This document shows positions 1-34,123 of a stretch of 34,123 nt of DNA, in pieces. How positions within the stretch are numbered: position 1 is the stretch's first letter; every line of letters begins with the position of its first letter. Under the pieces are notes generated by a model. The model saw only the letters and a program-made list of their open reading frames with translations, made no database searches and was not told the origin of the DNA. The position numbers and the translations under genes are program-made. The stretch comes from Candidatus Rokuibacteriota bacterium (lineage in GTDB: Bacteria > Methylomirabilota > Methylomirabilia > Rokubacteriales > CSP1-6). The DNA lies in assembly GCA_016188005.1 (NCBI GenBank), contig JACPIQ010000052.1, positions 1 to 34,123 on the forward strand. The letters run 5' to 3'.

Positions 1-2
1 AG

Positions 3-578
3 TCGGTCCCCGAGGACGGCCCGCACGTTCCCGCGGAAATGCCGCGGCGCCTGGCGTGCGACGCGAGCCGGGTGGTGATGCGGCACGCCCCGGACGGGCG
101 CCTCGTGGAGATCGGAGCGCGGACGCGGACCATTCCGCCGGCGTTGCGGCGAGCGCTCGACCACCGGGACGGGGGCTGCCGCTTCCCGGGCTGCGGGCTG
201 CCGTTCGGCCAGGGGCATCACCTGCGCCACTGGGCGCAAGGTGGCCCGACCACGCTCTCGAACCTCGCGCTTCTCTGTCGCCGGCACCACCGCGCGGTCC
301 ACGAGGAGGGCTATCAGGTCGAGCGGCAGCCCGACGGCGCGCTCCGCTTCAGGCGGCCGGACGGGCGGCCGCTGCCGGAGGTTCCGCCCCCGGCCGCGGT
401 GCCCGCCGATCCGGTGCGGGCGCTCCGGGCGCGGCACGAGGCGCAGGGGCTCCGCCTTCACGCGCGGACGGCCTGCCCGGGCTGGCTCGGGGAGCGTGTG
501 GACGTGGGCTGGGCGATCGACGTCTTGCATCCTCTGGCCACGGGGGCCGTGGGATCACATCACCCACCGTGGGAATGA
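3..578 (+). CDS. DUF222/13E12-type HNH endonuclease, C-terminal part (5' end outside window)
   Basis: The reading frame is open to the left edge, so this is the C-terminal end of a longer gene; the ATG at 39 is internal. The line around residues RRLACDAS is the conserved approach to the HNH domain in the DUF222/13E12 repeat family. The HNH core is visible: a CRFPGC zinc knuckle, then HHLRHW, an Asn in the TTLSNLALLC stretch, and CRRHH. These residues bind zinc and the catalytic metal. The family is multicopy and thought to be mobile or selfish DNA nucleases; the target is unknown. The tail after the HNH, ending near a GERVDVGW motif, is normal for the family, so the C-terminus looks complete. 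Its neighbours are toxin-antitoxin-like genes, which fits an accessory region. Confidence 0.85.
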   Translation, partial: SVPEDGPHVPAEMPRRLACDASRVVMRHAPDGRLVEIGARTRTIPPALRRALDHRDGGCRFPGCGLPFGQGHHLRHWAQGGPTTLSNLALLCRRHHRAVHEEGYQVERQPDGALRFRRPDGRPLPEVPPPAAVPADPVRALRARHEAQGLRLHARTACPGWLGERVDVGWAIDVLHPLATGAVGSHHPPWE

Positions 579-682
579 AGCGCGGCCCGCGGAAGCAGCA
601 TCGGGGAAACCCATTGCCCCGAGCGGTCGACGCACCGCCACTATGCCACGAGGTCGGCGTTGGCCGGCCGACCCCGCCAGGG

Positions 683-688
683 TAAAAT
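683..688 (+). promoter_or_regulatory. possible -10 box (TAAAAT) of the DUF4258 gene
   Basis: TAAAAT lies 9 nt before the GTG start at 697, in otherwise GC-rich DNA. If it is used, the transcript would be leaderless or nearly so, which agrees with the lack of a Shine-Dalgarno sequence before that GTG. I see no convincing -35 box. Confidence 0.35.
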
Positions 689-696
689 ACCCCGCA

Positions 697-1011
697 GTGA
701 GGGACATCCTCGATGCGGTCAGGCGAGCCGCCCGCGCCAAGATCCTCTTCTTGCCGCATGCGATCAGGCAGATGGCTCGGCCAGCCATCATGATCTCAGC
801 GAGTGAGGTCGAGCACGTCGTCGCCGAGGGCGAGGTCATTGAGGACCACCCGGAAGACGTCCGCGGGCCGAGTTGCCTGATGCTGGGTTCTGGGGGGGGC
901 CGGCCGATCCACGTGGTCTGCGCCCCCAAGAACGAGTACTCGGCCGTCATCACAGCGTACGTACCGGACCCGTCGCAGTGGTCGCCGGACTTCCGGCGGA
1001 GGGTACCATAG
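697..1011 (+). CDS. DUF4258 domain protein (toxin-like)
   Basis: A protein of 104 aa. The GTG at 697 is chosen because the reading frame upstream is a shadow of the HNH gene and the domain begins shortly after. It has the usual DUF4258 features: FLPHAIRQMA near the N-terminus (His followed by a basic helix), EVEHVVAEGEVIEDHPED in the middle, and RPIHVV followed by a strand ending in ITAYVPD. DUF4258 proteins are related to RelE/MqsR-like folds and are commonly found beside a YgiT-type zinc-finger protein, as here, where the partner overlaps by one base. A toxin-antitoxin role is an inference from this pairing. There is no visible catalytic residue that would prove RNase activity. Confidence 0.8.
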   Translation: MRDILDAVRRAARAKILFLPHAIRQMARPAIMISASEVEHVVAEGEVIEDHPEDVRGPSCLMLGSGGGRPIHVVCAPKNEYSAVITAYVPDPSQWSPDFRRRVP

Positions 1012-1223
1012 TGGAGTGTGTCCATTGCAGGGGCCGGATGCAGCGAGGTGTCGCCGCCTTCAGCGTGGAGCGCAGCGGCTACCACGTCCGCTGGGATGCC
1101 ATCCCCGCCTGGGTGTGCACGCAGTGCGGCGAACCGCTGTTCGAAGCCCGAGAAGTGGACGTGATCCAGCGGGCCCTGGCCGCCCTCGACCGCGAGAGCC
1201 AGAAGCTCGCCCCGGCGTCGTAG
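1011..1223 (+). CDS. YgiT-type zinc finger protein (MqsA N-terminal-like)
   Basis: A protein of 70 aa starting at GTG 1011, which shares a base with the TAG stop of the DUF4258 gene (TAGTG). It has two Cys pairs: C-V-H-C near the N-terminus and C-T-Q-C in the WVCTQCGEPLF segment. This is the zinc-binding layout of the YgiT/MqsA N-terminal domain. The segment after the second pair (EAREVDVIQRALAAL) is the usual helical end. The long form of MqsA carries a helix-turn-helix domain, which is absent here, so this protein probably binds the partner but may not bind DNA. The overlap argues for translational coupling with the DUF4258 gene. Confidence 0.85.
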   Translation: MECVHCRGRMQRGVAAFSVERSGYHVRWDAIPAWVCTQCGEPLFEAREVDVIQRALAALDRESQKLAPAS

Positions 1224-1253
1224 CCCACGCCGCCGAGTTCGTCGGGCGCTTGA

Positions 1254-1267
1254 TGTAGGCTGCTACA
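1254..1267. promoter_or_regulatory. palindrome, candidate RHH operator
   Basis: The sequence TGTAG-GCTG-CTACA ends 1 nt before the ATG of the ribbon-helix-helix gene at 1269. Short inverted repeats in this position are typical autoregulatory operators of RHH antitoxins. The placement is the only evidence. Confidence 0.4.
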
Positions 1268-1268
1268 C

Positions 1269-1538
1269 ATGCACAGGACACAGTTGCTCCTCCCTCGCGA
1301 TCTGCACCGGCGCGCTGCGCAGGCGGCAAAGGTGCGGGGGATGTCCCTCGGAAACCGCGTCCGGGAGGCTCTGGGCGAATACCTTGTCCGGGCAGGCAGG
1401 GTCCAGCCCTCGCCGGAGGCCATCGACGAGGTTCTCCTGGTCGAGCCGTTCGAGGACCCCGATTCGGACCCCGAGCTGTCGATGAACGTCGATCAGTACC
1501 TCTATGGAGCGCCCCGGCGAAGTCGCCGCCGTCAATGA
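1269..1538 (+). CDS. CopG/ribbon-helix-helix antitoxin-like protein (orphan)
   Basis: A protein of 89 aa. Residues 3-9 (RTQLLLP) form the DNA-contacting beta strand, followed by two helices (LHRRAAQAAKVRG, then SLGNRVREALGEYL), which is the RHH pattern. The acidic second half, with EPFEDPDSDPELS, resembles toxin-binding tails of CopG antitoxins that pair with PIN-domain toxins. No PIN or other toxin frame follows: the 100 nt downstream hold nothing I recognise, and the next gene is a truncated Uma2. It is therefore an orphan or the survivor of a deleted pair. The palindrome just before the start could be its own operator. Confidence 0.8.
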   Translation: MHRTQLLLPRDLHRRAAQAAKVRGMSLGNRVREALGEYLVRAGRVQPSPEAIDEVLLVEPFEDPDSDPELSMNVDQYLYGAPRRSRRRQ

Positions 1539-1676
1539 CCGCGCTTCGCGCCGGCTTCGCGCAGTACCGCTGAGGCCCATCGCTTCCGGCGTCCTGCCGG
1601 GCGGCGCGCTCGATCCGGGAGATGTACCGGCGCGGGGACATTGACCGGCCCGGGGCGTCCCGATACCATGCCACCC

Positions 1677-2033
1677 ATGGTCCCGGTGATCGAGCCGGAC
1701 GTGCAGATTCGTCGCTGGCGCCGGGTGGAGTACGAGCGCCTCGTCGACCTCGGCATGTTCGTCGGCGAGCGCGTCGAGCTCCTTGCCGGGTGGCTCGTCG
1801 TCCGCGAGCCCCAGGGCAGCGCTCATGCAGCGATCGTGGGGCACATCGGCCAGGTCCTCGCGGCGACCTTCGGCGCCGGGTGGCATGCGCACGTGCACTC
1901 GCCGCTGGCTCTCGACGATGAGTCGGAGCCCGAGCCCGACGTGGCCATCGTTCCAGGCGAGCCTCGCGAGCACCTCGGCGCGCATCCCTCCGCGGCGGGC
2001 ACGCCGATTCCCGTCGCCGATCTCCTCCCCTGA
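1677..2033 (+). pseudogene. Uma2 family (DUF820) restriction-endonuclease-fold protein, C-terminally truncated
   Basis: The N-terminal two thirds of a Uma2 protein are clear: RRWRRVEYERLVDLGMF, then GERVELLAGWLVV, which carries the Glu of the PD-(D/E)xK fold, and the EPDVAIVPG motif with the catalytic Asp. Family members are about 180-200 aa and continue with a strand carrying the E-x-K part of the active site (consensus LVVEVADSSL). Here the frame goes off after HPSAAGTP and stops at 2033, giving 118 aa. The active site is therefore incomplete and the gene is probably dead. The ATG at 1677 is preferred; an ATG at 1668 is also in frame. Neither has a clear ribosome binding site. Confidence 0.75.
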
Positions 2034-2079
2034 GCGGGAGGTCGGGGCTGCCGGCGCCCGCGGCGCAGGGGCGATCAGG

Positions 2080-2967
2080 TCAGCCCGATCCGCGGACCGC
2101 CCTCGTCGTCGGCGGATCCGGACGGCGGAGATCGAGCGCGGTGTGGACGGCCAGCGCTCCCAGCACGACTGCCCCGCCCGCGAGGGACAGGGCCCCCGGC
2201 GACTCCCCGACGGCGAGCCACACCCAGATGGGCCCCAGGATGCTCTCCAGCACGGCGATCAGGGCGGCCTCGGCCGCCGGGATGAGGCGCGCGCCGGCGG
2301 TGTAGAGGCTCAGGCCCACGCCGAGCTGACCCATTCCGAAGAGGGCGAGGAGGACGAGGTCGCGGGCCCCGGCCGTCCCCGGCGCGGCCTGAGGGAAGGC
2401 GAAGGCGGCTCCGAAGGTCACGGCGAGGCAGGCCGCGGGAAGCATTCGCACGGCGCGGCGGCGGCGCATGATGACCGTGGCCGCCGCGAAGCTGAGCGCA
2501 GTCACGGCGGCCAGGCCGTCGCCGGTCAGCGAGCGCCGCCCCACGGATGCCGAGACCATCAGCACGGTCCCGCCGAGCGCCGCCGTCATGGCCACCCAGG
2601 TGCGGGGTGACACCCGCTCGCCCAGCCAGAGCCAGCCGATGAGGCCGGCGATGAACGGCGCGGTGCTGTGGATGATCAGCACATTGGCCACCGAGGTGCG
2701 GGCGAGCGCCATGACGAAGCACGTGGTGCCGGCGGCGAAGAAGAGCGCCATCGCGACTCCCGGGAGCCCCATGCCGAGGAATACCGACCGGACCCTCCCA
2801 CGCTCCCCAAGAGCGACCACGGTCAGGAGGAAGAGCGCGCAGAAGAGCGAGCGCCAGAAGACGGTGGTCCACCCGTCGGTGGCGATCAGGCGGCTGATGA
2901 GGCCGCCGCTGGACCAGCAGATTGCGGCCGCGGCGACCAGCAGGATCCCGCGGCGCTGCGGTGACGT
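2080..2967 (-). CDS. EamA/DMT-superfamily transporter, start codon uncertain
   Basis: An inner-membrane transporter of about 295 aa with two EamA repeats; the substrate is unknown (metabolites or amino acids are usual for the family). A GTG at 2820 would give only 246 aa and lose the first helix. Frame-consistent sequence upstream of it clearly encodes the missing helix: RGILLVAAAAICWSSGG, then a TVFWR segment, which are family hallmarks. I therefore extend the coding region to about 2967. No ATG, GTG or TTG exists in that frame between 2821 and about 3080, so the true start is either a rare codon or obscured by a base error. The gene lies just behind the alcohol dehydrogenase stop at 2978 and is the last gene of the minus-strand cluster. 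Confidence 0.8.
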   Translation of the reverse strand, partial: TSPQRRGILLVAAAAICWSSGGLISRLIATDGWTTVFWRSLFCALFLLTVVALGERGRVRSVFLGMGLPGVAMALFFAAGTTCFVMALARTSVANVLIIHSTAPFIAGLIGWLWLGERVSPRTWVAMTAALGGTVLMVSASVGRRSLTGDGLAAVTALSFAAATVIMRRRRAVRMLPAACLAVTFGAAFAFPQAAPGTAGARDLVLLALFGMGQLGVGLSLYTAGARLIPAAEAALIAVLESILGPIWVWLAVGESPGALSLAGGAVVLGALAVHTALDLRRPDPPTTRAVRGSG

Positions 2968-2977
2968 CGGCCTGGTC

Positions 2978-4009
2978 CTACCCGATGAGGAGGGCCGCGC
3001 GGCCGACGATGGTACCCCGCTCGAGCCGCTCGTGCAGGGCCTCGGCCTCGGCCATGGGGCAGATCTCGCTGACGATGGGCCACACCTCGCCGCGGGCGAC
3101 CAGGGCCAGGGTGTCCAGGACCTCCGAGCGCGTCACGTAGCGGCTGCCGAGGAGGTCCAGCTCCCCGAGGAGCATCTGCATGGCATCCACGCGGAAGACC
3201 TTGCCGGCGCCGCCGAGGGTGACCATGCGCCCCTTGACGGCCAGCGCCTTGACGGCCTGCTCGAGCGTCGCGCTGGACGAGACGTAGTCCACCGCCACGT
3301 CGACGCCGCGGCCGCCGGTCAGCTCCCTGAGGGCCTCCACCACGTCCTGGCGGCTGGCGTCCACTACGGCCTCGGCGCCGGCCCGGCGGCACGCCTCGAA
3401 TTTCCCGGCAGCCGTGTCCACGGCGATCACCCGGGCGCCGGCCCACCTGGACAGCAGGATCTGGTGGATGCCGAGGCCCCCGCCGGCGCCGAACACCGCC
3501 ACCGTCTCGCCGGGCCGGGTGCGCGTCCGGCGGTTGACCTTGTACGGGGTGGCGAGGGCATCCGAGATGACGCCGATCTCGGCCGGATGCGCCCGGTGGT
3601 CGAGCCCCTCCGGCAGCCGCAGGAAGTTGTGGGCAGGGAGGCTGACGTACTCCGCGTAGCCGCCGTCGCACTCCTTGCCGACATTGCCGCCCGAGCGCTC
3701 GCAGAGCGGCTCGAGATTGCCGAGGCACATGCGGCACCGGCCGCAGAAGAGGTAGTAGTAGGCGGTCACGGGGTCGCCCACCGCGAGCCCGCTCACGCCC
3801 GCACCCACCTCGACGATCTCGCCGGTGATCTCGTGGCCGATGATGCGCGGATAGGCGAGCGGAGTGCGGCCGGCCTTGTAGTGCTGGATGGTGAGGCCCG
3901 CCCCGCAGGCCAGGACCCGCGCCACCGCCTCGCCGGGCGCAGCGACCGGATCGGGCACCACCTCCAGGGCGAAGGGCGCGCCGGGCGCCCGCAGGACCAG
4001 CGCTTTCAT
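2978..4009 (-). CDS. zinc-binding medium-chain alcohol dehydrogenase
   Basis: A protein of 343 aa, the usual length for the MDR family. It has the GHEITGEIVEVG catalytic zinc motif near residue 58 and a structural-zinc lobe with four Cys in CGRCRMCLGNLEPLC. The Rossmann nucleotide-binding motif is GAGGGLG, with the acidic residue that selects NAD at the end of the next strand (IAVD). It oxidises or reduces an alcohol/aldehyde with NAD(P); the substrate cannot be told from sequence. It follows the acyl-CoA dehydrogenase gene by only 7 nt, so the two are very likely co-transcribed and may act on one degradation pathway. Confidence 0.9.
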   Translation of the reverse strand: MKALVLRAPGAPFALEVVPDPVAAPGEAVARVLACGAGLTIQHYKAGRTPLAYPRIIGHEITGEIVEVGAGVSGLAVGDPVTAYYYLFCGRCRMCLGNLEPLCERSGGNVGKECDGGYAEYVSLPAHNFLRLPEGLDHRAHPAEIGVISDALATPYKVNRRTRTRPGETVAVFGAGGGLGIHQILLSRWAGARVIAVDTAAGKFEACRRAGAEAVVDASRQDVVEALRELTGGRGVDVAVDYVSSSATLEQAVKALAVKGRMVTLGGAGKVFRVDAMQMLLGELDLLGSRYVTRSEVLDTLALVARGEVWPIVSEICPMAEAEALHERLERGTIVGRAALLIG

Positions 4010-4016
4010 GCCGGGC

Positions 4017-5201
4017 TCACGCGCTGAACATGAAGTTGGCGGCCTTGAGGAAGAGCGTCCGATTGGCGCCGTCGGAATGCAGGAAGGCGGCCGCGTCCCG
4101 GACCAGCTTCTCCACGCCGAACTCCTTCATGTACCCGTGGCCGCCGTGGATCTCGAGGCACCACGTGGCGATCTTCCAGGCCGCCTGCGAGGCCATGACC
4201 TTGGGCAGGGCCCCGAGCGTCCGGTCCCAGCCATGTTCCTGGTGCTCGGCGAGCCAGCACGCCCGGTGGATGTAGGAGCGCGAGGCGTCGATCAGCATGC
4301 GCATCTCGGCCAGCTGGGCGCGGATGCCGTCGTGCTCGATGAGCGGCTTGCCGCCCTGGACGCGCAGCCTGGCCCAGCCGACAGCCTTCTCGTATGCCGC
4401 CACCGCGACGCCCAGCGCGCTGGCCCCGGCATAGGCGTTGGACTGCGGGAAGAACTCGGCGAGCACCCGGAAGCCGCGCCCGACCGCGCCCACGACGTTC
4501 TCGTCGGGGATGAAGCAGTCCTGGAAGATGAGCTCGGCGTTGTTGGCGAGGCGCTCCCCCATCTTGTCGTGGACGACGCCCGTGGTGAACCCGGGGCGGT
4601 CGCGCTCCACGAGGAAGCAGGTGGCGCCCTCGACCAGCGGCCGGCCCGGCTCGGTCTGGGCGAAGACGAGGCAGTGGCTGGCCCGGTTGCCGTTGGAGAT
4701 GAAGTGCTTGAGGCCGTTCAGGACGAAGCCCCCGGGGGCCTTGACGGCGGCGGTGCCGAAGGGCCTGGGATGCGGCACCAGGTAGTCGGAGGAGACGTCG
4801 GGCTCGGTGATGCCGATGGCGAGCATGCCGCGGGGATCGGTGGCGAAGCCCGGCAGCACGCGCGCCCGCTGCTCGGCGTTCAGCGCCTTCTGCATGATCT
4901 GGGCGATCTTCAGCGTCTGCGCGAAGATCACGGACACCCCGAGATCGCCCCGGCCCAGCTCCTCGATGACCATGGCCGTGGTCAGCGCATCGGCGCCGAG
5001 GCCGCCGTATTCGCGGCCGAGCGTCATGGTGCGGATGCCGACGGCATGCGCCCGCTCGACGATCTCCCAGGCGTAGCTCTCCGCGGGATCCCGGCGGGCG
5101 TCCAGCTCCGCCGCCCGCGGCCGCACCACCTCCTCCACGAACCGGCGCACGGTCTCCAGCATCGCCCGCTGCTCCTGCGTCTGCACGAACATCCGCTCCA
5201 T
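4017..5201 (-). CDS. acyl-CoA dehydrogenase family protein
   Basis: An FAD-dependent dehydrogenase of 394 aa that introduces an alpha-beta double bond into an acyl-CoA. The order is standard: N-terminal helical domain, middle beta domain (AIGITEPDVSSD, NGLKHFISNGNRA), and C-terminal helical domain ending in EIHGGHGYMKEFGVEKLVRDA. The start at 5201 is chosen because AAGGAG ends 9 nt upstream of it; the ATG at 5210 directly abuts that site. An oddity is the place where most family members have the catalytic Glu in a YEGT motif: here the sequence reads HSDGAN, so the base is Asp or is supplied elsewhere. Substrate unknown. It lies between the PEP-synthase-like gene (53 nt away) and the alcohol dehydrogenase. 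Confidence 0.9.
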   Translation of the reverse strand: MERMFVQTQEQRAMLETVRRFVEEVVRPRAAELDARRDPAESYAWEIVERAHAVGIRTMTLGREYGGLGADALTTAMVIEELGRGDLGVSVIFAQTLKIAQIMQKALNAEQRARVLPGFATDPRGMLAIGITEPDVSSDYLVPHPRPFGTAAVKAPGGFVLNGLKHFISNGNRASHCLVFAQTEPGRPLVEGATCFLVERDRPGFTTGVVHDKMGERLANNAELIFQDCFIPDENVVGAVGRGFRVLAEFFPQSNAYAGASALGVAVAAYEKAVGWARLRVQGGKPLIEHDGIRAQLAEMRMLIDASRSYIHRACWLAEHQEHGWDRTLGALPKVMASQAAWKIATWCLEIHGGHGYMKEFGVEKLVRDAAAFLHSDGANRTLFLKAANFMFSA

Positions 5202-5254
5202 CGGCGCCATCTCCTTGTCGGAACTGATCTCAGCGTGGAGGCCGCGCGGGCCGC

Positions 5255-6538
5255 TCAGCTCATCCAGCGGACAACGCCGGTGACGCCGTCCACGGCCACC
5301 AGGGCCCCGTCGGGGATGCGGCGCGTGGCCTCGGGCACGCCGAGGACGGCCGGGATGCCCCGCTCGCGCGCCAGCGCGGCCAGATGCGAGGTGCTGCCCC
5401 CCAGCTCGGCGACCACGCCGGCCACGCGCGGGAGCACCGCGGTGAGGGCGGGTCCCGCGACCTGCGTGACGAGGACGTCTCCCAGCCTGACCCGCTCGAG
5501 CTCGTGCTCGTGGTCCACGACGCAGGCCGGGCCCTCTCCCCAGCCCATCCCCGCCGGGTGGCCGGTAAGCCCCGGGTGACGCAGCCACAGCTCGTCGGGC
5601 ACCACGGCGGGCCCAGTGCGGAGCGGGCGGGCCTGGAGGATCTCGGGACCATGCTGGCCCAGCGCCCACTCCACCTCGACCGGGGTGCCGAAGGCCTCCT
5701 CGGCGGCCAGCACCATGCGGCCCAGCGCCACGGCCTGCGCCTCCTCGAGGCACGGCGCCGCCTCGAGGCCCGGCGCCACGGCCTCGGGTCTCGGGCCGGT
5801 CCCGGGCGCGACGCGCACGAGCCGGTCCTTCCTGCCGGGCTCCACGCTCTCGATGCGGCCCGCGCGATCGAGGCGGAAGCGGTCGGGGACCACCTCGCCC
5901 TGGGCGATGGCCGAGCCGAGCCCCCAGGTGCCCGTGATCAGCATGCCCCCCTCGGGGGTGAGCGAGAGCGCCCCCCCGGCGGCCCGCGCCGGGACCAGAC
6001 GCTGGACGAGGACGGCCATGGCGGTGGCCGCAGGATCCACGCCATGGGGGTGCATGTAGCGCAGCGCCCGGGTCGCCCAGAGCGCGGCCCAGCAGGCGCG
6101 CACGGCCGTCATGAGGTCGGCCTCGCTGTCCACGCCGAGAAAGGTCTCGAACTGCCCGGCGAAGGAGGTCTCGGGGGTGTCCTCGAGCAGCGCCGAGGAG
6201 CGTACGGCGACGGGCGCGCCGGGGCCGGCGCCGAGATCGCGCCACGCCGACAGGAGCGCCGCCGTGAGCGGGGCGGGGAGGGCGGTGCGCGTCAGGCCGA
6301 GCCTGACGGCCAGCGCCAGACGACGCCCCTCTGGCCGCTCGGCCCGCACGAACTCGCGCGCCGCCTCCGCCACGCCGCCCGCGACGAGGGCTTCGCGGTA
6401 CGCGCGCGCGTCCACGCAGGTCCCGTCGGGGACGGGCAGCCCGGCCCGGCGGAGCCGCGCCAGGCGCGCGGCCTTGGGCCCGACGCGGTCGGCGTCCAGC
6501 GCCGCGGCGTCAGCGAGCGGGATGACGGCGGGGTCCAT
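5255..6538 (-). CDS. two-domain PEP synthase-like protein (PPDK_N ATP-grasp plus PEP-utilising His domain)
   Basis: A protein of 427 aa. Residues 1 to about 330 are a PEP/pyruvate-dikinase nucleotide-binding domain: GPKAARLARLRRAGLPVPDG, then AVRSSALLEDTPETSFAGQFETFLGV (split here for reading), a WALGQHGPEILQARP end, and the usual EVEW signature. The last 80 residues are the mobile phosphohistidine domain, with catalytic His in GGSTSHLAALARERGIP. The C-terminal TIM barrel that binds PEP/pyruvate in full PpsA (about 800 aa) is absent. Such short forms may phosphorylate another small molecule, as rifampin phosphotransferases do with a different domain order. The gene starts 2 nt after the M24 gene stop, so it is in that operon. 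True substrate unknown. Confidence 0.8.
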   Translation of the reverse strand: MDPAVIPLADAAALDADRVGPKAARLARLRRAGLPVPDGTCVDARAYREALVAGGVAEAAREFVRAERPEGRRLALAVRLGLTRTALPAPLTAALLSAWRDLGAGPGAPVAVRSSALLEDTPETSFAGQFETFLGVDSEADLMTAVRACWAALWATRALRYMHPHGVDPAATAMAVLVQRLVPARAAGGALSLTPEGGMLITGTWGLGSAIAQGEVVPDRFRLDRAGRIESVEPGRKDRLVRVAPGTGPRPEAVAPGLEAAPCLEEAQAVALGRMVLAAEEAFGTPVEVEWALGQHGPEILQARPLRTGPAVVPDELWLRHPGLTGHPAGMGWGEGPACVVDHEHELERVRLGDVLVTQVAGPALTAVLPRVAGVVAELGGSTSHLAALARERGIPAVLGVPEATRRIPDGALVAVDGVTGVVRWMS

Positions 6539-6540
6539 CG

Positions 6541-7776
6541 TCAATCGACCAGCGTGATCTCCTCCACCGGGAAGCTGGAGATGAGCTCGGTCCGGTCCTC
6601 GTGCACGATGAGCATCTCCTCGATCCGCACACCCCACTCGTACTTCTTGCCGTGCTGGGTCTCGAGCGCGAAGACCATCCCGGGCCTGATCTCCAGCGGG
6701 TGGTCCAGCGACCAGATGCGGGAGATCACCGGCTGGTCGTACTGGGCCAGGCCGAGCCCGTGCCCCCAGAGGTTCGCCGCGGCCTGGTCCTCTTCCTCGT
6801 AGCCCCACGCCTCCTTGGCCGAGGGCCACTTGAGGGCGATGTCGCGCGTGGTGACGCCCGGCCGCACGGTGTTGATGGAGTCATAGAGCCACTTGAGGGC
6901 CGTGGCGTAGTAGTCCTTCTGCTCCTGGCTGGGCTTCTTGCCCACGCAGTAGGTGCGGTAGTAGCAGGACTTGTAGCCGTTCCAGGTGAGCGCCGCCAGG
7001 TCCATGAAGACGATCTCGCCGGGCCTGATGATGCGGTCCGAGAAGTTCCGCCAGTTGGGCCAGGTGTTGGGGCCCGAGGAGACGATGACGTCCTCCACGT
7101 CCTCCATGCCCGGGATGGCGTACAGGAACTCCATGATGTGCGCCGTCACCTGGTTCTCGGTGAGCCCCGGCTTGAGGTAGCGCATCGTCTCCCAGTGGGC
7201 GGCATCGCCGATGGCGCCCACGATGCGCAGGCACTCCTGCTCGTCCACGTTCTTGATGGCGCGGGCCTCCATCATCGGCGTCATGCCGTCGGCCCACTTG
7301 ATCTTCGCCTCCTGGAAGGCCTGGAGCATGTTGATGTCGATGAAGTCCACGCCGAGGGTCTGGTCGGCCACACCGAAGCGCTTCATCTCCTGCACGATGG
7401 CATCCGTGAACTTCTTGACCTGCTGGCGCGAGGCGGGGCCGGCCGCTCCCTTGATCCAGGCGTAGGACCAGCGGATGTTCTCCTGGGGGATCCACGGGGC
7501 GTGGCGCTGGATCTGGAAGCCGATGTCCCCCTGCTCGAAGAGCACCGGCGCGCCGTCCCCACAGAGAAGCGCGTAGCGGAGCCCGGGCTTGAGCCGGTTC
7601 CAGCCCGGCGTGAGCGTGCTCGTCACGTACCGGACGTTCTCGTCGTACATGAGGAGCATGGCGCCCAGGTTGTGGGCCTTCATCTTCTCGCGGGCGCGCT
7701 CCAGGCGGTACTTGCGGAGACGGTCCCAGTTGATGCGCTGCTGCCAGTCGACGCCGACGGTGCCGAAGTTCGCCAT
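6541..7776 (-). CDS. M24 family (aminopeptidase P/creatinase-fold) protein with an altered metal site
   Basis: A protein of 411 aa with a creatinase N-terminal domain (about 20-165) and a pita-bread M24 domain (about 175-400). Four of the five classical metal ligands are visible: Asp259 (FMDLAALTW), His339 (LWGHGLGL), Glu372 (FALETQHG) and Glu386 (RIEEM). The second Asp, expected in a GYxSDxxRT motif, is Cys271 here (GYKSCYYRTY). Metal-independent creatinase and other non-peptidase M24 proteins have lost ligands too, so Xaa-Pro peptidase activity should not be assumed. AGGGAGAG upstream of the ATG is the ribosome binding site. It is the first gene of a run continuing into the PEP-synthase-like gene 2 nt later. 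Confidence 0.85.
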   Translation of the reverse strand: MANFGTVGVDWQQRINWDRLRKYRLERAREKMKAHNLGAMLLMYDENVRYVTSTLTPGWNRLKPGLRYALLCGDGAPVLFEQGDIGFQIQRHAPWIPQENIRWSYAWIKGAAGPASRQQVKKFTDAIVQEMKRFGVADQTLGVDFIDINMLQAFQEAKIKWADGMTPMMEARAIKNVDEQECLRIVGAIGDAAHWETMRYLKPGLTENQVTAHIMEFLYAIPGMEDVEDVIVSSGPNTWPNWRNFSDRIIRPGEIVFMDLAALTWNGYKSCYYRTYCVGKKPSQEQKDYYATALKWLYDSINTVRPGVTTRDIALKWPSAKEAWGYEEEDQAAANLWGHGLGLAQYDQPVISRIWSLDHPLEIRPGMVFALETQHGKKYEWGVRIEEMLIVHEDRTELISSFPVEEITLVD

Positions 7777-7981
7777 GGCCGCGCTCTCCCTGGATGTGGA
7801 TGGATACCTTCGAGGCTGTCGCTCTATCTAGACGTTCCGCATGGCAGAATGCAATACCGCGATCTCGCAGCGCACCCGTTGGTACCATCCCCCCGTCGGC
7901 GCTGTCAAATGGAATTCCGCACGGGTGCGGCCTCTCAGTCGGGCGGCGGCGCGGTTGGCCGACTCAGGGCCCGCCACGCCC

Positions 7982-9829
7982 TCAGGACCGCGGGCGGGAC
8001 GGTCTGCTCGGGGCCGCTCCTCTTCGAGGTCTCGGAACTGCGCGCGGCTCCTGGCCCGGGACGATCGGCAGCAGGACATGCGACGGCCGGGTGCGGCCGC
8101 AATGCAGCGTGACCCTCCCGCCGATGATCCCCGCGGGACGGTCGCGCGGGTCGTTGTGCTGGAAAGGGCCGACCCCTGTGAAGACCTCGCCCAGCACCGC
8201 CAGCCCCGCGCCTGCGCCGCCGGGGTACTCGTAGTCGCGCCCCCGCACGCTCAGCGCCAGCCGGTGGCCGGCCGGCACCACGATGGAGGTCGGCCAGATC
8301 TCCACGTCCAGCTCGTACACGCGCCCGGGCGTGAGCGGCTGCACCTCGTCGTGGCTGTGGTAGGGGCGGTAGGGGAGCGTGAGCGCCGGGTCCAGCTTGC
8401 GATGCGAGGCCCGGAGCCACCCCTGCGCGATCGGGGTGTGCGGGTCGAGCGCGCCCTGGAAGACGACCTCCTTCAGGCTCGGGCCGAGCACGCGCAGCAC
8501 CACGAAGAGGTCGGCATCGGCGGTCTCGGAGGAGACGAAGAGCTTGGCCGCGACGGGGCCGGTGATCTCGGTCTCCGCCTCGAGGGGGGGCGTGAGGAAG
8601 GTGACGCCGTCCCCCAGGCCGCCGTAGCTCACCCGGGCGCCGCGGGCGGGCGGCCGCCGCACCAGGCTGTGGTCGGGCGCGCTCAGGTAGAGCCGCGTCC
8701 ACCGCGTGCGGGCCAGCGGCCACTCCCGCTCGTGCCGCTCGACGAACCGCTCGCCGGGACGGCGCACCTGGAGCAGCACTTTCGGCTGCTTCTTCCAGCC
8801 CGTGTCCTCACCCTTGAGGAAGTGGCCGAAGAAGCGTTTCTGGAGGCGCACGCCGTAATCCGTGTAGAAGTGGGTCCAGTGCTCGATCCCGTGGACCTCG
8901 AGCCACTTCTGCGTCGAGGCCGCGCGCATGAACCCCTCGAAGTTGCCCCGCGGATGCAGCCCCTGGCCGCCCCAGTTGGCCGCCGAGAGCAGCGGCACCG
9001 TGATCCTGGACCAGTCGGGCATGCGCGAGCGCCAGTACTCGTCCGAGGCCAGCGGGTTCCGGACGCACTCCTCGTAGAAGTCGCTGCGGCGGGCGCCCAG
9101 TTCCTCTTCGGTCAGGGTCTCGGGCCCGGACACCCAGTCGCCCGTCATCCGGCTCCGGAGGCCCCGGGTGCCGCGCCCGTGCTGCACCGGCACGATCTGC
9201 GAGGGGAACCAGGCGCGGCCGAAGGTGCAGAGGATGCCGCCGTGGTGGCTGAGGTCGCGGTAGAAGTCGGCCGCCCCCTCCCAGACGCAGATGGCGGCCA
9301 GGTGCGGCGGCTGGAGCGCCGCCACCTGCCACTGGTTCATGGCGTAGTAGGAGATGCCGTTGAGCCCCACCTTGCCGCTGCTCCACGGCTGGGTGGCCGC
9401 CCACTCGATGCAGTGATAGAGGTCGCGCGCCTCCCGCGCCGACCAGATGTCGAGGAAGCCGGGCGAGCGGCCGGCGCCGCGCGAATCCACGCGCACGCAG
9501 GCGTAGCCGTCGGGCACCCACTTCTCGGGGTCCACCACCTCCCAGTTCTGGTACTTGTTCGTGGAGCCCGCCAGGACATCCGGGTGCTGCTCGATCATCC
9601 GGCGCCACTGATCGGTGTAGAGGTCCTCGAAGTGCAGCCCCTTGGCGTACGGTCCGTAGGAGAGGATGACGGGGTGCGGGCCTGCCCCGGTGGGCCGGTA
9701 GACATCGGCGCGGAGGACGAGGCCGTCATCCGTCCGGACGGGGACGTCCCAGTCGACGCGCATGCCATCGCGGACCTCGCTCGGGGCGTCGCCCGGGGCC
9801 GTTCCTCGCACCCCTCCCGGCTTCGGCAT
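7982..9829 (-). CDS. CocE/NonD family alpha/beta hydrolase
   Basis: A protein of 615 aa. The hydrolase domain starts with VRTDDGLVLRADVYRP; the oxyanion Tyr region is SYGPYAKG, and the nucleophile Ser160 lies in GLNGISYYAM. The C-terminal jelly-roll domain typical of X-Pro dipeptidyl-peptidase/cocaine-esterase proteins follows from about residue 390 to 570 (SLVRRPPARG through GHRLALSVRGRDYEY). The His is probably in HGIEHWTHFY. The acidic triad residue normally found in a GWxD motif is not obvious, since the sequence reads NWGGQG. The start at 9829 is supported by GAGGAG 8 nt upstream. Upstream in-frame sequence is unlike the family. Natural ester or amide substrate unknown. Confidence 0.88.
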   Translation of the reverse strand: MPKPGGVRGTAPGDAPSEVRDGMRVDWDVPVRTDDGLVLRADVYRPTGAGPHPVILSYGPYAKGLHFEDLYTDQWRRMIEQHPDVLAGSTNKYQNWEVVDPEKWVPDGYACVRVDSRGAGRSPGFLDIWSAREARDLYHCIEWAATQPWSSGKVGLNGISYYAMNQWQVAALQPPHLAAICVWEGAADFYRDLSHHGGILCTFGRAWFPSQIVPVQHGRGTRGLRSRMTGDWVSGPETLTEEELGARRSDFYEECVRNPLASDEYWRSRMPDWSRITVPLLSAANWGGQGLHPRGNFEGFMRAASTQKWLEVHGIEHWTHFYTDYGVRLQKRFFGHFLKGEDTGWKKQPKVLLQVRRPGERFVERHEREWPLARTRWTRLYLSAPDHSLVRRPPARGARVSYGGLGDGVTFLTPPLEAETEITGPVAAKLFVSSETADADLFVVLRVLGPSLKEVVFQGALDPHTPIAQGWLRASHRKLDPALTLPYRPYHSHDEVQPLTPGRVYELDVEIWPTSIVVPAGHRLALSVRGRDYEYPGGAGAGLAVLGEVFTGVGPFQHNDPRDRPAGIIGGRVTLHCGRTRPSHVLLPIVPGQEPRAVPRPRRGAAPSRPSRPRS

Positions 9830-10063
9830 GGCGTTTCTCCTCACGCGGGCAGCTCCACGCGGCGCAGGCTCCAGCGCCCGCGGGCGGCGACGGCTTCGGC
9901 TCGAACCCGTGGGCGTGGAGCGGCGGGAGATCGACGTGTCCACTCCGCAGGGCGCCTGCTTCATAGCAGCCGGCCCGACACGGTGTCAAGCCGAATTGCG
10001 CCGAGCGGCGTGCGCCGGCGCCGGTTGACCGCGGTGTCACCTGCGTGCTACCACGGAGGCGCC

Positions 10064-10684
10064 GTGAAGCTCGACCCGCGCGCGACGGTTGCCGTGGCCA
10101 TCGACATGCACCGGGGGCACCTCGACCCGGCCGTCGCGACGCTGCCGCTCTCCGCCGCCCGTTGCGGCCCTGTCATCGCCCGGGCCGCGGACCTCTTCGC
10201 CAGGCTCCGGGCCCTGGGCGTTCCCATCGTGCACGTCGTTACCGAGTACCGCGACGCCGCGGAGATCGCGTGCAATCCGTTCTGGAAGGCGATCCACGAC
10301 GATCCGGCCCAGGCGCGGAAGGGCATCCTCCGCCACAATCTCGCCGGCAGTCCCGGCACGGAGATCATCCCGGCGCTCCTCGCCGGGGGCGATCTCGTCG
10401 TCCGGGGCAAGAAGCGCTACAGTGCCTTCCACGCCACGGACCTCGAGTTCCTGCTGCGGAGCCGCGGCGCCGGCACCGTGATCCTCGCCGGCATCAACAC
10501 GACCTCCTGTATCCTGTGCAATGCCTTCGAGGCCACCAACCGGGACTTCACCGTGGTCATCGCCTCGGAGGCGGTGGACTCCATGGACGGCGAGGAGATG
10601 CACCGCTTCGCCCTCCGCCTCATGGGCGCCACCGTGGGATGGCCGCTGACCAATGCCGAGATCGTCACCGCTCTGAGCGCCTGA
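10064..10684 (+). CDS. isochorismatase-like cysteine hydrolase
   Basis: A protein of 206 aa. The triad is present: Asp14 in AIDMHRGH, a Lys at 116/117 in GKKRYSAF, and Cys149 in GINTTSCILCNAF. The fold is that of isochorismatase, nicotinamidase and N-carbamoylsarcosine amidase, so the reaction is probably hydrolysis of a C-N or vinyl-ether bond in a small molecule. The GTG at 10064 has GGAGG 5 nt upstream. The polysaccharide-deacetylase-like gene starts 21 nt after the stop. Both families occur in purine and amide breakdown, which suggests a small shared pathway, but the substrate is not readable from sequence. Confidence 0.9.
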   Translation: MKLDPRATVAVAIDMHRGHLDPAVATLPLSAARCGPVIARAADLFARLRALGVPIVHVVTEYRDAAEIACNPFWKAIHDDPAQARKGILRHNLAGSPGTEIIPALLAGGDLVVRGKKRYSAFHATDLEFLLRSRGAGTVILAGINTTSCILCNAFEATNRDFTVVIASEAVDSMDGEEMHRFALRLMGATVGWPLTNAEIVTALSA

Positions 10685-10705
10685 GCCGTCACGAGGGAGG
10701 TGCCT

Positions 10706-11578
10706 GTGAAGCTGCCGCGCGAGCGCTTCGACTACTCGCCCATCGCTGCCCGCCGCCCCTGGCAGCTCCCGAAAGGGGCGCGCGTCGCCGTCTGGACCAT
10801 CGTGAACGTGGAGGAGTGGGACATCGAGAAACCCATGCCGCGCCAGATCCTGACCGCCCCGCAGGGGGTGGCCACGCTCCCCGATGTGCCCAACTGGGCG
10901 TGGCACGAGTACGGAATGCGCGTGGGCCTCTGGCGCATGCTCGAGGCGCTGGGCCGGCGCAAGCTGCGCGCGACGACGGCCATCAACGCCAGTGTGTGCC
11001 GCTCGTATCCAGCAGTGGCACAGGCCATGCGGGACGCCGGGTGGGAGTTCATGGGCCACGGCGTCAGGCAGGGTGCCATGCATCTCCTGCCGGATCAGCG
11101 GGCGGCCATCGGGGAGGCCGTCGCGATCCTCCGCGAGTTCACGGGCAAGCCGCCCAAGGGATGGCTCGGCCCCGGCCTCACCGAGACCTGGGAGACGCTC
11201 GATCTCCTCGCCGAGGCGGGCATCGAGTACGTGTCGGACTGGGTCGACGACGACCAGCCGTACGAGATCCGCACGCGCTCGGGGCCGCTGGTGTCGGTGC
11301 CCTACACCCTCGAGCTCAACGACATCCCGATGATGGTCATCCAGCATCACCCCTCGGCCGAGTGGGTGCGGCGGGTCAAGGACCAGTTCGACCGGCTCCA
11401 CGCCGAAGGGGCGAAGAACCCGCGCGTGATGGCGCTGGCCGTGCACCCGTACATCTCGGGCGTCCCGCACCGCATCAAGCACTTCGAGGCCGCCTACGAC
11501 TACATGCGCAAGCAGAAGGGCGTCTGGTTCACCACGGGCGAGGAGATCTGCGAGTGGTACAAGTCCCACCCCTGGTGA
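10706..11578 (+). CDS. polysaccharide deacetylase family protein, PuuE/allantoinase-like
   Basis: A protein of 290 aa with a NodB-type barrel of the PuuE subgroup. Marks of that subgroup are WQLPKGARVAVW at the start, EFMGHGVRQG, GWLGPGLTET, EYVSDWVDDDQPY and a terminal ALAVHPYISG. PuuE proteins are cofactor-free allantoinases of urate catabolism; other members act on different amides. The GTG at 10706 is favoured over the in-frame GTG at 10700, because GAGGGAGG ends right at 10700 and gives a 5-nt spacing to 10706. It is co-directional with the isochorismatase-like gene upstream, so an amide-hydrolysing pair is likely. Confidence 0.88.
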   Translation: MKLPRERFDYSPIAARRPWQLPKGARVAVWTIVNVEEWDIEKPMPRQILTAPQGVATLPDVPNWAWHEYGMRVGLWRMLEALGRRKLRATTAINASVCRSYPAVAQAMRDAGWEFMGHGVRQGAMHLLPDQRAAIGEAVAILREFTGKPPKGWLGPGLTETWETLDLLAEAGIEYVSDWVDDDQPYEIRTRSGPLVSVPYTLELNDIPMMVIQHHPSAEWVRRVKDQFDRLHAEGAKNPRVMALAVHPYISGVPHRIKHFEAAYDYMRKQKGVWFTTGEEICEWYKSHPW

Positions 11579-11609
11579 GCGGCGCCAGCGGCGACTGCGG
11601 GCTCACGCC

Positions 11610-12938
11610 TCACGCCCCCGGGACGTCCGTGGGGGCCCGTGGCCCCGGAACAGCCCCGCGTCGCTGCGGCGGCGGGCTCTGGGGGGCGCTGCCGTCCGTC
11701 TCGGCGCGGAACGCGGCGATCTGTTCGGGCAGCCCGAAGACGCGCACCAGGTCGCCAGCGCGAAGGATGGTCTCCGGGTCGGGGTTGAGGAGGACCTCCC
11801 CGTCGGCCCGGGTCACGGCCACCACCGTGACGCCAAGCCGCTCCCGGACCCGCCCCTCGCGCAGCGACTGATCCGCCAGCGCCCCCTGCCCCACCGCCAG
11901 GTCCTCCACGTGGGGCAGGAGGTCCATCGCGTCCCGGCGCGCTCCTTCGCCCATCTCCATGGCGCTGCGGAAGCGCTCGAGGTAGGCGAGCACCCGGTCC
12001 TGGGGCAGGGCCAACCGGCGCAGGGCGTGCCGGATGAGGGTCGCGGCCGCCTCCAGTTCGGGCTGGATGACCTCCGTGGCGCCGGCGCGGGCCAGCGCCT
12101 CCATGCCTGACGGGTGATGGGCCCGGACCAGGACGGGTACCGCCGGATTCATGGCGCGCAGGTAACGGACCAGGAGGGTGGCGCGGTCGACCTCGGGCAG
12201 CGCCACCACCACCAGAGTGGCTCGCGCGGCACCGGCGCGCTCGAGGGTGCGCCGGTTGGCGGCATCCCCGAACAGGCATGGCACCCCCCGGGCCCGGAGC
12301 CCCTTGACGATGTCCGGGTCGAGCTCGATGACGAGGAAGCGGAGGGTGAACGGCAGGAGCACCAGCGCCGCCTTCCCGAGCGCGGCCGCGATGGCCACCA
12401 GCCGGTCCGGCTCCAGCGCTCCCAGAGCCGGGATCAGGACGATCAGGACGACGACGGCCAGGTCCTCGATGAGGAGGGTCCCCATCATGATCCGTCCGTG
12501 GCGCGAGTGCAGCTCGCCCCGGTCCAGGAGCAGCCGCACCAGCACCATGGTGCTGGCGACGGAGATGACGATGCCGGCCACCGCGCCCTGGAGCGCGGTC
12601 CAGCCCAGGAGGGCGCCGGCGCCGACGCCGAGCCCCACGCAGAGGGCCAGGCCCACGGGCCCGCCGAGGAGCGTCACCCATCGAACACGCAGCAGGTCCT
12701 TGAGGGAGAACTCGATGCCGACGGAGAACATGAGGAGCACGACGCCGATCTCGGCGAAGAGATCGAAGGTGTGCACGTCGGTCACCGACGGCCCCGGGGT
12801 GAAGGGGCTCACCAGGATGCCGCCGAAGATGTAGCCCAGGATGAGTGGCTGGCGCGCCCACCAGGCGAGCGCGCCTCCCACCACCGCCGCGGCGAAGACG
12901 AAGGCCAGGTCCCGGAAGACGGCGGGATCGGTGATCAT
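11610..12938 (-). CDS. CPA2 monovalent cation/proton antiporter (KefB-like) with an internal deletion
   Basis: A protein of 442 aa; related antiporters with TrkA domains are about 600-670 aa. The first six or so membrane helices are intact (LILGYIFGGILVSPFTPGP, GVVLLMFSVGIEFSLKDL, ISVASTMVLVRLLLDRG). After ALVLLPF (about residue 197, near position 12347) the sequence jumps to FLVIELDPDIV, which belongs in the middle of the TrkA-N domain. The missing part would hold the second half of the transporter and the Gly-rich nucleotide-binding loop. The rest of TrkA-N and the TrkA-C domain follow normally to about residue 410. The join is in frame. As it stands the protein should not transport; an assembly collapse is the alternative. 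Confidence 0.8.
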   Translation of the reverse strand: MITDPAVFRDLAFVFAAAVVGGALAWWARQPLILGYIFGGILVSPFTPGPSVTDVHTFDLFAEIGVVLLMFSVGIEFSLKDLLRVRWVTLLGGPVGLALCVGLGVGAGALLGWTALQGAVAGIVISVASTMVLVRLLLDRGELHSRHGRIMMGTLLIEDLAVVVLIVLIPALGALEPDRLVAIAAALGKAALVLLPFTLRFLVIELDPDIVKGLRARGVPCLFGDAANRRTLERAGAARATLVVVALPEVDRATLLVRYLRAMNPAVPVLVRAHHPSGMEALARAGATEVIQPELEAAATLIRHALRRLALPQDRVLAYLERFRSAMEMGEGARRDAMDLLPHVEDLAVGQGALADQSLREGRVRERLGVTVVAVTRADGEVLLNPDPETILRAGDLVRVFGLPEQIAAFRAETDGSAPQSPPPQRRGAVPGPRAPTDVPGA

Positions 12939-13010
12939 CGGCGTTTCGAGTGTACCGGAGTCACAGGGCGTGACCTCGCCCTTCTCCCCCGGACGGCCCC
13001 GATTGTGAGG

Positions 13011-15320
13011 CTAGGTGAGCCCGGGGTGGAGGGCGCGCCAGACCTTCTCCCGGGTGAGGGGCATGTCGAGGTCCTCGACGCCGAAGGGCGAGAGCGCGTC
13101 CAGCACCGCGTTGACGATGGCCGGGGGAAGGGCGATGCAGCCGGCCTCGCCGAGACCCTTGGCGCCCAGGGGGTTGAAGGGCGAGGGGGTGACGGTGGCC
13201 GCGAGCACGGGCTCGGGGAAGTCGCCGAGGCGTGGCACGGCGTAGTCCATCAGGCTGCCGGTGAGCAGCTGCCCTTCCTCGTCGAAGACCAGCGCCTCCA
13301 GCAGCGCCTGGCCCGCGCCCTGGGCATAGGCCCCGTGAAGCTGGCCCTCGGCCAGCAGCGGGTTCACGATCACGCCGGCGTCGTCCGCCCAGATGCAGCG
13401 GGCGAGTGAGACCTCGCCCGTGTCCCCGTCGATCCGGACCACGGCCACGCAGGAGCCGAAGCTCCACAGCTCGCCCTTGCCTTCGAAGAAGACGGTGGCT
13501 TCGAGCCCCGGCCCGTGGCCCGCCCGGAGCGCCGCCGGTCCGTAGGCGGCCTCGGCGACTTGCCGCCAGGAGACGCGCCGGTCCGGGACGCCGGCCACCC
13601 GGAAGCCCCCGTCCACCAGGACGAGATCGGCGGGACCCGCCTCGAGCAGCGCCGCCGCGAGGCGCCGCCCCTGCGCTCGCACCTGCGTGGCGGCCTCGAG
13701 CGCGGCGCTGCCGCCCAGCGCGGTGGAACGGCTGCCGAAGGTGCCGAAGCCCTGGGGCGCACCGGCCGTGTCGCCGTGACGGACGACGACCTCCTCCGGC
13801 GTGACGCCCAGCGCGTCGGCGACGATCTGGGCCCACGTGGTCTCGTGGCCCTGGCCATGGGCGCTCGATCCCGTCACCACCGTCACGGCGCCGCTGCGCT
13901 CGACGCGCACGCTGCCGCTCTCCCAGCCGAGCGCGGAGGGCTCCACGTAGGAGATCACGCCGATCCCCGTGACCTCGCCTCGCGCGCGCGCCTCGCGCTG
14001 CTCGGCGCGGAGCGCCTCGTAGCCCGCGGCCTCCAGACAGCAGGCCAGCGCGGCGGCGTAGTCCCCCGAGTCATAGGTGTTCCCGGTGGCGGTGCGGTAC
14101 GGGAAGGCGGCGCGCGGCACGAAGTTCAGCCGCCGGATCTCGGCGGGGTCCATCCCGAGCGCGCGGGCGGCCTTGTCCATGAGCCGCTCGACGACGAAGA
14201 CGCCTTCCGGTCTCCCGGCACCCCGGTAGGCGCCTGTGGGCGGGGTCGTGGTGAGCGCCGCCACCGTCTCGATGTCCACGGCCGGCACCACGTAGGCGCC
14301 CGGCATCGTCCGGCCGCAGTTCCAGGCCGGCACCCCGGCGCTCATGGTGAGCCGGGTCCCCACGGCGAAGCTGACGCGCGCCCGCAGCGCCGTGATCTTC
14401 CCGTCGCCCGACAGCGCCAGCTCGGCATCGATGGCACCGCCGCGGCCCTGCTGGGTGCTCACGAAGTCCTCGCTCCGCGTGGCCACCCACTTCACCGGCC
14501 GCTCGAGCGTGAGCGCCAGCCAGGCGACGAGCACATCCTCGGCATAGGGACTGCCCTTGACGCCGAAGCCGCCGCCCACCTGCGGCGCGACGACGCGGAT
14601 CCTCGACTCGGGGAAGCCCGTGCACGCCGCGATGTCGGCGCGGACGCGGAAGGGCGCCTGCGTCGAGGCCCAGAGACGCAGCTCACCGCTGGCCCGGTCG
14701 TGCCAGGCCAGGATGCCGCGAGGCTCCATGGCCATGGCCGAGAGCCGCGGCTGCCTCACCGCGACGCGAACGCGATGGGCAGCCGCGGCCAATGCGGCCT
14801 CGGCATCGCCGGCCCGCCAGCGGTGCGAGAGGAGCACGTTGTCGCCGAGCGCCTCGAAGAGGGCCGGCGCGCCAGGCGCCAGGGCGGCCGCCGCATCGGC
14901 CATCGCAGCCAGCGGCTCGTACTCCACTTCCACGCGCTCGGCGGCATCCCGCGCCGCGTAGGCCGTCTCCGCCACCACCGCCGCCACGGGCTCCCCCACG
15001 CCGCGCGCCACCCCCTGCGCCAGCACCGTGTGCGGGGGAATCTTCATCGACGGGGAGAGGCGGTTGGGGCGCAGGTGCCCGAGATGGGTCACCTCGGTTC
15101 CGGTGATCACCGCCACGACCCCCGGCGCCCCGCGCGCCGCCCCAACGCCGAGTCGCGCGATGCGGGCGTGGGCGTGGGGGCTGCGCACGAGGGCGACGTG
15201 GAGCGCGCCCGGCAGCCGGATGTCGTCGGTGTAGAGGCCGGCCCCCAGCAGCAGGGGGCGATCCTCCACCCGCCTGAGGGGCCGGCCGACGAAGCCGTGG
15301 GGGTCCAGAGACTCGGTCAC
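13011..15320 (-). CDS. xanthine dehydrogenase family molybdopterin-binding subunit, CoxL form II-like
   Basis: A protein of 769 aa, the usual length for the large subunit of the molybdenum hydroxylase family. It has the N-terminal a/b hammerhead domain (GRPLRRVEDRPLLLG), a cofactor-binding QVGGGFGVKG motif, the AYRGAGRPEG active-site loop and the catalytic Glu in GAKGLGEAGCI. AYRGAGR is the form II loop; true form I CO dehydrogenases have AYxCSFR. The substrate is thus probably an aldehyde or aromatic heterocycle, and CO oxidation is not supported. The GTG at 15320 has GGGAG upstream. The FAD and 2Fe-2S subunits that complete the enzyme are not next to it. Confidence 0.9.
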   Translation of the reverse strand: MTESLDPHGFVGRPLRRVEDRPLLLGAGLYTDDIRLPGALHVALVRSPHAHARIARLGVGAARGAPGVVAVITGTEVTHLGHLRPNRLSPSMKIPPHTVLAQGVARGVGEPVAAVVAETAYAARDAAERVEVEYEPLAAMADAAAALAPGAPALFEALGDNVLLSHRWRAGDAEAALAAAAHRVRVAVRQPRLSAMAMEPRGILAWHDRASGELRLWASTQAPFRVRADIAACTGFPESRIRVVAPQVGGGFGVKGSPYAEDVLVAWLALTLERPVKWVATRSEDFVSTQQGRGGAIDAELALSGDGKITALRARVSFAVGTRLTMSAGVPAWNCGRTMPGAYVVPAVDIETVAALTTTPPTGAYRGAGRPEGVFVVERLMDKAARALGMDPAEIRRLNFVPRAAFPYRTATGNTYDSGDYAAALACCLEAAGYEALRAEQREARARGEVTGIGVISYVEPSALGWESGSVRVERSGAVTVVTGSSAHGQGHETTWAQIVADALGVTPEEVVVRHGDTAGAPQGFGTFGSRSTALGGSAALEAATQVRAQGRRLAAALLEAGPADLVLVDGGFRVAGVPDRRVSWRQVAEAAYGPAALRAGHGPGLEATVFFEGKGELWSFGSCVAVVRIDGDTGEVSLARCIWADDAGVIVNPLLAEGQLHGAYAQGAGQALLEALVFDEEGQLLTGSLMDYAVPRLGDFPEPVLAATVTPSPFNPLGAKGLGEAGCIALPPAIVNAVLDALSPFGVEDLDMPLTREKVWRALHPGLT

Positions 15321-15424
15321 CGCTTGCTCCCGGCCGGCACCTGCTTGTGTCCGGCGGCCAGTGCCTCCTTCGGCGTCACCTTGGCGTCCGCCCCGTCGAC
15401 GGGCTGCTCCTCGCGGCCCCTCAC
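15317..15424 (-). CDS. possible small ORF upstream of the CoxL-like gene
   Basis: A 35-aa frame starting at GTG 15424 and ending with a TGA that overlaps the GTG start of the CoxL-like gene (GTGA). The peptide is hydrophilic (for example KVTPKEALAAGHKQ) and I do not recognise it. The overlap would suit translational coupling. There is no strong ribosome binding site, so this may be chance. Confidence 0.25.
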   Translation of the reverse strand: MRGREEQPVDGADAKVTPKEALAAGHKQVPAGSKR

Positions 15425-15522
15425 GTGAGGGGCCCACAGTACTAGAGCCCCCGAGGCTGCGCAATCATGCGGCCGGCGCCGGAGCCGCCCACCTTCGTGC
15501 CGCCGCGGTGCGGTGCATGCGC

Positions 15523-15551
15523 TTGACACGGGTCGGGGCCGGGCCTAGAGT
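15523..15551 (+). promoter_or_regulatory. sigma-70-type promoter (TTGACA, 17-nt spacer, TAGAGT)
   Basis: TTGACA at 15523-15528 and TAGAGT at 15546-15551, separated by exactly 17 nt, in a GC-rich background where such boxes are rare. It points toward the DUF4440-like gene at 15733 and leaves a leader of about 175 nt. Confidence 0.65.
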
Positions 15552-15593
15552 CGGCCCCACATTCCGGACCGGCCGGGCCCTCTGGGAGGCGCG

Positions 15594-15662
15594 ATGCGTC
15601 CTTGTCGGATGCCGTCGGGTTCTGGCTCCGTCCTGCCCAGCCGCAGTGGGCACCCCCCGTGA
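15594..15662 (+). CDS. possible leader peptide in the 5' UTR
   Basis: A 22-codon frame (Met-Arg-Pro-Cys, ending Gly-His-Pro-Pro) inside the long leader between the promoter at 15523 and the gene at 15733. GGGAGG stands 4 nt before its ATG. It has no recognisable homology; it could be a regulatory upstream ORF or chance. Confidence 0.3.
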   Translation: MRPCRMPSGSGSVLPSRSGHPP

Positions 15663-15732
15663 TCCGCCCGGAGGCCGCCCGTTTGGCCCTCCTTGAGCCC
15701 CCTCGAACATCGACCCTTTGAGGAGGATTCCC

Positions 15733-16197
15733 GTGGCCAAGAAAGCGACGAAGACCGTGGCGAAGCGATCCGTGAAGAAGGCGCCCGCGAAGACCGCCCC
15801 CAAGGGGCCGAGCGCCGCCGAGGCAATCCACAAGCTGGGCCTGGCGTTCATGAAGGGGGTAAGCACGAAGAACTCCCAAGCTCTCGTGTCGGCGTTCTAT
15901 GCCCCCGACGCCGTCCTGATGCCGCCGAACCAGCCCGCACTGGAGGGGCGCCAGAACATCCGCCTTGCCCTCCAGGGGATGATGGACGCCGGGGTGACGA
16001 GTCTCAAGCTGGAGACCATCGCCACCGGCAGCTCGGGCGACCTGGCCTGGGAGCGGGCCCGGTACACGCTGTCGATGACACCCCCCGACGGCGCTCCCGT
16101 GCAGGACACCGGCAAGTCTCTCGTGGTGTACAAGCGCCAGCCCAATGGCCAGTGGCTGGCCATCGTGGACATGTACAGCAGCGACCAGCCGGCGTAG
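15733..16197 (+). CDS. DUF4440/SnoaL-like protein with a lysine-rich N-terminal tail
   Basis: A protein of 154 aa. The first 25 residues are a Lys/Ala-rich, histone H1-like tail (KKATKTVAKRSVKKAPAKT), unstructured and possibly nucleic-acid binding. Residues about 32-150 form one NTF2-like domain, with AFYAPDAVLMPPNQPALEG and the closing WLAIVDMYSSD characteristic of DUF4440/SnoaL-like proteins. Members of that fold bind small ligands or form dimers, and many have no known reaction. The GTG at 15733 follows a perfect AGGAGG by 6 nt. It has its own good promoter and a long leader. The combination of the tail and this domain is unusual to my knowledge. Confidence 0.8.
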   Translation: MAKKATKTVAKRSVKKAPAKTAPKGPSAAEAIHKLGLAFMKGVSTKNSQALVSAFYAPDAVLMPPNQPALEGRQNIRLALQGMMDAGVTSLKLETIATGSSGDLAWERARYTLSMTPPDGAPVQDTGKSLVVYKRQPNGQWLAIVDMYSSDQPA

Positions 16198-16221
16198 TAG
16201 CGTCGAGAGCGCTGAACACGG

Positions 16222-16387
16222 GGCGGGGAAGGAGACGGACGGGGAAGTGGCCGCTGCGGGTCGAGGCGATGCGAGTGGCCCACGGTCAACATGCCAGGAG
16301 GCATGGCGGGGAAGGAGACGGACGGGGAAGTGGCCGCTGCGGGTCGAGGCGATGCGAGTGGCCCACGGTCAACATGCCAGGAGGCAT
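16222..16387 (+). repeat. 83-bp perfect tandem duplication
   Basis: Two adjacent identical 83-bp units, 16222-16304 and 16305-16387, beginning GGCGGGGAAGG and ending CAGGAGGCAT. They lie between the DUF4440-like gene and the DUF1059 gene. No coding gene is recognised in either unit. Perfect identity points to a recent duplication. Confidence 0.95.
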
Positions 16388-16391
16388 GTTG
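16370..16391 (+). promoter_or_regulatory. hairpin just upstream of the DUF1059 gene
   Basis: A 9-bp perfect stem, CAACATGCC pairing with GGCATGTTG, closed by an AGGA loop. It spans the end of the second 83-bp unit. The first unit forms only a 6-bp version. The hairpin ends 18 nt before the DUF1059 start, and the gene's own GAGGAGG site lies in between, so it could affect translation or mRNA stability. Confidence 0.5.
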
Positions 16392-16409
16392 AAGATGAGG
16401 AGGCACGAC

Positions 16410-16586
16410 ATGGCGAAGATCCTCCGATGCAACGATCTGATGCCCGGGTGCAACTTCGTCGCGGAAGGCAAGGATGTCGCCGAGGTGATGGCCAAGGGAG
16501 CGGAGCACGCGAAGAAGGATCACGGGATGGCGAGCATCCCGCCGGAGATGATCCCGAAGGTGCAGGCGGCGATCCGCGACAAGTAG
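16410..16586 (+). CDS. DUF1059 family small protein
   Basis: A protein of 58 aa. It starts at ATG 16410 behind GAGGAGG (16397-16403). The sequence has the DUF1059 layout: a first Cys in ILRCNDLMPGCNFVAEG, a helix carrying AEVMAKGAEHAKKDHGM, and a closing helix after IPPEMI. These small proteins are widespread in soil bacteria and their role is unknown; the two Cys and His residues hint at metal binding, but this is unproven. Upstream in-frame Met codons exist (16386 and 16395) but lack spacing to a ribosome binding site. A strong stem-loop follows the stop by 18 nt. Confidence 0.85.
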   Translation: MAKILRCNDLMPGCNFVAEGKDVAEVMAKGAEHAKKDHGMASIPPEMIPKVQAAIRDK

Positions 16587-16604
16587 CGAGCGGTGAGGGG
16601 CTGC

Positions 16605-16635
16605 GGGGGCGGGGTTCGCTCCGAACCCCGCCCCC
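16605..16635 (+). terminator. stem-loop terminator after the DUF1059 gene
   Basis: A perfect 14-bp GC-rich stem, GGGGGCGGGGTTCG with its exact complement, and a 3-nt CTC loop, 18 nt after the stop at 16586. No T-run follows, so termination may depend on the stem alone or it may protect the 3' end. The remaining DNA up to 16885 shows no gene I can support. Confidence 0.7.
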
Positions 16636-16885
16636 GGTCCCGCACTGGCGGCGGGCGCCGGCGCCCCCGCCGCCATGGACGCCCCAGGCGCCGCAGCCCC
16701 CTGTTCTTCCTTGCGCCCGGCGCCGACGTCGCCGGCGTAGACCCCCTGGACTGGGCTCGGTCACACTGACGCCCTGCCAGGCGCCGCGAGGCCTGGCCGG
16801 GACGCGCCCGACGCGGTAGAGTGGGGGTGCCGGACCGGAGTCAGCCGCGAAGCACCTCCCCCAGCCGCGAGAGGAGAGCCGCGCC

Positions 16886-18649
16886 ATGCCATCGAGCGAC
16901 GTGCTGAGGATCGCCAACTGCAGCGGCTTCTACGGAGATCGGCTCTCGGCCGCGCGGGAGATGGTCGAGGGCGGCCCGATCGACGTGCTCACCGGCGACT
17001 ATCTCGCTGAGCTGACCATGGCCATTCTCTTCAAGAGCCGGCTCAAGAAGCCCGAGACCGGCTACGCCACGACCTTCCTCGCCCAGATGGAGCAGGTGAT
17101 GGGGGCCTGCCTGGACCGGCGCATCCGGGTCGTGGCGAATGCGGGCGGGCTCAACCCCGCGGGCCTGGCCCAGGCCCTCGGGGGCGTCGCGGCCAAGCTC
17201 GGGCTCACGCCGCGCATCGCCCACGTGACGGGCGACGACGTGCTCGGCCGCCTCGGGGCCTGGCAGCAGGCGGGGCATCCGCTGGCCCATCTCGACCGCG
17301 GCCGGCCGCTCAAGGATCTGAAGGCGTCCGTCGTCACCGCCAATGCCTACCTCGGCGGCTGGGGGATCGCCGAGGCGCTCGCGCGCGGGGCCGACATCGT
17401 CATCACCGGGCGGGTGACGGACGCCGCGCTGGCGCTGGGGCCGGCGGCATGGCGCTTCGGGTGGAAGCGCGATGACTGGGACCGACTCGCGTCGGCCATC
17501 GTGGCGGGGCACATCATCGAGTGCGGCGCCCAGTGCTGCGGGGGCAACTACGCCTTCTTCCAGGAGGTTCCCACCTACGACCGCATCGGCTTCCCCATCG
17601 CCGAGATGGCCGAGGACGGCTCCTTCGTCATCACCAAACACCCGGGCACCGGCGGGCAGGTCTCCGTGGGGACCGTCACCGCGCAGCTCCTGTACGAGAT
17701 CGACACGCCGCGCTACCTGAACCCCGACGTCACCGCGCGCTTCGACACGATCCACCTCGCCGCGGAGGGGCAGGACCGGGTGCGCGTGACGGGCATCCGG
17801 GGCGAGCCGCCGCCGCCCACGACCAAGCTCTGTCTCAACTACTTCGGCGGCTACCGCAACGGCCTCACCTTCGTCCTCACCGGGCTCGACATTCCAGAGA
17901 AGGCCAAGCTCATCGAGGACACCTTCTGGAAGCTGGTGGGCGGCCGGGAGCGCTTCGCGGAGACCGCCGTGTCGCTGCTCCGCTACGACCGCGAGGATCC
18001 GGACAGCAACGAGTCCGCCGTGGCGCACCTCAAGATCACGGTGAAGGACCCGGATGCGGCGAAGGTGGGGCGCGCCTTCAGCAACAAGGCCATCGAGATG
18101 GGGCTGGCCCACTACCCGGGCTTCCACATGACGGCGCCGCCCAGCGAGGAGACGGCCTATGCCGTGTACTGGCCCACGGTGATCCCATCCCCGCTCGTGG
18201 AGCAGGAGGTGCACGTGGACGGCGAGACGGTGGCGATCCCGCCGGTCCTGCCGCCGGCCGATGCGCCGGAGGTGCGCCCGCCCGTCCCCGCGCTGCCGCC
18301 CGCGCCCACGGGCCCCACCACGCGCGCGCCGCTGGGCCGCGTGATGGGCGCCCGCTCGGGCGACAAGGGGGGCAACGCCAACGTCGGCGTGTGGGCGCGG
18401 GAGGCACGGGCCTATGCATGGCTGCTCGAGACGCTCACGGCGGACCGGGTCCGGGCGCTGATGCCCGAGGCGCGCGGCCTCGTCGTCGAGCGCCATCCGC
18501 TGCCCAATCTCCTCGCCCTCAACTTCGTCATCAAGGGGTTGCTCGGCGAAGGGGTGTCGGGGTCCACGCGGAGCGATCCCCAGGCCAAGGGGCTCGGGGA
18601 GTACCTGCGCGCCAAGGTCGTGGAGGTGCCCGAGTCGCTGCTCGGATGA
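16886..18649 (+). CDS. AtuA family protein (acyclic terpene utilisation, DUF1446)
   Basis: A protein of 587 aa. The N-terminal 440 residues are the DUF1446/AtuA domain: IANCSGFYGDRLSAA, DVLTGDYLAELTM, VVANAGGLNPAG and ADIVITGRVTDAAL. A Pro-rich linker (about 450-475) leads to the AtuA-like C-terminal ferredoxin-fold domain beginning LGRVMGARSGDKGGNANVGVWA. In Pseudomonas, AtuA belongs to the citronellol/geraniol pathway, but the exact reaction is not settled and these proteins occur in many unrelated pathways. GAGAGGAGAG precedes the ATG. The next gene, exonuclease III, overlaps its stop by 4 nt (ATGA). Confidence 0.9.
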   Translation: MPSSDVLRIANCSGFYGDRLSAAREMVEGGPIDVLTGDYLAELTMAILFKSRLKKPETGYATTFLAQMEQVMGACLDRRIRVVANAGGLNPAGLAQALGGVAAKLGLTPRIAHVTGDDVLGRLGAWQQAGHPLAHLDRGRPLKDLKASVVTANAYLGGWGIAEALARGADIVITGRVTDAALALGPAAWRFGWKRDDWDRLASAIVAGHIIECGAQCCGGNYAFFQEVPTYDRIGFPIAEMAEDGSFVITKHPGTGGQVSVGTVTAQLLYEIDTPRYLNPDVTARFDTIHLAAEGQDRVRVTGIRGEPPPPTTKLCLNYFGGYRNGLTFVLTGLDIPEKAKLIEDTFWKLVGGRERFAETAVSLLRYDREDPDSNESAVAHLKITVKDPDAAKVGRAFSNKAIEMGLAHYPGFHMTAPPSEETAYAVYWPTVIPSPLVEQEVHVDGETVAIPPVLPPADAPEVRPPVPALPPAPTGPTTRAPLGRVMGARSGDKGGNANVGVWAREARAYAWLLETLTADRVRALMPEARGLVVERHPLPNLLALNFVIKGLLGEGVSGSTRSDPQAKGLGEYLRAKVVEVPESLLG

Positions 18650-19407
18650 AGCTCGTCTGCTGGAACGTCAACGGCATCCGCGCCGTCTGGAAGAAGGGCT
18701 TCCGGGACTTCCTCGAAGCCGAGCAGCCGGACATGCTCTGCGTGCAGGAGACCAAGATCCAGCCTGACCAGCTCACGGACGAGCTCCGGACTCCGGCCGG
18801 CTACCGCTCCTACTGGAACGCGGCGGCGAGGAAGGGGTACAGCGGCACGGTCACCTACACCCGGGACGAACCCGTCCGGGTGTCCACGGAGTTCGGCTCC
18901 CCCGTGCTGGATGCCGAGGGGCGCATCGTCCACACCGAGCACCCCGACTTCCATCTCTTCAACGTCTACTTCCCCAACAGCGCCATGGGACCCGAGCGCC
19001 TCCGGCACAAGCTCACCTTCTACGACGACTTCCTTCGGCTCTGCGAGTCGCTCCGCCGGCGCGGGAGGGGGATCGTCATCTGCGGAGACGTCAACACGGC
19101 GCACGAGGCCATCGACCTCGCCCGGCCGAAGGAGAACGCGGCCACGCCGGGCTTCCTGCCCGTGGAGCGCGCCTGGGTGAGCCGCCTCGTTGCCTCCGGC
19201 TACGTGGACGCCTTCCGGCTCTTCACCAGCGAGCCCGGGCACTACACCTGGTGGGACCTCAAGAGCGGGGCGCGGGCGCGCAACGTCGGCTGGCGCATCG
19301 ACTACTTCTTCGTCTCCGAGGAGCTGCGCGAACGCGTCCGCGCCGCGACGCTCCTCCCCCACGTCCAGGGCTCGGACCACTGCCCGATCACGCTCACCCT
19401 CGAGTGA
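18646..19407 (+). CDS. xth: exodeoxyribonuclease III (AP endonuclease)
   Basis: A protein of 253 aa, the full length for the ExoIII family. Catalytic motifs are all present: Asn in CWNVNGIRA, the metal-binding Glu in CVQETKIQ, the GDVNTAHEAIDL loop, the DYFFVS Asp and the terminal GSDHCPI His. It cuts DNA at abasic sites and removes 3' blocks in base excision repair. The ATG overlaps the AtuA-family stop (ATGA), so it is translated from the same message. The pairing with a catabolic gene looks incidental. It converges with the ArsA-like gene, with stops 9 nt apart. Confidence 0.93.
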   Translation: MKLVCWNVNGIRAVWKKGFRDFLEAEQPDMLCVQETKIQPDQLTDELRTPAGYRSYWNAAARKGYSGTVTYTRDEPVRVSTEFGSPVLDAEGRIVHTEHPDFHLFNVYFPNSAMGPERLRHKLTFYDDFLRLCESLRRRGRGIVICGDVNTAHEAIDLARPKENAATPGFLPVERAWVSRLVASGYVDAFRLFTSEPGHYTWWDLKSGARARNVGWRIDYFFVSEELRERVRAATLLPHVQGSDHCPITLTLE

Positions 19408-19416
19408 GGGGGGCGG

Positions 19417-20406
19417 TCAGCGGAAGAGCGCCTCCCCGGTCCGGCTGAGCATCGGCACGCCCCGGACCTCCTGGTCGAAGAGCGGCACCACCGCCCGCAC
19501 GCTGCCGTCGAACTTCTCGCGGATCGTCCCGAGGTGCTCGTCCTGCATCTGCATGCGATTGAGGACGAACTCGGGCACCTGGCTCCCCATGGCCTGGCGG
19601 TCGAGGACCATGTTCACGATCACGCCGCCGACCGGGATGCCGAAGTCGTGGAACCAGCCGATGAAGCGGGTGATCACCGCGATGGGCAGGGCCTCGGGGA
19701 GCGTGACGAAGAAGAACGCCGTGCGGGCGGTGTCGGTCAGCAGCTGGCGGGCCTGGCCCATCCGCGTCCTGAACTGCAGCAGGTACGCGAGCAGCGGGTC
19801 CTCCTCCTTCTTCTTGGTGAAGGAGAGCATCTCGCGGAGCGTGCGCGCCTCCTCGCGGGACTTGAGCATCTTCTCCACCCACAGCGCGTACACCTTGGAC
19901 ATCCCGAGGAGCCGCCGGGCGTTGGCGGTCGGCGCCGTGTCGAACACGTAGACGTCGTACTCCCGCTTCAGCATGAGGTCGACCATGTTCTCGAACATGG
20001 CCGACTCCTCGAAGGCGGGGTTCATGGTGGCCGACTCGACGAAGTCGTCGGCCTGGGTCTTGATGTCGGCGAACTTGAGGAACCACTGGATCTTCTCGCG
20101 GATGTCCCGCTTCGAACGCTCGATGGTCTCGCGCGTGTCGATCTCGTAGGCCCAGAAGTTGGGGGCGCCGCTGACCTCCGTGTGCCCGCCGGACACATCC
20201 TGCCCCAGCAATCCCGACAGGCTGTGCACGGGGTTGGTCGAGGCCAGAAGCGTGCGCCGCCCCTGGCCGCTGAGCCACAACGCCGTGGCGCCCGCCATCA
20301 CGGTCTTCCCGACGCCGCCCTTGCCGCCGAAGAAGACGAACCGGAGATCGGGGTGCTCCTGGAGATACCGCCGCATGGAGGTGGAGATCTCGAGCGTCGC
20401 GCTCAT
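19417..20406 (-). CDS. ArsA/Get3-like ATPase, second copy (switch I Asp to Asn)
   Basis: A soluble P-loop ATPase of 329 aa. The deviant Walker A is FGGKGGVGKTV (about 26-36). Switch II is intact, DTAPT at 156-160. Switch I, which reads DPAHN in yeast Get3 with the catalytic Asp57, reads NPVHS here, so the catalytic Asp is Asn58. In Get3 the corresponding D57N change is known to stop hydrolysis. There are no Cys, so neither the ArsA metalloid site nor the Get3 zinc CxxC is present. A role in arsenite export is therefore unlikely. ATGA overlap with the first ATPase gene indicates coupled translation and probably a heteromer. Last gene of the six-gene run. Confidence 0.88.
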   Translation of the reverse strand: MSATLEISTSMRRYLQEHPDLRFVFFGGKGGVGKTVMAGATALWLSGQGRRTLLASTNPVHSLSGLLGQDVSGGHTEVSGAPNFWAYEIDTRETIERSKRDIREKIQWFLKFADIKTQADDFVESATMNPAFEESAMFENMVDLMLKREYDVYVFDTAPTANARRLLGMSKVYALWVEKMLKSREEARTLREMLSFTKKKEEDPLLAYLLQFRTRMGQARQLLTDTARTAFFFVTLPEALPIAVITRFIGWFHDFGIPVGGVIVNMVLDRQAMGSQVPEFVLNRMQMQDEHLGTIREKFDGSVRAVVPLFDQEVRGVPMLSRTGEALFR

Positions 20407-21395
20407 GAGCGCCCTCCCTCGCCGTCGGCGAACAGCCGATGGGCCAGCCGCTCGATCATCCCGAGGCCGGTCACGTCGCGCTCCATCTCGGGCACGTAGG
20501 CCAGGACCCGATCGCCGAACGCCTGCTTGATGGCGCCCAGGTACCGGTCCTGCATCGCAATTCGGTTCTGGAGGTAGGCCGGGGTGCCGGGGCTGCGCAG
20601 CTCTGGCGGCAGCACCCGGTTGACCACGTAGCCGGAGATGGGCACGTCGAACTTGGCGAAGAGCGCAGCCGCCTTCTGGGTGTCGAGGATGATCATCTCC
20701 TCGGGCACCACCACGAAGAAGAAAGCGGTGCGGGTGCTGTCGGTGAGGATCCGCGAGGAGGCGTTGATCCGGTCCTTGATGTAGTTCAGTTCCTTGAGGA
20801 TCTGGTCCTCCTGCACCGTCTCCTCCCGCCGCATGGTGGCGGCGACCTGATCGTACTGCTGCATCTCCTCCCGGAGCTTGGTGATCTTGTTGATCCACTC
20901 GTCGTAGACCTTGGCCATGCTGAGGTAGTAGAGCGCGTGCCCCAGCGGGACCAGGTCGTAGATGTAGTAGTCGTAGTCGCCCTGGACGATGATGTCGACC
21001 ACGGCGTCGAAGATCGCGCTCTCCTCCATGGCCGGCTCGGCCGAGGCCGCGGCGATGTAGTTGTCGATCTCTTCCGGCACCTTCTCGAAGCCGTACATGT
21101 CCAGGATCTTCTTGCGGATCTCCTCCTGGTACTCGCGGATCCTGCGGTCCGCATCCACCTCCTGGGCCCAGAGGTTGTCCATGATCTTCACGGGGCCCTT
21201 GCCGAAGATGTCCCGCTGGAAGATGTCGGAGAGGCTGGCCTGGGGATCCACCGAGAAGAGGAGCACGCGCTTGCCCTGGCTGGCCAGCCAGAAGGCGCTG
21301 GTGGCCGAGAGCGTGGTCTTGCCGAGCCCGCCCTTGCCGCCGAACATGATGTACCGCCGGTCCGGTTGACTCTCGAAGACGGTCTTGAGGGCCAT
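20403..21395 (-). CDS. ArsA/Get3-like ATPase, first copy (switch II degenerate)
   Basis: A protein of 330 aa, paralogous to the next gene. Walker A is FGGKGGLGKTT (about 18-28). Switch I keeps the catalytic Asp50 (VDPQASLSD) but lacks the following His/Asn of DPAHN. Switch II, DTAPT in Get3 and in the paralogue, reads DLVPLGHAL (Asp147). There are no Cys residues. The middle of the protein is long, helical and charged (REYQEEIRKKILDMYG, KLREEMQQYDQVAAT), in the place where Get3 binds hydrophobic clients. It sits 10 nt after the small protein gene at 21406 and overlaps the second ATPase by 4 nt. Likely function is nucleotide-driven handling of a membrane or hydrophobic partner; this is inference. 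Confidence 0.88.
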   Translation of the reverse strand: MALKTVFESQPDRRYIMFGGKGGLGKTTLSATSAFWLASQGKRVLLFSVDPQASLSDIFQRDIFGKGPVKIMDNLWAQEVDADRRIREYQEEIRKKILDMYGFEKVPEEIDNYIAAASAEPAMEESAIFDAVVDIIVQGDYDYYIYDLVPLGHALYYLSMAKVYDEWINKITKLREEMQQYDQVAATMRREETVQEDQILKELNYIKDRINASSRILTDSTRTAFFFVVVPEEMIILDTQKAAALFAKFDVPISGYVVNRVLPPELRSPGTPAYLQNRIAMQDRYLGAIKQAFGDRVLAYVPEMERDVTGLGMIERLAHRLFADGEGGRS

Positions 21396-21405
21396 GAGAC
21401 GCCCC

Positions 21406-21684
21406 TCAGCCGAGCACGTCGGTGACGTCGCGCTCGCGCAGCATCCGCCGCTTCCAGGACGCGATCTGAGGCGTGACGTACGGCAAGAGCCGCAGCGAGT
21501 AGTAGGGCGGCAGGATCGGGATGCCGAGCAGGTCGCCCATGGTGATGAGGATGAACAGGTGCTCCATGCTCGCCCGCGTGCGCACCGCGTGGCGGGTCAT
21601 CTCGTGGGAGGACATCCCATAGACGATGTCCTTGAAGACGCTCAGGAACCCTCCGCGCTTCTTGCCCGGGACCTCGTTCGCCAT
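21406..21684 (-). CDS. small conserved protein of unknown function, paralogue 1
   Basis: A protein of 92 aa that I do not recognise as a named family. Its core reads SHEMTRHAVRTR, then a hydrophobic stretch HLFILITMGDLLGIPILPP, then YSLRLLPYV and a basic end (ASWKRRMLRERD). The neighbouring 97-aa protein shares the same pattern nearly throughout, so the two arose by duplication. The hydrophobic part is too broken by Gly, Asp and Pro for a plain transmembrane helix but could be a hairpin dipping into the membrane. GGAGAG lies 6 nt before the ATG. It sits 10 nt before the first ATPase gene, so it may be a client or regulator of the ArsA/Get3-like pair. Confidence 0.75.
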   Translation of the reverse strand: MANEVPGKKRGGFLSVFKDIVYGMSSHEMTRHAVRTRASMEHLFILITMGDLLGIPILPPYYSLRLLPYVTPQIASWKRRMLRERDVTDVLG

Positions 21685-21697
21685 TGTTCTCTCCGTC

Positions 21698-21991
21698 CTA
21701 GAGCCCGTGGAGATCGAACTCGTCCTTTTCCCAGAACTCCCTCCGTCGCGCCACGTGCCGTTTCCATGTCGCGACCTCCGGCACCACGTACGGCAGGAGC
21801 CGCAGTGAGTAGATCGGCGGCAGCACCGGCACGCCGATCAGGTCGCCGAACGTCACCACCATGAACACCGCCTCCAGCTCGTGACGCATCTCCACGGCGT
21901 GTCGGGCGAACTCGTAGCCCATCAGGCCGTGGAGGAACTTGGAGGCGGCCTCCGTGAGACTCGCGAGGCGTGCTGTCAGGCTCCGGGACAT
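21698..21991 (-). CDS. small conserved protein of unknown function, paralogue 2
   Basis: A protein of 97 aa, homologous to the protein at 21406. Shared positions include RHAVxxR, FGDLIGVPVLPP, YSLRLLPYV and ATWKR. It differs in an N-terminal amphipathic part (SLTARLASLTEAASKFL) and an acidic-aromatic C-terminus (REFWEKDEFDLHGL). The ATG at 21991 has only a weak ribosome binding site, and no better start exists nearby. It lies 62 nt behind cstA and 13 nt before the paralogue. Whether the two form a heterodimer matching the ATPase heterodimer cannot be said from sequence, but the paired duplication is suggestive. Confidence 0.72.
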   Translation of the reverse strand: MSRSLTARLASLTEAASKFLHGLMGYEFARHAVEMRHELEAVFMVVTFGDLIGVPVLPPIYSLRLLPYVVPEVATWKRHVARRREFWEKDEFDLHGL

Positions 21992-22053
21992 CCGTTCCGG
22001 CGCCGAGGGACTCTCGTGGCCCCCCGGCGCCCCGTCCGCGACACCGTCCTGGG

Positions 22054-23847
22054 TCAGGCCCGCGCGGCAGCCGGTCGGGGCTGCGGGGCGGGCTGGTGGC
22101 GGTAGCGCTGGAACGCCCGCCACCCGTCGATGCCGATGATGATCGCCGCCGCCACCAGCAGCAGCGCCACCAGCACCATGAGGCCGGACCCGATGACCGG
22201 GATGACCCGGCCCGCCGCCATGTTGGGCTGGTACACGTTGAAGTAGATGTTGCTGGCCGTCACCACGAGGGCGGCCAGCGTGGTGAGGTACATGAAGATG
22301 GCCGGCAGCCCGGCGTACAGCCAGTTCTTGCCGACCGACGCGAGCCACACGGTCACCAGCAGCAGCGACAGCGCGGCCATGAGCTGGTTGGCGCCGCCGA
22401 ACAGCTGCCAGAGGTACACCCAGGTGCCCGTCAGCACCAGCAGGATGGCCAGCGCGATCGACACGAGCGAGGCCACGTGCTGGTTGCGGACCGGCGGGAT
22501 GGCGTCGCCCAGCCACTCGCTGAGCGTGACCCGCTGCACGCGAAAGATGAGCTGGGTGACGACGAGCACGATGACGATGAACGCCGCGAAGGCCAGCGAC
22601 GTCGCGTATTCCATGGGCACGCCCCAGACGCTGATGAAGCCGCCCAGCCCGGTGGCGAAGGCGGCGACCGGTGCGCCCTTGGCACCGACGGAGACGGCCA
22701 GCAGGGCCAGCAGGCCCAGCAGGAACTCGGCCAGCATCGAGCCGCCGCCGACCGGGAGCATGTCGGCCTCGTTCTCGATCTGCCGGGCGGTGCCGACCGC
22801 GCCGAACAGCGCGTGCCAGCCCGAGATGGCCCCGCACGCGATGGTGACGAAGAGCATCGGCCAGAGCGGCATCATGCCGGACGGGCCGAGCTGCGGGTTC
22901 CAGCCCTTGAACGCCGGGATCACGAACCGCGCCACCTCCGGCTTGACGAAGCCGGCGACCGCCGCGCCCACCAGGCCCAGGACCATGGCGGTGGCCGTGA
23001 TCCAGAAGCCGACGTACACCACCGGCTGGGCCATGCGCCAGATCGGCAGCACCGACCCCGCATAGCAGAACGCGCAGATGGCCAGCGCCCAGAAGAGGAG
23101 ACTCGGCATGATCTTCGCCTCGGCCCCCTTGAAGTTGGCCAGCGTCGGGTCGAAGTAGGTGACGATGGGCGCGCCGCCGAAGAGGCCGTTGAGGCCCCCG
23201 TTGAGCGTCCTGAACAGCGTTTCTGTCCAGGGGCCGGCGAGGATGGCCACCATCGTGATACCGACGGTGAGGAGCGTCGCTCCCACGAGCCCCGTCCGCC
23301 ACCGATACAGCATCTGGCCCAGGAGGAGACCCATGGCCGTGAGCACGATCACGCCGAACTGGGTCCGCGGCTGCGACTCCAGCACCGTCGCCATGATGCC
23401 CGTGAAGGCGCCGGCCACCAGCAGCAGGTAGAAGAAGATGAACACGAAGAGGATCGTGCGCGTGCGGGGAGAGACCAGGCGATGGGCGATGGCCGAGAGG
23501 CTGTTGCCCTCGTTCCGGACGGAGATCACGATGGCGCTGTAATCGCTCGCCCAGCCCATGAAGGACACGCCCAGCACCAGCCAGATGATCGACGGCAGCC
23601 AGCCCCAGAGACTGGCCGCGACGATGGCGCCCACGATCGGGCCCGCCGCCGCGATGGACTTGAAGTGATAGCCGAAGAGGATGTTGCGGTTCGTGGGCAT
23701 GAAGTCCACACCATCCATGTACAGGGTGGCGGGAGTCGCCCGCTTGGGATCGGACTGGATGACGTGGCGGTCGATCCGCCGCGCGTAAAGCGTGTACGCG
23801 AGGTACACCGTTACCGCCCCGATGATGACCGCCAGTAACGTGTTCAT
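22054..23847 (-). CDS. cstA: carbon starvation protein CstA family transporter
   Basis: An inner-membrane protein of 597 aa with about 16 hydrophobic segments. Family marks include NRNILFGYHFKSIAAAGPI, VGAIVAASLWGWLPSIIW, a conserved YSAIVISVRNEGNSL loop, and AGSMLAEF-like GGGSMLAEFLLG in the second half. CstA proteins import pyruvate and possibly peptides, and the E. coli member is induced on carbon starvation. AAGGAG stands 5 nt before the ATG. In E. coli a small YbdD protein accompanies CstA; here the neighbours are a thioredoxin-like selenoprotein upstream (61 nt) and two small unknown proteins downstream. Co-directional spacing suggests one operon. Confidence 0.92.
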   Translation of the reverse strand: MNTLLAVIIGAVTVYLAYTLYARRIDRHVIQSDPKRATPATLYMDGVDFMPTNRNILFGYHFKSIAAAGPIVGAIVAASLWGWLPSIIWLVLGVSFMGWASDYSAIVISVRNEGNSLSAIAHRLVSPRTRTILFVFIFFYLLLVAGAFTGIMATVLESQPRTQFGVIVLTAMGLLLGQMLYRWRTGLVGATLLTVGITMVAILAGPWTETLFRTLNGGLNGLFGGAPIVTYFDPTLANFKGAEAKIMPSLLFWALAICAFCYAGSVLPIWRMAQPVVYVGFWITATAMVLGLVGAAVAGFVKPEVARFVIPAFKGWNPQLGPSGMMPLWPMLFVTIACGAISGWHALFGAVGTARQIENEADMLPVGGGSMLAEFLLGLLALLAVSVGAKGAPVAAFATGLGGFISVWGVPMEYATSLAFAAFIVIVLVVTQLIFRVQRVTLSEWLGDAIPPVRNQHVASLVSIALAILLVLTGTWVYLWQLFGGANQLMAALSLLLVTVWLASVGKNWLYAGLPAIFMYLTTLAALVVTASNIYFNVYQPNMAAGRVIPVIGSGLMVLVALLLVAAAIIIGIDGWRAFQRYRHQPAPQPRPAAARA

Positions 23848-23908
23848 CCCGTCTCCTTCCAGTGCGAGTTGGAAAGTCAGGGCACCGTCGAGGGAGGCTC
23901 CGTGGTTC

Positions 23909-24352
23909 TCACCCTCCTTTCGTGGGTCCGCCCGACCCGGCCATCGCGCCCGCCGACCGGCCCGCGGCGAGCTGTGCCGAGATCAGAGCGTCCACCTCGG
24001 AGAAGTCGAGACGGACATACGGCCCGCTGCCGACCTTGAAGGCGGGGTACCGGCGAACGCGGCCGAGGAGGGACTTGAAGAAGCCCTCGATGGACGCGGC
24101 ATCGACGAGCCGGAGGGACACGCGCGGGCCGAACTTGGCCGGAAGGGACTGGGCCCACTCCGAGAGCCGATGAAACTCCTCGTACAGGTCCTCGGGCAGG
24201 CCGGTCTCGAGCTGGTCCTGATGCACCTTGCCTCCCAACCCGGCCACCCGCCAGGTCACCTCGCAATGCGTTCAGTGCTGGTAGTGGGTGGGGACATAGG
24301 CGATGACCTCGATGGGGACCATCGGGCCGGACGGATCAGGGCGCAGACCCAT
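23909..24352 (-). CDS. thioredoxin-like selenoprotein with U-x-x-C motif (in-frame TGA at 24272-24274 read as Sec27)
   Basis: The ATG at 24352 has an ideal GGAGG 7 nt upstream. After 26 codons (MVPIEVIAYVPTHYQH is the end of this part) the frame meets TGA, then continues uninterrupted for 120 codons to the TGA at 23909-23911. The codons around the first TGA read His-Gln-His-TGA-Thr-His-Cys-Glu, so selenocysteine would form a U-T-H-C redox motif right after a beta strand, as in thioredoxin folds. The rest has a hydrophilic helix (LPEDLYEEFHRLSEWAQSL), a strand RVSLRLVDA, then GRVRRYPAFKVG with the cis-Pro-like element of the fold. A 7-bp hairpin lies 16 nt after the TGA. A gene caller would report only the 116-aa rear part from GTG 24259. 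It heads the cstA/ATPase run. Total 147 residues. Confidence 0.82.
24238..24256 (-). promoter_or_regulatory. SECIS-like hairpin for Sec insertion (thioredoxin-like gene)
   Basis: Read on the minus strand, ACCUGGC pairs over 7 bp (one G-U) with GCCGGGU around the loop GGGUG. The stem begins at the 16th nt after the UGA and the loop lies at nt 23-27. The bacterial SECIS places a small loop with a G/GU about 16-37 nt after the UGA. Further pairing of UUGC with GCAA outside the stem is possible. Paired by eye only. Confidence 0.65.
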
Positions 24353-24401
24353 AGCTGCACCTCCACGCTCCCTGGACCCATCCCGTCCCGAGAGCGGCGC
24401 T

Positions 24402-24407
24402 ATTATA
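24402..24407 (-). promoter_or_regulatory. -10 box (TATAAT) upstream of the selenoprotein-cstA-ATPase run
   Basis: A consensus TATAAT on the minus strand, 49 nt before the ATG at 24352, in DNA that is otherwise GC-rich. No matching -35 at 17 nt is clear. The overlapping TATTAT on the plus strand could serve the gene at 24450, making this a shared divergent promoter region. Confidence 0.5.
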
Positions 24408-24449
24408 CCGCCAAAGCCGGGACAAGAGGGTCCACCCGGAGGGAGGCCC

Positions 24450-24731
24450 ATGCGGCCCGAGGACTGGCAGGCTCTGGACGACGACGGGCTCGAGCGCCTC
24501 CTCGTCGAGCGATGGCTCTACCGGGGCGCCATGCTGGCCGTGATCTTCATGTCCGCCGTGATCGTCACCTGGCTCGGGGCCCGCGGTCTCAGGGGCCTGG
24601 TGGATCAGGTCACCGTCGGCGTGCTGGTGGCCCTGGGTCTGGCCGCCGGCGCGGTGGCGTTCACGATGCGGCGGCAGGACCTTCGCATCCACCTCGAGCT
24701 CCGCCACCGGCGGACGTCGCGCGGGGGCTAG
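24450..24731 (+). CDS. small membrane protein with two transmembrane helices
   Basis: A protein of 93 aa that I do not recognise. The N-terminus is hydrophilic and acidic (MRPEDWQALDDDGLERLL). Two hydrophobic helices follow, about residues 27-44 (MLAVIFMSAVIVTWLGA) and 52-70 (VGVLVALGLAAGAVAF), with a basic tail (RRQDLRIHLELRHRR). The charge pattern predicts both ends in the cytoplasm. The ATG at 24450 has GGAGGGAGG just upstream. It is divergent from the selenoprotein gene and 57 nt before the L-2-hydroxyglutarate oxidase gene. Confidence 0.7.
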   Translation: MRPEDWQALDDDGLERLLVERWLYRGAMLAVIFMSAVIVTWLGARGLRGLVDQVTVGVLVALGLAAGAVAFTMRRQDLRIHLELRHRRTSRGG

Positions 24732-24788
24732 GACCGCCCCCCCGCGCGCTCGGGGGTCGCGCGGGACGAGCGTGGTAGACTCCGGGGC

Positions 24789-25997
24789 GTGTCTCGATCC
24801 GCCGACATCGCCATCATCGGCGCCGGCATCGTCGGGCTCGCCACCGCGGTCTCGCTGAGCGAGCGGCATCCCCGCGCCCGCCTCGTCGTCCTCGACAAGG
24901 AGCCGCGCGTCGCGGCCCACCAGACCGGGCACAACAGCGGTGTCATCCACTCCGGGATCTACTACAAGCCCGGTTCCCACAAGGCCCGGCTCTGCGTGGA
25001 GGGCGCCCGGCTCATGACCGAGTTCTGCGACGCCCACGGCATCGGGTACGAGCGGTGCGGCAAGGTCATCGTGGCCACCGACGAGTCGGAGCTGCCGCGG
25101 CTCCAGGCGCTCCACGAGCGTGGCACGGCCAACGGCGTCCCGGGCCTCCGGCTCGTCTCCGGGGAGGAGGCGCGGGCGCATGAGCCGCATTGCCGGGCGG
25201 TGCGCGGGCTGCTGTCGCCTGCCACGGGGATCGTGGACTACACGCAGGTGGCCGAGGCCATGGCCGGGCTGATCGAGAAACGCGGCGCCGAGGTGGTCAC
25301 GGGCGCCAGGCTCACCGGCGCGCGGCGCGGCGCGGCGGGCTTCGTGCTCGAGACGCCGGCGGGCCCGATCGCGGCGCGCCACGTGGTCAACTGCGGGGGG
25401 CTCCACTCGGACCGCGTGGCGCGCCTCATGGGGGCCGCCCCCGATGTGCGGATCATCCCGTTCCGCGGCGAGTACTACATGCTCCGTCCCGAGCGCCGGT
25501 CCCTGGTCCGCGGGCTCATCTATCCCGTCCCGGACCCGCGCTTCCCCTTCCTGGGCGTCCACTTCACGCGGACGGTGCACAGGGACGTGGAGGCCGGTCC
25601 CAACGCGGTGCTCGCCCTCGCCCGCGAGGGGTACTCCATCGGGACGGTCCGGGTGGGCGAGGCGCTGGGCACCTTTGCCTATCGGGGGTTCTGGGCCATG
25701 GCCCGGCGCTACTGGCGGATGGGGGCCTACGAGCTCTACCGCTCGCTGAGCAAGGGGGCCTTCGTCCGGTCGCTCCAGCGGCTCGTCCCCGACATCCGGG
25801 CGGAGGACATCGCTCCCGGCGGCGCCGGCGTGCGGGCCCAGGCGGTGAGCCCGGACGGATCACTCGTGGACGACTTCAAGATCGCGCTGACGCCGGGCGC
25901 CATCCACGTGCTCAATGCGCCCTCGCCCGCCGCCACCGCGTCCATCGCCATCGGCCGGCACATCGCCAGCCTGGCGGCGGAGCACTTCGGTCTGTAA
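24789..25997 (+). CDS. lhgO: L-2-hydroxyglutarate oxidase (DAO family FAD enzyme)
   Basis: A protein of 402 aa. FAD binding is shown by IAIIGAGIVGLATAVSL at residues 7-23 and the matching acidic end of the second strand (VVLDKE). The family signature HNSGVIHSGIYYKPGS follows near residue 48. Further marks are GKVIVATDESE, SPATGIVDY, RGEYYMLRPE and VPDPRFPFLGVHFTR, all typical of LhgO. It oxidises L-2-hydroxyglutarate to 2-oxoglutarate, feeding electrons to quinone or oxygen. The GTG at 24789 is the only start close to the FAD motif. The gene is monocistronic or follows the small membrane protein; a palindromic repeat begins right at its stop. Confidence 0.92.
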   Translation: MSRSADIAIIGAGIVGLATAVSLSERHPRARLVVLDKEPRVAAHQTGHNSGVIHSGIYYKPGSHKARLCVEGARLMTEFCDAHGIGYERCGKVIVATDESELPRLQALHERGTANGVPGLRLVSGEEARAHEPHCRAVRGLLSPATGIVDYTQVAEAMAGLIEKRGAEVVTGARLTGARRGAAGFVLETPAGPIAARHVVNCGGLHSDRVARLMGAAPDVRIIPFRGEYYMLRPERRSLVRGLIYPVPDPRFPFLGVHFTRTVHRDVEAGPNAVLALAREGYSIGTVRVGEALGTFAYRGFWAMARRYWRMGAYELYRSLSKGAFVRSLQRLVPDIRAEDIAPGGAGVRAQAVSPDGSLVDDFKIALTPGAIHVLNAPSPAATASIAIGRHIASLAAEHFGL

Positions 25998-26187
25998 CAG
26001 GCCGCTGAAAAGGGCCCATCTGCGGAGGTACGGCGCCCTCGGCCGCACGCTCAACGTGGCTCGCTCACGCTCGCCCAGATCTCCACATCCGCTCACCTCG
26101 CCTCCGGCTGCGGCTCGCCAGGCGGCGTACGCCTCGCGTGCGGCCGTCGGGCGCCGCCTCGCATCTGGACCCTTTGATCGGCCTGTT
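25996..26187. repeat. 192-bp palindromic MITE-like repeat
   Basis: The ends are imperfect inverted repeats: AACAGGCCG at 25996-26004 matches the complement at 26179-26187, and similarity continues inward for about 28 nt. Further in, GGCCGCACGC occurs on both arms in inverted order. The whole segment could fold into one long hairpin and holds no gene. The left arm starts at the stop codon of the L-2-hydroxyglutarate oxidase gene. Likely a non-autonomous mobile or REP-like element. Confidence 0.65.
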
Positions 26188-26214
26188 GAGGTCTTCCCGC
26201 GACTCGAGTAGCCC

Positions 26215-26628
26215 TCAGGGCCTGGGGGCGCGGGCCTCGGCCTCGCGGATCCGGGTCTCGGCCTCGCGCGCGCGGTCCTCGGCCTCCAGCATGCGCGTGG
26301 CCAGCTGGCGGATCAGCGCCAGCGCCAGCGCCGGGTTCGAGCGCACCAGGTGCTCGAGCCGGTTGGCCGGGATCAGCATGAGCGTGACGGGCTCGGCGGC
26401 CACGGCGTCGGCCGAGCGCGGCGCGTTGCGGAAGAGCGCCAGCTCCCCGAGCAGGTCGCCCTTGCCGAGCACGCGCAGCACACGCTCCTCCGTACCGAAG
26501 CGCCGCCGGATCTCGACCTTGCCCTCGTGCACCATGAAGGCCTCGCCGTTGGCGCCGTCCCCCTCGCGGAAGATGAAGTCGCCGGGCTTGAAGGTCCTGG
26601 TGGGCACGTCCCCGATCTGACGGCTCAT
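26215..26628 (-). CDS. cyclic-nucleotide-binding (Crp-like sensor) domain protein without HTH
   Basis: A protein of 137 aa consisting of one cNMP-binding domain: RTFKPGDFIFREGDGANGEAF, then VHEGKVEIRRRF, RVLGKGDLLGELALFRNAPRSA with the phosphate-binding GELAL-x(n)-RSA loop, and a C-terminal helix (PALALALIRQLATRMLEAEDRA). The loop residues needed for cAMP or cGMP binding are present. No DNA-binding domain follows; the tail is a charged coiled coil (AREAETRIREAEARA). It may act as a regulatory subunit or scaffold. The gene is divergent from the protease-rhodanese gene with 40 nt between start codons, so regulation may be shared. Confidence 0.88.
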   Translation of the reverse strand: MSRQIGDVPTRTFKPGDFIFREGDGANGEAFMVHEGKVEIRRRFGTEERVLRVLGKGDLLGELALFRNAPRSADAVAAEPVTLMLIPANRLEHLVRSNPALALALIRQLATRMLEAEDRAREAETRIREAEARAPRP

Positions 26629-26668
26629 GCCTTGCCCTCGTGGTGTAGAATGGCCCGCGGTGCCCCCT

Positions 26669-28291
26669 ATGGTACGCCGATTCGCCCTCTCCGCGACACT
26701 GCTCCTGGCCTTCGCGGCGGGCGCCCCCGGAGCGGCCCAGGCCCAGAGGAGCCTCAGCGTGCAGGAGGCGCTGCTGCGCGCCAAGCCCGCCGTCGTGCTC
26801 GTGATCGCCGAGGTCTCCGCGGAGGTCACGCTCGACTGCGGCGGCGGGCCCACCACCATGACGCCGCCCGCCTTCCGCGAGACGGGCACCGGTTGGTTCG
26901 TGGACGGTCGCGGCTGGATCATCACCAACGGGCACGTGGTGCAGCCGGCGCACACGCCGCCGCGCTGGCTCGTCAACCAGCAGGCGCAGCGCGCCGTGAC
27001 CACGGCCTGCCTGCCGAAGGCGCTCCAGCGCCAGGGGATGACCCCGGGCGAGCGGCCGGAGCTCGAGGACGCGATCAAGCGCAAGCTCCTCGACCGGGTG
27101 CTGCCGACGACGAAGGTCAAGCTCACCCCGCAGGTGTCGGTGGTCATCTCGAGCGGTGCGCGCTTCAAGGCCGAGGTGAAGAAGTACAGCCCGCCGGTGA
27201 GCAACGATCCCGGCGCCATGTCGGGGCGGGACCTGGCGCTCCTGCACGTGCCCGGCGCGGAGTTCCCCGTGCTGCCCCTGGCCGACTCCAAGGTGGTGCA
27301 GATCGGCGACCCCGTCCACATCCTCGGCTTCCCGGGCGTCGTGCTCTCCCACGAACTGCTGAACAAGTCGGCCGGCGTCGAGGCCTCCGTGACCAACGGC
27401 GCCATCTCCGGCTTCAAGCAGGACGTGGCCAACCAGCCGGTTCTCCAGACGGACGCGCCCGCGGCCTGGGGCAACTCGGGCGGGCCCGCGGTGAACCAGA
27501 AGGGGGCCGTGCTGGGCGTCCTCACCTTCGTGTCGCTGGCGCCGGGGCCGGAGGGCTCCATCGTCCAGGGCTTCAATTTCGTCATCCCCGCGAACGCGGT
27601 GCGCGACTTCGTCAAGGACACCGAGGTGAAGCTCGAGGGGAAGAGCAAGTTCACGGAGGCCTGGTTCAGCGGGCTCCGCGAGTTCTTCAGCGACGACTGG
27701 AAGGCCGCCGCGCGGCACCTCGAGCAGGCCGACGCGCTGTTGCCGAACCTGCCCGACGTCAAGCGGGTCCTGGCCGAGGCCCGCGAGAACGTGAAGAACC
27801 CGCCGCCGCGGCCCTTCCCGTGGTTCTGGGTGGCCATCGGCGTGACCCTCGTGAGCGGGGCGGGCTATGGCACCCAGTTCGCGCTGCGCTGGCACAAGAA
27901 CCGCTACCGGATCCAGCCCTCGGAGGTGATCCGGATGCTCGAGTCGGGCAAGGCGCCCACCGTCCTCGACGTACGCAGGACGGAGGTCTACGATGCGCTC
28001 CCGCTCAAGATCCCGAACTCGGTGCGGCTGGCGCCCGAGGAATTGTCGAGCGGCGTGGGGGGGCTCGAGCTGGACACCACCCGCCCGGTGGTCGCCTACT
28101 GCACCTGACCCGACGAGGCCACGAGCGCCCGTGTGGCGCGGGACCTCCGGAAGCTGGGATTCAAGGACGTCCGGATCCTCAAGGGCGGTCTCGGCGCCTG
28201 GACCAACGCGGGGCTGCCCATCGAGACCCGCTCCGACATCTCCGCCGTGGGCCTCGAGCTCTACAAGGCGCTGGCCAGCGGCAACGTCTGA
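26669..28291 (+). CDS. membrane-anchored trypsin-like protease fused to rhodanese domain, selenoprotein (TGA at 28106-28108 read as Sec480)
   Basis: A 540-residue product. Signal peptide 1-25 (cut after AQA); trypsin-like protease domain with His89 (ITNGHVV), Asp188 (GRDLALLHV) and Ser270 (WGNSGGPAV); one membrane helix about 383-405 (WFWVAIGVTLVSGAGYG) followed by positive charges; then a cytoplasmic rhodanese domain from about 417. The rhodanese loop reads VAYCT-TGA-PDEATSARVA and the domain continues perfectly after the TGA (KLGFKDVRILKGGLGAW) to a TGA at 28289-28291. Homologous loops that I remember read YC-x-CP-x-EAT, so the TGA stands where the second Cys would be, giving C-T-U. A SECIS-like hairpin follows. 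Start at 26669 is preferred for the signal peptide; TAGAAT at 26646 may be its -10 box. Standard annotation would truncate it at 28108. Confidence 0.85.
28115..28147 (+). promoter_or_regulatory. SECIS-like hairpin for Sec insertion (rhodanese gene)
   Basis: The apical stem GCGCC/GGCGC (28125-28129 with 28135-28139) closes the loop CGUGU. It can extend through an internal loop to an outer stem, GAGGCC pairing with GG-A-CCUC, ending at 28147. The apical loop lies 22-26 nt after the UGA, almost the same distance as in the thioredoxin-like gene. Paired by eye only. Confidence 0.65.
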
Positions 28292-28312
28292 GGGGGTGCC
28301 CGAAGGCAAGAG

Positions 28313-28338
28313 GGGGAGGCCCGTTCCCGAGCCTCCCC
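28313..28338 (+). terminator. stem-loop after the protease-rhodanese gene
   Basis: An 8-bp stem GGGGAGGC/GCCTCCCC with a 10-nt loop, 21 nt after the TGA at 28289-28291. Its position supports 28291, and not 28108, as the real end of the gene. Confidence 0.6.
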
Positions 28339-28412
28339 GGTGCCTTCCCGGAACGCCCAACGGCGTTTCGGGCCCACTACGTCATGCCGGGCCCCTGTGG
28401 GGCGACCGGCGG

Positions 28413-28428
28413 CGGGCTAAAAAGCCCG
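28413..28428. terminator. short stem-loop CGGGCT-AAAA-AGCCCG
   Basis: A 6-bp stem with AAAA loop in the gene-free stretch 28292-28681. Apart from this hairpin, the terminator before it and the nrdJ-end repeat at 28538, I see nothing in that stretch. Confidence 0.4.
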
Positions 28429-28537
28429 TCCTCAGGTAGTTGGGACTGCCTGGCGATTCCACCTTCCCCCTCGCCCCAGCGGTTCGCAAGCCTCTGGTGG
28501 CCGGGGTGCGTCAGCGCCCCTGCGTCACGCCTACGAG

Positions 28538-28566
28538 CACCCCGTGGTGGTGCCGAAGGTGACGCA
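28538..28566 (-). repeat. left attachment-site-like repeat (nrdJ 3'-end remnant)
   Basis: The segment matches 33922-33950 at 28 of 29 positions, the single mismatch being at 28556. On the minus strand it reads Gly-Thr-Thr-Thr-Gly-Cys-Ser followed by a TAG stop, the same end as NrdJ. The sequence further upstream in that frame is not NrdJ, so it is an isolated scrap. Confidence 0.75.
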
Positions 28567-28681
28567 TGCGACACGGGACACCCCTGGTGCCTCTGGTGGC
28601 GCTCAGGTCCAGGAGACCACGCCATCCCTCGTGGGTGCCGGGGACATGGGAGACGGGGCCGGCCGTGAGAACACGGACATT

Positions 28682-29437
28682 TCACGGACAGTCCGCTGCG
28701 CCGGAGCACCAGGTGACCCCCCGCCAGTTCACCGCGCGCCAGGGTTGGGCAGCCGCCAGCGGGCGGGGATGACGACCTTCGGTCTGAGTGAGCGGGCCAA
28801 GACCGTCCGCCTCGAATCGGCAGCGGGGGGGTCCTTGGGAGTGGCGGCGAACCGTGTAGGTTCTGAGGGTCCGCTTCACCGTGAGTCGGTACTCCCTGTA
28901 GGACTTCCAAGCGGCATCGATCAGCGGTCCTCGCTCCTTCCAGTGCTGATCATAGATCGCGGGATCGATGAGGTCTGGGTAGAATTTCAGCTCCCCTTCA
29001 CGGAACGCAAAGAAGTGTGCCGCGACGAAGGCGTCAACAGCGCTGAGGGCATGCACCAAGGCGAACGTCCGCTTGTGAAGACGTCGGTGAAGGTACCTGT
29101 TCTCCACGAGCCTGAAGAAACGACAGAACTTCCCTACCCGGAGAGCGTCCTGGAGTTGGCAGTGCCCGTTCCAGACGTCGGAGTTCAGGAACGCATGGAG
29201 GAACTGCTCATCGATGAGGCGATCCGATGCACGAAAGATCTTCAAGTCGTGCTCGGTACCACGGCCAGCGAGAAGGCGCGTCGCGAGGGAGTATCGGAAG
29301 GCAAGCACAACAGCCAGGGCAGTACCGAGGACCAGCACCAACAACTGCAAGAGGGGAACGGACTCCCGGAGGGGCTTCACGTAGGGCGACAGGAACTCGG
29401 TCCAAACGCCGGCAATGGCATCAAGTATCGTTGCCAC
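28682..29437 (-). CDS. membrane-anchored protein of unknown function
   Basis: A protein of 251 aa, starting at GTG 29437 with GGGGAG just upstream. The N-terminal 20 residues are amphipathic, then one membrane helix (VPLLQLLVLVLGTALAVVLA, about 28-47). The cytoplasmic part is rich in aromatic and charged residues (FCRFFRLVENRYLHRRLHKR, AHFFAFREGELKFYPDLIDP) and probably helical. I do not recognise the family. After about residue 190 (RTLRTYTVRRH) the composition changes, and the last 50 residues, rich in Arg, Trp and Pro, may be read-through into unrelated DNA. Lower GC at many third positions than the flanking genes supports transfer. Located just inside the left island repeat. Confidence 0.6.
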   Translation of the reverse strand: MATILDAIAGVWTEFLSPYVKPLRESVPLLQLLVLVLGTALAVVLAFRYSLATRLLAGRGTEHDLKIFRASDRLIDEQFLHAFLNSDVWNGHCQLQDALRVGKFCRFFRLVENRYLHRRLHKRTFALVHALSAVDAFVAAHFFAFREGELKFYPDLIDPAIYDQHWKERGPLIDAAWKSYREYRLTVKRTLRTYTVRRHSQGPPRCRFEADGLGPLTQTEGRHPRPLAAAQPWRAVNWRGVTWCSGAADCP

Positions 29438-29747
29438 AACGCTCCCCCTTCGCGGTGAGCATTCTAGCGCGACTCGTCCTCCGACGGCCCCACGATTCCG
29501 GGCTTTGGCCCCCGCCCAAGGCCGTCCGTGCCCGGCCCGGTGATCCTGGCAATCGGAGCGCGCGCCCCGCCGGTAATCCGTCGCCACGACGGCGCTACAT
29601 CGCGAATCGGTACGGGGACGACGGGCTAGCATCATGGGCTCGACTCGTCCTCCGGCCCCTGGGCCGGCCCCCGAGTCCCCCTACCGATTTTGTAGCCAAG
29701 CAGGGGGCTGGCGACAACGGGAACGTCGTAGCAACGGGGCCGGAGCC
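29438..29747. other. intergenic stretch without supported gene
   Basis: No convincing coding frame in either direction. A 14-nt sequence CGACTCGTCCTCCG occurs twice, near 29468 and 29640, on the same strand. Composition is less GC-biased than the chromosomal part. Confidence 0.5.
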
Positions 29748-29888
29748 GTGAGCGCCCCAGGTATCATCGAGTTCATCACCGACCCGGAATTTCTCGGGCT
29801 GACCCGATCCGCCGCGCAGGAGACGCTGCCGCAGGCGATCTACGGACTGCCCGTGTCCGACCATCACCTCGACCGTAGCCGCCTCTAG
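29748..29888 (+). pseudogene. terminase-like N-terminal fragment
   Basis: A 46-aa frame from GTG 29748. The stretch IIEFITDPEFLGLTRSAAQ followed by AIYGLPVSD resembles the N-terminal region of phage-type large terminases (a helix ending in SPAQ and a KAIYGLPL segment, from memory). The frame ends at 29888 before any ATPase motif. It is probably a prophage scrap within the island; a short unrelated ORF is the alternative. The 365 nt after it hold only the promoter at 30134. Confidence 0.4.
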
Positions 29889-30133
29889 GCGGGCTGCCAA
29901 CGGCCTTCAGGAGGTTGCGGGGACCGGATGGGCGCCTTCAGCGGATGATCGACTTGGCGCTTCGAGCGCCGTTGGCGGAGTGCACGTCGAATCTGTGGGG
30001 GCTGGCCCGCCGCAGCCTGGGCTCCTGTAGCCCCTCCTGATGAATGACGGCGGGGCGGTGAGCGCGCGCCGTGCCGGCCGCCCCTCGGGGCAGCGCTCCG
30101 CCCCGGCCCTCTCAGAAGCCCAATGGGGACCTG

Positions 30134-30162
30134 TTGACAATCGCCTACGGGAACACCTAAGG
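30134..30162 (+). promoter_or_regulatory. possible promoter (TTGACA -35)
   Basis: A consensus TTGACA at 30134-30139 and a weak -10 region at about 30157-30162 (CTAAGG), 17 nt apart. It points toward the secreted protein gene at 30254. Confidence 0.4.
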
Positions 30163-30253
30163 TTTCCTCACGGCCCTGTGTCACGGCCGGTGGGTGCTGG
30201 GGGCTGGCGTTGTTCCCCGACAGAGAGCGATGGGACGCGCGAGGAGGGGGCTC

Positions 30254-31240
30254 ATGCTTCGATCAATGGCCGCCCTGTGGTTGTCAGCAGTTCTACTCGG
30301 CCTGCCCCCCTTGGCCAGTGGGGCGGACGAGGAGCCGGTAGATATCGACGCCGAGGTCGCGCGGCTCACGCAGGACCTCGCGGACGCGGGCATCCGCGGG
30401 GCGCAGTGTTTGGAGGCGGCCCGCGCCAGCAGCACTTATGCCAGCTCATCAAGCTCAAGTTCCTATCGGAGCGACTCCACCTCGACATTCGACACGACGG
30501 ACAGGACGAGGAGGTCTCGCCCCAGCGCCGGAAGCCGGGCAAGGGCGAGCACGTCCACGAGCACGTATACGAGCAGCGGCAGCGGGTCCAGTCAGGGCAG
30601 CTATTCCAGCAGCCTCTCTCCGACGCCGCAGATGCGGATCACGGGCTGCCGCGAACAGGCCAACGGCTCTCGTCAGATAATCCGAGCCTCGACCCAGCAC
30701 GCGAAGACGGACCCTGCGGCATTCGCGGCCATTGTGCGCGTGAACCGGGTCCAGGAGCGGAAGCTCCGAGCGCAGCAGGCCGCCGCACTTGAGCGGGCGC
30801 TCCTCGCCGTGCGCCAGGACCTCGAGGCCCTCATGTCGGCTTCGCCGCCTTCGATGGGGATGGAGGTGTTCTCCGGTCGCCTGGAGTCACTAGAGCAGGG
30901 CGTGCGTTCCCTGTCGGGAATGGTCCCTTCGGACGGCACCGGCCCGCAGATGGTCGAGACGATCCAGCGGGCAGCCAGAGCGTTCCGCGCCGCGCGGGAT
31001 CGCTGGTCACAGGGCGAGGGGCAAGCGGAGGAGGTGGCGAGGCTCGAGCATGAGATCAAGGAGACACGGCAGAAGCTGGCGAGCCGGGAGTCCTTCGTGG
31101 CGCGCGCGGAACTCGACGCGCACGAACATAACCTGAAGCAGCAGAAGGGCCACCTCAGCCGCTCGACCCGGCAGAGCGAGGCCGCATGGCGCGATGCAGT
31201 GCCGGCAGGGAAGGCGGCATTCGCCAGCCTGGGGCGGTAG
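30254..31240 (+). CDS. secreted serine-rich coiled-coil protein of unknown function
   Basis: A protein of 328 aa. The ATG at 30254 has GAGGAGGGGG a few nt upstream and is followed by a signal peptide (LRSMAALWLSAVLLGLPPLA) with a cut after ASG. A short helical part (DIDAEVARLTQDLADAG) leads to a low-complexity Ser/Thr/Tyr-rich segment (about residues 58-130; SSSSSSSYRSDSTSTF and STSTYTSSGSGSSQG). Residues from about 150 to the end are long helices with heptad-like spacing (VQERKLRAQQAAALERALL, VARLEHEIKETRQKLASRES). Cys45 and Cys132 or so might pair. Resembles envelope or surface-structure proteins; no family recognised. Probably island cargo. Confidence 0.7.
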   Translation: MLRSMAALWLSAVLLGLPPLASGADEEPVDIDAEVARLTQDLADAGIRGAQCLEAARASSTYASSSSSSSYRSDSTSTFDTTDRTRRSRPSAGSRARASTSTSTYTSSGSGSSQGSYSSSLSPTPQMRITGCREQANGSRQIIRASTQHAKTDPAAFAAIVRVNRVQERKLRAQQAAALERALLAVRQDLEALMSASPPSMGMEVFSGRLESLEQGVRSLSGMVPSDGTGPQMVETIQRAARAFRAARDRWSQGEGQAEEVARLEHEIKETRQKLASRESFVARAELDAHEHNLKQQKGHLSRSTRQSEAAWRDAVPAGKAAFASLGR

Positions 31241-31464
31241 GGCCGCCTTCCTCCACTTTCCCCGCCCGCCGAGCTGAAGGGGTTTGGCTCGGGCCGGCCG
31301 TCGGGCTGGGAACGTTCATAGGGGTGGCGGGGACGGGTCTGGTGACCCCAGGGCTGGGGCTGGACCCGGGCCATCCGGGCGACCCCTAGAGCCTCTTGAC
31401 TACCCTCCTCAGGATTGGCCAGACTCACGCCACTGCGTGTAGACTGGATTAGGGGCGCCGACGG

Positions 31465-31743
31465 GTGCGGTTTGAATGGGATGCTGCGAAGGCAGCGTCG
31501 AACCTCGCGAAACACGGTGTTTCATTCGAAGAGGCGAGCACGGTGTTCGGCGATCGGCTGGCCACGACCGTCCTTGATCCGGACCATTCCGTCGGCGAGG
31601 AGCGTTGGCTCACCACGGGGCTGTCGCGCGAGCGCAGACTCGTGATCCTTTGGCATACGAACCGAGAGGAGACGACAATCCGCATCATCGGTGCGCGGTT
31701 GCCCACACCCAGTGAGCGGAGGACCTATGAGTCAGGACAATAG
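31465..31743 (+). CDS. brnT: BrnT family toxin
   Basis: A protein of 92 aa, the usual BrnT length. Family marks: FEWDAAKAASNLAKHGVSFEEA at the N-terminus, FGDRLATTVLDPDHS, ERWLTTGLS, and the strand RRLVILWHTNREETTIRIIGAR (broken here for reading) ending in the Arg-rich RxxPSERRTYE. BrnT has a RelE-like fold and cuts RNA. The conserved His in LAKHGVSF and the Arg in IIGARLP are present, so the toxin looks active. GTG start. The antitoxin gene overlaps its 3' end by 17 nt, an order (toxin first) that is usual for brnTA. Confidence 0.88.
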   Translation: MRFEWDAAKAASNLAKHGVSFEEASTVFGDRLATTVLDPDHSVGEERWLTTGLSRERRLVILWHTNREETTIRIIGARLPTPSERRTYESGQ

Positions 31744-31975
31744 CCAGGACGAGATGCGGCCCGAGTACGACATTCGAGGCGGAGTGCGGGGGAAGTACTT
31801 CGACCGGTACCGCGAGGGGATGAGAATCGACGTCCCGCCGACGCCCTTTGTCATGACCGCGAGCGGCGTCAACGCCCTCCAAGATGTCGGCATCTCGCGG
31901 AGCCTTCCGGGTTCCCCCGCCCAGAGCCTAAGAATCGAGATCGCTAAGGCCACACCCATCGCGCCCAACCCATGA
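31727..31975 (+). CDS. antitoxin partner of BrnT
   Basis: A protein of 82 aa. The N-terminal EMRPEYDIRGGVRGKYFDRY is the common start of antitoxins that accompany BrnT-type toxins. The C-terminal half (IDVPPTPFVMTASGVNALQD) differs from the usual RHH-type BrnA, so it is another subtype. GGAGG stands 5 nt before the ATG. It overlaps the toxin gene by 17 nt and the next gene by 4 nt (ATGA), indicating one translation unit of three genes. Confidence 0.72.
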   Translation: MSQDNSQDEMRPEYDIRGGVRGKYFDRYREGMRIDVPPTPFVMTASGVNALQDVGISRSLPGSPAQSLRIEIAKATPIAPNP

Positions 31976-32397
31976 AGGTCCGCCTGCTCCTCGCCCACTC
32001 TGCCGAGGTGCAAAATAGCTTGCTCTACGCACTTGGCGCCGGCTGGACGGCGATCGGTCCTGCCCCCTCGCCATTTGCCATCGCGGCAATCGTTGAAGTG
32101 GCCTGGGACGAGACCAGCCACAAGCACCGGCTTGAGATCGTCTTCGAGGATGCGGACGGTCAGCCGGTCCTCGCCTCGACCTTAGCCGGCGAGGAGCCGT
32201 TCCGGATTCCCGCCGAATTCGAAGTAGGGCGGCCACCGGGTGCCGTTCAGGGCACCTCTTTCATCATGCCGATCGCTTTGAACATCCCACCGATTCAACT
32301 GCCGGCCGGGCGGCAGTGCGTCGTGAAGGCGTGCATCAACGGCAACGTTCTCGATGAGCTCTCCTTCGTCGTTCGGCCAGCGCCACCCAGCCGTTAG
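31972..32397 (+). CDS. DUF6941-like protein
   Basis: A protein of 141 aa. The sequence KVRLLLAHSAEVQNSLLYALGAGWTAIG, read in parts, matches the start of the DUF6941 family as I remember it (LLLAD-x-A, LLY-x-LGGGW). A beta-rich remainder follows: AIVEVAWDETSHKH, LEIVFEDADGQPV and the closing FVVRPAP. Function of the family is unknown. The ATGA overlap with the antitoxin gene places it in the same transcript, which is unusual and may mean it contributes to the toxin-antitoxin unit, or is simply a passenger. Confidence 0.65.
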   Translation: MKVRLLLAHSAEVQNSLLYALGAGWTAIGPAPSPFAIAAIVEVAWDETSHKHRLEIVFEDADGQPVLASTLAGEEPFRIPAEFEVGRPPGAVQGTSFIMPIALNIPPIQLPAGRQCVVKACINGNVLDELSFVVRPAPPSR

Positions 32398-32499
32398 CCC
32401 CTACCCTGCCGGCGGCATCCCCCGGGGCGTAACCGGGCGCCAGGGCCGCTCCGATGGCGTTCGCTACGGCGCGCTGGACCTTCGCCCGCGTGGCGGCTC

Positions 32500-33156
32500 T
32501 CATGCGATGACAAGCCGCGATAGCGTCTGGGCGGCGAATGGGCGCCCGTTCCTGGCGAGGACACCGCGCTCGGCGAGGGCCGAACCCAGGGCCCGGAGGC
32601 TCCGGCCGGACGCCAACACCCGGATCTCCGTAAGTGCTGCTTGCTCCTGGGGCTCCGGCTCGACGTGGAGCCCATCCGACGCCAAGCGGCAGCCGTAGGG
32701 CACATGCCGGCTCACGCGCCGCCCCTGGCCCTTGAGCCGGTCTAGCACGTCGCGGGTCTTCTCGGAGATCAGCCGTCGGTAGTGCTCGGCCATGAGACCC
32801 TCGACGCCAGTCACCAGGAAGCCTGCTGATGTGTCCACCTCGATCCGCCCTCGCCCGACGACGTGGAGTTCGACGCCGCGCCGGGACCACGCCCGGAGCG
32901 CGTCGAGCATCCCGGCCAAGTCCCGAGCGAAGCGGTCGAGGTGGCCGACGACCACGCACCGGGCGCCGGTGGCGCGGACGCGCTCCGCGAGCCGTTCGAG
33001 GCGCTCACGTCGGCCACCGCGCACGCCGTCGTCCGACAAGATCTCCGCGAGGCTCCAGCCCTGAGCGCGGCAATAGTCCTCGACCTGGGCGCGCTGAAGG
33101 GCTGGTACGCGATCAAGGGGATTTTCCCGCGCCTGACCGCGGCCGTTGGCCAACAC
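32500..33156 (-). pseudogene. serine recombinase/resolvase lacking its N-terminus
   Basis: A frame of 218 aa. Recognisable parts are ALQRAQVEDYCRAQGWSL, then VVGHLDRFARDLAGMLDAL (the region after the catalytic core), LMAEHYRRLISEKTRDVLDRL and the C-terminal recombinase domain, RRVSRHVPYGCRLASDG to FAAQTLSRLV. What is missing is the first strand with the catalytic Ser (Y-x-R-x-S). The first 15 residues (MLANGRGQARENPLD) are not of the family and lie within the tyrosine-integrase sequence on the other strand. The join is near 33110-33125. The enzyme should be inactive for cleavage. Confidence 0.8.
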
Positions 33157-33880
33157 CGCGCGGTCGGCGTGACGCCGGAGACGCTGCTCCGCTACGAGCT
33201 GGTCCTACGCGAGGCTGGGCTCGCGCCGGCGACCCGGCAGAACTACTTCTGGGTCCTCTAAGGCGGCCTTCAAGCTCGGGGTGCGCCATCGCCGCATGGC
33301 CCTGGTGCCCGAGTTCCCGCGGCTGGCGCCGCCGAGGAACACCCGACAGGGGTTCGTGGAGCCCGGGGTCTTCGCCGAGATCCTGCCTCACCTGCCGCTC
33401 ATCGGGCGGGAGATTGCCGCGTTCGCCTACGCCTCCGCGTGGCGCCAGGCCGAGGTCCTCGGCCTCACCTGGGATGTCGCGGCCCGGCGGGCCCAGGAGA
33501 TCCGGCTGCCGGACACCAAGAACGGCCGCCCCCGCTTGCTGGCCCTGACGGGCGAGCTGGCACGGGTCATCGAGCGCCGATGGGCGAGCCGGGTGTGGAG
33601 GACCGGATGGTTCGGTGGGTGTTCCACCACCGGGGCGGCCGGCCCGTCGCCCCCACCTCGCTCCGTAACTGGTGGCGGGAGGCAGCCGCCGCAGCCGGGC
33701 ACCCGGGGCTTCTCTTTCACGACCTTCGGCGCTCCGGCATGCGCAACATGATCCGGGCCGGCGTGACGGAGCCCGTGGCCATGTCGATGTCAGGGCACCA
33801 GAGCGCGTCGATCTTCCGTCGGTACAACATCACGTCGGTGGACGACCCCAGGCTGGGGAGACGGACAAAAGGCGGACAAT
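33110..33880 (+). pseudogene. tyrosine recombinase (phage-type integrase) with frameshifts
   Basis: Three consecutive frame pieces: FPRLTAAVGQHRAVGVTPETL to ATRQNYFWVL (to 33261); KAAFKLGVRHRRM to VIERRWASR (about 33264-33590); then VEDRMVRWVFHHRGG to the end. A single extra base near 33260 and a second frame change near 33585 separate them. All catalytic residues can be seen when the pieces are joined: Arg (ASAWRQAEVLGL), Lys (DTKNGRPR), His-x-x-Arg (FHDLRRSGM), His (SGHQSASIF) and Tyr (RRYNITS). N-terminal arm-binding domain is lost at the junction with the serine recombinase. It stands next to the right attachment-like repeat. Confidence 0.8.
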
Positions 33881-33911
33881 TTGCCGGTGGTGTGCTCCGT
33901 AAGTGTCCGCC
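33871..33911. repeat. inverted repeat GGCGGACA ... TGTCCGCC at the island edge
   Basis: Perfect 8-bp arms (33871-33878 and 33904-33911) with a 25-nt spacer, between the end of the integrase and the nrdJ stop. Might be an integrase binding site or a weak terminator for the two converging genes. Confidence 0.45.
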
Positions 33912-33914
33912 ATC

Positions 33915-34123
33915 TCAGGAACACCCCGTGGTGGTGCCGCAGGTGACGCACTTGAGGCAGGTGCCGTTGCGCACCATGGTGAACTGGCCGCAGTCACCGC
34001 AGGGGTCGCCCTCGTAGCCCTTGAGGCGGGCCTGCTCGGCGGCGGTCATCGTGCGCGCCTCCGCTGCGGCGCCGCTGCCGCCGCTCACGCGGGCCGCCGC
34101 CCGCGCGGGAGCCGGGCGCGGGG
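33915..34123 (-). CDS. nrdJ: vitamin B12-dependent ribonucleotide reductase, C-terminal end (5' part outside window)
   Basis: The frame is open to the right edge. The last residues, EQARLKGYEGDPCGDCGQ, then TMVRNGTCLKCVTCGTTTGCS and a TGA stop, are the well-known zinc-finger-like tail of class II (adenosylcobalamin-dependent) reductases; four Cys in two CxxC pairs and a final CxxCG...CS. An Ala/Gly-rich linker precedes it. NrdJ makes deoxyribonucleotides independently of oxygen. The last 29 bp are repeated at 28538, marking integration of the island at this gene's end. Confidence 0.9.
   Translation of the reverse strand, partial: PRPAPARAAARVSGGSGAAAEARTMTAAEQARLKGYEGDPCGDCGQFTMVRNGTCLKCVTCGTTTGCS
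33922..33950 (-). repeat. right attachment-site-like repeat within the nrdJ 3' end
   Basis: Matches 28538-28566 at 28 of 29 positions. It is part of the functional nrdJ gene, whose frame is kept intact, as is typical of integration sites at gene ends. Confidence 0.75.

Follow-up and report, generated by a model that had tools for sequence, protein, structure and literature searches.

The gene at positions 26,669 to 28,291 of the window (the whole stretch of 34,123 nucleotides that was analysed) very probably encodes a selenoprotein in which an HtrA-like protease, a transmembrane (TM) helix and a rhodanese domain follow one another in a single chain. Its in-frame UGA at codon 480, two residues past the catalytic cysteine of the rhodanese loop, is almost certainly decoded as selenocysteine (Sec), judging from the comparison of homologous sequences. 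The fusion of such a rhodanese to a transmembrane protease is, as far as we have checked, new.

Gene and domain architecture

The features of the gene are as follows.

26669 to 28291, + strand: whole gene, 540 residues plus stop; signal peptide, HtrA-like protease, TPR-like helices, TM helix, rhodanese with predicted Sec480
26669 to 26746, + strand: signal peptide, residues 1-26 (from sequence: hydrophobic core, AQA precedes residue 27; low-confidence region of the model)
26885 to 27520, + strand: trypsin-like (HtrA/DegS-type) protease domain, residues 73-284 (Pfam PF13365, Trypsin_2, 83.5 bits)
26933 to 26935, + strand: catalytic His89
27230 to 27232, + strand: catalytic Asp188
27476 to 27478, + strand: catalytic Ser270
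27647 to 27796, + strand: three TPR-like helices, predicted to be periplasmic, residues 327-376 (AlphaFold2 model)
27821 to 27901, + strand: TM helix, residues 385-411, followed by basic residues (sequence and model)
27917 to 28207, + strand: rhodanese domain, residues 417-513 (Pfam PF00581; NF041203, 74.4 bits)
28100 to 28102, + strand: codon of Cys478, the catalytic residue in the rhodanese loop (90 of 93 members have Cys)
28106 to 28108, + strand: UGA codon 480, predicted to be read as Sec (TGA in 50 distinct members, elsewhere Cys, Ser or Thr)
28125 to 28139, + strand: predicted SECIS hairpin, GCGCC, loop CGUGU, GGCGC (invariant in TGA forms)

The host genome is a 5.37-Mb Rokubacteria-type MAG of a soil or groundwater bacterium. 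The start at 26669 is preferred from the alignment with homologues; the frame is already open from an ATG at 26627. The assignment of an HtrA-like protease, made in the original prediction, stands: the H89/D188/S270 triad sits in a trypsin-like fold that matches DegS, DegP/DegQ and HtrA1 in Foldseek, and the triad is intact in every family member that holds the region, one decayed row excepted. Pfam scans of the protein gave no PDZ domain, the usual companion of HtrA and DegS proteases; in the AlphaFold2 model (mean pLDDT 81, from a 44-row alignment) the TPR-like helical segment occupies the place where HtrA proteases carry it. The single TM helix is followed directly by the basic stretch RWHKNRYR, from which the C-terminal rhodanese tail would be expected to lie in the cytoplasm in vivo, the side on which it had been placed before. 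We consider this layout and topology likely to be correct.

The rhodanese loop reads Y-C478-T-U480-P-D-E483, so that the proposed C-x-U pair of Cys478 and Sec480 is retained. Residue 480 is located after a strand ending at Tyr477 and directly before a helix (residues 481-495) in the AlphaFold2 model; a fold of the rhodanese domain from the single sequence reached a pLDDT of 39 and was discarded. Along with the H-D-S triad, C478, D434, R436 and E483 are conserved across the family. E483 is identical in all 93 members, and the three members that lack C478 have Asp there, all of them non-TGA forms.

Two features outside the coding region may be mentioned here. A stem-loop terminator had been suspected 3' of the gene. 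The stem was found, with eight perfect base pairs (28313-28320/28331-28338, read from the sequence); it carries no T-run, and a terminator scan gave no intrinsic terminator 3' of the gene. Further away in the window, the ORF list has two adjacent genes for ArsA/Get3-like ATPases with GGKGG(V/L)GKT motifs (19417-21395, - strand).

A UGA conserved at codon 480

A single in-frame TGA (28106-28108) separates YCT from PDEATSARVA, and the frame then stays open to the TGA at 28289-28291, just as the original prediction had described. The Pfam rhodanese match (39.4 bits, gathering cut-off 22.2) extends across the internal TGA. To see how general this arrangement is, homologues were surveyed in 95 genomes of the phylum, 60 of which contain the family. 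Fifty distinct members have TGA at exactly codon 480; they come from 46 of the 95 genomes and represent about 20 genera in two families. The remaining members have Ser (34), Thr (5), Cys (2, L041 and L094), Glu (1) or Ala (1) at this position; neither TAA nor TAG was found at codon 480 among the family members of the surveyed genomes. Cys also takes the Sec position in rhodaneses of other phyla (YCTCPDEA..., L042-L058). The UGA thus aligns with Cys or with UGA, both flanks are conserved, and none of the homologues simply ends at this point, which had been named beforehand as the outcome that would speak against Sec. The host genome itself has a second copy, a paralogue of 63% identity with the same TGA (C8:321352-322905).

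The sequence downstream of the UGA is under purifying selection. Among close TGA relatives with enough changes, dN/dS is 0.02-0.12. It rises to 0.46-0.56 in comparisons with the two remotest of the TGA relatives tested, for which synonymous sites are near saturation.

Two further readings are an error of sequencing or assembly and a reassignment of UGA across the genome (to Trp, for example). No evidence was found in favour of either. The same TGA is present in independently assembled genomes (L034, L035 and L039 among them) and in the paralogue, and TGA is the stop of the window gene and of many homologues, which refutes a reassignment. Because 50 distinct sequences from independent assemblies have the TGA, a read error, a concern raised at the outset, is not the explanation. 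We consider the chance of either origin negligible.

The hairpin downstream of the UGA

A hairpin with its apical loop 22-26 nt past the UGA had been predicted, and it is present: the stem is formed by 28125-28129 and 28135-28139 and the loop, CGTGT, spans 28130-28134. Its comparative pattern proved decisive. The consensus GCGCC-NGNRU-GGCGC occurs, wobble positions included, in 50/50 TGA genes and in only 2/42 non-TGA genes. In the codon alignment, codons 486, 487, 489 and 490 are AGC, GCC, GTG (or ATG) and GCG in every one of the 50 TGA genes. Among the 95 conserved fourfold-degenerate columns of the gene, zero third-base variation is found only at codons 487, 489 and 490, while the third bases at these three codons vary freely in the non-TGA genes. 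Given the TGA genes, RNAalifold recovered the stem; given the non-TGA genes, it predicted no structure.

The hairpin directly after the UGA is therefore conserved beyond what the protein code asks for. Since it is invariant in all TGA genes and absent from 40 of the 42 non-TGA genes, we identify it, on these comparative grounds, as the SECIS element. The two exceptions, L041 (TGT, Cys) and L076 (GAA), both lie near TGA relatives and look like recent losses of Sec. Folding of the region after the TGA had been proposed as a check; the energy is unexceptional for the single sequence (z = +0.35). Folding energy was uninformative as proof of a SECIS element, and the comparative wobble test was used in its place. 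An Rfam scan around the gene returned no match at E <= 1.

The pattern bears directly on one alternative, namely that translation really ends at UGA480; the protein that functions would then consist of the protease, the TM helix and a stub of the rhodanese, and the remainder of the frame would be decaying. UGA serves as an ordinary stop codon in the host, TGA also ends the gene itself, and some paralogues lack the rhodanese entirely. A decaying remainder, however, is difficult to reconcile with the purifying selection past the UGA, with the retention of both frame and hairpin in 50 distinct members, or with a glutamate at position 483 that never varies, and the Cys, Ser and Thr homologues read straight through. 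We regard a true stop as very improbable.

Selenocysteine machinery of the host genome

The prediction also depended on a Sec machinery, which was looked for and found: selA, selB, selC and selD are all in the genome. The first three form one cluster on contig C4; the tRNA-Sec scores 69 bits and is called tRNA-SeC with anticodon tca by ARAGORN. SelD itself carries a Sec codon (AACAGUASK; L163, contig C86), and the Sec motif of two formate-dehydrogenase-like genes contains an in-frame UGA (SRVUHS and ARIUHS; L169 on C8 and L170 on C49). SelD and these two proteins are likely further selenoproteins of the host, to judge by their motifs. A GC-rich, hairpin-forming stretch follows the Sec codon in all three genes.

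SelB was found in 83 of the 95 genomes, 38 of the 46 with a TGA form and 45 of the 49 without. Being so widespread, it is uninformative as co-occurrence evidence for Sec. Eight TGA-bearing MAGs have no SelB match; tRNA-Sec was found in one of them, and the other seven (four less than 90% complete, two at 95% and one at 100%) have neither, a point that speaks against Sec decoding. These seven MAGs probably lost a single sel cluster in binning.

Because of the homologues, the SECIS hairpin, the machinery and the selection, and with TGA serving also as the gene's own stop, we exclude a true stop, a sequencing error and a UGA reassignment as readings of codon 480.

Evolution of the family

In a tree of the 93 members built with the codon-480 column left out, the TGA/non-TGA label changes at least six times, and TGA is spread across both families. 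A clade of 32 Ser/Thr rows in family f1 is nested inside TGA lineages, which indicates that Sec was lost to Ser or Thr there. Since TGA and Ser paralogues coexist in many genomes, Sec is dispensable for the fold. Its losses were not mainly to Cys. A recent review regards losses of Sec to Cys as rare, with documented cases mainly in FdhA and SelD (PMC13188914); in contrast to that view, the present family exchanges Sec for Ser, Thr and Cys.

Some paralogues have the protease and end before the rhodanese (G057, G059, G060, G061 and G006; L157-L161), with matches ending near positions 350-396 of the search model. A pattern-limited scan of genome contigs gave no full-length members of the fusion outside Rokubacteria/Methylomirabilota. 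In MAGs labelled Anaerolineae or Bacteroidota (L042:3705-5336, L043-L046) the same loop is found in C-x-C form in a rhodanese that, in L042, is attached to the C-terminal end of a Na+/H+ exchanger.

Exchangeable C-terminal arms

The gene next to the protease-rhodanese gene, on the opposite strand, encodes a protein with a cyclic-nucleotide-binding (CNB) domain.

26215 to 26628, - strand: CNB domain protein, 137 residues, divergent neighbour (PF00027, 80.1 bits)

The neighbour retains the phosphate-binding arginine motif PRSA (...FRNAPRSADAVA..., read from the sequence), and it is divergently adjacent, directly upstream, in 9/9 rows of the window clade, whether these have TGA or Cys. TGA forms of the protease-rhodanese protein stop shortly after the rhodanese. 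Nearly all Ser/Thr forms of the f1 clade, by comparison, run on into a CNB domain (PF00027, 82 bits in L036), and the neighbour is 52% identical to the CNB domain fused onto these Ser-type paralogues. In family f5 it is a PilZ domain that is fused to the C-terminus of the Ser forms (27 bits in L148; rows L148-L151). By eye, the c-di-GMP motifs of these PilZ domains look degenerate. The host genome has 21 matches to class-III cyclases.

Gene adjacency in one clade together with fusion in a sister clade is a classic sign of functional linkage, and CNB and PilZ are input modules, not outputs, in most known proteins. Because CNB and PilZ replace the Sec arm and a CNB gene adjoins it, the rhodanese tail is a plausible cytoplasmic input domain. 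The C-terminus would then be the cytoplasmic input arm of a periplasmic protease, the Cys-x-Sec arm taking a redox- or sulfur-type input and the CNB or PilZ arm a second-messenger-type one. The role in sensing across the membrane put forward in the original prediction seems more likely in the light of these replacements.

A possible route of control across the membrane

SelB and tRNA-Sec almost certainly decode UGA480 at the downstream SECIS hairpin. The resulting C-x-U loop would face the cytoplasm in a protein that crosses the membrane once, with an HtrA/DegS-like serine protease as its likely periplasmic part. In the mechanism that we propose, Cys478 would accept sulfane sulfur or an oxidising equivalent, and Sec480 would resolve the state of Cys478 as a Cys-Sec selenenylsulfide, as general rhodanese and Cys/Sec chemistry suggests. 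The redox or persulfide state might then be relayed by way of the TM helix and TPR-like linker and thereby gate the periplasmic protease. Such gating is a tentative proposal, which we hold possible and short of probable. If true, it would mean that periplasmic proteolysis is switched from inside the cell through selenium-based redox sensing.

The protein could be a selenoprotein all the same and have an ungated, constitutive protease, the rhodanese being a membrane-anchored sulfurtransferase or a carrier of persulfide or selenium. C-x-U and C-x-C rhodaneses do occur alone in Chloroflexi, without other known domains, and on a Na+/H+ exchanger in Anaerolineae, and the NF041203 model is a single rhodanese of 126 residues. 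On the other hand, about 20 genera in two families share the order protease-TM-rhodanese, and in lineages that have lost Sec the arm has not disappeared but has acquired CNB or PilZ. We take a rhodanese working independently of the protease to be a serious possibility, though not one to be presumed.

There is also the question of what the protease would act on. The paralogue and at least 21 other members (L073, L114, L124 and L140, for example) have a gene for a secreted protein upstream on the same strand. The protein has 2-23 copies of the octapeptide QDVQAPR[G/T/S] between a start containing CPPEV and a helical C-terminus, and it gave no convincing Pfam family, only a weak Gp5_trimer_C match on the repeats. 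One host-genome copy (L009:2061-2747, on C8) is directly upstream of the Sec paralogue and a second is at C119; there is none near the window's own protease-rhodanese gene. On account of its repeated arginines we suggest the repeat protein as a candidate substrate or ligand of the protease.

As a periplasmic ligand encoded just upstream of many paralogues, the same protein could favour a flow of information in the reverse direction, in which the state of the periplasmic protease or its substrate controls sulfur or selenium transfer by the cytoplasmic rhodanese. DegS-type proteases do sense periplasmic signals, as is established for E. coli DegS. The DegS signal, however, is read by the PDZ domain, which is absent here, and CNB and PilZ, the domains that stand in for the rhodanese, mostly serve as inputs. 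The reverse flow is therefore in our opinion unlikely. Returning to control from the cytoplasm, one may extend it to a phylum-wide set of transmembrane periplasmic proteases with exchangeable arms (CxU rhodanese, CNB and PilZ) for which the octapeptide-repeat protein would be substrate or ligand; this wider picture is rather doubtful.

Comparison with known systems

The CxU rhodanese selenoprotein by itself is already known. It is form 3, NCBIfam NF041203 (rhodanese_LYCAU, example TKB26178.1), in PMC13188914, and COG0607 form 2 in PMC9312934, where it is credited to Zhang & Gladyshev 2005. Sec is at catalytic Cys+2 in both that family (LYCAU) and the window protein (AYCTU). The relationship covers window residues 410-521 at 74.4 bits, below the curated cut-off of 115; the window rhodanese is a relative, not a member, of the NF041203 equivalog. 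The known family is a single domain of 126 residues, whereas the window rhodanese forms the C-terminal, cytoplasmic part of a protease with a TM helix.

With HtrA and DegS (TIGR02037 and TIGR02038) the window protein has in common the protease fold, the H-D-S triad, the periplasmic location and the membrane tether. It differs in having TPR-like helices, a C-terminal TM helix and a rhodanese instead of PDZ, and it falls far below both cut-offs (73.2 of 416.2 bits for TIGR02037 and 59.7 of 423 bits for TIGR02038). Serine-protease proteins with predicted Sec are not without precedent, since trypsin-like and MucD selenoproteins were predicted in the Global Ocean Sampling survey (PMC2398784). In the trypsin-like protein Sec is inside the protease domain and in MucD it is part of a CxxU motif, unlike the CxU of the separate rhodanese domain described here. 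TsoB (NF045694), which is rhodanese/DsbD fusion-like, likewise joins a rhodanese that contains Sec to a membrane protein; it has a UxxxxU motif, a DsbD-like partner and no protease, and scores 15.6 bits against the window protein.

None of the words protease, trypsin, peptidase and HtrA appears in the 2026 review (PMC13188914), and no description of a protease-rhodanese or protease-rhodanese-CNB selenoprotein was found in the literature searched. A groundwater MAG survey (ref. 66 in PMC13188914) is reported to have a Methylomirabilota MAG with 63 selenoprotein genes, the largest bacterial selenoproteome; the survey could already list the window gene, undescribed.

With this fusion the prokaryotic selenoproteome would gain a transmembrane protease that contains Sec, and annotation pipelines that read UGA as a stop truncate such proteins at residue 479. 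Genomes that have both TGA and Ser paralogues, with arms of redox type and of nucleotide type on the same kind of protease, offer a testable system for the way in which a periplasmic protease might be controlled by a cytoplasmic signal.

Follow-up and report, generated by a model that had tools for sequence, protein, structure and literature searches.

An integrative element at the nrdJ 3' end in a Rokubacteria genome and the shared break of its two recombinase genes

Near one end of contig JACPIQ010000052.1 of Candidatus Rokuibacteriota bacterium (assembly GCA_016188005.1), a serine recombinase gene on the minus strand and a tyrosine integrase gene on the plus strand are truncated side by side, and the question that this locus raises is how two recombinase genes could have been broken at the same point. 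The window analyzed here is the whole contig, 34,123 bases in length. The likely answer is that an integrative element entered nrdJ, the gene for vitamin B12-dependent ribonucleotide reductase, at its 3' end, and that the two recombinase genes of the element, which would have been arranged head to head, then lost their 5' ends to a single deletion. The features of the locus are collected in Table 1.

Table 1. Features of the element and of its integration site (positions in the window)
Feature	Position	Strand	Remarks
attL	28535-28566		Repeat copy at the former nrdJ 3' end, now displaced; the nrdJ sense strand continues into TGCTCGTAG
Inserted element	28567-33918		Missing from the nrdJ locus of GWA2_70_23
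Cargo ORF	30194-31240	+	No Pfam family (Pfam search)
Cargo block	31133-32480		92% identical to a block elsewhere in GWA2_70_23 (contig 203)
BrnT-type toxin ORF (PF04365)	31465-31743	+	Pfam; antitoxin ORF not recognized
DUF6941 protein ORF	31972-32397	+	Pfam
Serine recombinase, 5'-truncated	32500-33096	-	Open frame without the catalytic N-terminus
Junction of the two truncated genes	33096/33097		
Tyrosine integrase pseudogene	33097 to ~33850	+	Arm-binding domain lost; two frameshifts
nrdJ 3' end	33915-34123	-	Vitamin B12-dependent ribonucleotide reductase; NCBIfam PRK07562, E 3e-17
attR	33919-33950		Repeat copy inside the present nrdJ 3' end, last codons; continues into TGTTCCTGA

The reading frame of the serine recombinase continues beyond the break, through the integrase gene in antisense, to a GTG at 33156, and in this extended ORF (32500-33156, minus strand) the match to the Pfam Resolvase profile (PF00239) begins at profile position 17 of 145. 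Relatives at E 1e-15 or better are present in three genomes, that of the window included, among 60 of the order, with the same result among 95 of the phylum. The full-length relatives, L029 in genome G058 (61-66% identical) and L080 in an IMG/VR contig (58%), begin with ...GYVRRSKES(G/N)A(R/K)TVSLE(D/E)Q. Both of these and L028, from a member of the same genus that appears to be Candidatus Rokubacteria bacterium GWA2_70_23 (G001 in the search set), can be aligned with the window protein no earlier than about the Q of QRAQVEDYC, codon 33094-33096. Among the 20-odd residues that the window protein lacks is the RRS-motif Ser, which we take to be the catalytic serine; the GYVRRS motif is found in L029 and L080 and is absent from the window, that is, the N-terminal serine of an active recombinase is not found there. 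The DNA match to the GWA2_70_23 gene (E 2e-128), which is also found in record MGBT01000007.1, stops at 33097. In L028, VSLEDQ precedes the start of the alignment but its own N-terminus is odd, and this copy may be imperfect too. The window protein resembles the small serine recombinases in its Resolvase match and its C-terminal ...ARNGRPF... tail, conserved in relatives, and differs from them in the loss of the N-terminal strand bearing the catalytic serine.

The integrase was analyzed with a profile of 369 positions derived from 13 full-length Rokubacteria relatives, hand-picked from 18 frames (the five omitted were partial or had no clear start). This profile matches three stretches of the window, in frames 1, 2 and 1 (positions 99-135 from 33127, 143-254 at 33260-33592 and 261-342 from 33598). 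Its N-terminal 98 positions have no match in 28000-34123, and an integrase complete with the N-terminal arm-binding domain is not found in the window. In a gap-free register with the relatives, judged by eye at the R/K-S-L position, the first integrase residue is a K at 33097-33099. The first frameshift lies within 33238-33259 (net +1 base) and the second, a net shift back, at ~33593-33597, as estimated from the spacing of the pieces. The WRQAE, TKN, HDLRR and GH..RRY motifs, all of the catalytic type, survive in these pieces, so that the decay looks recent. The catalytic set of tyrosine recombinases comprises R, K, HxxR, H and Y, and by eye this set (PF00589) can be traced across the three pieces, not in one frame. 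The nearest integrases among 95 genomes of the phylum are ~48% identical; no close relatives were detected in plasmids or in viral contigs, where 18 stretches fit a pattern and none proved to be a relative.

The first preserved bases of the two genes are immediate neighbors, and the genes point away from this junction, each missing only its 5' part. The earlier note had described a serine recombinase without its catalytic N-terminus and a frameshifted integrase without its arm-binding domain, broken at one shared point; the profiles and the full-length relatives bear out this description, including the frameshifts. The truncations are not simply the natural starts of the two proteins: full-length relatives of both begin earlier. 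The breakpoint, placed by the note at 33110-33125, has to be moved slightly to the left, to the position where the two homologies meet.

Both remnants lie within a larger structure. A repeat search of the window identified a 32-bp direct repeat (30 of 32 positions identical) whose two copies bracket 5.35 kb. Not one of 60 Markov-1 control sequences of the same length contains any such pair, and all other pairs of 32-mers with two or fewer mismatches in the window come from within a local direct repeat with a period of 83 bases (~16219-16391; the repeat itself spans 16219-16391). In GWA2_70_23, the site is empty: nrdJ runs straight into the left flank of the window, with a single copy of the 32 bp. 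On contig 34 of that genome, window positions 24771-28566 correspond to 3866-74 and positions 33919-34023 to 105-1, the two matches overlapping by exactly 32 bp (74-105, L059:74-105). Read along the nrdJ sense strand, the empty site continues into TGCTCGTAG, as attL does, and attR continues into TGTTCCTGA; hence, the element contributed a new nrdJ end of its own, and the former end was shifted to the other side. The integrase pseudogene adjoins attR. Terminal repeats, an empty site in a relative and an integrase gene beside att, the three features by which an integrative element at a gene 3' end was tested, are all found at this locus, and the repeats together with the empty site in GWA2_70_23 identify a small integrative element at the nrdJ 3' end.

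Another stretch of the window, 19411-24770 (5.36 kb, encoding an ArsA-type ATPase and a CstA-like protein), is also missing from the collinear GWA2_70_23 locus, where its flanks are ~5 bp apart; it was either gained in the genome of the window or lost from GWA2_70_23.

An assembly artefact, whether a false join at 33096/33097 or indels in the consensus that mimic frameshifts, appears highly improbable. The source is a genome bin of 5.37 Mb in 140 contigs with an estimated contamination of 4.67%, and this contig terminates inside nrdJ, all of which would make such errors conceivable; however, the flanks, the element and the att repeats form one coherent anatomy, the empty site provides independent evidence, and a pair of compensating frameshifts is what a pseudogene typically shows.

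The course of events that we favor, an integration followed by one deletion, can be outlined as follows. The element, ~5.35 kb as it now stands, would have entered the nrdJ 3' end by site-specific tyrosine recombination, presumably catalyzed by this very integrase, supplying a replacement nrdJ end and displacing the original one to the far side. It would have carried the integrase gene next to attR and, head to head with it, the serine recombinase gene. A single later deletion, as opposed to a series of changes, probably took the 5' ends of both genes along with anything between them and joined 33096 to 33097; two frameshifts would have accumulated in the integrase as well, leaving the element a fossil. 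The loci examined include no intact relative of the element, and the original head-to-head order of the genes is our inference. A deletion across the 5' ends is the simplest cause of the break, given that a single step explains why two outward-pointing genes both lack their 5' parts, and a scenario in which one element inserted into another is less favored.

Such an insertion would have placed a serine-recombinase element within the integrase gene, with the far part, including the integrase N-terminus, lost later. It would fit the origin of the two recombinases in unrelated families and the occurrence of serine recombinase relatives with no integrase of this family nearby (none is found within the stretches examined at L080, L081, L063/L070 and L065). 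The lost half would, however, be expected on the far side, and neither the region left of the serine recombinase nor the rest of the window yielded a convincing piece of the integrase N-terminal half; moreover, the serine recombinase itself is broken at the same base, which would call for an extra event. We therefore consider this scenario unlikely, and the suggestion of the earlier note that one element had broken the other finds no support. The alternative offered there, a deletion that fused two elements, fares better with regard to the deletion; as a single element between att repeats at nrdJ houses both remnants, a fusion of two elements is not required, and the deletion may be internal, between divergent genes. 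A weak match to the integrase N-terminus at 20632-20781 (plus strand; E 0.014, 23 residues) was dismissed as chance: it is antisense to the ArsA-type ATPase gene, outside the element and 12 kb away. A conserved pairing of serine and tyrosine recombinases was likewise rejected, as none of the serine recombinase loci examined contains such an integrase.

The serine recombinases of the window and of L028 diverge with a dN/dS of 0.21, and in the first 140 codons, 11 residue changes are specific to the window and 11 to L028, so that change in the window copy has been no faster than in its relative. These substitution patterns suggest a history of purifying selection and a recent break. The possibility that the truncated protein is a domesticated regulator was considered and dropped; the dN/dS value, which may mostly cover the time before the break, cannot demonstrate it.

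With regard to the cargo, the 92% identity of the shared block exceeds the 76-91% identity seen across the flanks, where the window and GWA2_70_23 share nine long collinear matches. Six element ORFs produced no match in an anti-phage defence library. GWA2_70_23 also contains a 183-base repeat (92% identical copies), one copy of which lies by the cargo block on contig 203 (L064:2220-2401) and the other on contig 7 (L063:15149-15331), 1.3 kb from the serine recombinase; at both sites, there is an ORF that, judged by eye, resembles a putative nucleotidyltransferase of the AbiEii kind.

The choice of nrdJ as the site is unusual for such an element: searches of a library of open literature returned no paper on nrdJ as an integration target. 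Four nrdJ loci from three related genomes were compared (L059-L062). The site in L059 is empty and the stretches examined in L060-L062 contain no integrase of this family, so that the nrdJ insertion stands as a single case and a hotspot is not proven. In genome G020, a nrdJ 3' end occurs on each of two contigs. The gene that is close to nrdJ in GWA2_70_23 is 3.3 kb away from it in L061 (G020) and 1.7 kb in L062 (G004), and neither interval encodes an integrase of this family. It is rather doubtful that the nrdJ 3' end represents an undescribed att site for a Rokubacteria lineage of small elements with two head-to-head recombinases of different chemistries.

The anatomy of the element has counterparts in known systems. 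Streptococcal ICEs occupy the 3' end of a housekeeping gene (rplL, guaA and others) between direct repeats of 12-54 bp, with the integrase gene mostly beside the site (PMC4701971). The element described here shares the terminal tyrosine integrase gene beside the site and the direct repeats at a gene 3' end, 32 bp in this case, and differs from those ICEs in targeting nrdJ, in its small size (~5 kb), in its decay and in that no conjugation gene was recognized among the element ORFs tested. The dusA islands have a protein-coding target, an element-derived gene end that replaces the displaced original, and imperfect direct repeats (PMC4482086). All three traits recur here, a likeness in anatomy, except that the dusA islands occupy the 5' end of their target gene whereas this element is found at the 3' end of nrdJ.

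Altogether, the element, now decayed, belongs to a known kind, and its history is one of ordinary mobile-element decay. It is plausible that nrdJ, a core metabolic gene, joins the list of integration targets. The locus offers a clear example of an integrative element becoming fixed, through insertion at a gene end followed by the loss of the 5' ends of both recombinase genes, apparently in one event.
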